This document shows positions 1 to 64,000 of a DNA stretch of 64,000 bases, in pieces. Position 1 is the stretch's first letter. Each line of letters starts with the position of its first letter. The DNA is taken from contig QANY01009387.1 of NCBI GenBank assembly GCA_003255025.1, forward strand, positions 1,240,001 through 1,304,000, written 5' to 3'. Both the position numbers and the translations under genes were made by a program. This stretch comes from Datisca glomerata. Lineage: Eukaryota > Streptophyta > Magnoliopsida > Cucurbitales > Datiscaceae. Below the pieces are notes generated by a model that was not told the origin of the DNA, did not search any database, and saw only the letters and a list, made by a program, of their open reading frames with translations.

Positions 1-1437
1 CATGCTTTGTCAAATGGAATAGATATTTCCTCTAGCATTCTTCACCATCATGGTCTATTTGGTAGTTATTTGGCTTCTAAGATAAAAATTGTAGGACCTG
101 TCCACTATAGATGGATGTACCCAATTGAAAGGTAACATTAACATAATATATTTTACAATTCAATTATATGATTTTGTGTAATGATTTTCTTAGTATGGGT
201 TGCTTGTATTCTTTTAGGTATTTGGGTAAACTAAAATCTTATGTGCGTAATAGAGTTCGTTCCGAAGGTTCAATTGTTGAGGCTTATATTATGGATGAGT
301 GTACAATATTTTGTTCAAGATATTTAGATGGAGTGGAAACAAAATTTAACCGACCTACGAGGAATAATGATTTTATAGATGAGAAAGCAAAACAAAATGC
401 TTCTCTCTTCCCTATTTTAGATCGACCAACAAAGAATGTAACAAATGATGTGCTTGGTAGCACCACATTAACACAAGCACATTGACTTATGTTGTTTAAT
501 TACGAGTTAGGTGATCCATTCCATAAGTAAGTCTCAAATATATAATTTGGATACTTTTACATCATTTTTTTAGGTTGCCACTTTAGTATGTTACTAATAT
601 TACTCTATCTAAAATACTTGCAGAGAAATTACGGACAATAATAAAAGATACACCGTAGTCGTCGACCTTCCATAATGAAGTCGAACGTGAACTTCATGAC
701 ATATTTCTTGATTAGTTTACATATAAAGTAATGTACTTATTAATCATTCAATATATGTTGATTATTATGTTTTTATGAATTGATAACCAAAATAGGAAAT
801 AATACGTCAGAAGAGTTGAGATGGTTAGCTTGAGGTCCAAACATTTTGGTGAAGAAGTATGATAGATACAATGTTAATGGATTTCTTTTTCGTATAAAGG
901 AAAGTGATAGCCTTCGTAAGCCTCAAAATAGTGGAGTCATGATAACATCAGATATGACAAGTTATGTAAATGCATGAGATAGAGATGACTTACTATTGGA
1001 TTCTCAAAGGTATCATTGAGACGAATTATTATGAGAAATGATTTTATTAAAATGTGATTGGATTGACCCTACCAACGGTGTTGGGCAAAAGTCTAATCGA
1101 TATGGGTTTACGCTGGTTAGTTTTTCATGTGACTCATACCGGAGAGCATTTAAAGCACGAGCCATTTACCTTTGCAACACAAGCACATTTAATATATTAT
1201 GTTGTGGATCCAAATGATAAATTTTGGCATGTAGATGTCCATACAAAACCTAGAGTTTTGTATGACATGGGAGTATTAGAGCTGAAAAGTAACATTGAAA
1301 TTCATCATAACGATGAAGTTCTCAATGAACAAAATCTAGAAGATGGTAACTTAGTTCAAGTAGATGTTGATAGTTTGACTTTTGAAGACATGGCATATGA
1401 TTACAATAGTGATCATGATAGCAACATTTTTTATTAA
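1..1437 (+). pseudogene. TNP2-type CACTA transposase, C-terminal part (DUF4218-DUF4216)
   Basis: The first 480 bases carry the DUF4218 region. VHYRWMYPIER is followed, after a small intron-like gap, by YLGKLKSYVRNRVRSEGSI and then EAYIMDECTIFCSRYL, all typical of plant En/Spm transposases. From about 1050 DUF4216 follows: GLTLPTV, then EPFTFATQAHLIYYV and DPNDKFWHVDVHTKPR. The gene ends in an acidic tail at 1437. The 482-1050 stretch has weak similarity in shifted frames with in-frame stops, so the gene is broken. TNP2 proteins bind and cut the CACTA ends; the catalytic region lies upstream of the window. The next gene, on the same strand, is TNPA-like, which is the normal gene order in this superfamily. 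Confidence 0.85.
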
Positions 1438-1551
1438 TGTGATTGAATGTTTCATAAAGAGGTAACTTTTTATATTTTTTAAGTTATAAAAATATACCAG
1501 TAAATTATCAGATATAGTCATAATATATTAACATGTGCAAGACTACACCAT

Positions 1552-3048
1552 GAGATTGCTAAGACGTCAATTAGCATGTTCAAATACTCGATTGGATACT
1601 GACTCTTGTACTGAATTTGGAGGATCAAATCCAATTCATGATATAGATATGGAAACAGAAGGCTTGTTCGCTTTTGTTCAAGCTAATTAGATAAAATAAT
1701 GTTCATTTAATTATTGTAATGTTATTAAATGTTTTGTTAAATATGACTATCTCAATGGCGTATGCGTGGACGGACACGATGGTCATCTATTTGGGTTAGA
1801 TCAAGCGATCATAGAATACATGTGGCTTTCAATGAGGATGGTCAGGCCATTGGTGACAATAAAGATAGTTTTGCGGTGTCGTTGCTAGATCACACAATAT
1901 TTTACCCATATAGTATGATTTGAGGCATGTGTGAAATTATCATAAAGATCAAGTGTGGGACATAGTGAATGTATGGATACTAATTAATATTGTTAATGAT
2001 ACTTGTATGTTTATATATATTTGCATATCAACTTTTTGTAGATATATGGTCGATGAATGCCATAAAAATATGTTTTGAAATCCTTAAGTCAAAAATGGAA
2101 GGATGAGAAGTATAAAATAAAGAGATAGATATATAATGTTATATGAAACGGAAGATGAGGCATTGCAACATTGGGATGAGGCTATTCCAAAAGAGAGTTT
2201 CATTGTAATATTATCCATAAATGGTACTCGGAAGAAAGAAATATATGATTTTTTCTCTACATCTATGATTAATTGTATATGAAAGAAATTAACTCTTATT
2301 GCTCTATCTTAAAAGAGGAGTGATGGAAATAACAAAGCATCACGAAGTAAACAAAAATACCCTCACATGTTGGGACGTATTAGTTTAGCCAAAAAGAAAG
2401 CATTAATGGTAAACTTTAGACTTAATAAATATAATCATCTTAAGTATATTTTAATTATATGTTCTCATTTGATAGGCAAAAAATTTCAAAGACACCCCTC
2501 AAGAATGAAGTTGTTTATATCACATGCGTGGAAATATGAAATTTATGTGAATGAAGAAACTGCAAACGTTGTTGTAAGTATAAGTTATAAATATTTATAC
2601 GAAGTTTTTAAATTGTTATTACATGTTTATTGATACTAAGTCTTAAATTTGTATTGTAGACAAAACTTAAAGAGCGCATGAATGAACTCCTGGATGGTGA
2701 TTATGATCTAATTTCACCAAATGACGTGCTCTCATAAGTATTGAGCCTGAAGCATCCTGGATGTGTGCGTTCATTAAGACTCAGGTCAACTCCATCTAAA
2801 GTGTTATCACGTTACCGTGCGGAATCTTTCACACAAGATGCTTCCAATTTAACAAATGAGTTGGAAGCTCAACGCAAATGAGTGTCGCAGTTGGAGTCTC
2901 AACGTGCACGGGTGCATGAGTTGGAGGTTCAATATGCATCAGTGCCTCAGCTGGAGGCTCAATGTGTACGGGTGCCTGAGTTGGAGCTCAATGTGCACGA
3001 GTGCATGAGTTGGTGGCTGAGTGTTTGAGGATGTGTAACTAAACTTAC
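1552..3048 (+). pseudogene. TNPA-like protein (Transposase_24 type) of the CACTA element
   Basis: Fragments in several frames match the second gene of plant CACTA elements. About 1750-1870 gives RWRGRTR followed by SDHRIHVAFNEDGQAIGDN. About 2130-2200 gives ETEDEALQHWDEAIPKESF. About 2335-2400 gives KQKYPHMLGRISLAKKKA, and 2480-2580 gives RHPSRMKLFISHAWK and NEETANVV. Near 2660-2740 comes KERMNELLDGDYDLISPND. The C-terminus (2845-3040) is a run of roughly 30-bp repeats coding for QLESQRARVHELE-type heptads, probably a coiled coil. Such proteins bind the subterminal repeats of their element. Introns may explain some breaks, but stops inside conserved blocks indicate a pseudogene. Confidence 0.75.
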
Positions 3049-3367
3049 TTATGAAGTTTATGCGAGACTCCGGTAAAGAGTAGGGTAGAGTTTTATGCCT
3101 TGAATTTTATTTGATAATTGTGAAAAGCTTTGTAATTATGTATTTTCATACGTTAAAGACTTGGGGTAATTTGTATTGATATTCTAATATATCAAATATT
3201 TTTTTGAATTCATGGGTCAATGTTTGATAATTTATGTACCTTGTAAATGTGTAGGATGAATATTGCTATGACTATTGTGAATATAGCTGTTAAAATTGTT
3301 ATATATGCACGAAGTTTTAGGAATAGATGGAATGTAGATTGTAGCTGGAAAATGATAATTTGTCGTG

Positions 3368-3751
3368 ACGGTTCCAGAATCGCTTCTAAAATGTTAACGT
3401 AGAGGAAGTCATGACGGTCAGACAACTGTCATTAAAGGCCTCAATGGCGATGGTTACTTAACCACCGTGGCACACCCACCTATTGAGAAACGAACATTTG
3501 TGACGATTTTAGAGAATCATCGTTGTCGATGTCTACAACGATGAAAAATAACCGTCGTTGTTGATGAAAAACTATCGCAAGAGATAAGTTTGTAGTGACG
3601 TTTCTTTGATGGTTGCCAAAATCATCGCAATAGCTACTGCGACGGCGGCTGTCACGGTTGTTTGCTAACCGTCACTAAAACTATTGTGATGGTTGAAAAC
3701 CATCTCTAAAGATAGAAAAAACCGTCGCGGTTGACCCATTTTCATGTAGTG
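3368..3751 (+). repeat. CACTA subterminal repeat zone and 3' terminus
   Basis: Short motifs of the ACCGTCG / CGACGGT / TGACGGTT kind recur in both orientations from about 3368 to 3735 (for example near 3411, 3552, 3640 and 3721). The zone is followed at once by the TAGTG end at 3747-3751. Arrays of short direct and inverted motifs next to the terminus are the binding sites of TNPA-type proteins in well studied CACTA elements. Confidence 0.8.
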
Positions 3752-5376
3752 ACATAAGAGTCAATATATGACTTTTGTTTTTGAAAATTAAATATTTGAA
3801 ATTGAATATAATTGAATATGACTTAGGATTAATATTTTTTTTATAATTGAAATAAAGAATCCATAAGTGGATAAATGAATTATGATTTCTTGACATTTGT
3901 CACCATTTAGCAACAACCTCAAAACAACGGATCTCAGTTTAACTAACGTGATCAACCCTTATTTTTTAAATGTAATTGAGTCGAGCACATAATATATTTC
4001 ATATATTTTCATATAATAAATTGAATATATAAAATAAACATTAATGAGAGTAGCATGTGTAACATATTTGAAAATATATTAGTAAATAAAAAAATTAACA
4101 AAAGTGAAGGAGCGTTGTCAAATTGGAAACATTAGAAAATTATAACGAGAGGTCAGGGTTGACACATGCCTCCGGGTCTATAGTTGATCTTCCCCTGTAT
4201 GTGGGGCCTCAGCCCTAAACGTGATGAATTTTGCTCATGCCCGCACCTTACATTGCTCAGTGAGCAGTGTGCCCACCCAGGCACACTCCTTCCTGACCTT
4301 GACATGATCTATAAGGCTAAGTCATGTCTTGGTATTCCCCAACTCACTATCAAGAGTCTAACACAGGGATAGTAGCTAGTATTATAAAGATAAAATGACA
4401 GTAGACATATATTTTGCCTTAACATTTAATAAGGTGTGAGAGATGCATGACGTAATTTAGCTCGAGTGAGGATTTTAATTTTCAGATGCCCAAAAGTCAG
4501 ACAGCTTGAAGGCATCGCAGAGAGAGAAAGGTATTGCCCTTAATTAACAGCCAATGTCTACTTCAAAAGTTCACAGGCAGAAAATATACTAAATCATTCA
4601 AAATAATAAAAAGTAAAGGAAAGCAAGGAAGCACGAAGATTGCTTGTATCTTTCTCACGAACTTCCTTTTACTGCAATAATTGAAAGGTTTGGTGTTGGT
4701 GTATTTCTTGAAGCAAGCCAAAAACCCATTTTTTATTGAATTTCTTATAGCGATTGCCATAAAACGATGTTATTTATATTCAAAAGACAATGAAAAAAGA
4801 AGAGGTAATCACAAGCTTTAGAGATTCTTTATGACATGCTTTAAATTTAAAAAAAAATAGAGAGCTAATCACACCGTGATAAAATTCAAAGTTGTTCGGA
4901 TACTATTTTCCGGACGAGAAGAATTGCAAGCTGCTAACTTAATTAGTATTAAACTTAATTATAGAACAAAAACACGAGTTATGAGATGTATATTATTATT
5001 ATGTGACGCGCACGCTTTGATTATATACCTTTTGTAATGAGTTTATTTTTTATAATTATTTATTAGGTGGAAAGTGAAATCATACATATACGTGAACTCA
5101 TAAAGCTAAAGAGCATTGAATCGGGCATTATTTTAGTAGAGTTAGGAAGAATCGATTGTTGTAGTATCGTACCACCAATAGAACTTAGTTTAAAAAAATA
5201 GAACTGATTGGGTCAATTCAAAAGCAGAGGACAATAATACAAGGGGTTTTTCTACTACAACCACGGTGTCGTCTTCTTTCCATGTCATCATTGAATCGGG
5301 GCCGTCCATTTAATGTGAAACACTCATGACACAGCGACTTGGCGAGAATGGCTCCCTTCCGTCATCAGTTCATCTA
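3752..5376. other. Intergenic DNA without a recognised gene
   Basis: Mostly AT-rich sequence with no coding region I can support. A clearly GC-richer block at about 4155-4380 stands out. It contains a short inverted pair (GTGTGCC ... GGCACAC, 4268-4285) and an open frame of 62 codons that resembles nothing I know. It may be a relic of a mobile element. Confidence 0.5.
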
Positions 5377-5378
5377 CA

Positions 5379-5443
5379 TATATATATATATATATATGAC
5401 ATATGAAGGTAACATCTTATGACATATGAAGGTAACATCTTAT
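5379..5443. repeat. (TA)n microsatellite and 23-bp tandem duplication
   Basis: A (TA)n run occupies about 5379-5397. It is followed by two identical 23-bp units starting GACATATGAAGG at 5398-5420 and 5421-5443. These sit just upstream of the GA-rich leader of the small gene at 5517. Confidence 0.85.
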
Positions 5444-5461
5444 GGCCATTTGTAGAAACAG

Positions 5462-5463
5462 GA

Positions 5464-5505
<42 letters not shown>
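5462..5505 (+). repeat. (GA)n microsatellite in the probable 5' leader
   Basis: A nearly pure GA run ends about 12 bases before the start codon of the small gene at 5517. GA/CT runs in 5' leaders are common in plant genes and can bind BPC/GAGA-type factors. Any regulatory role here is inference. Confidence 0.8.
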
Positions 5506-5508
<3 letters not shown>

Positions 5509-5516
5509 AGTTGAAT

Positions 5517-5765
5517 ATGGGATACAATAAGAGAGAGAGTAAGTCATCATACTCTATATGCAACATATTCAGAGGGTGTTGTTTCTCTAGAAGAAGCAGG
5601 GAGTGGGACGACGACTCATACTGGCCGGATGAAGGTGTTGATGTTCGAAGGAAGATGTTTCCAAGTGATGAAGACAAAGGTTGGTGGATAGCTGAGCCTG
5701 GTATCGACCGTAAAGCATCTGCCTTCATTGCCAAATTCTATGAAGCTCGTGTTTCCCTCCAATAA
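5517..5765 (+). CDS. Small plant protein with DUF761-like C-terminus
   Basis: An 82-codon open frame without an intron. I chose the ATG at 5517 because the only upstream in-frame start-like codon is a TTG at 5511. The N-terminus is basic and Ser/Cys-rich (NIFRGCCFSRRSR). The middle is acidic with aromatic residues (DDDSYWPDEG). The C-terminus reads KMFPSDEDKGWWIAEPGID and then RKASAFIAKFYEARVSLQ. The end resembles the DUF761 signature (D-x-x-A-x-x-FI-x-x-FY), and small plant proteins with the same layout are common but of unknown function. There is no signal peptide or membrane segment. It stands alone between decayed repeats, yet is intact and strongly biased to conserved-looking residues, so I think it is a real gene. 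A TATA-like TA run lies at 5379-5397. Confidence 0.75.
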   Translation: MGYNKRESKSSYSICNIFRGCCFSRRSREWDDDSYWPDEGVDVRRKMFPSDEDKGWWIAEPGIDRKASAFIAKFYEARVSLQ

Positions 5766-7082
5766 AGACAAATGCTTGTTGTTTAACACTCCAATAATCC
5801 AACTCCTAGCTCTTTATTATTTTATTTTTCTTATTTATTTCGCGTATTATTTTATTCAATATTTTCTCACAATCCAATAATACTTATTCTAATTATTCAC
5901 ACTAATGTAAGAACTGTTAACTACTCCTTTTCCAGTAACTAGTTAAATGTCCTTGCACCCCGTTAGACAAAATTTAAAGCATTCAAGTAACGATTTATAA
6001 AATATTTTGATTTAGAAACTTAAGAATATATAACATGCCATTGGGATATTAAAAATATAATTTTGAAATACTAACCTATTGAACTTAATATAAAAAAGAA
6101 CTTTATATTAACGAAATGAGATCATAAATATTTAGTTTCTTTATGTAAAAACTTGCTCAACCAAGTTGACATATTCCTTCATCTAATATATTATGAAATA
6201 CCATATATTTTTATTGCATAGGAAAAGTTCAAAATTATAATTACTCAAATTCACATTGAACTTGTAAAAAAATATTTAGTAAAAATATACTTGACATCAA
6301 AAAATTACAAAAAAACAGCCACCAAACCAACTACAATCTTCTTTTCTTCTGGATTTTTATCTATAATCAAGATAATTGGTCAAATTAAATTAATAGCAGT
6401 CAGCTCGTCAAGCGAAAAACTTAAATATGCAAATAATTAATTGCATCATATGTAAAATTAAATCCAATCAAATAATTATAAGCAAATGAAAATTAAAGAA
6501 AGAAAGGCCCATGAGTAATCTTTTTGCTATATAAGGAAAAAAAAACAAAATTGTCCTCTTGACGTCATCCCCTTATTAATACTGACAAATATATAAAAAT
6601 GATTAATTTACTGTACAATCTCTCTGTATTTCTGTACATTGGTCCATAGAATTTGTACATATGTGTACATGTTATACGTACTAATGTACACACAAAGTAC
6701 AACGTATATATGAATTAGGGGTTGTACCCTAAAATTTTTCATTTCAAACATATTGGAAAAAAATTCAGAAATTACCTTTCAAAAAAGATGATTGCAATAG
6801 GTGAGTCTTTGACAATTCCTTCTTATTTATTCATGAAATTATAAAATACAATTAGGAATGATAGTAATGTTTAGATGAAATAAATGAGTGGTTTAGAAGG
6901 GGAATTGGAGTGGTCTTTATTGATAGTAGTGGATCATTTATGTTATCAGCTAGGGTTCAGAGTGCATATCATTCGATGAATTGTTCGGTTGTTTCAAATT
7001 TTGCCGTTTCGCTTTAAGTGTTTAAGTCTTTTATTTGACTGGGTCGTATGCAATGGAACACGTGATCCCATTGTTTGATAGT
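5766..7082. other. AT-rich intergenic DNA
   Basis: No gene supported. Around 6895-7000 a broken frame reads GIGVVFIDSSGSFMLSA, faintly like an RNase H fold from a retroelement. It is too short to call. Confidence 0.4.
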
Positions 7083-7104
7083 TTATTTTTTGGGCTTTTT
7101 TTTT

Positions 7105-7170
7105 TGTAAAAGTCAACCCATACGTTAACTATTTTGTAAAAATCAACTTATACACTAATTTTACTTACTC
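7105..7170 (+). repeat. Left terminal inverted repeat of the MULE
   Basis: This stretch contains TTAACTATTTTGTAAAAATC. It aligns over about 65 bases with the reverse complement of 15368-15441, which has TAACTATTTTACAGAATTC. Differences are scattered but the register holds, as expected for old terminal inverted repeats. Confidence 0.65.
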
Positions 7171-7544
7171 AGATCTTTGACCATTTTTCTTTCACTTTTT
7201 CACTTTTTTCCTTATTGTCCTTCTTACAAGTTGTCCAATCAAATGTCATGGTTTACTCACTTAACATTCAAAACCTCCATACCTACTCCATTTCTTCTTC
7301 TTCATTTTTCATTTTTTCTACTTCTTCGTCTTCGTCTTCTTCTCCGTCTTCTTCCTTCTTCCTGCAACAACAAGGGATTGTTAGTTCTTCTTTCATAAAC
7401 ATGTATAAGTTTTATTTTCTTCTTTCTAGAAAGTTTAAATTTTTATGAGTTTTTCATGTTCATGAGTTTTCTGAGAATATTTATTTATTTTCTTCTTTCT
7501 GAAATGTTGTTTGAGGTTCATTTATTGTACATGATCACTACAAG

Positions 7545-7985
7545 ATAATAGTGTAATGCAAATGAGGTCTACACGAGTACTACACGAGCCTCGTATAGTC
7601 ACCATGTAGACTACAAGCAGGTACATGATCCTTGTTAGACCTCGTGTACACTACACAATCATCGTGTAGTGCATCAGAAACTTTTTCAGCGATTCACGAG
7701 CATCATGTAGCATTTATTACACTACACGATCATCATGTAGTGTCATCGTGTTGTGTACATGATGACCACATGATGATTGTGTACTCTTCGTGTACACTAC
7801 ATGATCTTCATGCGATCCTCGTGTACACTACACGATCATCGTGTAGTCCCCGTGTACATTACACGATTATACTACACGATCATTGTGTAGTACACTCGTG
7901 ACACTACACGATCATCATGTGGGACTTATTACCGTACACGATGCCCGTGAAGGTCTCGTGGACACTACACGATGGCTATACGAAT
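7545..7985. repeat. Motif array 1, upstream of mudrA
   Basis: Dense TACACGA and TCGTGTA sites occur with variants such as TACATGA. Clean pairs read TACACGATCATCGTGTA or TCGTGTACACTACACGA, where motif starts are 10 bp apart. The array fills the leader between the left end and the transposase gene. Confidence 0.9.
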
Positions 7986-8055
7986 CATTGTGTGATATTC
8001 CATTTTATTATATATTCTTCTTGTATTGACTTCTTTCATTGATGTATATATAGAT

Positions 8056-10985
8056 ATGTCTGAAGTTTAAATTTTTGTAATCCATGATGGAGATTGGGTG
8101 AAAAATGGTACAACATGGTCTTTTAGTGGAGAGAATACCAAATTATTGGAGATATCAACTAACTGCACTTACCACGCGCTATTGGATATATTGCATGAAG
8201 AACTCCAAATAGACCCCTCAAAGTATGATATGTCCATCAATTTTCTTTATAGAAGTCATGTCATCTGCCCTCCTGCTGAAATTTTAAAGAATAGAGATTT
8301 ATAGTTCTTTGTTGAGGAGAATGTATCAGAATCACTTCGAACCCCATTATTTGTAAGTACCAAGCCTAAATTTTTTCCATTTCAAAACTCGGTTCCTGAA
8401 ACCACACTGTCACAATAATCTCGGGTTCCTGAAACTACAGGGTTTTATCAAAGTTGGGTTCTTGAAACACAAATTTCACAACAACCTCTACATGAAAGCA
8501 TTCCTCGCTTTGAGAGTGTTAATCATTTTAAAGGGAACTATCATTATGATGATGTTTTTGGTCATGACGAGAATAATGTTTTCGAGGATGAGGTGTTGAA
8601 GTTGTTGGTGATGATGATGGTGATTTTGATTAAGGGGCGTATGATGATGCAATCCGTGGAGATGACCATGATGTAGCCATCTGTGGAGACAAACATACAA
8701 CAATTCCATACTTGAATATTGGTCATGAGCCCGAGACCACTTGTCCATTGTCATCACAACCTGATTTGAACGAACAACGTGTTGGGTCCAGTGAGCAATG
8801 GTCTGATTTGAATCAACTTATAACAGACACAATAAATATGGATGATTTGTACAGTGATAAAGCCGAATTACTTAAGGTTACTCGTATGATGGTCTTCCAG
8901 AGAAATTTTGAGTTTCAGAATTTCAAGACAAATCAGTCAATATTGGTACTTGTATGTGTTGATAAAACATGTCAATGGAGGTTACAGGCCATGCAATTGA
9001 AAAATTGTCCATACTTCAAAGTTACAAAGTTCATCAATACACATACATACACATTTGAAGTATTGAGACATGAACACCATCAGGCTACATTTTCATTGAT
9101 TGGTCATTCTATAAGGACCAAATACACGACTGTCGGACGTATGTCTAAGCCAAAAGACATAATTGAAGATGTTATGCTTGATTTCGATGTCAACATAGGT
9201 TACCATAAGGCATGGAGGGCTAGGAAATATGCTTTGGAATTAGTTCTAGGGTTACCTAAAGACAACTATAGGATACTCCCAGCATAGTGTAACATGTTAG
9301 AATAAAAAAAATCCAGGTACTTATTTTTTATTTTGCCATCATAATGTCTACACGAGCCTCGTGTAACCATCGTGTAGTACACGATTGCTACACGGACCTC
9401 GTGTAGTCATCATGTACACTATTTTTCCATCATAATATCTACACGAGTACTACACTGACCTCGTGTATACATCGTGTATACTACACGATGGGTACAATGA
9501 CCTCGTGTAGCATGATGGTACACGGAACTCGTGTACACATCCTGTACACTATTATTACTATCATAATGTCTACACGAGGACTATATGAGCAATACACAGA
9601 TCTCGTGTAGTCATCGTGCGGTCTACATGATGCCTACACTGACCTCGTGTAATCATGGTGTAGTCTACACCATGGTTACACGGAACTCGTGTAATCATCC
9701 TATACACTATGTACTCTGCCGATTTTAATACAACAATACTAGATACTTTTCAGGGACAACAACACACGTAGATATCGATGAGCATGATCATTTTAAATAT
9801 TTTTTCATGGCTCTTAGACCCTCTGTTCATGGATTTTTCAAATGTATACGGCCTCTCATTGTTGTTGATGCAACCGCCTTAAAAGCCAAATACAAAGGGG
9901 TATTATTTGTTACAACAGCAAATGATGGGAACAACCAAGTATATCCCATTGCATTTGGAATTGCAGAATCAAAAAAGAATGATTCATGGGAATGATTCTT
10001 CCGTAAACTTCACGATGTAATCGGTATTCCAGAAGACTTGGTGTTTATATCCGACATGTCCACAAGTATACTAAATGTTGTATATGTTGTCTTTCCCAAT
10101 GCGCTTCATGGAGCTTGCATCTTCCATATGGGCCAAAATATCAAATCAATATATAAAAAAGGAATATGCGGTAGCATTGTTTTTTAAAGCAGCAAAGGAA
10201 TAGCATCGATCAAAATTTGATCGGCTGATGACTCATTTTACATATGCATTTCTAGATATCTCACAATACGTGTCAGTGGAGGAAGTTGAGAGGTGGCCAC
10301 GTGCTCATTTTGATGGAAGGCGATACGATATAATGACTACAAACATCGCGGAATGTTTGAATGGGGTTTTGAAGGATTCTAGAAAGCTTCTCATTACATG
10401 CCTTATAGAACATATCTGTGACATGTTACAAATGTGGTTCTATGAATTACGGATGACTGCTTCTCAAGTCACCTCGCAGATGACAGATTAGGTTGGGACT
10501 GAGCTTAAAAAGAGGCATCTTACATCACGATCACTATCATTGTTTCCTTCGGACATCCATGAGTTTCGTGTCGCTGGTGGGGGTAGGGAAGTAGTGGTAA
10601 ACTTGCATCCTAAGACTTGTACGTGCCAAGAATTTGATCTCGATCAAATTCCCTGCAAGCATGCGTTGGCTGCATGTTGGCAACACAATATTTTCGCCTA
10701 TAGTATGTGTTCGAGGTTCTATAAAAATGAGGCTTTAATTGTTGTGTATGCGATAAAAATACATCCTCTAGGAGATCAAGCAAATTAGGTCATCAACTAG
10801 AAGATTTATGTAAAGGCGGTATTGCCACCTATAACGAGGCGGCAAAATGGCAGACCTAGGACAGAGAGAATTCCATCCAAAGGTGAGGAAGTAGTGAGAA
10901 GAAAGTACAAACATTGTGGGTAAATTGGCCACATTCGACAAACGTGCAGAAATCTAATTTATCTATCTCAACGGGATGACCATGC
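8056..10985 (+). pseudogene. mudrA-type MULE transposase
   Basis: Broken transposase gene. 8080-8304 holds the N-terminal region (HDGDWVKNGTTWSF; LQIDPSKYDMSINFLY). 8712-9316 holds the MuDR DNA-binding domain (KVTRMMVFQRNFEFQNFK; CVDKTCQWRLQAMQL), ending in YRILPA and an NKKNP-like run. An intron at 9317-9753 (GTACTT...TTTTCAG) joins CCAG to GGACA, giving the expected PGT junction. 9754-10490 holds the MULE transposase domain: VVDATALKAKYKG, ISDMSTS, the C-x2-H of CIFHMGQN, and TNIAECLNGVLKD. 10540-10788 holds a SWIM zinc finger (CTCQEFDLDQIPCKHALA). Near 10910 is a CCHC-like knuckle (KYKHCG..GHIRQTC). Stops at about 8071, 8304, 9292, 9992 and 10490, and a frame slip in the A-run at 9303, disable it. 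Its normal role is cutting and joining the element ends. Confidence 0.85.
9347..9715. repeat. Motif array 2, inside the mudrA intron
   Basis: TACACGA/TCGTGTA sites fill the intron at 9317-9753 between clean splice signals. Examples are TACACGAGCCTCGTGTA (10-bp offset) and TCGTGTAACCATCGTGTA (11-bp offset). The neighbouring exons have no such sites. Confidence 0.9.
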
Positions 10986-11081
10986 CACTTAAATATAAAT
11001 AATGACCTTTGTAAACTTAAATTAAATATTAATGTAGAAATATACTTGTGTTTGTTATTTAATAATGTCATAAAGTTTAAC

Positions 11082-11817
11082 TAGTCTCCATGAAGCCTAC
11101 ACGATGCACGTGAAGTCATCGTGTAGGCTACATGAAGCCTACATGATGCCCGTGAAGTAATCGTGTAGGCTACATGAACATTACATGATGATGTGAAGTC
11201 ATCGTGTAGGCTACATGAACACTACATGATGTCTGTGAAGTCATCGTGTAGGCAACAAGAACACTACACGATGCGCGACACGAAGCCTTAATGATGCTTG
11301 TAAAGTCATCTTGTAGGCTATAAAAAGCCTACGTGATACTCGTGAAGTCATCGTGTAGGCTACAAGAAGCCTACATGATGCCCGTGAAGTCATCATGTAG
11401 GTTACATGAAGCTTACACGATTCCCGTGAAGTCATCGTGTAGGCTACATGAAGCTTACACAATGCCAGTGAAGTCATCGTGTAGGCCATATGAACATTAC
11501 ACAATGACATGAAGTCATCGTGTAGGCTACATGAACATTACATGATGTCCATGAAGTCATTGTGTAGGCTACATGATGTCTGTGAAGTCATCGTATAGGC
11601 AACATGAAACCTACATGATGCATGTGAAGTCATCGTGTAAGATACATGAAGCCTACAGGATGCTCGTGAAGTCATCGTGTAAGGTATACGAAGCCTACAT
11701 GATGCCCGTGAAGTCATCATGTAGGCTACAAGAAGCCTACAAGATACCCGTAAAGTCATCGTGTAGGCTACACGATACCCGTGAAGTCATCGTGTAGGCT
11801 ACATGAAGCCTACACTA
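11082..11817. repeat. Motif array 3: 42-bp hairpin satellite between the two genes
   Basis: A tandem array about 17 units long. Each 42-bp unit carries CCTACACGATG, a 10-base spacer close to CACGTGAAGT, then CATCGTGTAGG: two 11-bp arms in perfect inversion in the best units. Motifs therefore recur every 21 bp in alternating orientation. The array lies between the 3' ends of the convergent mudrA and DUF1985/Ulp1 genes. Units differ by point changes and a few shortened copies (for example near 11190 and 11500). Confidence 0.93.
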
Positions 11818-12687
11818 AACATATAGTAACCAAAAACATTCAACAACATATAAGAAAATTGGACATTAAAAATACAAGTTATAAGAATCCATAATTCACA
11901 ATTTGAAGGTGTAAAACTAAAAAGTTTGTTACGAAAAACACAGTTCTGAATTCTTAAAATCATGAGCTTAAGCGTAAAAATCAATAAAATATATCCAAAT
12001 TATTTCGGTACAACTATGTCACGTGCAAATAACTCAATTGCAATTCATCTTCGATATTCTGGTATTTATTGTTGAGTTATTTCTTAGAGGTTTTTCCCAT
12101 ATGCAAGGGTTTCGACAAACTTAAGGATGGATGCCCCAAAACCGAACCTACAAAATGCATGAAATGTAAAAACACAATTACATAATATGTATGAAATTTT
12201 AAATGGACTTTCAAAAAAATGTATATTCCACTTACCCATTCTCTTGTTGTGGAGACTTCATGATTTCAAATTTCCACTCATCTTTGGGTTTAACCTCTTT
12301 TCTATTCTCATAAACATTCATCATTTGAAGTAGCTGGGCGACAAACTTTATAAAATGTTTCATTATTTCAATGTACAAAGAACGTTGATATGACGTGTTC
12401 ATGGAGTTATAGATACGAATACAGTGGCCATTCAAATCAAGCTCAACCGCAATCCAATGACTTTGGTTCACATTCGTTGAAAAGATAACATTGTCAGACT
12501 ATTCCCAGCTCCTTCCAAAATTCGTCTGCAAGCCGAGGACTTGGTACCAGAGTGAATCATCAACGTCAATATCCTAGCACGCGAGATCTTGCTCAAACTC
12601 TTCCATTCAGCCAGACAGGTTCTCCTGTAATGTCATGATAAAAAATTTGAATCTTCAAGTCAATAAAAAATGGTCATGAAGACTATA

Positions 12688-12735
12688 TGAAGTCTACACG
12701 AGGCCTTCCACGTTGCCTCATGTAGACTACGACGT
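12688..12735. repeat. Motif array 4 (short), within the minus-strand gene
   Basis: A few TACACGA-like sites (CTACACGAGGC, CTCATGTAGAC) lie between Ulp1-like coding blocks, probably in an intron. Confidence 0.6.
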
Positions 12736-13077
12736 GCTATATGAAATATGCCTCATTAAGTTCAAAAACAAATCTTACTTACTTGCAGAATCAAATCACT
12801 AAAAAACATTGATTCTAATATGAGGGTTGTAGTCTTGCAAATCCCTCCTCATGAGCTCCAAGTATGCATCGATATGCTGCAATATAATAAAGATTAGTTA
12901 AGATATTTATATTTCTTTAAAATACCACATTAAAAAAGATTATAAATAACTTCTTACATTTGATTCAAGCCATTCATAAGGTGAAGAGACTAGTTTTTCT
13001 GAACTAGATAACGTCAACGGTGTAAAATTCAATGTCTACTTTCTCATTCTTGTACAACGTAATTACAGATCAAAATT

Positions 13078-13188
13078 AGGTACACGATTGGTTTACTACA
13101 CGGTGGCTACTTGATGTCAGTGTAACCATCGTGTATAATATATGATAGCTATACGAGTTCAGTGTAACCATCGTGTATATTACAATAT
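13078..13188. repeat. Motif array 5, probable intron of the minus-strand gene
   Basis: Sites such as TACACGATTGG, ATCGTGTATA and CATCGTGTATATT lie between the Glu-rich linker and the Ulp1-like region. Confidence 0.75.
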
Positions 13189-13367
13189 TCTTCTCTTCTA
13201 TTTTTTCAATGGCCTCCTCGAACCTCTTCCTCATCTTCTTCCTCTCCTCCTGCTTTTCAATGATCTCCTCCTCCTCATTAGCTTCCTCTTCTAGTGGAAA
13301 AGGTGATTGAGGAGGTATCGATTAAAATTACATGTAATATTAAGCAGATAAACCAGAATAAGGGTGA

Positions 13368-13548
13368 CTACATGATAGGTACACGAACCTCATATAGTCA
13401 GTCACCTTGTAGACTACATGATCGTTTACACGGACCTCGTGTAGATTACACGGACCTCGTGTAATCATCGTGTAGACTACACGATCAGTTACACGGATCT
13501 TGTGTAATCTACACGAGATCAGTGTAGCCATCGTGTAGTCTACGCGAG
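13368..13548. repeat. Motif array 6, probable intron of the minus-strand gene
   Basis: Dense sites: TACACGGACCTCGTGTA twice (10-bp offset), ATCGTGTAGACTACACGATC and GATCAGTGTAGCC. The array lies between the DUF1985 part and the Glu-rich linker. Confidence 0.85.
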
Positions 13549-14767
13549 GTACGTGTTCAAGAAGAAGAAATGTAGAAAATGATTTTGACCATACCTTTTC
13601 TCCAACTCATGATCTCCAGTAGCTTTTTCTTCTTCCTCATCAATGGGGACCAAGGAAAGAACTGTCAACTAAAAATGCAAGAAATATAAATTAGTATATG
13701 TGAAAGTAATATAAATTAACATGTCAACATAATTCACCAACATACATTCTCTTTCGAAAAAAATTCTTTTTGGAGATTTTCAACGAGTACTATCATGGTC
13801 GGACACCACTTGAGAATCCTTGACACCTTGGTCGAAACCTGGTTACCATGCAAACTACCCACCAAGGGGATAATTTCAAATACCCATGCCTATTTAAACA
13901 AAAAAGAGTAATTCACTATTCAACATATAAATAATTCAATACATCACTACATAGAATTAAATAAATTGTACGTGGAAGGCAAATGGACATCTATTGAGTG
14001 AATATCCATGAACAGCAGTGGGGGATTTTTGTGCTTTTTTGTTTTTTTCTTGATCTTTTAAGATTACCAAAAACAACATTTGTATTATTGACAACAAATA
14101 GTGATTTCATATTTTTGGAAAAAGAGAACTCTCCCCACAGATATTGGTTGAACGTTTTAAGGTCGTCAACCAAAATCATACATCTCTTCTCAATTAGAGT
14201 ACGGTTCTCCTTCCTCAAAAGAAAATGCTCTAGTAAATAAATTAGAGTCATCTTGACCCGATCAGAATGTGCCTTATATTCAAAGTTTTAAACTTCTCAT
14301 CCAACTCAGCCATGGTCATTTATTCAGTTTTGAGAAAATAAATCAGAGAGTCTGTTAAGGGCACGGGTCTTCTTCTCATCCCGGGCTTCACCGAACTTTA
14401 GTCCGGTCATCAACGAGAACTCCTTCTTGGAGAAGCACAATATTTCCTCAGTGACAAGAAACCAGATTTCCTCCTCAGATGGAATGTCGTTGACATATTC
14501 AGCTTCCGTGGCCAGCACCTAGTGGCAGACAGTTGCTGAAAACTTCATGGCTAGGAGATCAAGAAGATGACCAAAGCATGTCTCCCTAAATAAGAACATT
14601 TGCGGAGTTATCAGCTTGGTCTTGATAACCTATATGCAGTTGGTATTGTACTTTGCATTGACCCTTGCCTTTGAAATTCTGTTAACGTCATGGACGTATC
14701 TTAGTTGCATCTTTGATAAAGCCATAACCTGTAGAAAATTCAAGGTAAACATAAGATCAGAAAATGC

Positions 14768-14856
14768 ACATGATACTCGTATAGTCATCGTGTAGACTAC
14801 ACGAGGGGTACACGACCCTCGTGTAGACTACATGAGGGGGACACGTTCATCATGTA
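14768..14856. repeat. Motif array 7, upstream of the minus-strand gene
   Basis: Sites such as CATCGTGTAGACTACACGAG and CCTCGTGTAGACTACATGAG lie just before the ATG at 14725 in the sense of that gene, so in its leader or first intron. Confidence 0.8.
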
Positions 14857-15367
14857 ACCTAGAAAAAAACACTCAGAAATCCATAAGAAGAAAAAACACT
14901 TAGAAACCCAGGAAAAAAATATTAGAAACAAAAAATAACCTTTGTTGTGATTCAGACATCCACAAAAAACAGAAATGCAGAAATCTAGAAAAAGCCTAAA
15001 AACCTAGAAAAAACACTTAAAAAACTCAGAAAAAACATCTGAGAATCCAAAAAATAAAAACTCAGAAACCCAAAAACTTAGCTTGTTGTGATTTCTTGTT
15101 GTGGGAGACGAAAACTCAAAGATTTACAGAGAGAGAGAGATGTTGCGACTTCGAGAGAGGGAGAGATGTTGCGACTTCGAGAGAGGGAGAGATAGTAACA
15201 GTAAGAGATTAATGAAGGAAATACAAGTGAGGTGCACGAAGATGTGGGAGTTTCGTGTAATGAAAATGTGTAATCATCATCATTTTTTCAAGCTGTCGTT
15301 TGAAATTCGGCAAGGGCTTTTTTGTAACTTCATAAGCTAATTTTGAATTTAAAGTGGGCCAGGGGTC

Positions 15368-15441
15368 ATGATAAGCAAAAGTTAGTATAGATGTCGAATT
15401 CTGTAAAATAGTTAGTGTAGGAGTTTACTTTAGCAAAATAC
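15368..15441 (-). repeat. Right terminal inverted repeat of the MULE
   Basis: The reverse complement aligns with 7105-7170. Between this repeat and the minus-strand gene lies a 26-bp direct repeat (units starting TGTTGCGACTTCGAGAGAGG at 15141 and 15167). Confidence 0.65.
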
Positions 15442-15451
15442 ACTTATTTTT

Positions 15452-16500
15452 AAAGAGAAAATTAAGGATTTAATCAAGTTTAAGTTTTACTTTTGTATAA
15501 TGTCCTTTTTTTGTTATTTTGCACATATGGCCGAAATGGAGAAAAGAAAAATCAGATAGTTAAGATTCTCTTTGTTATTTTACCTTAATACCATTATTTT
15601 AATTTATTTGTTTTAGATTTGTTTTATTTTTTTTCACACACTTCTTCTGCGAGTCTTTCCTTCTTCAAGTTTTATCCTTCTTCACATCTTTCCTTTTTCT
15701 TTTTCACAAATTTCACGGATTTCACTATGAATTATAGATTCAAACGTCTTCTAATTTGCAGCTTCTTCTTTCATTCGTTGTTTCTTCCATTCGTTATTTC
15801 TTCTTTTCAGATTTACATCTTTTTTTCAATTTTTGATTTGCAACTTTCCATTCGTTATTTCATGACGTCCATGAACTTCACTGCCATCGAGTTAAGATCG
15901 TCGAGACTAGATCTGGTAGCGACTTCCCTGACCGCCGCGACCAGATCCGGTCCCAACGTCCTTCACCGCGATTATATATAAAAATGTCGAATGGTATAAA
16001 AAAATATACTATATATATATACTACGATATACTAATAGAGTATAAAAAAATATATCATAGATATACTGCGATATATTGATGGTATATAATAATATACTAG
16101 TATATTATTATATACCATAGAGTATATATCTATCAATTACGTACATTGTCTGCGAGGGTTACGCGAGAGTCATTTATTAGTGAGTGCAATTTTATATATT
16201 TACTATATTTTTTAGATTTTAAAGATAAAAAATTATAAATTTCGGCTTCATTTTCTTTTTTCTTTTTCTATAATGGCATATTCCGTTTTTTAAATGCATG
16301 AGTCTATTGGGTCAGTTATTTAATTTCCTAGTTAATGGATTATGCTCAGGTTATGTAATGGTAAGTGGTTTCGTGGCCTATTTATGTTTGCAGTTATTCA
16401 ATGAAAGGCACCGAAGTTGATATTCAATTGCAAAATCACTGTGTAGGCCTGGTAACCGCGAATTACCACAAACATTCATCTACTTCTGTTACACAGATTT
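15452..16500. other. AT-rich DNA, no gene seen
   Basis: T-rich sequence, then about 15990-16135 a dense run of TATACTA/ATATATAC steps with local inversions. A 120-codon open frame at 15619 is low-complexity Phe/Ser/Leu and I do not believe it is coding. Confidence 0.5.
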
Positions 16501-16539
16501 ATTATTTATAACAATTGATATCAGAGTTGTTCCTGCCAC

Positions 16540-17480
16540 ATGGCCAAACAAGCTCAAGTGAATGAAATGTTGGCCACCTTAAAGGAGAGAATGAGAACCC
16601 ACGAGCAGAGCAAAAAAGGCAGAAAGGCATGTTAGAGGAAGTTCTACAACTCTACAATTTGGCTTCAATTTAGGAGCAAATGGTGATAACAGGAAAATCA
16701 GGGTCGGGTAAAGGATACTCTGATACAAAGGTCAGTCAAATCCTTTATTTGAGAATAATGACAGAATACAAGCTGGATCACTTAGGCTTGAATTCCCTAA
16801 ATTCGATGGGATTTATCTGGTCCAATGGGTATTAAAAGCAAATCAGTTATTTTCTTACTATGACATTCTAGATAACCAAAAGATTCAAATAGCTTTCTTC
16901 CATATGGAAGGGAAAGCTCTATCATGGTATAAATGGCTTAAGGAATCCAGTCCAATCAACACTTCGGATGAATTCACTAGTGCTTTAGAAATCAAGTTTG
17001 GACCCTCTGCTTATGAGGATCCCATGGGGCAATTTACCAAACTAAAGCAAAACTAGTAGAATAGAAGAATATCAAACCCAATTTAAGGAATTATCCAACA
17101 AAATCAAAGGATTAACATAGGAGTTTGGAATAAGTACCTTTTTGAGTGGTTTGAGGGAATAAAGTGATTAGGCGTAAGAAAAAGGAACTCCAAATAAATT
17201 CTCATACTACCCAAAATTACCCACCCAGATCACCTGCACCAGCCATACTCAGACCACCAGCCCCACTAGATAAAAGCCTAACCTGAGACCTCAACCATTC
17301 AATAATATCCCAGAAAATCTAGCTTTCCCATAAGGAGAGTCACTTCGACTCAAATGTAAGAATGAAAGGAAAAATGATTATGTTGGTTTTGTGAATATAA
17401 ATACCACCCAGTGCATAAATGTAACAAACCTGGAATTTACCTTTTAGAAGGAATGAAGAAAGGTAGAGGAACTTGAGGAA
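16540..17480 (+). pseudogene. gypsy gag
   Basis: Starts MAKQAQVNEMLATLKERM at 16540, with a stop soon after. The retrotransposon gag domain follows in another frame (LEFPKFDGIYLVQWVLKANQ; GKALSWYKWL; SALEIKFGPSAYEDP). A weak zinc knuckle occurs near 17380-17430 (CWFCEYKYHPVHKCNKP). Gag forms the particle that packages the element RNA. Multiple frame changes make it non-functional. Confidence 0.8.
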
Positions 17481-17614
17481 CCAGAAATTGGAAAGGCACT
17501 TTGCCTGTGATAGAAACTAATGAGGAGGAAGTTGGAGAGTTATTAGGCATCACCCAACATGCTATAGCTAGATCTTTAGCCCTAAAAACTATGAGATTGT
17601 TTGCTGAAATTAAT

Positions 17615-19160
17615 CACCACTGAGACTTGATTTTGATTGACACAGGAAGTACTCATAGTTTTATAGATCCAATAGCAAGGGAAGCAGATATGTCAAGGGA
17701 AGAGAGCCACTTAACAATTCAGGTGGGTAATGGTGCCACTCTTCCTTGCCTTGGTTACTGTAAGGTAGTTTCTTTATTGTTATAGGCTAATTTATATGTG
17801 TTGACTCTCAGGGGTTGTGACTTAGTTTTGGGTGTTGACTGGCTAAGAGGATTGGGATCTGTTTATGGAATTTTTCTGATCTAACCATGAGGTTTCAGCG
17901 TAAAGAAAAAGCTGTGGAGTTATAGGGAATAAAAAGGCCAATAATAAACGTGACCGAGGAGGACAACATTGAAGACCTAAAGAAGGGGACAACAAAAGGG
18001 ATATATGGCTGCAAATTTTGGAAGGAAATGCAGAAAGTTCTACTCCTAGTATTCAACAGCAATGCAACAGCTTCTGGACAGATTTAATGGAGTGTTTATT
18101 GAACCAAAAGGGTTGCCGCCTCCCAGGATTTTTTATCATAAAATTAAACTGCAGGATGGTTGTAAACTCACATGTGTAAGGCCCCTATAGATTCCCATAT
18201 TATCAAAAGGAGGAGATTGAAAAGCTGGTAGCTGAATTGATCAGAAATGGCAGCATTTGAGGCGGTCAAAGTCCGTACTCTTCACCTGTTTTATTAGTGC
18301 GGAAAGCTGATGGAAGTTGGAGGATGTGTGTGTACTACCATGCCCTCAACAAGGATACCATAAAAGATAAGTACCCTATTCCTGAGTTACTTGATAATTA
18401 GGAGTGGCTGAATTTTTCTCAAAGTTGGATTTAAGGTCAGGATATCATCAGATAAAGGATGCATACTGATGACATCCCTAAAACTGCCTTTCGTACACGT
18501 GAGAGGCATTATGAGTTTTTAGTAATGCCTTTTGGGCTTATTAATGCTCCCTCAACTTTCCAAGGGGTGATGAATGAAATGTTTAGGCCTTATTTAAGAA
18601 AGTTTGTGTTGGTCTTTTTTATGATATCGTGGTATAGCAAGTCAATGCAGGACCATATAGAACATCTCTCACGGGTCCTAGAGGTTTTAATTGCTGAGCA
18701 TTTTTTGCTAAGTTGTCTACATGTGAGTTTATAGTAAGGAAGTATAGTATTTCAGGCACCTTATTTCCAAGGATGGGGTCAAGGCGGATCCCTAAAAGCT
18801 GGTTGCTATGCAAGAGTGGTCAACTCTTAAAAATCTCAAAGCCTGAGAGGTTTTTTAGGACTCCGTTGGGTACTACAAGAAGTTCACCGAAGGATATGGA
18901 GCAATAGCAGCCCCACTGACTCGTCTACTAAGAAAAAATGTTTTTTTTCAATGACAATGCACAAGCAGCATTTGAAAAATTAAAGGAGACTATGGTAAGT
19001 CCCCCTGTGCTCAGGTTACTGATTTCACTAAAATGTTTGTGGTGGAGTTTGAAGCTTCAGGAAAGGCATTGGGGGAAGTGCTGATGCAAGGTCAGCCCCT
19101 AGCCTACTTCAGTCAGGATCTAAAAGGAAGGAACTTAAATCTCCACCTATAAGAATGAAC
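17615..19160 (+). pseudogene. gypsy protease-RT-RNase H polyprotein
   Basis: The aspartic protease appears near 17625-17670 (LIDTGSTHSFIDP) and continues to VLGVDWLR near 17830-17860. Reverse transcriptase follows at about 18195-18630: [31 protein letters not shown], then [19 protein letters not shown] and [12 protein letters not shown]. The catalytic YVDD-type box expected next is destroyed by a frame change after VLVFF. Remnants of the RT connection and RNase H run to about 19160. Stops inside conserved blocks show it is dead. Confidence 0.85.
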
Positions 19161-19185
19161 TACTGGCTTGGAGAGAAATTAGAGA

Positions 19186-20249
19186 GCAAGAGTGAGAGTG
19201 ATTTAAAGAAGAAATTAGTTTCTCCTAAATATTAGAATATTTTCTTGTCTTTCCCTTTTATTAGAGACTGTGTGTTTTCTCTTATTATAAAATAGATGGT
19301 ATTGTCAATTGTGCTCTCCTTATTTTGGAGAGAAATTTTTGTAATCATTTTGTCATAATATAATCCTTCTATGAATTGTCTATCCTTTTATTTATTTTCA
19401 TTGTTGAGAGTCTAATACCTCAACTTTCCTAACCGCCTTCACTTGATATTTTGACTATAAAAATTTAATACTCAATTAGGTATAAATAACGTGTGAATTA
19501 ATAAAATATCGGTGTCCTAACAACATTAAATTTTCATACTTTCACTAACTCATGTGCTTCATTTTTGTAAGCACGTGGCATCTTCTTCCAATCATATAGG
19601 CGAAAAATTATATTTTCTCGTAACAATGGATGCCAGCCACTTTCGCCCACGCATTTAATAGAATGAATGAAATATTTAAAAAATATATTAATTAATAATC
19701 CCAATTATAAATATAAAAATAAACATTATGTTTTTACATTTTCATGATGAGTTGAATTTGATCATCCTAACTCTCATTCAACAGGAGACTCAGTATCTTC
19801 ATATGCTAAGTGATATCTCGATGATATCATGATGTAATTATGCATAAGTTAATACATAAATGATTATATTTGCTAAGATAGATTATTATTTTTTTCACCC
19901 AAACTATTATATTAGAAGATATCACTTAAGAATATAAAAAATACCTATTTATTGGAATCATAAGTGGAAATGAAACATTTGATCATATTCATCACTATCA
20001 TAATCATATTTTAAACATATCCATACGAAACTCTAATATATTTCAATACTTTGAAAAATGTATTTTTTTTCTTCAACTGACATTATAAAGAAGGCAAGAG
20101 CCGATGTGGACTTCTTTTTTGTTTTATCTGACTTCCAAAGAAGATTGTGCTTCATAACCATGTGACGAAGGTGTTGCATTTAAATATCTTTCAACCATTG
20201 ATCATTTAGAAGTGTCGCAATTATATTATCATATAATGATATATCTACA
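19186..20249. other. AT-rich DNA, no gene seen
   Basis: No coding signal. The stretch after 19186 could be host flank or an unrecognised LTR remnant. Confidence 0.4.
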
Positions 20250-20545
20250 TGTGTTCTATTAGCAATGACTTCAAATGATGTACTTATCAATGATGAAGTA
20301 ATCGAGATAGATACCCAGTAAAAACTCAACTTGTATAACCACTTATACATCCTTTACCAATCAGGTGTTCATCAACAATACATTTAATCTTACGACTACC
20401 ATTAACACAATATTTACTAGGACATAATATATATCCATCCTATGCTGCTAATTCAAATACGAAGTTCAAAAAATTATCTCCTCTATCTTGATATTCCTTG
20501 TTAAATCTTGATTTTATAATCTAACATTTATGCATTAAAAATTAC
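20250..20545 (-). pseudogene. CACTA transposase N-terminal (Transpos_assoc) fragment
   Basis: On - the sequence reads NKEYQDRGDNFLNF, a stop, DGYILCPSKYCVN, then KIKCIVDEHLIGKGCISGYT. This matches the Transpos_assoc domain found at the N-terminus of plant CACTA TNP2 proteins (Tyr-x-Asp-Gly start, C-P-x-x-x-C zinc-like pair, H-L-I-x-x-G-F-x-x-x-Y-T). In-frame stops occur near 20440, 20325 and 20290. No TIR was found around it, so only a fragment remains. Confidence 0.7.
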
Positions 20546-21839
20546 TCTACATTAAATGTTGTAGATGAAATAAGGTAATGACTTAAACCTAAAACATGGA
20601 TAAAGTTTATATCTCAGGAATAACTTCAGAACTCCAAGTACTTGAGAGTTCTGATAGTATCTGAATAGCTATTTACAATATTTAAGTAATTTCACAAAAA
20701 TAGAAAATTTCTAGAAAAGTCCTTCCATGAAAAAGTTTCTCAATTAAGAGACAAAAACAAAAGGCATAACCAATTCTAAGATGCCAGAAACATCACCAAT
20801 ATGCGATAATGAACACAACGTTTCATGCAAAATATTTGCTTAATAAGAATGCACTGGTCATAGCCAAAAGATAATACAAGCTTAAGAACAGTAACTGCAA
20901 CCTTTGCCAATAGAAAATCAAACTCTGCTGTCTAAATTAAATTTGGTCATTGACAACCAGGTTGGAGAATTTTCTTCAGATACAACAGCGATACATCATT
21001 TTAGAGTATTTAATTCAAATTTCAATAGAAATTCAGGAAGATCAAAGAGAAAAGGCTAGAGAGTGAAAAAAGTGAAAGAGAGAGTACCACAGTTATATGA
21101 ACCATCTCATTCAATAGAATAAAATCTACCTTTTGGCGGTCGTTAGACCAACCGCAGTAGATGTGTTATGTTTTCTTATAGTAAAATAATATAACGTCTC
21201 TTAAAATTCAAGATTCAATATATACATTTATATTATTCTATTATATATCATTAGTGTGACTTTGAAAAGACTAGTTTGCACCTATATTCTTCATTTATCT
21301 TTTACCCTAATTGAATGAGTCATTTATTATATGGCTTTTAAGATTTGAAGTTAACTTTTATCCTAATTGAATGAGTTATTTATTATACCAAATGAAATGC
21401 TTAATTGTTGCAACTTGAATATAATGTCAGTATATCAGCAACATATGAGTACTGGATGCTAGCCTGTACTGAATATTATTAGTTAATGGAAATCCTCAAT
21501 ACTAATTAAAATCAATTTTGGTAATTGATTTTGCTTGCTCTGGTGATAATTATGATGATAGATTTTGCTTGCTCTGAATATTAGTTAATGCATGATCCCA
21601 TGTTAATTGGTCAAGGTTTGCATTCTAAAATGAAGTTATTTGACTTAGCAATAAGTATTCTAATAACAGAAAGTAGGTCTGGGAAAGCGCTTCAATGCGC
21701 AAATTTTCTTACACACCTGGAAAGTAAAATTACGCCCAGATTCAAAAAAAGCTTCCAATGCAGAACAACATCAAATCCAACTCAATAACAAGCATGCAGC
21801 TAAGTGCCTTGCCGATAAGAAAGTGAATTTTAACTTTTC
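20546..21839. other. Intergenic DNA downstream of BSH
   Basis: No gene seen. It includes a short inverted motif GCGGTCGTTAGACCAACCGC at 21136-21155 and two copies of ATCCTAATTGAATGAGT-like sequence near 21307 and 21358. The 3' UTR of BSH should lie in its last few hundred bases. Confidence 0.4.
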
Positions 21840-24800
21840 TTATCGGGCATTCTTCTCTTCTCTTGCTTCAAGGGCATCTACTTCCTCATTAGATAGAATA
21901 TCAACGATGGGTTCATATATTTCCCACTCCTTTCTTTTCCTGAAGCACCAGAGCAGACTATCATAAGTTTCACGTTCTTTATGTTCTTTTTCATCAGTTA
22001 TAGAACTTCCACTAATTAAATCATGAAACCAAAGAAAAATGACTCCTAAAAAGCATGTCAACAATGGAAAAACAATCAGAGTAAATATTTAATTACGTAC
22101 TAACAAATCAGTAGAAAGATAGAACACGAGCGCGCATATATATATATATGAATTCCATATTATTTGGTCATTCACACCAGGTAATGTAGGAATAGGAGCC
22201 ACTTTGTTTCCACAATTGGTTCAAAGGGCTTGAAGTGGCGATCCTTCTTTCCAACTTTTTATAACACTATTCTCGAACGTGCAGCAAGTTTCAAGAGCTC
22301 CTGTCTTCGACACTTGCAAAAACCTAAGATGTACAACAGATGATCCTACTAGATTAACTGGAATCTGGAGGTATTACTTTGCTAGGAAGCTCCAACAATC
22401 AATTCTGAATACTTTAACTAACCCTGCTGTTTCCTAATCAAACTCAACTCAACTTATAGTGCTTCCATGGTAACAAATGATGGCCACGGCCGTTATGTAA
22501 AAGTATCAGAGAGATCCAACACCGTTATAGTCAGCAGACCCAGGGCATTCACCTGCATCATGGCCGTTATTGCAACGTAACATCTGCAGCACCCACGATA
22601 ACGACCGTGACACCCGCGATAATTGCCGTGACACCCAGTTCTGGCCAACGACGCATGTAGTCTGTTGCGCAAAATCTGTTACGTCCGTTTTTCGCGACTA
22701 CATGATCGCGACACGACAAAGAATGCGACCGCAACTTAAAACCACGAGTGCTTCATATCATTCATACATGAGATACGACGATAAGGAGCAATAATACAGG
22801 AAAAACTCCTACGGTAGATACTAAATTTTGAAGGTTCACACATTATGTCTCCATTTGAAGGGTTTAATCCATACATTATTTACCTATAGAAAAAGCCCAC
22901 AAAAGACTATATTTCACTGAAAATTGACCTAGTGTCATAAATACTATTGTCTTTTATCACAAAAATATAATTTTCTCTCTTTCTTTGACTAATATGTTTG
23001 AGGAGCTCCTATTTATGTTTCTTTGACATGAAAAAGTACATCACAATGTCTTTATAGTCTTCGAAGGAAAGGTCGTTTGGAAAATAAACGGCGACAGCAT
23101 TGCCATGGTTAGCTCTGCTTATAGCATAGAAGTCGCATGACTACAGCTATTCCGAGAAAACATAATTCTAGAAGTACATTTATTTTTTCATGAAACATAT
23201 TCTTATATTTTTGTAATATTTGCCTAGTGAAACTAATATTTTCTTCCAAGCGAATATTGTTTGAGCTGTTCAAAAAAATTTCCCGAAGCTCCTCCTTTTT
23301 AATTAAAAAAAGAAACCTTCCAACTTTTGAATAGTTTGAACAATTTCGAGCATTACTTCGGAAACGAAGAAAGATATGTAAGACAATTTATTCTACACTA
23401 GAGTTATTTGGAAATTATTTTTTATTACTAAGAACACAACCAATATTCCCTTAGGGCGTAAGACTGGAGAAATCCGAGAATCACACAGTAACCTACTGCC
23501 ACAGATTCACAAAACTTAAGGTTTGATCTTAGGAGATATTGAACCCCAGACCCGTGCGCCAGGCACAGTCATAAGACCGTCTTATTACTAGGCTACCCTG
23601 AGGAAGAAAGGTTAAATGTCTCTCTTCATTGAGAAAAACTAATTTATTCTTAGTTCATACGAATAAAGAAAAAATCTACTTTTAAGAAGCTATATATATT
23701 CAGGAAGATTTAGTACAATCTGACATGTATTAGAAAGATTGAGTATATAATGTTTAGTTGTGGCAATTTTATCCTATATATTTGATCCCCAGAAACAATA
23801 ATTTTCTACCTTCAACATACATGATCGTATTCTAAAGGCTTCAGACAAGATTTAATTGCAGTAGGTGTGATTGACATTTGAATCTTAGAATGACCTGGGT
23901 GTCTAGATGCTGCAAAGCCAGAACTTGATCCACCAATCCTGGTTTACTACAATCCTAAAACTAATAATCTGACACTATTTGAATTCACTCAGTGTAATAA
24001 TAGATATCAAAAGAACAAGAATCAACAATCAATGCATAATATACGTACCGAATCACATTAGATCTCGGACCAAATAACTTCACCAAATCCAATGCAATAC
24101 CACCAGCTTTACTGTCAGAAACAAGGAATCCATAATTGTTACTCATAGAAGCTTACGCTACAAGTGGGAAACTGGAAAAATAAGCCCTTATAAAACTAAT
24201 TTTGGAAATTTGAGTCGACTTTCAAAATTTGAAACTTAAGTCCTCTTTTATACTTTTACTCTTCTTCAAGTTACTACTTTACCTGCAGTTTCTAAGTGTT
24301 CATGTAGCTACTTAATAAGTCATGTAGTAGGTACTTGAAATATTAGTAATTCAAGTAGTGTTGAGTAGATAATTAAGTATTCAAGTAGCAGTTTGGACAC
24401 CTGAAGTACTGAGGGACAATGATGTATTTGCACAAGCAAAAAAGACTAAAATTTCAACTTCAAAAAAGTTGGGCCAAATTTCCAAAACTACTTTCCAAAG
24501 GGACCATATTTCAAAGAACCCTCTCTATGTCGTGATTAAGCAAAGTCATTTCATCTCATATGCAGCTCTCCCTTTCATTTTGGAAGGAAATGTGAGCACA
24601 ACATGGAATTAAGTATTTATGTAACCCCGGCCCAATCAGAGACTGTAGTCCCTTACCGGAAGAAACGTTGATTTAATAAATAAAATTAACGAAAACATAC
24701 AACTTATTTAAAACAAAGATTAAAAATTAAAGTTCTTCGCTTCCAATAAGCCACTCTGAATAAGAAAAGTAAACTTTTGGAAGCTTAGAACAATTTGTCA

Positions 24801-25546
24801 AAAAAAAAAAAGATTTTTTCTTGATTGTTGTTAAATCCGAACAAGTGTTGAATCTTGAACTTTTATATGTAGAATAATGACCAAATAATGTGAAATCAAG
24901 TTAATTAACAACACATACTAGCTACTTAAATTTTCCTATGATTTTTAAAAACCATTTTGTAACTCATAAACAATTTTAGATCTAACATACTGTATAAATC
25001 CCAGTAGCTTGAGTTTATAGAAATTCAGAACTTATGCCTTTACTATATTCCTCAAACAGAGAAAATTTACATAAGTCATGATGTTTTAAAGCAAGGATTT
25101 TTAGAAATTTAAACTTCAAAAGCTCAATGAACTAGACTAATCATGGAATCAAATTTTGAAATTGAGTACAAAGAATGTAACTTAAGAGTGGAGATGACTT
25201 TGTTTCCATATGGAAAAACAGGGTCAATTTAAATGCTCACCTTGCTGGAGCATGCTCATACCCCCGGCGACCCTTCTTGCTCATCCTGCTTTCTCTTGCT
25301 GAAGCTACATTTTGTACTGCAATCTATAACGTACATTATAAGAGAAAGCAAAAAGGAGGAAAAGCTTGTATGCATTGTGAACAAAAACAGAAAGGAAAAA
25401 CAAAAAAAGAAAGAAGAGTTAAAATAACTAATGAGAACTTAACCTCATACAGCTGTTCTCTAATTGCGAAAGCAATTGCAGGCTGCAAAATATAGAACAA
25501 CAAATGTAAATGAAAAACAGACACAGACACACACACACAAACAGGG

Positions 25547-25602
<56 letters not shown>

Positions 25603-28600
25603 AGTTTGATCACCCTGCTAATTGGAAGTTTCTTTTATCTCCTTTAGATAACGTACTACAAATGTACAATCATTGGATTAGATGAATAAAATATCTCGTG
25701 AGTCAGATTTTTTATCATCTTGAATGGCTCCAGTCTGTTTCTTTGCTAATTATGGCTTTCCCAAGGGGACCTCCTCTTTTTTGTTGTGCTTGTGAAGGAC
25801 ACTGAATAGGTTTTCTTTCAAGGCGATGGCAGGTGATATTTTGGCTTTGAAGATTGGCAGGTAGGGGCTCTCCATATGGTTGCACTATCGGTTTGCAGAT
25901 GACAGAATTTTCTTTTGCAACGCTGATCCAGCATCAACTTGTGGTTCATTCTTGTTCTACTTGAGGCTTATTACCGACTTAAGTTATTTTTTTATTTTGG
26001 TCTAATTGGGTATAGGGGGACTTTGAACTCAAGACCTCATCTTTGGAGGAGAGTTGTGGTTACCACTGAGTTTGCCCTTACCCACTGTTCCTGACTTGAG
26101 AATAATTTGGATAAAATATATACAATATAAGTGGGTGATGTAGAGAATGTTTAGTGTTGAATAGTACCCTAAACTGCAGGGTGAGGAAATTTCCCTCTAC
26201 ATATTTGGGTTTGCTTCTTGGAGCTTCCTCCAAAGACTTCAAGAACTAGTATTTAAATTGTGGAACATTATTTCTAGATTGGCTTCCAAGAAGTTATCTC
26301 ATTTATCAAAAGGTGGTCGGCCATGCTTACTAAGGGTACATTCTCTAATCTCCACATCTATTTCCTCTCTTGCCTTGTTATCCCTAGTTTGTTTGTGAAT
26401 ATCCTCCAAAGAGAGGAATTTCGCCTAGAGTGCCAAGAGGAGAACATAACTAACCTTGTTAACTGGAAGAAGGTTTGTGGTTAGGGTATTAGAGACATTA
26501 AAATCTTCAACAAATCATTGGCTAGAAAATGGTACGTTATGCTAAGCAAAGCAACAGATTATGGAAGTCTTTTGCTGCTGTGAACATTGGAGATTTAAAA
26601 GGTTCCTAAATCCAGGTTCGTTTCCTTATTCGGCACAACAGAGAGAACGATAGAGTTAATTCTCTTACCACATTGAATTTAAAGAGCAAGATGGCACTCG
26701 CGTTAGCCTAGGGACATATAGCTTCTATGGTGTATCCTTCCCTCTACAGAGAGGGTGCTAATGAGAACATAAAGATGGGTGACTGCTTAAAGCAACTTGG
26801 TGGTGGCTTGTTCGGGGCCCTATCTTTCTGAGAAATCTCAATGGGAACTAGGCATTGTAAGGAAGTCACCCTACAAGCTTTACAATTTTAATTAGTGCTA
26901 CTGAGAGAACTCTTAAGATGGTTTGCTTTTTGTGAAATCCAATTATAACAGTCTTTCTGCTAAAGGGACTTAATTTTCCACTTGGAGATGCATTTGGAAT
27001 ACCAAAGCTCCTTCTGAAGTTGTTTCTTTTAACTATCCATCAGTCTGGAATGCTGATTTGAGTCATTTGACTATAGCAAACCTCAAGAATAAAGGCTTCT
27101 TCCTATTGAAAAGATATGCACAGCCTATGCTCCAGGATGAAGAAACTACTAATGAACATATTGCTTTGAACAGTTCTTTTTTCTCCTCATAGGAGTGTCT
27201 CTATTACAGGCTTGGGTTTGCAAGGGGTGATAATCAGCTCTATTACGGGAAAGGGACTTGATGTTTGAGCACTGTGTTTATGTTGATCGTTCCTTTAGCT
27301 TTATTTTGCTTTTGGAAGGAGCAGAACTTAAGAATTTATTAGGGAGCCATACATTCTGCACATACAGTTTTCTCTTTGTTCATAAACACTTTGTAATATT
27401 TATTATTTTGTTTTCTTCCAAAGGAGCATGGTGTCAAGAATTAGACTGCCTTTTTAATAAGAAACTTTAAAATTTTCAAGGAGAGAAGAGTCAGCCTCTA
27501 TAGTTTTTGTTCTCAACTTGTTAGGTTATATTGTATCCTTTTCGAGGGTTTTGTTGTCAAAAACACGTAACCCTACTGATAGAAAGAACATAGCACTTTT
27601 ACTTACTCCTACTTCAGGATCTACGATATCCAAATCTCTGCAGAGAATTCTTGCAAACTCTTCAGGATCACTCTCAGAGTTGTTCAAGTCCTGAATTCAT
27701 TAACGTATGAACTTGTATTAAAAAAAAATCTGTTCCAAGTCACTCAGCTATTCATGTTACTTTTAAACTTACCCATAAAAACTGGTCCCTTATGAGTGTA
27801 TGATTCACTCGAAGATCAAGCTGGATAAAGCATTACATCAAATAAAGCATTAAGACCTAAAATGAAAAAAAAAAACAAAAAGTTGATGAAAGGGGGAACT
27901 CATTAAAGATCATTATCACATTAACAAACCTTTATGGGTACAATCTTCTCGCCAGTGTACATATCTTGCCCTTCAAATGATCGAAATTCAGTGAGCTGTG
28001 ACTAACATGCAAAAGCCAACAATAATCATATATTAGGTCGCCGGGAAGTCATCATCAGTGCCCATAAGAAAACTCCAGGTTGAAATGACTATAATGCTTA
28101 CTTGAATTGATTGAGCAATTTGAGTTATGAACGCTGGAGGAAGCTTCAAATCTTTTACCGTCCTCTTTGCAAATACCACCACCTCGGAATCAGGATCTAC
28201 AGTTGACATTACATGCAAGGATGTGGTAGTAGAAAGGTGAGAAGTAAGGTGGGAGAAATCCTCTCCTATATTGCTAAAAGGAAAATCATAATTGACCACG
28301 AATATGGTAAAAGAAGAAGAATGAGGTGAGCAACTTGAAATCGGCTATGCAAAAGAATAATGCAGTGTAAACGCCATCCACTATGGTAAATTGCAAAAAT
28401 ACCCGCAATACTTGTTTTGCAACCCCATACAAATTTTTGGCCAATTTTGTATTTATATTGTCTAATATTTGAAATTAAGGACCATATTTTAACAATGTGG
28501 CAGGCACACAAATGATGAAGCGATGGTTTCATTCTCCCAAAATCAACCCAAATTGAAGTGAGAATCCATAGAGGTGGGTTGTTGCGATAGGATTTTGTTG

Positions 28601-29361
28601 TGACAAAATTTTGCATTAGAGATTCAAACTAAACGAAGATATTACAGTTAAAAGAAGTATTGTTAAGAGGCAGAGGAACCCTCGAAAGTTATGAGATAAT
28701 GATAAAATATTAAATTTATAGCATGACTTAATTCAAAAAGTGAAAAATACACTTTTCTTCTTCTCAGTTTACTATGATTCCCACTTTGGTGCTTGTAGGT
28801 TAATGTTCCAATCAAATCTTCGAATAACTTAAAATTATGCTATCAAGTCCTTTAATTATGCCTCAAACATGTGTATTGATAATCTAAACATTCATAATTA
28901 ACATCGAGGTGTGTCCGAGAGGTCTAAGTCATCAACAACAAAAAAATATAATTTTTCCTTCAAATAATTATGAAGTGCAGCGCACAAACAAAGTTACCAG
29001 AATCATTTTCTAAGAAGCGTGATTGCAAAACAATCCAAGTATGATTGGTAGCGTAATTTAACCAAATCATAATATGAGTATTCGTCAACTACTTGCAAAA
29101 GATGAAAGGATGACGGAATGGATGGGAAATTACCAGTAGCGTTCCAAGTGAAGGCATCTTTGAACCTCTGACCATCGATTTCAATGTCCAATCGTATTGG
29201 TATTAAATTCGCAGCTGTTGGGCTTTTTTTTTAAAGTTTGTGAAACAATGAACAAAGAATAAGTCACTCAAAACCCAGAACATAAAGAAGAGAGTTAGAC
29301 ACAATGCTTACATCTTGAACTTGAGAGGAGTTTTTGAGGAAGCTGATACCGTGGCTTTCAT
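21840..29361 (-). CDS. BSH: BSH, SNF5-type subunit of the SWI/SNF chromatin remodelling complex
   Basis: Ten exons on -: 29361-29312, 29222-29134, 28196-28102, 28001-27930, 27820-27773, 27690-27607, 25482-25444, 25323-25241, 24111-24049, 21939-21840. All introns are GT-AG and the exons sum to 723 nt: 240 codons plus stop, the length I recall for Arabidopsis BSH. The protein starts MKATVSASSKTPLKFK. The SNF5 domain shows its two repeats: PIRLDIEIDGQRFKDAFTWN at residues 25-44, and VPIKLDLRVNHTLIRDQFLW at 99-118. Between them lies VVVFAKRTVKDLKLPPAF. After AFAIREQLYEIAVQ and a basic stretch (SRMSKKGRRG), it ends EEVDALEAREEKNAR. SNF5/BSH is a nuclear core subunit of SWI/SNF remodellers, and in plants affects growth and flowering. 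No stop or frame change is seen. Residue 17 is Ile where Met is usual, and introns 6 and 9 are enlarged by mobile elements. Confidence 0.95.
22440..22800. repeat. GC-rich transposon-like block in BSH intron 9
   Basis: GC-richer than the rest of the intron. GGCCGTTAT recurs (22488 and 22562), and two ~21-bp units of CGATAACGACCGTGACACC type lie at 22597-22636. Such CCGTTA-rich sequence is common at ends of plant DNA transposons. The family is not identified. Confidence 0.4.
23450..23605 (-). mobile_element. SINE-like element in BSH intron 9
   Basis: On - it begins near 23603 with GGGTAGCCTAGTAATAAG, like a tRNA-type A box, and has GGGGTTCAATATC further in, like a B box (GGTTCAANNCC). A T-rich stretch at the far side (about 23417-23430) would be the tail. 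Box spacing and wording match plant tRNA-derived SINEs. Target duplications were not settled. Confidence 0.55.
24176..24530. mobile_element. MITE-like element in BSH intron 8
   Basis: About 55-60 bases at 24178-24240 (AACTAATTTTGGAAATTTGA) are repeated in inverted form at about 24445-24525, whose reverse complement has AGTAGTTTTGGAAATTTGGC. The ~200 bp between them carry variants of TACTTGAA. Long diverged terminal inverted repeats on a ~350 bp element suggest a Mutator-type MITE. Confidence 0.55.
25519..25601. repeat. (CA)n and (GA)n microsatellites in BSH intron 6
   Basis: CA steps at about 25519-25541 are followed by a GA run at 25549-25601, 67 bp from exon 7. On the gene strand this is a CT run upstream of the 3' splice site. 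Confidence 0.9.
25700..27585 (+). mobile_element. 5'-truncated LINE in BSH intron 6
   Basis: Opposite in orientation to BSH. Broken frames give an L1-type reverse transcriptase: LHYRFADDRIFFCNADPAST (the (F)ADD catalytic box, about 25882-25940), then LVNWKKVCG*GIRDIKIFNK near 26455-26515. A zf-RVT-like region follows (WNTKAPSEVVSFNYPSVWNA; LTIANLKNKGFF) at about 26990-27110, and a hydrophobic tail near 27370-27420. The 5' part including endonuclease is missing. The 3' end lies just before exon 6 of BSH (27607-27690). Confidence 0.82.
25983..26096 (-). mobile_element. SINE inserted in the LINE
   Basis: On - it reads GGGTAAGGGCAAACTCAGTG, then GGTCTTGAGTTCAAAGTCCC (B-box-like), ending at a T-run (A-tail on -) at 25984-25993. 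It is flanked by CCGACTTAAG (25974-25983) and CTGACTTGAG (26092-26101), an imperfect 10-bp target duplication. It interrupts the LINE frame directly after the ADD box region. Confidence 0.65.
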
Positions 29362-29765
29362 GGTTATCACCTTTGTCAACGATGTATCTCCAAAATTCTG
29401 TGGTAGCTTTAAAATTTTTCACTTCAACGATGCTAACGCCGCAGAGGCCGGCGACTTTGCAGTGAGGCACCGTCCGGCGAAGCTGTAGCGTCCGGCGATT
29501 TGAGAATGGGGATGCGCGGTGTGGTTTTGCGAATGTGGCGGGCCGTTGGTAATGGGTTAATATGATGTACTCCAGCTGTAAGGGGTTCGGTTTGGTTGTT
29601 TTATCGAACCGAACGGAAGTTATGATTTTTTAGAAATACAAACCGAACCAAAATGAAGATTGTAAACTGTAAAGAAACTAGACTGAACAGAATAGACTTG
29701 ATGAGAATCAAACCGGACCGGACCTATAAATAAACAGAATCGTCCTAATTAAGACACGGTTTTTA
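29362..29765 (-). promoter_or_regulatory. Probable 5' leader and promoter region of BSH
   Basis: Upstream of the BSH start the sequence is GC-richer to about 29560, as in a leader. It then passes into a block with several copies of GGTTCGGTTTGGTT / AACCGAACC in both orientations (29587-29730), a motif common in plant hAT-type MITEs. No convincing TATA box for - was found. Confidence 0.4.
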
Positions 29766-30155
29766 CAGGTAAATTACACTCATGGACCACAGGTTTATAG
29801 CAAATTCATTTTGCGCCCCGGATTTCTAAAAACTTCACTAAAAAACCTAGCGTTTACACATGTATACCACGTTGCACCAAGCGTCAGTTTTTTTCAACAA
29901 AAATCGTTACCATTTCACGTGGTAAGCTAAGGGTAAATGCTTCAAATTCAAGGTAAATTACAACTATGCACCCGAGGTTGATAACTCAAAGCCACTATAT
30001 ACCCTGAGCTTCTAAACATTTCATTAAACACACTAACGTTTACAAACGCGTACCACGTTGTACCGACATTCAATTCTGTCAGTTTTTTCAAAGGAAAGCA
30101 TTACGACATGTGTTTCACGTGGTAACACTAGGGGTAAAAATGTCTCACCAACTTT
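29766..30155 (+). repeat. Tandem pair of a ~185-bp dispersed repeat (R1)
   Basis: Two adjacent units each run from GGTAAATTACA, through TTTATAGC or its equivalent, TTTCTAAA, and TACCACGTTG, to TTTCACGTGGTAA. They start near 29769 and 29952. Further copies, inverted, flank the LTR retrotransposon at 38265-38394 and 44032-44240. Confidence 0.75.
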
Positions 30156-30164
30156 TCACCTCCA

Positions 30165-30730
30165 TGTCTCCCTTTTCTTTTCCCTAAACTTATAACTTTC
30201 GCGATTAGCATAAAAGGATTTTATGGATCTGTGAAATCCTCTTTTATTGAAATTATTGGGTCAAGAAAATGACATCTAATGGTGCATAAGTCAAAATTGA
30301 TATCCAAATCTCCAATATAAACCCCTTTGGCCCGTCTGTTCTCAGGATATTCCTAAAAGTATCGATGTCATTGAGATATTTACATATGATGATAGAGATA
30401 GAGATGCATTAGAAATAGGGATGTCAATAGGCGGGTAAAAGGTAGATATGGATTTACCAGCTAAACACCCACACACTATTTTTAATCTCTATACCATCCT
30501 TAACCACTTTAAAGTGCACATGCGGGTATGGATAATACCTTTTGGTCATCCAACGATGCATCTGTTTTCAATAGGGACACCTATTGACATCCATCTTCCT
30601 TTTCTTTTCCCTAAACTTATAACTTTCACGATTAGCTTAAAAGTAAGGATTTTATGGATCTGTGAAATTCTCTTTTATTGAAATTATTGGGAAGAATTTA
30701 TAAGTGTGCAAGAAAATGACATTTGCCTAT
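30165..30730. repeat. Duplicated ~115-bp block around a short MITE-like element
   Basis: 30165-30280 and 30597-30725 are near copies (both contain TTTTCCCTAAACTTATAACT). Between them, 30418-30593 is bounded by perfect 13-bp inverted repeats GGATGTCAATAGG (30419-30431) and CCTATTGACATCC (30580-30592), preceded by TAG as in many plant hAT-type MITEs. Confidence 0.65.
30298..30540 (+). repeat. Dispersed repeat R2, copy 1
   Basis: Matches 36295-36538 in the same orientation with scattered changes (both contain TCGATGTCATTGAGATAT and TAGATATGGATTTACCA). The second copy starts exactly at the copia LTR edge. Confidence 0.75.
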
Positions 30731-30758
30731 AGTTCATAGCGAATATGTTGTCATACAA

Positions 30759-30789
30759 CCCCCCCCCCCCCCCNACCCCCCCCCCCCCC
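30759..30789. repeat. Poly-C run containing an undetermined base
   Basis: About 30 C residues broken by NA at 30774-30775. It marks the edge between the R2/MITE block and the copia fragment and may be an assembly join. Confidence 0.85.
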
Positions 30790-30839
30790 ACTATGACGTT
30801 GCATCGGGGTTTCCTAAATAGGAATTATGATTTCTGTGG

Positions 30840-31430
30840 TTTGTCATTTATCAGTTGATAATGAAGGTGGTCTGATCTCATCAGACTCTAATTCTTCAAG
30901 AACTACTTTGCTTCGAGGTTTGTAGTTTATCATATAGTCGTGTTCAAAGAAGGTGGCATTTGTCGATACAAACACATTTTTATCCATGTGACTATAAAAG
31001 TGTCCATCTCTAGTCTATAGAGCATAGCCAACAAATATACACACTTTAGACCTTGAGTCTAACTTTTCAGTGTTAGGTCTAAGAACGTGAGCTGGACACC
31101 CCCATATATGGAAATGACGTAAACTGGGTTTGAAGCCATTCCAAAACTCTAAATGTGTCTTGCTTACAGACTTATAAGGCACTACATTCAAAATGTAAGT
31201 TGCCGTTTGAAGTGCATATCCCCAAAAAGTGAGTGGTAGTGATGAGTAGCTTAAAATCGACCTAACCATATCCAATAAGGTTCAGTTTTTCTTTTCTGAA
31301 ACACCATTTTGCTGTGGCATTTTAGGTGCTGTGAGTTGGGATTGAATGTCATACTCCAACAGGTAATCTTTGAATTCTAAATCCAAGTATTCACCACATC
31401 GATCTGATCGAAGTGTTTTCAATTATTTAC
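30840..31430 (-). pseudogene. copia integrase, C-terminal part
   Basis: A core-domain tail (DRCGEYLDLEFKDYL; APKMPQQNGVSEKKN) is followed by MDMVRSILSYSSLPLTFWGY, ALQTATYILNVVPYKSV and KLDSRSKVCIFVGYAL, then GTRDGHFYSHMDKNVFVSTN. These are the standard copia integrase C-terminal blocks leading towards RT. A stop occurs between the FVGYAL block and the next part (31013), and another near 31280. The integrase joins cDNA to host DNA; this one cannot be expressed whole. Confidence 0.85.
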
Positions 31431-32129
31431 CTAATTGCTTTTTAGTTTCAGCCTTGAAGTCCTTAAACTTTCTAAAAATTTCAGACTTTCTATGCATTAG
31501 ATAAGTATAACCAAATCTAGAGTAATCGTCAATAAAAGTGACGAAATACTCATACACACATCTAGCTTGTACATTGATCGGCCCATAGATATCACTATGT
31601 ACTAGTTCAAGTGGTTCCTTGGCTCTTTGACCATTTTCAGTACCCTCTAGACAAGATTCAACTTTTAGTTATCTAAAAGCACCATGCTTTGTTAACTGTT
31701 TAATCTATCTAGATTAATATGTCACAACCTAAGATGTCATAGATACGTGTTATCATCATCATGAGAAACTCTTTGTCATTTGTTACTTTTAAAATTTACT
31801 ACTTTAAATAATTTAAAATTATTTAATGCACGTTCAGTCGGTTTAAGTATATACAACCTGTTCGAAACTTTTGCATGACAAATATTAAATTTATTCTTAG
31901 AATTAATAAACTCATTATTAATTAAAGAAACTTCGAAAAATTGTTCATCTAGTAACAAAAGAGAAATCAAATTTTTCGAAAATCAGGAATATAATAAACA
32001 TTGTTCAAAACTAAATAATTATTTTCAAAATTAAGGCAGATTGTTCCCAATGCATTTGCTGACACGAGCGCACCACTATCAACTCTCATTATCAACAACC
32101 AACTCCCTTGACGAATCAAGCATCTGTAG

Positions 32130-32530
32130 AGAAGAACATACATGATGACAAATCATATTCCATTAATCAATCTTCAAGTACAAGTAAATCATATTTACCT
32201 TTCTTTTTCAACTCGGAGAGATATTTGTTACAGTTTTTCTTCCAATGACCTTCAACCCAACAATGGAAACATTTTCCTGCGAGTTTGTTATCAATATTGT
32301 TCTTCTCTCCCTTGGCTGACCTTTTGGCCTTCTTTTCATCATTATTCTTGCTTTTGTCTATACCATTCTTCTTCTTCTTTTTGTCACTACTAATAATACA
32401 GGGAGAAAAGTTTTGCTCGGTAACATTTACCTCGCCCCCAATGGTAGCCCCTGTGTCAATAATTCAAGTATTGACTACAGGCCTTTCAGGACTTTCTTCA
32501 GCAAGAATAAATTCATTATGCTCATAAACT
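32130..32530 (-). pseudogene. copia gag C-terminal part with zinc knuckle
   Basis: On - the sequence gives LNVLLVYEHNEFILAEES, then a Lys-rich stretch, then KCFHCWVEGHWKKNCNKYL near 32215-32280, a CCHC knuckle (C-x2-C-x4-H-x4-C) of nucleocapsid type. The N-terminal gag part was not recognised upstream. A stop lies near 32465. Confidence 0.75.
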
Positions 32531-32559
32531 AACAATACGTTCAAGTTGGATTTTCATCT

Positions 32560-34591
32560 TATGGAGTTATCACCATCTTAATTTCTCAAGTGCAAGTAAA
32601 GCAGTAATGAGGATGTTCATGGTAGACATAATAATAATTGAAAAATAAAATATACATAATTCAATAATATCCAAATTTGAAAAGTAAGCGTGATGCATGA
32701 ATGCAACATATTAAACACATAAATTTAACATTTATTAATCCATGATAAAACAACCTAACAATTAATATGTCATCTTAGGCTCAATCAGATTAATCTTAGA
32801 CTGTCTATGAGACATTTTCATCCTTATTATTTAAAGCTTAAAATATCTCATATTTCTCTTTTAACTATAAGGTATCGCTAATTTGGTCAAGTCACATTTA
32901 AAATATCGAAAATTGTGATTTTATTTTGTAACTCATTATTTTCATATTTCATGACTTGATTTAGAATATCCCGTCTTAGGGTCAGTCAAAATTAAACTAC
33001 ATCACTTAGTTCTACCTTCTTAAGAATTCTAACATTGGTATTGATATAGCTCGAAACCTTCCTTAGTGGAATGAAAACAAAACCATCTTAAGGCCCTCGT
33101 CGTACCTCACGGTGTTGTACTAATAATGGAGATCATATGTTACATTGGCATGTCAATATTCTCCCACTCACTATTTTAGGATAACGTGTTTCTATTTTAA
33201 CTAATCAATTATTTCCAAATTAATTATTAGTTAAAATAATAACTCTATAAATGTGAAATTAACAGTTAATTTAATCTTATTGTTCTAAGTTCATTTAACC
33301 TTCTAAAGATCATACGTCATAATTAGGTAAACTTAGAATAACAAATTAATCACATTCCTCAAACTTTAATAAAATTCTTTTAATAAAGTTGGTGATCTTA
33401 AAGGTTACTATAGCCTTTAGAGTGGTGTGATTACCAAGTTTTAACTAATTAAAACCTAGCAGTTTACATGCAATTGATTTCACAAAGTAATCCATATAAA
33501 CATATTAGGATAATTCTAATCAATCATATTTCTACTAATGAGATGCATGATCAAATAAAATTGTGTGGGGTTTCATGTATGACATGTGATTCACTAATGC
33601 ATGATCATGTTATCAATCATATCAATAAGTATATATTTAACAATTAAATAAACTAATGATGAATCGGGTGACCATAAAGTACTTATAAATTACAACCATT
33701 GAAAATTAGAAATAAAATTACAAAGAGGTTTTCGTGAGTACATATTTCCAAAATAGCTCATTCTCGACAAGGGGTCCCATCTTCACAATCTTCAAGTTTT
33801 GAAAAAAATATTTTTAATTAGAATAAACTATTTTTTAATTAAATAATCTCTATAATTATCTTTTAAAAATATTAACTTTTTTTGTCAAAAAATAATTTAA
33901 TGGTTGATCAAACTTGGTCAAACATAATCAGTCAATTAATTTTGATGTTCATAAATTTAAAAGTAAAAATTAGTTTTAAAATTTCATTCATTTTAAAATT
34001 TAAAAGATAAAAGATAGAGATAGTGTTTTCATAAAACTCTGCAGGGATAGGATAACTTGGTATCAATGTTTCTGCAAAACTTCTCCGGCAGTGACAACAA
34101 TTGCCACCAACGATAGGACTCTCCCACCACCGCCGACCATCGTTGGTGACTTACACGGTGGCACCGCCACTAGCAACACTGCCAGCGATGTCATATACAC
34201 CAATTTTTCAGCGGCCTCACCGCCGTTGGACCACCGGCGGCATTAGCGCTGGAAATCTATTTTCTGGTGTCGGCGCTGAAATTCTCTAGGAATTCCATTT
34301 TTTTTCTTTTTCCTCCTCGTTCATCTCGTGCGTTCTTCATCTTCTTGCGATTGGAATTTTACAATATAATATTTTAAAATATAATTACAAAAATTTTGCC
34401 CCAAAACGCCTTACATAAGATCTAAGAAAGAAAAGAACAAAGTATAATCACATAGTCACCATACAATTAACGATTCATCATTAACCATACATTCAAAAAA
34501 CAAATCATCCATTCATTCATACATATCAAATATTTATTATGAACAATGCAAGAATACCCACACAGTATTTAATATATACATATATAATTAT
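32560..34591 (-). other. Non-coding leader or nested insertion of the copia element
   Basis: About 2 kb between the primer binding site and recognisable gag, AT-rich with no coding signal. A short GC-rich, proline-coding stretch lies at 34085-34290. Another nested repeat may be hidden here. Confidence 0.4.
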
Positions 34592-34606
34592 CGCTTTGAT
34601 ACCAAT
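34592..34606 (-). promoter_or_regulatory. copia primer binding site
   Basis: On - ATTGGTATCAAAGCG follows the LTR end directly. It matches initiator tRNA-Met complements (TGGTATCAGAGC) with one change. Confidence 0.8.
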
Positions 34607-36294
34607 TGTTGGAAACGCAGCGCTCGCGCGGTAGAAGCGTGTGGCTTTTAAGATTTATTAAAAATGAATATTTTTTTATAAAAGAAAATAAACGTCATGC
34701 AACAGTTTCCAAAATAAAATTTTTTTTATTGAAAGCTCTTTTCAATCGATTTCATTATATATTTATATATTAGATTGAAGACATACATGGATATAAGATA
34801 TATACCTCTTGTAGTCAAATCAAGTGTCCTCACAAATCAATGATCTTCCGTTCTCACGAACAACAAACTTCGAGATCTATACGAAGATCTTCCAAGTCAA
34901 TTCTCAAACACGCTAGGACATGTGTGGGCACGTAGAATATAGCAAGAACAATATTCTGTCTCTAGATGTACTCAACATGAGATCTAGAGATTTTTGGAGA
35001 AGGAATAATTTTTGTGAGACTAATCTCTGAGAGAATATAATAATTATTCTCACAGATCTTTTTTATTAACTTTTTAATCTCAGAGAGTTTCACCCTGATA
35101 GAAACTGGGTTGTTAGCACAAAAAATCCAGCACTGAGGCCAAAAGAATAATATCTATATATACTTTCTAGGCACTCCAGATTTTTAGGGATATACACAAA
35201 ATAATAGTTAATCAGCCAATTACCATTTCAGTAGGGCCCACTACAACTGTGCACAACTGTAGTGCCACACGGCACTGCAGTGTTTTGTGAGGTATCATAG
35301 TGCCTCATGGCGGCACTATAGTATTGCACGCCTAACTGTAATGCCAGTGGCACTACACTAGTTCATGTCAATTTCTGATTCTCAATCAGTGATTGACATG
35401 TGGCGGTCCAATAATTTTTGTAAATTAATTATTTGTCAGATAAATATCTAGATATCAGTTAATTCAAAATTAATTATTGATCATTCCTATCAACTAGCTT
35501 TTCTGTTGGTTCACAAATAATAGATTTAGTTTGATTCAAATTTTGAATTATTACCTAATAATAATTTTTAACATTACATAATTTCATAAATTAGATATAT
35601 TGTCTCACTTATCGGTAATTAAAAAATTAATCGATATAATTATTTATATATAATTTTTAAAAATTAATATAAATAATTTAATCAATTAATTTTTAATAAT
35701 TAATCATATATAATCATCTCATAATTATGTACTTACCTTAGAAATATAATTCATTTTACAAGTTAGTCATTTTCTCATATTCTAAAATATTCACACTCTA
35801 GACTATGCAGTACAGAGGTGACTTGGAGACCATTGACCTATAATCCTAAGCTCCATAACTAGATTATTAATTAAACTCTTTAATTAAATAATCTTATTTT
35901 TTAGTTTCATTCTTACTACACTATAAATATGAAATTATAATTTTAGAGATTATAGAATGTATTTAGAGAGTATTCTCGTGTAGTCCATTGATATAATCAT
36001 TTCATGTAGTTATGTCCTCAAATTATTGGTTCGTAAATTAGAGATGATCAAAATTACTGTTTTACCCTTCTAATTACCTATTGATCCTTAAATACCATCA
36101 ATTCACTAGTGAATGGCTTATTTATAATCGTACTATAAATTTGAGTAACCATTCAGTTTCAGAATTAACACTTAAAGTAACCAATATACGATCCATTAGG
36201 AAAGCTTGAATTTCAAATCTTATAAGATTATGTTCTCAATTGAGGTGTGACACGCATCATCGCGTCATTGGTGGTCGAAAAAACACCCATAACA
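34607..36294 (-). repeat. 5' LTR of the copia element (1688 bp)
   Basis: On - it starts TGTTATGGGTG and ends TTTCCAACA (TG...CA) directly before the primer binding site. No second LTR is present in the window. Confidence 0.75.
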
Positions 36295-36538
36295 GACATC
36301 CTAAATCTCCTGTATAAACCTCTTTGACCCATCTGTTTTCAGGATATATCCTAGAAGTGTCGATGTCATTGAGATATTACATATGTCGATAGAGACAATG
36401 ATGCATAGGAATAGGAATGTCAATATGTGGGTAGTATGTAGATATGGATTTACCATTCACACACCCACACACTATTTTTAATCTCGATACCACCCTTAAT
36501 CGTTTTAAACTGCACAAGCAGGTATGGGTAATACTCGC
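36295..36538 (+). repeat. Dispersed repeat R2, copy 2
   Basis: Same-orientation copy of 30298-30540, abutting the copia LTR. Confidence 0.75.
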
Positions 36539-38264
36539 TGGTGACCCATATCCATTTCTTTTAATTTTTTCAGTCTTTTTTTAGTAAATAAATGGGTTAC
36601 ATTATGTTTAATTTTGCAACTAAATTATTTACTCTGATCATTTTTATAAAAAAAATTCAGACATTTTTGCAATTCACTTCTATTTTTTGATCATTTTCAT
36701 AGTTCTCCCTTTTTAGTATTTACTATCCTAGAAACTTCACTTTTATAAGAAGAATTGTGTGATTTTCCATCTTACAAGGAAAATTTTAGTTGCTTTTCCA
36801 TCTTACAACTAGGCTTGAAACTGTGTTCTTTGTGTTTTTTAACATAATCTGATTCTTTAATCTTTTGAGCGTAGTAAACATGTTTACTTGTATCTTTTTT
36901 TATCAAAATTTACAGTGAAACTTACCAAAGATGTAAAAAACTTACACTATAAAATTGTCAGCAAATGGAAAGTCGTTGCAGTGTTTTTTGTTTGAGTTAA
37001 TGGGTATGTCGATTGGATTTGGATTTGGATTTGAATTGGATTGTCAATAAAGATCATGTAGCAGGCTGCAAAATCACATACTTCACTCATGATTTCATAC
37101 CTTGCTCACCTTACACCTCCCCCCCCCCCTCTCATATCTCTCTTAAAAAGTACAACCTTATTGTTTTAATTAATTAATTAGTTGGAATTTGCATCAAAAT
37201 TCTTAATACTAACTTCAAATCAATGAAATCAAATTGTATACCGTTGGACTCTAATGATAGACATGGCAGTTCAGCATTGTTAGACATGATTGTTTGATTA
37301 AATTTAGATGATTCAGATCATGTCGTGCTATCAAGGGAAAAGACAGAATATTTTTGTATATTTTTAATTTTTTAATTATCTGATCTGATTTGTCTAGATC
37401 TAACACTCAAATTCAACTTCTTCTCTTCTATGTAATTATAGAGATCCAAATCCCCAAACACTTTCATTTCCCTTATCTCCCAGGAGTTGGCCAACCTCTT
37501 TCTTTGTGTGCGTGTCCCCCCCCCCCCCTCATTTCTCTCTCTCATTTGATGTTTGATTAGTCTCGTATATATGGAGTTTGATCGGCTTGGTGATCACCTT
37601 ATAGAAAAATCAACATGTAAATAATCTGATAAGCTATTTGTATCCTTCCCATATTAGTTTAATATTGAACAGGTAAAACTTTTTAAGACCCAAAATCATC
37701 CCATACCCATTTGTAAGAATCCATGCTCGTCCCGTATCTTAGGATACACCCAGATACATGTATCTACGGGTATAATATGCACCTTTAATTAGGAATGTTG
37801 GGACTACATCCACATGAACCATCAATCTCTGGCACAACATCAACATGAGTCCAAAGCCTGCACTCAAATCCATCTTCGCCAACTCACCAACTTTCAAAAA
37901 ATTGAATAGGAAAATCCAATATCCTAAAACTAAAATCCTAATGCCTAGAAAGTTTCGCGCCTATAATAAAAGGTTGTTAATTCCAATCGTCCACAACATT
38001 TCTCTAATCTAAAAATCAAACTATAGAAAGAAAAAAGAATTCTACAAGGTAGTTGTACAATTGCAATTATAAATACTAAAAACTATGCCAAAATATAAAA
38101 ATGAGCAAGGGAAGCAGAGGAGCGAATAGGAGAGGAAATGGGAGAAGGGAAGCAAAACAACTTTGAAAACTAAGGGATAAGGGATTGTGGCGTGCTAGGG
38201 TTAAGTAGGGAAAGAAGAAAGGGACCTTTCAAAAGAATAGAGTATATATGTGTGTGTGTGTGTC
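36539..38264. other. AT-rich DNA with poly-C microsatellites
   Basis: No gene seen. Poly-C runs occur near 37120-37129 and 37517-37528, and a (GT)n run near 38249-38263. Confidence 0.5.
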
Positions 38265-38394
38265 TGTCAAGACGGTTTTACCATTGATGCCACCACGTGA
38301 AACACACAGGGCATTGCTTTCCAATAAAATCTGACAGAATCTGACTAATGGTGCAATGTGGTGCAAGTTTATAAACTTTAGGTTGTATAGTGAA
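38265..38394 (-). repeat. R1 repeat, first half, split by the LTR retrotransposon
   Basis: The reverse complement matches the inner half of R1 (CACGTGG, TTGCACC, CACTA). The R1 copy resumes at 44032 after the retrotransposon. Confidence 0.65.
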
Positions 38395-38928
38395 TGTACA
38401 GGTAAAATTTCACATGACACATGACAAGATCTAAACCGAAGACTCCATCGAGGAGAAGATATAGTGAGAACCGTAAGATCAACTAGACAGTTATGAAGAA
38501 CAGACCAATCAGATGAAAGTACATGGATTACCAACTTGATAATCCAAAGAGAAGCTAATCAAGATCATTAGATTGATTAGACGATCGATATTACTTGGTT
38601 GTTATTGTTGATAAGCTAGATCTCAGAGAATATTCTGTTGATCCTATTTTCAGATAAAATTAAATAAACTGTATCAAATTCTATGTAACTGATTGGAAGC
38701 CTATAAATAGAGACATATGTAACAACATAAAAAAAAAGAACAACACAAACCTAAGAGACACATACCTCCATAAAATATAAGAGAATACCATAGTTCTTCT
38801 TATGATATTTCTTCTTTTTAAAGGGTTTTCACGTAAATTATAGTGTATCTATTCTCTTATTCTCTCTCTAATTAGTATCTTTATTATTCTTTCCTAAAGG
38901 GTTCCTCATACTGAAAAAATCATTTACA
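38395..38928 (+). repeat. 5' LTR (534 bp)
   Basis: Nearly the same length as the 3' LTR, with visible substitutions throughout. TATAAATAG at 38702-38710 is the likely TATA box (TATAAACAA in the other LTR). Confidence 0.9.
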
Positions 38929-39864
38929 TTTTGGTGCTTTCATTGAAAGATGAGAAAAAACTCAAGAAGTCCATCCCTTAAATGCTCAAAACCAAATCAA
39001 ACGCGCTTCCAACAACGGAATCAGAAGAAGAAACGAATGCGGAAGTAGAAATGAAAATGGCTACGGAATCAAAAACAGAGCAAAGAACAGTAAATTCACT
39101 CATTCGTATTTGATTGATTTATCTATTTTGTACAATTATTATTTAAAAAAATTATTATTAACACAATTCATGGAATTGAATTATGCAAATTCAACAACCA
39201 CCATGAGGGGCCGGTGAAACCCATAAACTGCCACCCACAGACTAGACACGAAAAGCTCATAAAGCTCAGATCAGAAAAACTCAGAAAGCTCAGACCAGAA
39301 AATATCAGAAAGCTCATCAAACCAGAAATGCTCTGAAAGTTCAGGATAACACATCAAGCTCAGATTAGAAGAGCTCAGAAAGCTCATAAAAAAGGCTTCA
39401 GAAAAGTTGAAGTCAGAGCTTCAGAAAAGTCAAAGTCAGAGCTTCAGAACGGAAAAGTTAAAGTTTAGATCAGAGAAGCTGCAGCTCTTCAAAAAAGAAA
39501 AAGTTAGATGTTAGAATTTCATAACATAAATCTGAAAAGATTTCAGAAAAGAAATTCATTAGAAAAGAGAAATTTTCAGAGCAAAGAAGATCACGTTCAC
39601 TTCAGAATGGGAAAGCCAAAAAGACAGCCATTCAAATTTTTTAGAACGGAAGGCTACGACTTGATAGCCCTTCAAATGGACATTATGAGGAAAATAAAAT
39701 ATGTACAAACAATGAGAATGGAAACGTCGAGACAACGGGAATAGAAATTTCTTAACAACAGAATTGACAACGAGAGTGGAAATGGAACTGGAAAAAAAAA
39801 ACTGGAAGAAAAATTACATGGTGAGTAACATAATTATAAAAATATGAGAGTTTGCTTCATAGAG

Positions 39865-40700
39865 AATTTTATAGAATTCAAGTTGAGCTCCAGATCAAAA
39901 GTATGGTAATCTTCGTATAGGAAAGTAAACTTAATTACGCCTTTCAAATTTATTCATTTTTAAGTAGACTTACATAGCATATAATATATCACAAGAAATA
40001 TGTATACTGTTTGAAGAATCTTGCAGAACTTGATTTAGAGCTCATGAGAAAAAGTTATGACAATTCTCATGGAGGCTGCTTAGGAAAATAGATTATGCAG
40101 AACCTTAAATTTGGAAATTAAACTGCAATTATTGGAGGCCAACTACATGATGAATCTTATATCAATGGAAATATACGTAAATCAACCTTGTGAAGAATTT
40201 TACAAAAATCAATTTGAAGCTCCCGATCAAAAGTTATGGTAGTCTCGTTGGTGTTATTCAGGAAAGTAAATATATGAATACTTCTCAAACTTAATTTTTA
40301 AGCTGTATCAATTTTTATATTATTACATAGAAAATAATATATCATTAGAAAACTATGGATATCTACTTCTTGGAGAATTTTGCAAAACTCAATTTGGTGC
40401 TCTCGAGCAAAAGCTATGATAACTTTTGTAAAGGCTCTTCGGGAAAGCAGAATATGTAGAATGGTCAATTTCGTAAATTAAACTGTATTTGATGGAAGCC
40501 AACTTTACATAATTCAATTTGGATATTTCGATCAAAAGTCATAGAAAGCATATTATGCGGAACAGTCAAATTCATTAATTAAACTGTACTGACTGGGAGC
40601 CAATTACATGACAAATTATATATCATCGGAAGCATATGAAAATCAACTTCTTGAAGAATTTCATGGAATTCAATTAGTAACTTTCAATCAAAACTTATGG
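39865..40700 (+). repeat. Degenerate ~150-180 bp repeats inside the LTR retrotransposon
   Basis: Units share GAAGAATTTTACA-AA-TCAATTTG...GATCAAAAGTTATGG. They start near 39865, 40012, 40190, 40370 and 40651, with a partial unit near 40515. Confidence 0.6.
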
Positions 40701-40854
40701 CATGATAATGTGCAGATTGCTTACAAGATAAATTCTTGGTGTCAACTTTCTCTCGTCTTCAATAACAATGGAAATTAGGGCGTGAGTCATTTCGTAAGTC
40801 ATGTTCTCTAAAGGAACTAAAGGCGTAAGTCCTTGGGAGGAGCATTTCATAAGT

Positions 40855-40945
40855 CCTACTCTCATAAGGAACTAAGGGCATAAGTCCTACTCTCATAAGG
40901 AACTAAGGGCATAAGTCCTACTCTCATAAGGAACTAAGGGCATAC
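40855..40945 (+). repeat. 31-bp tandem repeat
   Basis: Three near-identical units of TCCTACTCTCATAAGGAACT plus AAGGGCATAAG. Confidence 0.85.
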
Positions 40946-40974
40946 GTCCTTTGAAGGGGCAGTTTATAAGTCCT

Positions 40975-41545
40975 ACTCTCAGAAGAAAATCAAAACGGGG
41001 TCATGGTTCAACTGAATGAGCCTAAGTCCTTGGGAGAGTCTACGTACGCCATTATCAAAAGGAAAGTGAAACGAGGTCATAGTTCCATTGAAAGAGCCTA
41101 AATCCTTGGAAGCGCCTGCGTACGCCGTTCTCAAAAGGAAATTGAAATGGGGCCACGGTTCCACTGAAGGAGCCTAAGTCCTTGGGAGCGTCTACGTACG
41201 CCGTTCTCAGAAGGAAATTGAAATAGGGTCATGGTTCCACTGAATGAGCCTAAGTCCTTGGGACCGTCTACGTACGTCATTCTCAGAAGGAAATTGAAAA
41301 GGAGCCATGGTTCCATTGAAGGAGTCTAAGTCCTTGGGAGCGTCTATGTACGCCGTTCTCAGAAGGAAATTGAAATGGGGCCATGGTTCCACTGAAGGAG
41401 CCTAAGTCCTTGGGAGCGTCTACATACGCCATTCTCAGAAGGGAATTAAAATGGGGCAATGGTTTCATTAAAGAAGCCTAAGTCCTTGAGAGCGTCTACG
41501 TACGTCATTCTTAAAAGAAAATTGAAATGAGGCAATGGTTCCACT
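40975..41545 (+). repeat. 76-bp tandem repeat array
   Basis: About seven and a half units. Each contains GAGCCTAAGTCCTTGGGAGC, then CTACGTACGCCGTTCTCAGA, then GGGGCCATGGTTCCA. Two or three more diverged units lie at 42485-42690. Reading frames of 61 codons on - repeat with the same 76-bp offset and are by-products of the array. Confidence 0.92.
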
Positions 41546-41549
41546 GAAA

Positions 41550-42440
41550 AAAAATGTCTTCAGAACAGAAAAAGAAGTGTCTTCAGAACGGGAAAGCCTG
41601 GAGACAGAAAAGGAAAGTCTGGAGAACGGAAAAGGAAATATCTTCAGAATGGAAAAAGGAAATGTCTTCAGAACATAAAAGAAAATAAATTGAGGAATTC
41701 AGCTCAGTAAAGAAATGCTGAGAAAAGAAGAGCTAGAGAACAGAAAAGGAAAGTCTAGAGAACGGAAAAGAAAATGTCTTCAGAATAGAAAAGAAAAAAA
41801 GTTGAGGAAAAACCTTCAGATCCGTAAGAAACGCTGATAAAAGAAGAGTTGGAGAATAGAAAATTATATGTCTTCAGAACGAAAAAGGAAATATCTTCAG
41901 AACGGAAAAGGAAACGTCTTCAAAATGGAAAAGTCTGGAGAACGGAAAAAGAAATGTGTTCAAAATGGAAAAGGAAATGTCTTCAGAATGGGAAAGCCTG
42001 AAGAACGAAAAAGAAAACATCTTTAGAACGGGAAAGTCTGGAGAACGGAAAAGGAAATGTCTTAAGAATAGAAAAAATCTTCAGAATAGAAAAGAAGTTG
42101 AGGAACGAACTTAAGAACATAAAAGAAAAGAAGTTGAGGAAAGAACTGAGGAGCAGAAAAAGAAGTTGAGAAAAGAACTTCAGGGCTGAATAAAGAAAAG
42201 TTGAGTAAAGAAAGGCAGAAAAGAAGAGTTGAGTAAAGAAGGCAGAAAAGAATAAGTTCAGTAAAGAAAAGGCCAGTAAAGAAAAGTCAAGTAAAGGAAG
42301 GCCGCGGCTTTAACGTTTTAGAATGAGAAGGCCAGGAGTAAAGGAAAAAGAAGTGTGAAAAGGAAGGAAAAACTTAAAAGAAGAAAAAGGAAACCATGAA
42401 GGAGAAATGGAGAAATGCGAAATAAAAAAGTGCAAAACGG
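41550..42440 (+). repeat. Purine-rich short repeats
   Basis: Imperfect repeats of GTCTTCAGAACGGAAAAGGA type with CTGGAGAACGGAAAA variants, then AAGAAGTTGAGGAA-type units. The strand is almost all purine. Confidence 0.8.
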
Positions 42441-43496
42441 AGGAAAGTAAAGGAAATAGGAAAAACTCCATCAGTGAACTGGTAGTAAATCAAAACGGGG
42501 CCATCGTTCCAAGGAGCCTAAGTCCTTGGACGTGTCTACGGACACCGTTCTAAAAAAGAAATCAAATTGGGGTCATGATTCCACGGAAGGAGCCTAAGTT
42601 TTTGGGAATGTCTACGGACGCCGTTCTCAGAAGAAAATAAAAATGAGGCCATGGTTCTTTATTTGAACCTAAGTCCTTGAGGAAGCATGTATATCATAAG
42701 GAAATTAAAGTCTTATCCCCGGGAACAGATTTCGATAAAGAACATAGTTATTCTCAAGAGAACTAGTAGCCAAAAGTTTCCTAAGCATTTAAGAATGAAT
42801 TTTGTTGAAAGCTTGAAGTCGACACAGTACCGGATTTTGATCCCCAAATATTACTAAGCCTTTGAATGAAGTACAATAAAAGGGAGTTCAATAGAAGAGA
42901 AATTGCACAAACAAAGTAATTTATATTGATTGAAGCATAAGTACAAGGGGAAATATGAAACGAGAGAAGGGAAAAAAACAAGGAAACAATATAAACTCTA
43001 CCAATAAATGCGGAACATCAAACTCAAACTCATGTGATGCAATTATGAAATGGTACACTCTCTCCTTACTCATTTCAATAAATTATTATGTTATTGTTCT
43101 TGTACAACATTCTTGTCACAGATCTTAACGTACGAGAAAAGGAAAATGAAAAAAGGAAAGAAAACGGGAAAAACTTTATCAATGAGTCCGTCGTGAAAGG
43201 AACAAAAAGACGTAATAGCAAATGAAGAAGAAGTAATCATCATCGACAATAAACTGATAAAAAAATTGCTCGACAACTGCAAAGCATTTGTGAACGGGAA
43301 CAGAAAAATGTAATGGCAGAAAGAAAATGAGAAACCACCACTGGCAATGGACAATCAAAATTTTACATGGAAAAACAACGACGCATGATTTCAAGAAGCA
43401 CGTAAGAACATAAACATGCATGCATAACATCATAACAAGAAAAGATGATCATTACACATCAACAAATAAAATTTCGTTGAGTGTAGTGGGGGCCAA

Positions 43497-44031
43497 TGTA
43501 CATGTAAAATTTCACATGACACGTGGTTTGATCTAGACCGAAGACTTCATCGAGAAGAAGATAGAGTAATAATTATATGATTAACTAGGCAGTTATGAAG
43601 AATAGATCAATCAGACAGAAGTACATGGATTACCGACGTGACAATCCAAAGATAAGTTAATCAAGACCATTGGATTGATCAGGCGGTCAAGATTTACTTA
43701 GTTGTTATTGTTGATAAGCTAGATCTCAGGGAATATTTTGTTGATCCTATTTTCAGATAGAATTAGATAAACTGTATCAGATTCTATGTAACTTATTGAA
43801 GGCCTATAAACAAAGGCATATGTAACAACATACAAAAAAAGAACAACACAGAGCTAAGAGACACATACTTTCACAAAATATAATAGAATATCATAGTTCT
43901 TTCTGTGGTTTTTCTTCTTTTAAGGGGTTTCCATGTAAATCATGGTGTATCTATTCTCTCATTCCCTCTCTAAATTATTATCTTTATTATTCTTTCATAA
44001 AGGGTTCCCCATACCGAAAAAAACTTTTACA
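43497..44031 (+). repeat. 3' LTR (535 bp)
   Basis: Pairs with 38395-38928. Directly preceded by the purine-rich tract and followed by GTGAA. Confidence 0.9.
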
Positions 44032-44240
44032 GTGAAATTTTTAGAAACTCGGCGTGCAAAACGAAATCGTGCTATAAACATGGTTTACACGGTTGTATTT
44101 TATCCTAAATTTAACATTTTTCCCCTAAGTGTTACTACGTGAAATGCACGTGGTAAGATTTCTGTTGAAATATATGATGTAAAGTGAATTTGCACTATAA
44201 ACCTTGAGTATACGGGTGTAATTTACCCTATTTTTATAAC
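44032..44240 (-). repeat. R1 repeat, second half plus an adjacent partial unit
   Basis: The reverse complement continues the split R1 unit (GGTTTATAG, TTTCTAAAAATTTCAC). A second tandem unit at 44140-44240 ends GGGTAAATTACACC. Confidence 0.65.
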
Positions 44241-45224
44241 AAGTTAAAATTGCAATAGAGCTCAAACCAAATTTCTTTTTTTTTTCTTTAAACAAAGAAG
44301 ATTTTAACAATGAGTTTTTTTTCTTTTAATATGATAATCACTGGAGATGAGAGAAAGGAAGTCACTGATGCAGAATCTGCTTGTTTGAGAATGCTTTTAT
44401 AAAAGAATTTTTTGAATACTCTTTTTAAAATAAAATGTTAAATTATGTAAAAGAAAATTTATTTATATGATTGTTGTGAAAATTTGTTTGATAATTTTTA
44501 AATAATAAGCTGTATAGATAGATGTCAAGAGTTAGCAGGGTAAGGGTTTAGAATCGAACAATTTGCAAGAAAGAAGAAGTTCGTGAGTCTAATGGCCTTC
44601 TTGATATAATAGACCCATTTTTCAAGAATAGTTGGTTTTATAATACGCTGTTGTCTTTGAAAGAAGAATGGGTTTTAGAAAGAAAAATGCAAGACTAGAG
44701 GGGTTGGGTTTGAAAGAAGTAGTTGTAGATGTTATGAACTTAATTGTACTGTTGCATTCCGTAAAGTGTTATTCTCTCACAGAAGAAGGTATTCTCTTCT
44801 GAAAAGAAGAGAAGCATATTCGGGTAGTTAGCAGCAAGTAGTAAATCTGGGGGTTTGAGGATCGCAGCCACCTGAATTAGTAACCATGTTTTTGTGGCGG
44901 TGTCTTTCTTATTGATTTGGTGGATGTGGCTTTCTTGATTTAGAGAATCTCTCTTAGAGGTTAGCTCTTTGGTAAGCAAATAAGATAGTGCTAACTATCT
45001 TCGCTACATGAGAGCAAGTAAGCAGGTAATGGTATTGTCAAGTGTGCATATGTCTTTGGAATGTATTGATAGCTGTGTGCATGAATGTGTTGATTGTGGA
45101 TAGCCCCATTTTTCTTTAGTGATTTGTTTTTTTTTACTTTTATCTTTTTTATAAAAAAATTGTTAAGTTAAATAAAAGTACTAGATCTCCATTTTTCACA
45201 CACATACACACAGGGGTGTGTGTG
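44241..45224. other. Intergenic DNA, no gene seen
   Basis: AT-rich, ending in CA/GT steps near 45200-45222 next to the pararetrovirus edge. Confidence 0.5.
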
Positions 45225-45837
45225 TATTATGGGGTCTAACTAAAACACACACTCAATAAGCGGGAGAGCTAATTCATATGGATATAGTGGAGATAAAGAA
45301 GCTCACTTACATGTAACTAGCATGTATGTCGACGATTTAGGTGGATCAACGGTCCTAATATAATTTATGCTTCACGGACCTAACCACAACGTGACTTTGG
45401 TGTCATCCCACTAGTCACATACTAATTGCTTCATTAATCTTACTAGATACACATAAAATACTCCTTCAATCTTATTGATTACCTGTTAAGTGCTCCTACG
45501 GTTAGCATGGATCTACAAATAATAATGGTCATATTAACATTTATATTAATTTTAAATTGCTACACACATGGTCTCATAAACTTACTGTTTTGGTAGTGGT
45601 TGTGGCCTTCCGACCAATACAAAACTATAATCTAAAATTAACAAGAAATTTAAATACTTACAATCAATAGAAAGTAGGAGATATGTTGGCTATATGCAGA
45701 GCAAGAGAAGTGCAGGAAGGAGAAGAACTATGCAAAATCTTCAAGAACTTTATTGTAGAGAGAGTACATAATGTTTAGAGAGAGAATATGCTAATTCCTG
45801 ATTAAACTCGGATCTCCTCAATAAAGGGTGAGGCTTC
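45225..45837 (-). promoter_or_regulatory. Pararetrovirus leader, copy A
   Basis: Matches the leaders at 53600-54230 (+) and 63030-63400 (-) along its length. It lies between the TATA box and the primer site in viral sense. The ACTCAATAAG stretch near 45247 is close to the primer-site end. Confidence 0.75.
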
Positions 45838-46016
45838 TCTTTTATAATACGAAAAAGTTAAATGGTTATAGGTGGAAGACATATAAGGTGGTGTGTCCTT
45901 GGTCGTTGGAGTCGTTTATCCCTATCTTCTTTGCTTTTTCTGAGTGAGAATCTACTTTATTAAAAGTAGATTTGTCCTTTTCTGATATTGGGTATCTACT
46001 TTACAAAAGTAGATTT
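45838..46016 (-). promoter_or_regulatory. Pararetrovirus promoter, copy A
   Basis: On -: two palindromic sites of the AAATCTACTTT..AAAGTAGAT kind (46016-45993 and 45973-45949), then TATTATAAAAGAG with the TATA box at 45846-45839. The same layout occurs in copy C. Confidence 0.7.
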
Positions 46017-46072
46017 GCATGTATTTGCTATCTTTTTCGGTAGTGTCTTGTTGTGTTTTGCTATCATAATCT

Positions 46073-47316
46073 TCATTTTCCCCTTTTGTCATGTTCAATT
46101 TTTTCTGATATCATTCCAGTAAGAGAATCCCAAAAATCTACAATAGTGAGATCTGTTGATTCTGGTTCTTGACTCTCGCCAGCCAAGATATTGAATTCAT
46201 TTTCATCTTGGTCAGATTCAGTTTTACTGCTTACTGATTTCATGGAAGAATCTTCATGGATGATGGATTGAAGAAATTGTTCTTTCATGTAGTCTATAAT
46301 TTTGATAATTAATCTGTTTTAGTGATTTCAGGAAACTTCTTTTATAATTCTCTTTGAGCAATAATAAATAGATTTTCTGTTACAGAAGGAAGAGTCTTTG
46401 GTATAACATCAAAGCAGGCCTGGGTGTGAGTTTGGATGGCCTTGATGAGTTCTTGTATACTTGGATTCATTCCCTTGTCCCACCATTTGATGTAGAACAC
46501 TCTTTTTAGCCTGGAAATTTTATCTTGATAATCATATTTTAAATCCCACTTTTAGATCCAGGGGATACTAAAACGCATGATAAAATGAACTATGGATTTG
46601 GACATAGAAATGCTCTTATTTACTGGTAACAAAGAATAGGCTGCTTGCCATTATTTAAATATAGTTTGTACTAATTCTGGTAGGGTGTCCAGTGTGATAC
46701 CAAATTTGTCCCACCAAACGAGGAACTAGTTTGGGAGTTCGGTTTGGAGGACCTCTGGGCATATGCGGATGAACCAAGTATGGTTGCGTACTGGATTTTG
46801 ATAATAAAAAATATAGGTAAATGAATCAATGCAATCCCAATAACTATATTTAGTTTCAGTATTGCAGATATTCAGAGTTCTGGTAGTATGTGGGTGCATG
46901 CCCTATTGATTTATTGGCATAATATTGTGGATTGTAGCCTTGCTATAAGTCAGAGGGCTAGTATTTCTGTTAGGTTCATGGAGAGTATGTTTAATCTCCA
47001 TGGTTGCTGTTTCAAGCACAATGACTTCATATATGTAGTGGTACTGGCCAAAGTGAGTGGGAAATTACTAAGTAGATAAATATCTCTTCTTGATTTCCCA
47101 TGGATCAGATATCCCATTTTCATCTATTGTTTCTATAAAGAGAATTGTCTCTTCTGTAATACTGTTAAGAATGTACTGTCGTCGTAGTAGAAGTACATCT
47201 TTAGCTGCTTGGCTAGAGGATGCTTCTGGTTTATCGTTTAAACTGGGGAATTCTATTGAGTAGAAGTTGCCTCTGTCTCGGCCTCTATGGACTCGACCTC
47301 GGCCTCTGCTGGTCAT
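46073..47316 (-). pseudogene. Pararetrovirus second frame (ORF2), copy A
   Basis: Starts on - at 47316 with a Gly/Arg-rich basic stretch (MTSRGRGRVHRGRDRG). After broken parts it ends at 46073 in an acidic region (TESDQDENEFNILAGE; TIVDFWDSLTGMISEKIE). Its ATG overlaps the stop of the polyprotein (ATGA, 47316-47313). The C-terminal segment recurs at 53190-53370 and 63507-63717. Function is unknown; in florendovirus-like genomes the second frame has no assigned role. Internal stops are present. Confidence 0.65.
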
Positions 47317-49640
47317 GAACCCTGCAAGTATTCACGGGTTAACAAATCTGATAAAGAACTTTGTTCACCTTTGATATATTCAATATCAAAATCAAATACG
47401 GATAAAATACTTTGCCAAGAAGCAAACACCTGTTTAGAGGCAAGGTTTTGTACATCTTTCTTAAATATCTGTTTCGCAGCAGAGCAATTAACTCTTATTA
47501 AAAAAAAATTGGTTTAAAAGATCATTCTGAAATTTTAAACACATTTGACAACAGAAAGACATTCCTGTTTAAAAGTTGGTAATTTAATGTTGGTCCCTTC
47601 TAAACTCTAGATGTAAAACGGAGAAGTTCTTATTTCTGATTGTTGAGATTATACTGTTTAAGTATCTCACCATATCCCTGATTAGGGCATCAGTTTCTAT
47701 TATCTTTTTCCATTGAGGATTCGGTAAAGATAAACAATACAAATGTTTGATTTTATCTTTTATCTTTCTTACTGCGAGGGTATGTTCTGTTGTCCAAGGT
47801 AAAAGATTCTTGTTAAGCCTGGTATAAAGGATTGAAGCATTGTGATAGCTATGGATAATAGTCTCCAATATAATTAGGACTACCTATAAATCGTTGTAAT
47901 TGGGTGTTATCTTTTATTTCGTCTGGAAATTTAGATGCACACTCTATACTTCTGTTAGTTGGAATAATAGTTCCATTAGAAATATTATGTCCAAGAAATC
48001 TAACTTATGTTTGGAAAAGTTTCATTTGTGAAGCTGAAATTACTAATCCATTTATGATAATAACATGTTTGAATATGTTCAAATGTTTAATATGTTGATC
48101 AATAGATGATAAGAAAATTAATACACCATCAATATAACAAATAATGAATTATGTATAAGGATTAAATATATCATTCATAATATGCTGGAATTCAGAAGGA
48201 CAATTTTTTACACCGAAGGGTAAAACATTCCATTCATAATGGCCAAATGGTACTATAAAGACAGTCTTATACCTATCATGTTCATTTGGATTTGCCAAAA
48301 TCTTGATTTAAGATCAAATTTAGAAAAAAAAATTACAGAATCATGTAATATATCTAAAAGATCTTTCTTATTTGGGATATGATACATTATCCATTGTAAG
48401 GCATCATTAAGAGGTTTATAGTTTATCACTAACCTAGCTGCTCCTCTTTCCATTTTTGCATTCTTATAAACATAAAATGTTGTACAACTCTAAAGGGAAT
48501 GATTAGGTCTAATTAATCATTCTTGTAAAAGGGATTCGATTTCTGTTTCACAAATATCTAAATATTCCTTCTTCATTTAACTAGGTCTAGATCTAGTGGA
48601 AATATTTCTTTCATTAAAATCCTTATTGTAAGGAAGTGATATGATATGTTTTTTCCTATTCCAAAAAGCATTTAGGAATATCACTGCATATTTTAGTTTG
48701 GAATTCTTTTAAAATTATTATAATTTTATTCTGTATTGAAAGTTGTTGAATTCTTTGGTCTGTAGTAAGAAATTGAATTTCTTTTTAATATAATTTATCT
48801 GTTTTTCTTTATTCTGGAAAAAAGATTTAATCTTATCAAGCTCTTTCATATAAGGTGTTGTTATAAATTCAAATATTATGTCTTTGTTATTAATATTAGT
48901 ATGGATACTTAAAGTATCAATTCCAGTTATAAGCAATAATAAGCAAAGAAAATGAGTGCCTAAGATAATGCTTCGTGTCATGTTTTTAATTAAAACAAAT
49001 ACAGTAGCTAGGCAAACACCTTGATTACAGATAAGCACTTTAGGAAGCTTAAACTCTATACGCATAGAGTTACCACTAGCACTGGTTAAAGATTGAGTGG
49101 TTTTCTGAAGAAAAAAAATTGTAGGAGTTAATCCTTCTTGAATGCAGTTCATATTAGCACCACTATCAACATGGACAATGGCATCTTTGATAATAAAAGT
49201 GATTCTGGTATACCATTTGTGAAAAGAGACTTTATTCATTAAAAAATATTGGTTATCTTCAGGTTGGGTAGAAGAAGATTCGGGTTTTTCTGCAGGAGTT
49301 TTACCTTTAGAAAATAATTGTTGTTTAATATTACTAAGATCCTGGAAAATAATTTGGTTAGCAGTTTGAAGCTACTTTATCCCAGTTTTTAAAATATTTA
49401 CTTCCATTTTTAAATCTAAAATATTAACTGGTTTTTCAATAGTAGAAGTATCTTGCATACTGTAATTTTTTGTAGGAAGAATTTCTTGTTTGGTATGATT
49501 TTGAGAACAAAGTTCAAAAAATTTCAATTTCATTTTGGGATCATTTATCTGGTCAGCTAGATTAAGCATGGTTTGTTGAGTGTCAGTTAAAACATTAAGG
49601 CTAGGTTGTCCAAGGTCAAGACCATTCATCTCAACAATAG
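47313..49640 (-). pseudogene. Pararetrovirus protease-RT-RNase H region, copy A
   Basis: On -: a Gln/Asn-rich segment with NGLDLGQPSLNVL (49629 onward), then the aspartic protease with VHVDSGANMNCIQ near 49150-49180. RT blocks follow, including GAARLVINYKPLND (near 48430) and FSKFDLKSRFWQIQMN (near 48300). In the catalytic box near 48138-48121 the second Asp of Y-x-D-D is Gly. RNase H starts near 47720 (KKIIETDA) and the frame ends LTREYLQGS then TGA at 47315-47313. Frames change several times, so the polyprotein is not expressible. Confidence 0.82.
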
Positions 49641-49861
49641 CCTTCCAATAATTAGCTTCAGTTAACAGGTTACAAGTTTTGGAAGAGCAACAAGGCTCAG
49701 GATTTACGGAAGAAGAAGATGCATGGTTAGAATATAATTCAACTAAATCATTAACTGAACTAGATTCAGAAGTATTATCTTCATTAGAAAGCCAATTTAG
49801 AATTTGTTGTTGAGCTTTTTCATCAAGAGAAAGTTCATTTAATTTTGCTTAAGTTTTGATT

Positions 49862-50990
49862 TACACTATTTAGCGTAGTGTCCTGTTGTTCCACTTTTGT
49901 AACATTTTATTTAGGATTTATCTTTTTCAGGATAAGATGTTCTTTTATTGGTTTTCCTTCTAGGTTTATCTTGATAATTAGAAGGAGGTATTTTTTTAGA
50001 AGAGTGTTTTTTATAAGGCTTATGGATTCTGGAAGTAGAAGGTTATAAGATTTTTGTGTCATAAGCAAACTGATCACAAAATTCTCCTAATTCTTTTATG
50101 TTGGTGAGATTCTGGTGCTTCATCATTTGTTGTAACTTCATGTCATCGCATCAGGATAAACCTTCTTCAATGACAATATCAATAAGAAGACCATAAGAAT
50201 ACTATTCGTACAGGATATCCATATGATCATGTCTATCTTTTAATCTCTTTCTAACTTTTTTGGCAAAGAGGCTAGGAAGTCCATCAATGAATTTTGCCTT
50301 CCAATGTTCACGGTTAACGTCAGATCTTTGCATGACTTTCATCAGGAAAACATCTTTATACCACCTAAAAAGGGTTAAAGATGGACATCTAAGGTTCTGT
50401 AAGAGTTATCTATGTCTATCAGTATTAATAATTCTTGGTCCTATGAATTGATGTAGAATAGCTTGAGCTAAGGTATAGCAAGCAACTTCAGTTTTAGTCT
50501 CAATCCTAGTGAGAGAATCAACATTAATCTTAAAGGAATTTAAAATTTTAGTTCTCTGGGTTTCATTGAGGCAGTTATCCCACCATCCATAAAGAATTCT
50601 TGTAAAACGATTAACCAAAAATCTACAAATTTGATGGTCAGTGTTATCATTATATTTACAAACAAACGTATACACTATCGTGTGATGTATGGCTTCAAAT
50701 ATTTGATATTTTGTTTTACCATATATGTTCCATAAGTAGATGGTTTTACCATGATAAGATTTCTGAGTATGAAGGAAATCTTCTTCATACAGGATATCCT
50801 GAGGAGTAGGTCTAGGATAATAACACCGACATGGTCCTGTTAAAGCCATACGGGTTATAGGTTTCCTAGAATAAGAAAGTTTATTAATAGTATCATCAAA
50901 AAAATTCTGAATGTCTAAGACGTGGGAAAGAGAGTAATCTTCTGTTTCATCTTCATTTCCAGGTGGAGGTTGGTCTTGATTCATCATATT
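49862..50990 (-). pseudogene. Pararetrovirus capsid region with zinc knuckle, copy A
   Basis: An open stretch on - from 50987 to 50406 begins MMNQDQPPPGNEDETEDYSL and contains YYPRPTPQDILYEEDFLHTQ, SYHGKTIYLWNIYG, and DNTDHQICRFLVNRFTRILY. The frame then breaks and resumes to a knuckle at about 49915-49875 where one Cys is Ser and a stop intervenes (CYKSGTTGHYAK). The same blocks appear in copies C and D. It would form the virus core; assignment is by position before the protease and the knuckle. Confidence 0.75.
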
Positions 50991-50999
50991 TATTTATCT

Positions 51000-52482
51000 T
51001 GATGATTCTAGATTATCTATAATTTTTAAATCTTTGATTTTATCAATGAGAGTTGTCACAAACTCTTCATCCTTCTTACCGGATTTCATCTTGAAGTTGG
51101 TAACTTCAAGAGGTGGTTTTATAGTTACGGGTTGGAGATCAAGTGTTTTAGGTTTAGGTGTAACTTGAGATTGATCATGAATGTTCTCAATATGATCTTC
51201 TATTCTAGTTAACTGATTTTCTACAGTCTGTAGGAAAAGGTTAGTATAATTGTTCTACTTGGATAAAGGTAAAATATCTTTAACTTTTATCGATTCTTGT
51301 TGAATGGGTTTTCAGGTATTTCCACATAAGGGTTGATAACTAACGATTTAAGGTTATCATTACCTAGAGTAAGCTCTAGGGATAATGGTGGAGGATGGAT
51401 AGATTGATAAGTCCTACCACTAGTGGTTATCCAACTTCTTTGACTTCCTGTTAACACATTCAATTGCTTTTTATCATGTAAATACAATTAGGGTGCAAAC
51501 TCGTAATACCATTCAGTGAAAGGTTTAATACACTGGTTTTTATTTAAATGATAATAATACTGAGTTTTTAAGGTTTATAATTATTATGGAGTATGGGTTT
51601 CAAAATATCATGCTCTAAATTCCTGATTATTTTGTTTCATGAAATCATAGTTAAGCTGTTTTCTCAAATTACTATTGGAAGAAAAATCCATTAAATATTG
51701 AATTGCATATCACTAGCGGTTGGGCTATTAGACCTTCTGATAGGTGTGTCAGTTTCATAAACACCATGAGGTATCTGGTTCGCAAAAATATGTATTCCTT
51801 TTATATAATTTTTAGGGGTAGTATTATTAAAGGAATTTTCTGATTCATTGGATGTCCTCTCTTAGTAGACAGATTCTATCGGTTCTGAAGTGGACTGTCT
51901 AGAGGATTCTGGTAAGACAACTCTATAAGGTGGAATGCTTATGTTGCTTATTCTAGAAAGGCTTCTAGTTAAAGGTTTCTAGAATATGTGATATATGTTA
52001 CCTCCTTGAGTTTATAGGACATCTTCTATAGATTGCCTAATGATGGGTCTGGTAGGTACAACATCAGGAATTTGCCATTTTTCTGGAAAAATAATCTCTT
52101 CCCAAGGTATCATCCTAGAGATAGCTACTTGACTACTGAAAAGGTTAGTGTCAATAAGGACTGTGCGTCCTTGTTCACTTTGTTTTTTGGTATATGGATT
52201 TAGGTCGATAGAACTTTAAGATGAATTCTGAATAATATGGCAAGATGAGAAGATCATGGTAAATACTCATAACCATAAGATATAACACTAAGTTCTAAGA
52301 CTGTAGATAAGTTACTGTCATTGAGAGCTACACTCAAATTCAGATATATATTAAAATATACTGGTCCATGTGAAAGGCTGGTTTCAATGGCTTCGATAAG
52401 GGATGTTTTCCAATTAAGGCATCGACCATCTGTAAGGGTGCATTGAATACTAGTGTTTTGGCCAAGTAAGGTCAAAGGTTAA
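51000..52482 (-). pseudogene. Pararetrovirus movement-protein region and linker, copy A
   Basis: On - from 52475: GRCLNWKTSLIEAIETSL, SHGPVYFNIYLNLSVAL and LSVISYGYEYLP, matching the better-preserved stretch of copy C at 54632-55192. Broken linker frames follow down to 51000 (for example near 51480-51290). I call it movement protein because it precedes the capsid and has the G-P-(V/I)-x-F ... D-x-N-L layout of caulimovirid 30K-type proteins. Confidence 0.65.
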
Positions 52483-52483
52483 A

Positions 52484-52712
52484 ATGCTATCTGAACTTAT
52501 TGCCTATCAGGATGTTAGAGAAGCTTTGGATGAATGGATTATACCCAAAGTTAAACCAGAAATAATTTATAAAATTAGAACATTTGATTTTACCAGTAGG
52601 GAAATTATTAAAACTTTTGAGCATGCCATGCCTTTACAGCATAATGATTATATTATCTATTTGTTAATATACATGATTTATTCCCTTTTATGCAAAATAT
52701 AAATATATGCAT
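52484..52712 (+). pseudogene. Pararetrovirus fragment B (start of movement protein), inverted against copy A
   Basis: A 72-codon open frame on + (LIAYQDVREALDEW; FTSREIIKTFEHAMPLQ) matches 54370-54580 of copy C. It abuts copy A head to head at 52482/52484 and ends in a (TA)n run at about 52715-52739. Confidence 0.75.
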
Positions 52713-52788
52713 ATAGGTATATATATATATATATATATGAAAGAATTAAGCACAAAAATAGGAAAAACGGTATTAAGGTGTAAGATTC

Positions 52789-52934
52789 NATATATATATA
52801 TATATGTATATGTAACCACAACACGACTTGGGTAACGTCTCACTAGGTACAAACTAATTGCTTCTTTAATCTTACTAGAGACACATGAAGTACTCCTTAA
52901 AACTTATTGACTACCTGTTAAGTGCTCCTACAGT
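52789..52934 (-). repeat. Undetermined base, (TA)n run and pararetrovirus leader fragment
   Basis: An N at 52789 inside a TA run is followed at about 52812-52934 by a leader fragment in copy A orientation (ACTAATTGCTTC; TTACTAGAGACACATGAA). It stops abruptly where ORF2 of copy C begins on +. Confidence 0.7.
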
Positions 52935-53375
52935 CAGTACTCATCAAGGCCGTCGCCAATCATACAAAGACTTGTTTTGATGCCCTCCCAAAGGCTCTTC
53001 CCCCATCAACAGGAAATCCTTTCATCATTATCCAAACAGAACTAAAATCAAAATTCCCAGAAATCACTGAAACTGAATTGGTTATCAAAACTGTGGACTA
53101 CCTAAAAATAATAATTCCTCCAGTCGTTAAGAACGGAGGATGCTTCCATGAAATATGCAAGCAGCACAGCCGAATTTGATCAAAATGAGAATGAATTCAA
53201 CCTCTTGGCAGGAGTCAGTCAGGACCCACTAGATTCTGATCCCACTATTGCAGAGTTTTAGGATTCACTTACCTGTATGATTTCTGACAAAATGGAACAT
53301 GACAAAAAGGAAAAATCTCATCCTCATCTCCCACCAACTAAAAGTCGAACCAGTAAGAGAATGGCACCATAAATA
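52935..53375 (+). pseudogene. Pararetrovirus ORF2 C-terminal part, copy C
   Basis: IKAVANHTKTCFDALPKAL, then NPFIIIQTELKSKFPEITE, then, after a frame change, EFDQNENEFNLLAGVSQDP and ISDKMEHDKK. It is the counterpart of 46073-46480 (-). A stop sits in the DSL block (near 53262). The repeated polar/acidic C-terminus is the most conserved part of this frame. Confidence 0.7.
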
Positions 53376-53387
53376 AAAGAAGATGCA

Positions 53388-53592
53388 AACAGTAAACATC
53401 GGCACAAGACGACAAATCTATTTTAATAAAGTAGATTCCCACTAGTAACAGTAAACGCCGGCACAAGATGACAAATCTACTTTTAATCAAGCAGATTCCC
53501 ATTGGCAGAAGCAATAAGAAGATAAGGACGAACGACTCCACCTATTCAGGACACGTAACCTTATATGTCTTACTTTTTGTATTATAAAAAGG
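53388..53592 (+). promoter_or_regulatory. Pararetrovirus promoter, copy C
   Basis: Two 59-60 bp direct repeats (53388-53446 and 53447-53506), each with ACAAATCTA-TTTTAAT-AA-AGATTCCCA, are followed by TATAAAAAGG at 53583-53592. The same palindromic sites stand upstream of the TATA box in copy A. Confidence 0.75.
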
Positions 53593-53599
53593 AAGCCTC

Positions 53600-54219
53600 A
53601 CCTTTTGTTCAGATCTGAGTTTCCTCAGACATTAGCATACTCACACACACACTCTCTAAATTATGTACTCCTTCTCCCTCTAATAATATATTTGAAGATT
53701 GTTCATAGTTCTTCTTCCTCTACATTTCTCCTGCTCCTCCTTCTTGATTAACGCCAACATATCTCTTACTTTATACTGACTGTAAGTTTTTTTAATTTTC
53801 TTGTTATTAATTTTAGATTTTAACTTTGCATTGGCCAGAAGGCCACCACCACCACCAAAACATTTAGTTTATGAGACCATGTAGGCAGTAATTTAAAATT
53901 AATATAAATGTTAATATGCCATTTAACATTTCTAGATTCGTGCTCACTGTAGGAGCACTTAACGAGTAATCAATAAGATTGAAGAAGTACTTCATGTGTG
54001 TCGTGTAAGATTAATGAAGCAACTAGTATGTAATTAGTGACACATCACCTAAGTCGCGTCGTGGTTAGGTTCGTGAAGTAGGGAGTGCGTTAGGACCATA
54101 GATCCACTTAAACATTTGACAGACGTGCTAGTTACATGTTAGTGAGCTTCTTAATATCACTAGATCCATATGATTTAGCTCCCTCGCTTACTGAGTGTGC
54201 GTTAGTTAGCCCCCACTAT
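53600..54219 (+). promoter_or_regulatory. Pararetrovirus leader, copy C
   Basis: Leader between the TATA box and the tRNA primer site. It shares sequence with 45225-45837 and 63030-63400 in the opposite orientation. Confidence 0.75.
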
Positions 54220-54235
54220 TGGTATCATAGCCATG
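54220..54235 (+). promoter_or_regulatory. tRNA-Met primer binding site, copy C
   Basis: TGGTATCATAGCCATG matches the caulimovirid initiator tRNA-Met site (TGGTATCAGAGC) with one change. The ATG at its end (54233-54235) opens a frame. The matching site in copy D is 63011-63026 on -. Confidence 0.85.
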
Positions 54236-55380
54236 AATCTTTTTCGACATATTAATGATTATATTTCTTTTAAATTATGCATACATGGTCGCCACACAAC
54301 ATGCCTGAAATCTGCTCTAAATTCTATCATTGTAGTAGCTAATACAATAGTTTCACCTTCTAAAACAACCAAACTCATCGCTTATCAAGATGTTAAAGAA
54401 GCTTTGATAGATGGACTAAACCCAAAGATAAACCAAAAACAATTTATAAAATTGGAACTTTTCATTTTACCAGTAGAAAAATCATCAAAGCAATTGAACA
54501 TGATATTCCTTTACAGAACAATGATGATATTATCTATTTATTACATGTTCAAGATTTATATCCTTTTATGCAAAAATATAAATATGTGCATATAGGACTT
54601 GTTCAAATAGCTTTAAAGCCTTTGACTTTACTTGGTCAAAACAACTAGTATTCAGTATACCCTTGGAGACGGTCGTTGCCTCAACTGGAAAGCATCCCTT
54701 ATAGGAGCCATTGAAACCAGCCTTTCACATGGACCAGTATATTTTAATATCCATCTGAATCTGAGTATTGCCCTTTCTGATAGTAATTTATCTAAAGTTC
54801 TAGAACTTAGAGTGACTTCTCATGGATATAATTATCTTCTAGGATCTGTTCCTTTTGCTATTCTTTTCAGGATTCATCTTAAAGTTCTTTCCACCTTAGA
54901 TCCTTACACCAAAACACAAAGCGAACAAGGACAAACCATCTTTATTGATACTAACTTTTTCAGTAGCCAAGTAGCTATCCCTAGGATGATACCTTGGGAA
55001 GAAATTACATTTCCAGAAAAATGGCAAATCCCTAATGTTGTACCCATCAGACATATTATTAGGCAATCCCTAGAAGATGTTATCCAGACTCAAGGAGGTA
55101 ATATATACCTCAAATTCCAGAAACCCTTAACTAGAACCCTTTCTAGTACTAGTTATAGGAGTATTCCACCCTATAATGTTGATTTTCCTTAATCCTCTCG
55201 TCAATCTATATCTGAACCTATATGATCTGATCAATCCTCTAATCCTTCCGTCAAAGATACTACTCCTGAAGATTATATTAGGGGTATTCATATACCCGAT
55301 AGTCAAATAACTCATGGAGTTTATGAAAACAGAAGGCCTAATAGTCCAACCACTAGTGATATGCAATTCAATATTTAATG
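54233..55380 (+). pseudogene. Pararetrovirus movement-protein region, copy C
   Basis: The first part (54233-54595) opens inside the primer site and carries LIAYQDVKEALIDG. A frame change leads to a 186-codon open stretch (54632-55192): DGRCLNWKASLIGAIETSL, SHGPVYFNIHLNLSIAL, FRIHLKVLSTLDPYTK, and VAIPRMIPWEEITFPEKW. It is the best preserved copy of this region in the window. A stop at about 55190 precedes the Ser/Pro-rich linker. The role is inferred from position and the 30K-type layout. Confidence 0.68.
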
Positions 55381-55966
55381 GATTTTTTTCCAAATAGTGA
55401 TTTGAGAAAAAAGCTTAACCAGGATTTTATGCAAGATAAATATCAGAAATTTCGAAGGTGGTATTTTAAATCCCATACTCCTAAACAGTTAGAAACCTTA
55501 AAAACCAATATTATTATCATTTACATACTAATCAGTATATTAGATCTTTCCCTAATTGGTATCACGATTTTGCTTCTAAACTGCAACTTCATGATGAACA
55601 ACAATTGAATATATTAACAGGAATCTAAAGAAGTTGGACAACCACTAGTGGTAGGACTTTTCAATCCATCCATCATCCACCTTTATCTATAGAACTCGCT
55701 CCTAGTAATGAGAATCTCAAACCCTTAGCTATCAACCTTTATGTTGAAATACCTGAGAAGACAACCCAGTAGGAATCTATTAAAGTTAGAGACATTTTAC
55801 CTTTAACTAAGCATGATAATTATACTAGACTGTAGGAAACCAGTTAACAAGGATTGAAGACCAGATGTAGGGGATACATGATAAATGTCAGGCTACACCT
55901 AAACCGAAAACACTTGATCTCCAACGCGTTACCATAAAACCACCTCTTGAAGTCATTAACTTCAAT

Positions 55967-57136
55967 ATGCAATCCAGTAAAAAAGATGAAAACTTTATGA
56001 CTACTCTGATTGATAAAATAAGATATTTAAAGATTAATCAACCAGAGTCATCAGGACAAATAAATATGATGAATCAGGAAGATCTATCTTTACATGCCGA
56101 CCAGGAAGATTATTCGCTTTCCCAAATATTAGACATCCAGAAAAACTTTGATGACACTATCAATAAACTCTCTTATTCTAGAAAACCTACTACCCGTATG
56201 GCATTAACAAGTCCTAGTAGATACTATTATCATAGACCTACGTCCCAGGACATTTTGTATGAAGAAGATTTTCTTCATACTAAAAAATCTTACCATGGAA
56301 AAACAATCTATGAATGGAACATAGATGGTAGAATAGAATATCAAATCGTTGAGACCATACATCATATGATCATGACGTGTCTATTTGCAAGCAAAATGAT
56401 AATATTGATCACCAAATCTGTAGGTTTCTTGTCAATGGTTTTACCGGTATTCTTAAAGAATGGTGGGATAATTGTCTCACTGAAACCCAAAGAAATGAGA
56501 TTTTAAATTCCTTTAAGATTAATGTTGACCCTCTTACCAGAAAGCAAAACTGAACATGCTTGCTATACCCTAGCACAAACCATTTTACATGACTTTGTCG
56601 GACCAGGAATTATAAATACCGACTGACATAGAGAAGTTCTCCAGAATATTAGATGCCCATCTTTAACCCATTTTAGGTGGCATAGATATGTTTTGCTAAT
56701 GAAAGTCATGCAGAGATCTGACGCTAACAGTGAACATTGAAAGGTAAAGTTCATTGATCGACTCTCTAGCCTTTTGTAGAAAAAGTTAAAAAGAAACTTA
56801 GGTATAGGCACAATCAAATTAATATCCCTTACAACCAGTATTTTTATGGTCATATTATTGGTATTGTCATTGAAGAAGGATTCTCTCTATGCAATAACAT
56901 GAAGCTATAACAGATAATGAAACACCAGAATCTCACTAACAGAAAAGAATTAGGAGAATTTTGTGATCAGTTTTCCTATGACGCAAAAAACCCAGTATCC
57001 TTCTACTTCCAGAACCCATCCGTCTTATAAGAAATCCAAATCTTCTAAAAAACACTCTTCTAGAAAAATACCTCATTCTAATGATCACGCTAGACCTAGA
57101 AGGCAAACCAGTAAAAGGGCATCCTATCCAAAGAAA
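55967..57136 (+). pseudogene. Pararetrovirus capsid region, copy C (before the solo LTR)
   Basis: A 179-codon open stretch at 55967-56506 includes a coiled N-terminal part (TTLIDKIRYLKINQPE), then YYYHRPTSQDILYEEDFLHT and SYHGKTIYEWNIDGRIEYQ. Frame-shifted remains continue to a Lys/Ser-rich basic segment (KKSKSSKKHSSRK, about 57020-57070). The zinc knuckle that should follow lies beyond the solo LTR at about 59383-59430 (CYKCSTTGHYAN). Confidence 0.75.
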
Positions 57137-57141
57137 GATAA

Positions 57142-59357
57142 TGTAACACCCTGATTCCCAAGGGTTAAACATGCTTGAAATTTCACAATTCAAAAATTCT
57201 CAAATTCAATTAAAACCCTAATTTGAGAAAACTCCAAATTGAAAACCTAATTTTTCCCTAATTTTAACATTAAATAGCGCAAGCATAACAATTATTTTAA
57301 AAGAATATTAACTTATTAAACTGAAATAAATAATTCACTAAACTGTAATAAAGTGAAGCACAAAAATCCATAAGACATGAAAGATTAAACATGAATATTC
57401 ATAAATTTCTGAAATAACTGAAGTCAAACTGAAGTGATAATGTTATTATTAAATTTAGAAATCATAATCATGCTTGCTATGGCAGTCCCTCACTCCCGCT
57501 GCTCATTATCATCTGCACACAATCATCTATGAGGGGTGAGTATTAAAAATACTCAGTAAGTAAATTCACATACTAATAAGTTTCACATGACATAAATGTA
57601 AACATATAACTCATGCAAATTTATTTCACACGTTTATTGGTCACATAAAATACTTGTAACAACACACCGATGTTCATGATTAACATATAACTTGAACTTG
57701 TACTTATACCTGCCAATACTTATACTTGTTTGATCATAACTCGATTAGATATATCCGTCGATTAACAACCTAACCTGAACTGTTTCACAACTTGAACTTG
57801 TAACATGACTTTGAACATGACAGATTGGGTGTCCTGAAACTTGATGTCACTTAAGGTTATCTGAACCTTAAGGACTCTATCATGAACATGGTGACACCCA
57901 ACTGTATAACTTGAGAACATGACGTGAACAATCTGGTTACTTGATAACCAAAGGACATGACTAAGCCTACTTCTTGTTTACTTATCACCTTACTTAAATT
58001 AATATTCATAATTCACATTATCACATATACATGGGTAAACATATAACTTGTTCATGAACATAAACGATATAACTATTACATGTATAACTCAAAATATAAT
58101 CATATATAACATGGTAAATAATTTCATTGTAATATGAAAAATAAATAAAACACTTGATCATAAGATTGAACATAAAGAAATAATAAAACAATTTCACATT
58201 ATATATTCTACACTTATAACATATGAACCGAATTATTATATAAATCCACTTACCTAGATTCGCTACGAATTAAATTCAGCAACTAATGACCTGAAATTCA
58301 AGGATCTCATATCACAAAAAAATCATATAATATCTACAATTATTTAATTAACTAAACAAGGTTGGGAACAGGTGGAAACCACATCAGGTGTAAATTATCA
58401 AGCGGTTTAAAATGGTTCAACAAGGTTCGGGTGGTCTGAACTGGTTCAACTCTGCTGCTTTTGGGCCAATTTGGTCTGGTCGAGGTTGAACAGCCTGGTC
58501 TGACCGAGCCGGTTTGGTCTGGTCTGGTCTGAATGAACCGGTCTAGTTCAGGTGAACCGGTTCAAGAGAAAGGGGAAAATAGAAAAGGGAGACGAAGAAG
58601 GGGGAGAGGAGAGAGAGAGACGCAACGGGGGGGACGAAGGAGAAAGAGACAGAACATTGAGGGGGAGGGAGATGAAGAAGAGGGAGAGAGAGATGCAACA
58701 GAGGGGAGGATGAAGGAGAGAGAGAGATAAAACAGAGAGAGGGAGGGAGACGAAGAAGAGGGAGAGAGACGCAACAGAGAGGGGGAGATGAAGGAAAGAG
58801 ATAGAGAGATAGAACAGAGAGGGGGAGGGAGACGAAGAAGAGGGGGAGAAAGAGACGCAACATAGAGGGAGGGGAAGACGAATGAGAGAGAGAAAGAAGG
58901 AAATCAACTTTACCGACGATGAAGGCGGCAATGATGACGATGAAGCAACGACTCAACAAGCAGTGACGGAAAAGAATGTAAATTGTTGGAAATTGGAGAA
59001 TAAAATTTCAGTTTGATGCATCAACATATTAATCCAAAATCTAGATTGAAAAGAGGAAGAAAATAGAAGAAATTGAAACGAGAAGGAAGAAGCTTACCAG
59101 GAACGAGGAACTACGGTGATGCAGCGAAGACAGGAGTTAGAACACTGAAGAAGAAGATGAAATTGAAAAATGGAGAAACAGAGGGAAGTTAATGTTTGGG
59201 AGAGAGGGTGGTTGCTATTTTAGAGAGAAACAGTTACAAGGGGGTTCGTGAAAGATAAAATGAGAGAGTGGAGGAGACAGTTGAGTGTGATGCTTATATG
59301 GTGCGTGTGAGTGGCTAAAAATTACAAATCTACTCCCTTAATGCTTGGGGTATTACA
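57142..59357. mobile_element. Solo LTR (2216 bp) inside pararetrovirus copy C
   Basis: It starts TGTAACACCC and ends GGGTATTACA (inverted ends of TG...CA type, common in plant Ty3/gypsy LTRs). It is flanked by GATAA (57137-57141) and GTTAA (59358-59362). Copy A has GATAAATCC uninterrupted at the same place, so the empty site is known: GATAA is the target, and one flank has mutated once. There are no internal coding domains. A GA-rich stretch at 58560-58900 and repeated GGTCTGGTCTGG near 58510 are part of it. Orientation is not assigned. Confidence 0.85.
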
Positions 59358-59690
59358 GTTAAATCCCAGATAAAATGTTACAAATGTAGCACAACAGGAC
59401 ATTACGCTAATGTGTAAATCAAAACTTACACAGAAATTAAACGAACTCTCTCTTGATGACGACGCTCAACAACAAATTTAAAATTGTTTTGCTGAAGATG
59501 ATGCGACTTATGAATCTAGTTCAAATCATGATTTAGCTTAACTTTATTCTTCTAATTCTGAATCCTCTTCTGAATCTCCTGAACCATGTTGTACTAACAA
59601 AAACTGTAACATGATAACAAAAGCTAATTACTGAAAATCTATTATTGAAATGAATGGTCTTAATCTTAGCAAACCTAGTCTTAACCTCTT
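59358..59690 (+). pseudogene. Pararetrovirus zinc knuckle and acidic segment, copy C
   Basis: Continues the capsid frame after the solo LTR: CYKCSTTGHYAN, a frame change, LNELSLDDDAQQQ-like and SSNSESSSESPEPCCTN-like segments, ending NGLNLSKPSLN where copy D begins inverted. Confidence 0.7.
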
Positions 59691-60059
59691 TAGGAGTATA
59701 ATTCTTACAGCAAATTTCTAAGAATTTTAATTTAAGCTCGAGGTCAGTTATCTGGTCAGCTAAATCAATCATAGATTTTTGGGTGTCAATTAAAACATTA
59801 AGACTGGGCTGGCTAAGGACAAGACCATTCATTTGAACAATAGCCTTCTAGTAATTAACTTCTGTTATCATATTACAGGTTTGGTTGTACAACAATGTAC
59901 ATGAGAGTCAGAAGAGGATTCAAAATCAGAAGAATAAATTTCAGCTAATTCATTGTTAGAGCTAGATTCAAAAGTATTATCTTTGTTAGAAAGACAATTT
60001 AAAATTTTTTGTTGAGTTTCTTCATTAAGAGAAAGTTCGCTTAATTTCTATTTAAGTTT

Positions 60060-61180
60060 TGATTTACACTTATTAGCTTAATGTCATGTCGTTCCACATT
60101 TGTAACATTTGAGTTGGGATTTATCCTTTTTAGGATAAGATGTATTTTTACAGGTTTTCCTTCTAGGTCTATCTTGATAATTAGAAGGAGGTTTTATTAT
60201 AAGATTGTGATTTCTTATAAGGCTTATGAGTTCGGGAAGTTGAAGGATACTGAATTTTTATGTCATAAGTATACTGATCACAAAATTCTCATTTCTTTTA
60301 TGTTGGTTAGATTCTGGTGTTTCATCATCTGTTGTAACTTCATGTCATTGCATAGAGATAATCCCTCTTCAATGACGAATCCAATTAGATGACCATAAGA
60401 ATACTGTTGGTAAGGGATGTCCATTTGATCATGTCTATCTCTTAATTTCTTTCGAACCTTTTCGGCAAAGAGGCTAGGAAGTCCATCATTGAACTTTGCC
60501 TTCCAATGTTCATTGTTAGCTTCGGATCTCTGCATGATTTTCATCAGGAAAACATCTTTACACCACCTAAAATGGGTTAATGATGGACATCTAAGATTCT
60601 GGAGAAGTTCTCTATGTCTATCTGTATTTATAATTCCTGGTCCTACAAAATTGTATAGAATGGCTTGAGCTAAGGTATAACAAGTATCTCTGGTTTTAGT
60701 CTCAATCTTAGTAAGAGGATCAACATTAATCTTAAAGGAATTTAAAATTTTAGTTCTCTGAGTTTCCTTAAGGCAGTTTTCCCACCATCCTTCAAGAATT
60801 CATGTAAAACCATTAACCAAAAATCTACAGATTTGATGGTCAGTGTTATCATTTTGTTTATAAACAGACGCATACGTTATCACAGGATGTATGGTTTCAA
60901 AGATTTGATATTTTATTCTTCCATCTATGTTCCATTCATAGATGGTTTTTCCATGGTAAGATTTTTTAGTATGAAATAAATCTTCTTCGTACAAAATATC
61001 TTGGGGCGTAGGTCTAGGATAATAGTATCTAGCAGGTCCTGTTAGTGCCATATGGGTAGTAGACTTAGTAGAATAAGAAATTTTATTGATAGTATCATCA
61101 AAGTTTTCTAGTTATCTAAGATTTGGGAAGGAGAGCATTCCTCTTGATCAGCAGGTAAAGATGGATCTTCCTGATTCATC
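60060..61180 (-). pseudogene. Pararetrovirus capsid region, copy D
   Basis: On -: RYYYPRPTPQDILYEEDLFH, SYHGKTIYEWNIDG, and DNTDHQICRFLVNGF (61051-60800), then IMQRSEANNEHWKAKFNDG and LPSLFAEKVRKKLRDRHDQ (60544-60410). A basic segment and a knuckle remnant lie near 60105-60065. Stops and frame changes occur between blocks. Confidence 0.72.
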
Positions 61181-61188
61181 ATATTTAT

Positions 61189-62640
61189 TTATCTTGATGA
61201 CTCTGGTTGACTAATCTTTAAATCTCTTATTTTGTCAATCAGAGTAGTCATAAAGTTTTCATCTCTTTTACTGGATTGTATCTTAAAGTTAGTGACTTCA
61301 AGGGGTGGTTTTATGGTAACAGGTTGGAGATCAACTGTTTTAGGTTTAGGTGTAACCTGACATTGATCATGTATATTTTCAATCTGGTCTTCTATTCCGG
61401 TTAACTGATTTCCCACAGTCTGGAGGAAAAGGTTAGTACAATTGTTCTGTTTGGTTAAAGGTAAAATATATTTAACCTTTACTGGTTCCTGTTGAATGGG
61501 TTTTTCTGGTATTGCAACATAAGGATTAATAACTAACGATTTGAGATTCACGTTACTAGGAGCGAGCTCTATAGATAAAGGTGGATGATGTATGGATTGA
61601 AAAATTCTACAACTAGTGGTTGTCCAACTTCTTTGGAAACATGTTAACATGTTTAACTGTTCTTCATTATGCAACAAAGTTGCAATACCATTTAGGAAAG
61701 TATTTAATATACTGATGCTTATTTAAATGAAAATAATACTTGGTTTTTAAGGTGTTAAGCTCCCTAGGAGTATGAGATTTAAAATACCATCTCTTAAATT
61801 CCTAGTATTTATCTTGCAGAAAATCCTGGTTAAGTTGTTTTCTCAAATCATTATTTGGAGAAAAATCCATTAAATATTGAATTGCATAAAATTAGCGGTT
61901 GGACTATTAGGTCTTCTATTTTCATAAACACCATGAGGTATTTGATTATCAGATATAAGAATACCCCTAATATAATCTTCAGGAGTAGTATCTTTGACTG
62001 AAGGATTAGAGGATTGATCAGATCCTATAGGTTCAGATATAGATTGACGAGAGGATTCTGGAAAATCAACATTATAGGTTGGAATACTCCTATAACTAGT
62101 ACTAGAAAGGGTTCTAGTTAAGGTTTTCTGGATTTTGAGGTATATGTTACCTCCTTGAGTCTGAATGACATCTTCCATAGATTGCCTAATGATAGGTCTG
62201 GCAAGTACAACATTAGGGATTTACCATTTTTTCTGGAAAAGTACTTTCTTCCCAAGGTATCATCCTAGAGATAGCTAATTGTCTACTAAAAAGATTAGTA
62301 TCAATAAGGGTTGTGTGTCCTTGTTCACTTTGTTTTATGGTATAAGGATTTAAGGTAGAAATAACCTTAAGATGAATCCTTTAAAGAATAGAAAAAGGAG
62401 CAGATCCTGGAAGATACTCATAACCATGAGAAATCATTCTAAGTTCTAAGAACTTAGATAAATTACTGTCAGAGAAAGCTACACTTAGATTAAGATAAAT
62501 ATTAAAATAAACTGATCCATGCGAAAGGTTGGTTTCAATGGCTCCCATAAGGGTTCTTTCCAGCTGAGACATCTACCATCACGAAGGGTACATTGAATAC
62601 TGGTATTTTGACCAAGTAAGGTCAAATGTTTAAATGTTAT
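61189..62640 (-). pseudogene. Pararetrovirus movement protein and linker, copy D
   Basis: On -: an ETNLSHGSVYFNIYLNLSV block (62550-62490), ISHGYEYLPGSAPFSIL, then VIQTQGGNIYLKIQKTLT (62165-62110). A 162-codon open stretch (61677-61189) carries VGNQLTGIEDQIENIHDQ and a Lys-rich coil. It parallels copy C and is broken by several stops. Confidence 0.7.
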
Positions 62641-63027
62641 TTGTACAAGTTCTATATGTAGATATTTGTACTTTTGTATGAAAGGATACAGATCATGAAT
62701 ATTCAGTAAATAAATGATATCATCATTGTTCTATAAAGGAATAGCATGCTCAAAAGTTTTAATTATTTTTCTACTGGTGAAATCAAAAGTTTCAATTTTA
62801 TAAATTATTTCTGGTTTTACTTTGGGTATTGTCCATTTATCCAAAGCTTATTTTACATCCTGATAAGCAATTAGTTAGTTGCTTCTAAGGTTGAAGCTAC
62901 AGTATTAGCTACAGTTATAATAAAAGGAGAACTAATATCAGACATGATTAATTGTGATCATGTATGCATAATTTTAAAGAAATATAGTCATTAATATGTC
63001 CAAAAATATCCATGGCTATAATACCAA

Positions 63028-63400
63028 TAGTGGGGGCTAACTAACACGCACTCAATAAGTAAGAGAGCTAAATCATATAGATCTAGTGGGATCAAGAAGC
63101 TCACTAACATGTGACTAGCACGGCTGTCAACGATTTAGGTGGATCAAAGGTCCTAACGCACTCCCTTCTTTATGGACCTAACCACAACGTGACTTAGGTG
63201 ACGTCTCACTAGGTACATACTAATTGCTTCATTAATCTTACTAGAGACACATGAAATACTCCTTCAATCATATTAATTACCCGTTGAGTGCTCTTATAGT
63301 CAGTATGGATCTACAGATATTAAGGGCATATTAACATTTATATTAATTTTAAATTACTACCTACATGGTCTCATAAACTTACTGTTTTGGTGGTGGTGGT
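63028..63400 (-). promoter_or_regulatory. Pararetrovirus leader, copy D
   Basis: Same orientation and sequence family as 45225-45600. It ends in GGT microsatellites (63389-63403 and 63433-63450), and no promoter follows in the expected place. Confidence 0.7.
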
Positions 63401-63447
63401 GGTGGCCTTCTGGACATTGAATCCATGTTTTAGTGGTGGTGGTGGTG

Positions 63448-63872
63448 GTGTTTGGATCTGACACATCCTCCATGGCCACATCAAGTGCCAACCCGAGTCC
63501 ATAAAGGCACTCACCAGCATCTCCCAGTACTGTTCCTACTACTGATCTAAGCCTTGACCTCACCCAACATAATGCCTTCAGCATCCTTGGAGGTGAAAGT
63601 CAAGATCCTAATGATGATCTACCAAATCTGTCTCCAGAAGTGGACCCACCAGAGCCAACTATTGCTGACTTTTGGGACTCGTTAGCTTCCATCATCTCAG
63701 ATAAGCTAATCTGATTATGACCAGACCAGCTGTCATCAGAAGCAACCAAATATTGTCACAGTAGCTTCTCCAAACCGCACAAGTGGACGATGCTCATAAA
63801 CCACGCCACACTACCTTGTGGACTCGGGTTGGCACTTGATGTGGCCATGGAGGATGTGTCAGATCCAAACAC
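63448..63872. repeat. 54-bp perfect inverted repeat
   Basis: 63448-63501 and 63819-63872 are exact reverse complements (the first begins GTGTTTGGATCTGACACATC). The 317-bp interval holds ORF2-like coding sequence. Confidence 0.9.
63507..63717 (+). pseudogene. Pararetrovirus ORF2 C-terminal part, copy E
   Basis: An open stretch of about 70 codons on +: TDLSLDLTQHNAFSILGGES, then NLSPEVDPPEPTIADFWDSL and ASIISDKLI before TGA at 63715-63717. It matches the ends at 46073 (-) and 53370 (+). It starts directly after a stop at about 63504, so the upstream part is missing. Confidence 0.7.
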
Positions 63873-64000
63873 ATGGAGGAACTGGTGTTTGACAAAGTCC
63901 ATGATTTTTACAGCCAATTCTTTTTCACTGATCTGGGGAAACTGTTGTTTAATAAGGTTCTGAGCATTTAAAAATGGATTGCTCGTTGATACTGGTACAG
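63873..64000 (-). pseudogene. Pararetrovirus ORF2 middle part, running off the window
   Basis: On - the sequence gives VPVSTSNPFLNAQNLIKQQF, then PQISEKELAVKIMDFVKHQF. It aligns with NPFIIIQTELKSKFPEITE of copy C. The element continues beyond 64000. Confidence 0.65.

Follow-up and report, generated by a model that had tools for sequence, protein, structure and literature searches.

A Mutator-like element (MULE) of 8352 bp was identified at 7092-15443 of the 64-kb window, the term used here for the whole stretch of DNA that was analysed. The element carries a mudrA gene on the + strand, a gene on the - strand whose product resembles VANC21 of Arabidopsis, and arrays of the short word TACACGA (TCGTGTA on the other strand) that are set in helical register in its non-coding DNA. 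It is best read, with a probability of roughly three in four, as an autonomous Mutator element of VANDAL/KIU-like type that was inactivated long ago, from a flowering plant (probably a eudicot) and with a VANC-type target word of its own. The proposed VANC-type reading is based on the non-coding placement of the word, the lattice formed by its copies, the phase shared by both orientations, the antisense DUF1985/Peptidase_C48 gene, the match to VANC21 and the parallels with VANDAL21 and the KI-MULEs. The points against it are the broken state of both genes, the failure to find a second copy in the sequences searched, the mixed orientation of the words, the weak phase of the exact sites in two groups and the presence of terminal inverted repeats (TIRs), unlike the KI-MULEs. 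An earlier reading of the DNA (hereafter the sequence-only reading) had proposed a candidate VANC-type anti-silencing system; the damage to both genes, the inverted terminal repeats and the phasing of the words to the helix go beyond it.

Limits and genes of the element

The element is bordered by a probable 9-bp TSD, with the left copy TTATTTTTT at 7083-7091 and the right copy TTATTTTTA at 15444-15452. The two copies agree at 8/9 positions, with one mismatch. As their placement was picked by eye and the window is AT-rich, with equally good matches to the left 9-mer at 60 of the 48400 positions that follow, the TSD is considered moderate evidence. Imperfect TIRs are located at 7102-7167 (left) and 15372-15438 (right), pairing over 61 nt at 74%, with a local alignment score of 46 against a maximum of 28 among 2000 shuffles. 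By eye, the left TIR seems to be built from two imperfect head-to-tail repeats, each about 29 bp long. Near the right end, 15128-15193 is taken up by a clean tandem repeat free of the motif, with 2.5 copies of a 26-bp unit matching at 97%.

The mudrA transposase pseudogene (8056-10956, + strand; limits by eye) starts with the ATG at 8056 and ends at about 10956. Pfam matches include a MULE domain in which an in-frame stop separates two pieces (E 2.7e-6, above the cut-off, and 4.6e-6, just below it), a SWIM finger (E 4.1e-11) and a weak DBD_Tnp_Mut domain (E 1.3e-3, below the cut-off). A CCHC-like end is visible in the alignment with relatives, its first Cys being replaced in the present copy, and the read-through contains 9 stops. 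The gene has an intron with GT and AG ends (9317-9753, + strand) which encloses one of the motif arrays, and the aligned protein relatives run continuously over the junction. A protein search with the mudrA read-through identified 44 homologues at E <=1e-3. The best of these has 45% identity over 99% of the searched part, and therefore no close relative was found. The named homologues are plant proteins, mostly from eudicots (Melia, Prunus, Citrus, Diospyros, Acer, Cannabis and others), with two from Asparagus; judged by such distant relatives, the host seems to be other than Arabidopsis. Searches with the mudrA alignment in viral contigs and in prokaryotic genome contigs gave 28 and 22 pattern-matching stretches, respectively, and no confirmed relatives in either.

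The VANC-like pseudogene (12087-14725, - strand) is composed of several small exons, with a DUF1985 region in two frames (about 14021-14518), an acidic linker and a Ulp1-like end (about 12087-12624), and its read-through carries 5 stops in addition to frameshifts. Pfam detects DUF1985 in two pieces lying in different frames (E 2e-6, below the cut-off, and 2.5e-9, above it) and Peptidase_C48 (E 2e-5, above the cut-off), and the joined read-through gives E-values of 9.1e-18 and 1.2e-5 for the two domains, respectively; DUF287 was not reported by Pfam in this read-through, and an NCBIfam scan returned 0 families. The Pfam domains thus bear out two statements of the sequence-only reading, namely that DUF1985 and Ulp1-like domains belong to one antisense gene and that this gene and mudrA lie antiparallel in a single element.

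The best match of the read-through among the 177635 distinct chain sequences of solved structures is VANC21 (9lnj/9lnk; E 0.0013, residues 81-211), and the only other match at E <=1 is a splicing factor (0.29). A two-sequence profile built with a Cuscuta DUF1985 protein retrieved VANC21 as its sole match (E 1.6e-4), which favours the VANC relationship proposed in the sequence-only reading; the match covers the DUF1985 part only. With the Ulp1 part as the only query, the search of solved structures yielded no significant match (best E 0.4). The position of the Ulp1 Asp is occupied by Asn in an alignment to Dub2 that falls short of significance (E 0.82), and the Cys position has apparently, by eye, been lost in the present copy; since the gene is a pseudogene, these residue losses are uninformative on the intact family. 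A protein search with the VANC-like read-through produced one match, a Cuscuta campestris DUF1985 protein (E 1.1e-6, 26% identity over 33%), and a second search with the read-through and Cuscuta pair found the same protein only. Both searches scored only the 7997 candidates with most words in common, and our guess is that acidic low-complexity words crowded this candidate list. Structural work on VANC21 is cited as unpublished in a 2022 meeting report, and no paper on the finished structure (9lnj/9lnk) turned up in a literature search.

Scattered broken pieces resembling an endogenous plant pararetrovirus were observed elsewhere in the window, at 48718-50993 (-), 54626-56506 (+) and 60278-61722 (-). 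The domains, which were detected in 4/5 pieces scanned, are an aspartyl protease (E 4.9e-6), DUF7746 (5.5e-21), a movement protein (1.9e-12) and a caulimovirus coat domain (1.6e-11). An Rfam scan of the window gave 0 matches.

Distribution and helical register of the TACACGA word

A total of 64 copies of TACACGA/TCGTGTA occur in the window, compared with 3.58 expected and a maximum of 7 among 100 shuffles. Of these, 62 lie in the element (26 on the + and 36 on the - strand) and 2 in the 55.6 kb outside it, and TACACGA also ranks first, with these same numbers, in an unbiased count of 7-mers with no preset word. Under a coding mask that represents our own reading of the exons, including introns of the - gene inferred by eye, 61/62 sites fall in the 4213 bp of non-coding DNA and one (9123) in the 4139 bp of coding DNA; the related word TACATGA has 31 non-coding copies and 1 coding copy. 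The packing of the word into non-coding DNA noted in the sequence-only reading was thus confirmed, and its number of seven non-coding segments is correct if the single exact site at 12695 is counted as one segment.

Array 1 (7570-7972; 14 exact sites) is located upstream of mudrA, array 2 (9349-9693; 15 exact sites) inside the mudrA intron and array 3 (11098-11796; 16 exact sites), most of which is made up of 42-bp tandem repeats, in the spacer separating the 3' ends of the two genes. Three segments lie in introns of the - gene inferred by eye: 12695-12724, with one TACACGA (12695) and one TACATGA (12718); 13081-13177, with 3 exact sites; and 13380-13537, with 7 exact sites, where the intron has a good donor and a poor acceptor. 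The segment at 14788-14825, with 4 exact sites, is directly upstream of the ATG of the - gene, and lone TACACGA sites are present at 9123 and 15253.

The lattice contrast at 10.5 bp, calculated for exact and near sites together, exceeds 200/200 dinucleotide shuffles in 6/6 array segments (arrays 1, 2 and 3, and the intervals 13070-13190, 13360-13560 and 14770-14860, each with 0/200 shuffles reaching the observed value) and in 0/6 controls, for which 18, 96, 107, 193, 80 and 189 of 200 shuffles reach it. The density of sites matching at 6/7 letters or better is one in 11.5 to 17.3 bp for the arrays and one in 100 to 396 bp for the controls. High motif density and helical spacing, both invoked in the sequence-only reading, are therefore found in this element. 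Helical spacing of the words, together with gain and loss of domains, is reportedly described for eudicot VANC proteins in an EMBO J 2022 abstract.

The distances between exact sites over the whole element (7 to 150 bp, 187 pairs) have a phase coherence R of 0.50 at 10.5 bp, against a mean of 0.07 and a maximum of 0.26 for 2000 jittered site sets. The phase is clear in the 5' segment (R 0.58, P 0.0005), the intergenic segment (R 0.88, 0/2000), where R is inflated because the jitter test assumes independent sites, unlike tandem repeats, and the segment upstream of the - gene (R 0.98, P 0.0015, from 6 pairs only). The exact sites are weakly phased in the mudrA intron (R 0.34, P 0.008, best period 10.2) and in the two introns of the - gene pooled (R 0.45, P 0.035, best period 10.9). 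With the exact sites left out, similarity to TACAYGA peaks at 10/11, 21, 31/32, 42, 52/53 and 62/63 bp from the exact sites, reaching 3.2 to 4.3 of 7 letters versus 2.2 to 2.9 of 7 away from the peaks in the range of 7 to 66 bp. With the word centre as reference point, pairs in the same and in opposite orientation differ in phase by no more than 0.5 bp, and therefore the bound face seems to have its centre there. TA steps (R 0.03-0.11) and AA/TT/TA (R 0.02-0.08) have no 10.5-bp phase, the motif centres having R 0.30-0.96; one phase for both orientations and none for TA steps would be in keeping with a protein attached along a single helix face.

A search for a three-word array pattern in viral contigs gave 0 matches. 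A whole-word literature search for TACACGA/TCGTGTA gave one paper, which to judge by its title concerns a human gene, a result which does not prove that the word is unpublished as a VANC target.

Origin of the arrays and rival explanations

TRF reports a 42-bp repeat of 17.5 copies at 11082-11814, the intergenic array being the sole long tandem array among the segments. As judged by eye from the consensus, the 42-bp unit corresponds to four helical turns, its slots being filled by a single TCGTGTA, TACATGA twice and a fourth copy of poorer fit. Ungapped inverted matches connect 9468-9510 with 13509-13551 (43 nt at 86%) and 13503-13547 with 14788-14832 (45 nt at 82%), and 2 to 9 14-mers are common to the members of 5/15 segment pairs; some copying between the segments is likely in view of the inverted matches. 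The tandem structure of array 3 and these resemblances are what would be expected if the arrays were functionless minisatellites spread by slippage and conversion. However, 10/15 pairs have no 14-mer in common, among them all five that include array 3, and the same word and 10.5-bp register recur throughout, in both orientations, with the intervening coding DNA free of the word, which renders a minisatellite origin unlikely. Overall, a constant word and register combined with differing spacers are the outcome expected of selection for protein binding.

Subterminal repeats of the CACTA and Ac/Ds elements are binding sites of their own transposases, and the arrays may similarly be taken for sites of the transposase of this element, with the DUF1985/Ulp1 gene unrelated to them. 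The proximity of array 1 to the left end agrees with such a role, but it is made distinctly unlikely by the location of most sites in the introns and the middle spacer, with one exact site from 14826 to the right end, as the element ends are where a MULE transposase would be expected to work. Binding by a host transcription factor is very unlikely: although the word contains CACG, the type of core read by NAC-like factors, its copies lie in introns and between 3' ends and not in promoters alone. The agreement of the period with the helical repeat would also be seen if the 10.5-bp repeat represented bent or nucleosome-placing DNA and not docking sites. The lack of phase in TA steps and AA/TT/TA (R 0.02-0.11), as opposed to the phased motif centres, speaks for docking sites and leaves bent DNA extremely unlikely.

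The ratio of observed to expected CpG is 1.09 in the arrays and falls to 0.59 there when the exact word is left out, the values for the main exons and the flanks being 0.61 and 0.53, respectively. The element contains 90 one-letter variants of TACACGA, 41 of which are the two CpG transitions (TACATGA 32, TACACAA 9). These fit a decay of methylated C once the system was no longer active, and TACATGA may in addition be a true second word. Deamination should hit both strands, and 32 versus 9 is thus lopsided for deamination alone; since 18/32 copies of TACATGA lie in the 42-bp array, duplication accounts for part of the excess. TACATGA may, by analogy, be a second word type comparable with the C- and T-types described for the VANDAL21 word (PMC5735166).

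Known systems, proposed mechanism and significance

The kind of system is already known, the differences from the targets of VANC21 and VANC6 being the word itself, the CpG at its core and the occurrence in both orientations. VANDAL21 (Hiun) resembles the present element as a MULE with a DUF1985 gene, dense short non-coding words and tandem repeats, and its VANC21 protein is described as occupying dense short words in the introns, intergenic and terminal non-coding DNA (PMC5735166). The VANDAL21 word was correctly given in the sequence-only reading as YAGTATTAY, unlike TACACGA (PMC5735166); it is without CpG and occurs in one orientation, whereas the word here contains CpG and is present in both, and the element here has in addition a Ulp1-like end and TIRs. 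A single orientation within an array is a trait of VANDAL21 that is not known to be general among VANC targets. VANDAL6 and VANDAL8 with VANC6 likewise possess a short word that is specific to the family and lies within non-coding tandem repeats, but their words, AGTTGTCC and AGTTGTAC, lack CpG (PMC5735166). The Kaonashi KI-MULEs have a ULP domain gene antisense to mudrA, as does this element, although those of Arabidopsis are given as non-TIR elements (PMC2528002). TIR, mudrA and ULP are combined in one element in the ULP-carrying TIR-MULEs of melon and grapevine, for which the account of these elements in PMC2528002 does not describe word arrays or anti-silencing.

The VANDAL clade is characterised by a 9-bp TSD, no TIR or a TIR of 46-174 bp, SWIM and CCHC, and a PMD and/or DUF in half of its members, so that some of its elements do have TIRs (PMC6446971). 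The corresponding traits here are the TSD (8/9), the TIRs, SWIM, the CCHC-like end (by eye, first Cys replaced) and the DUF, most of which are common to other plant MULE groups. VANC genes with Ulp1 are stated in a review to recognise words in KIU-carrying VANDALs, the precise function of the Ulp1 part of such elements being unknown according to the same source (PMC13317346), and the mode of action of VANC21 after binding was still open in 2017 (PMC5735166). Further literature on the topic is available (PMC10398659, PMC8756742, PMC12844716, PMC12312487).

A VANC-like working is well supported by the anatomy of the element, and its steps can be proposed by analogy with VANC21 and VANC6. The intact antisense gene would once have made a VANC-like protein with a DUF1985 part and a Ulp1-like part, which would have bound TACACGA, and perhaps TACATGA too, at about one word per helical turn along a single face of the DNA. 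The bound sites would be those in the introns, the intergenic spacer and the upstream regions of the element itself, with the many in-register contacts conferring specificity for its own family. Binding would then cause a local loss of DNA methylation, local for CG and wider for other sites, followed by re-expression of mudrA and mobilisation of the element.

A more speculative and rather doubtful possibility is that the element represents a VANC lineage with a CpG-bearing target word, read in either orientation as a one-sided lattice of about one word per turn, in which binding and methylation form a two-state switch. As the removable mark can sit inside the word, a site could be either bound or methylated but not both, which would generate such a switch. 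If so, silencing would in time erode the sites, with which the share of CpG transitions among the variants may be compared. VANC anti-silencing has been experimentally proven in Arabidopsis according to the literature cited, and the present element provides a concrete word, register and protein type elsewhere, making the methylation-sensitive reading of a CpG-bearing target testable. Since the lattice test needs DNA alone, it could help find VANC target words in other genomes, the protein not being needed.
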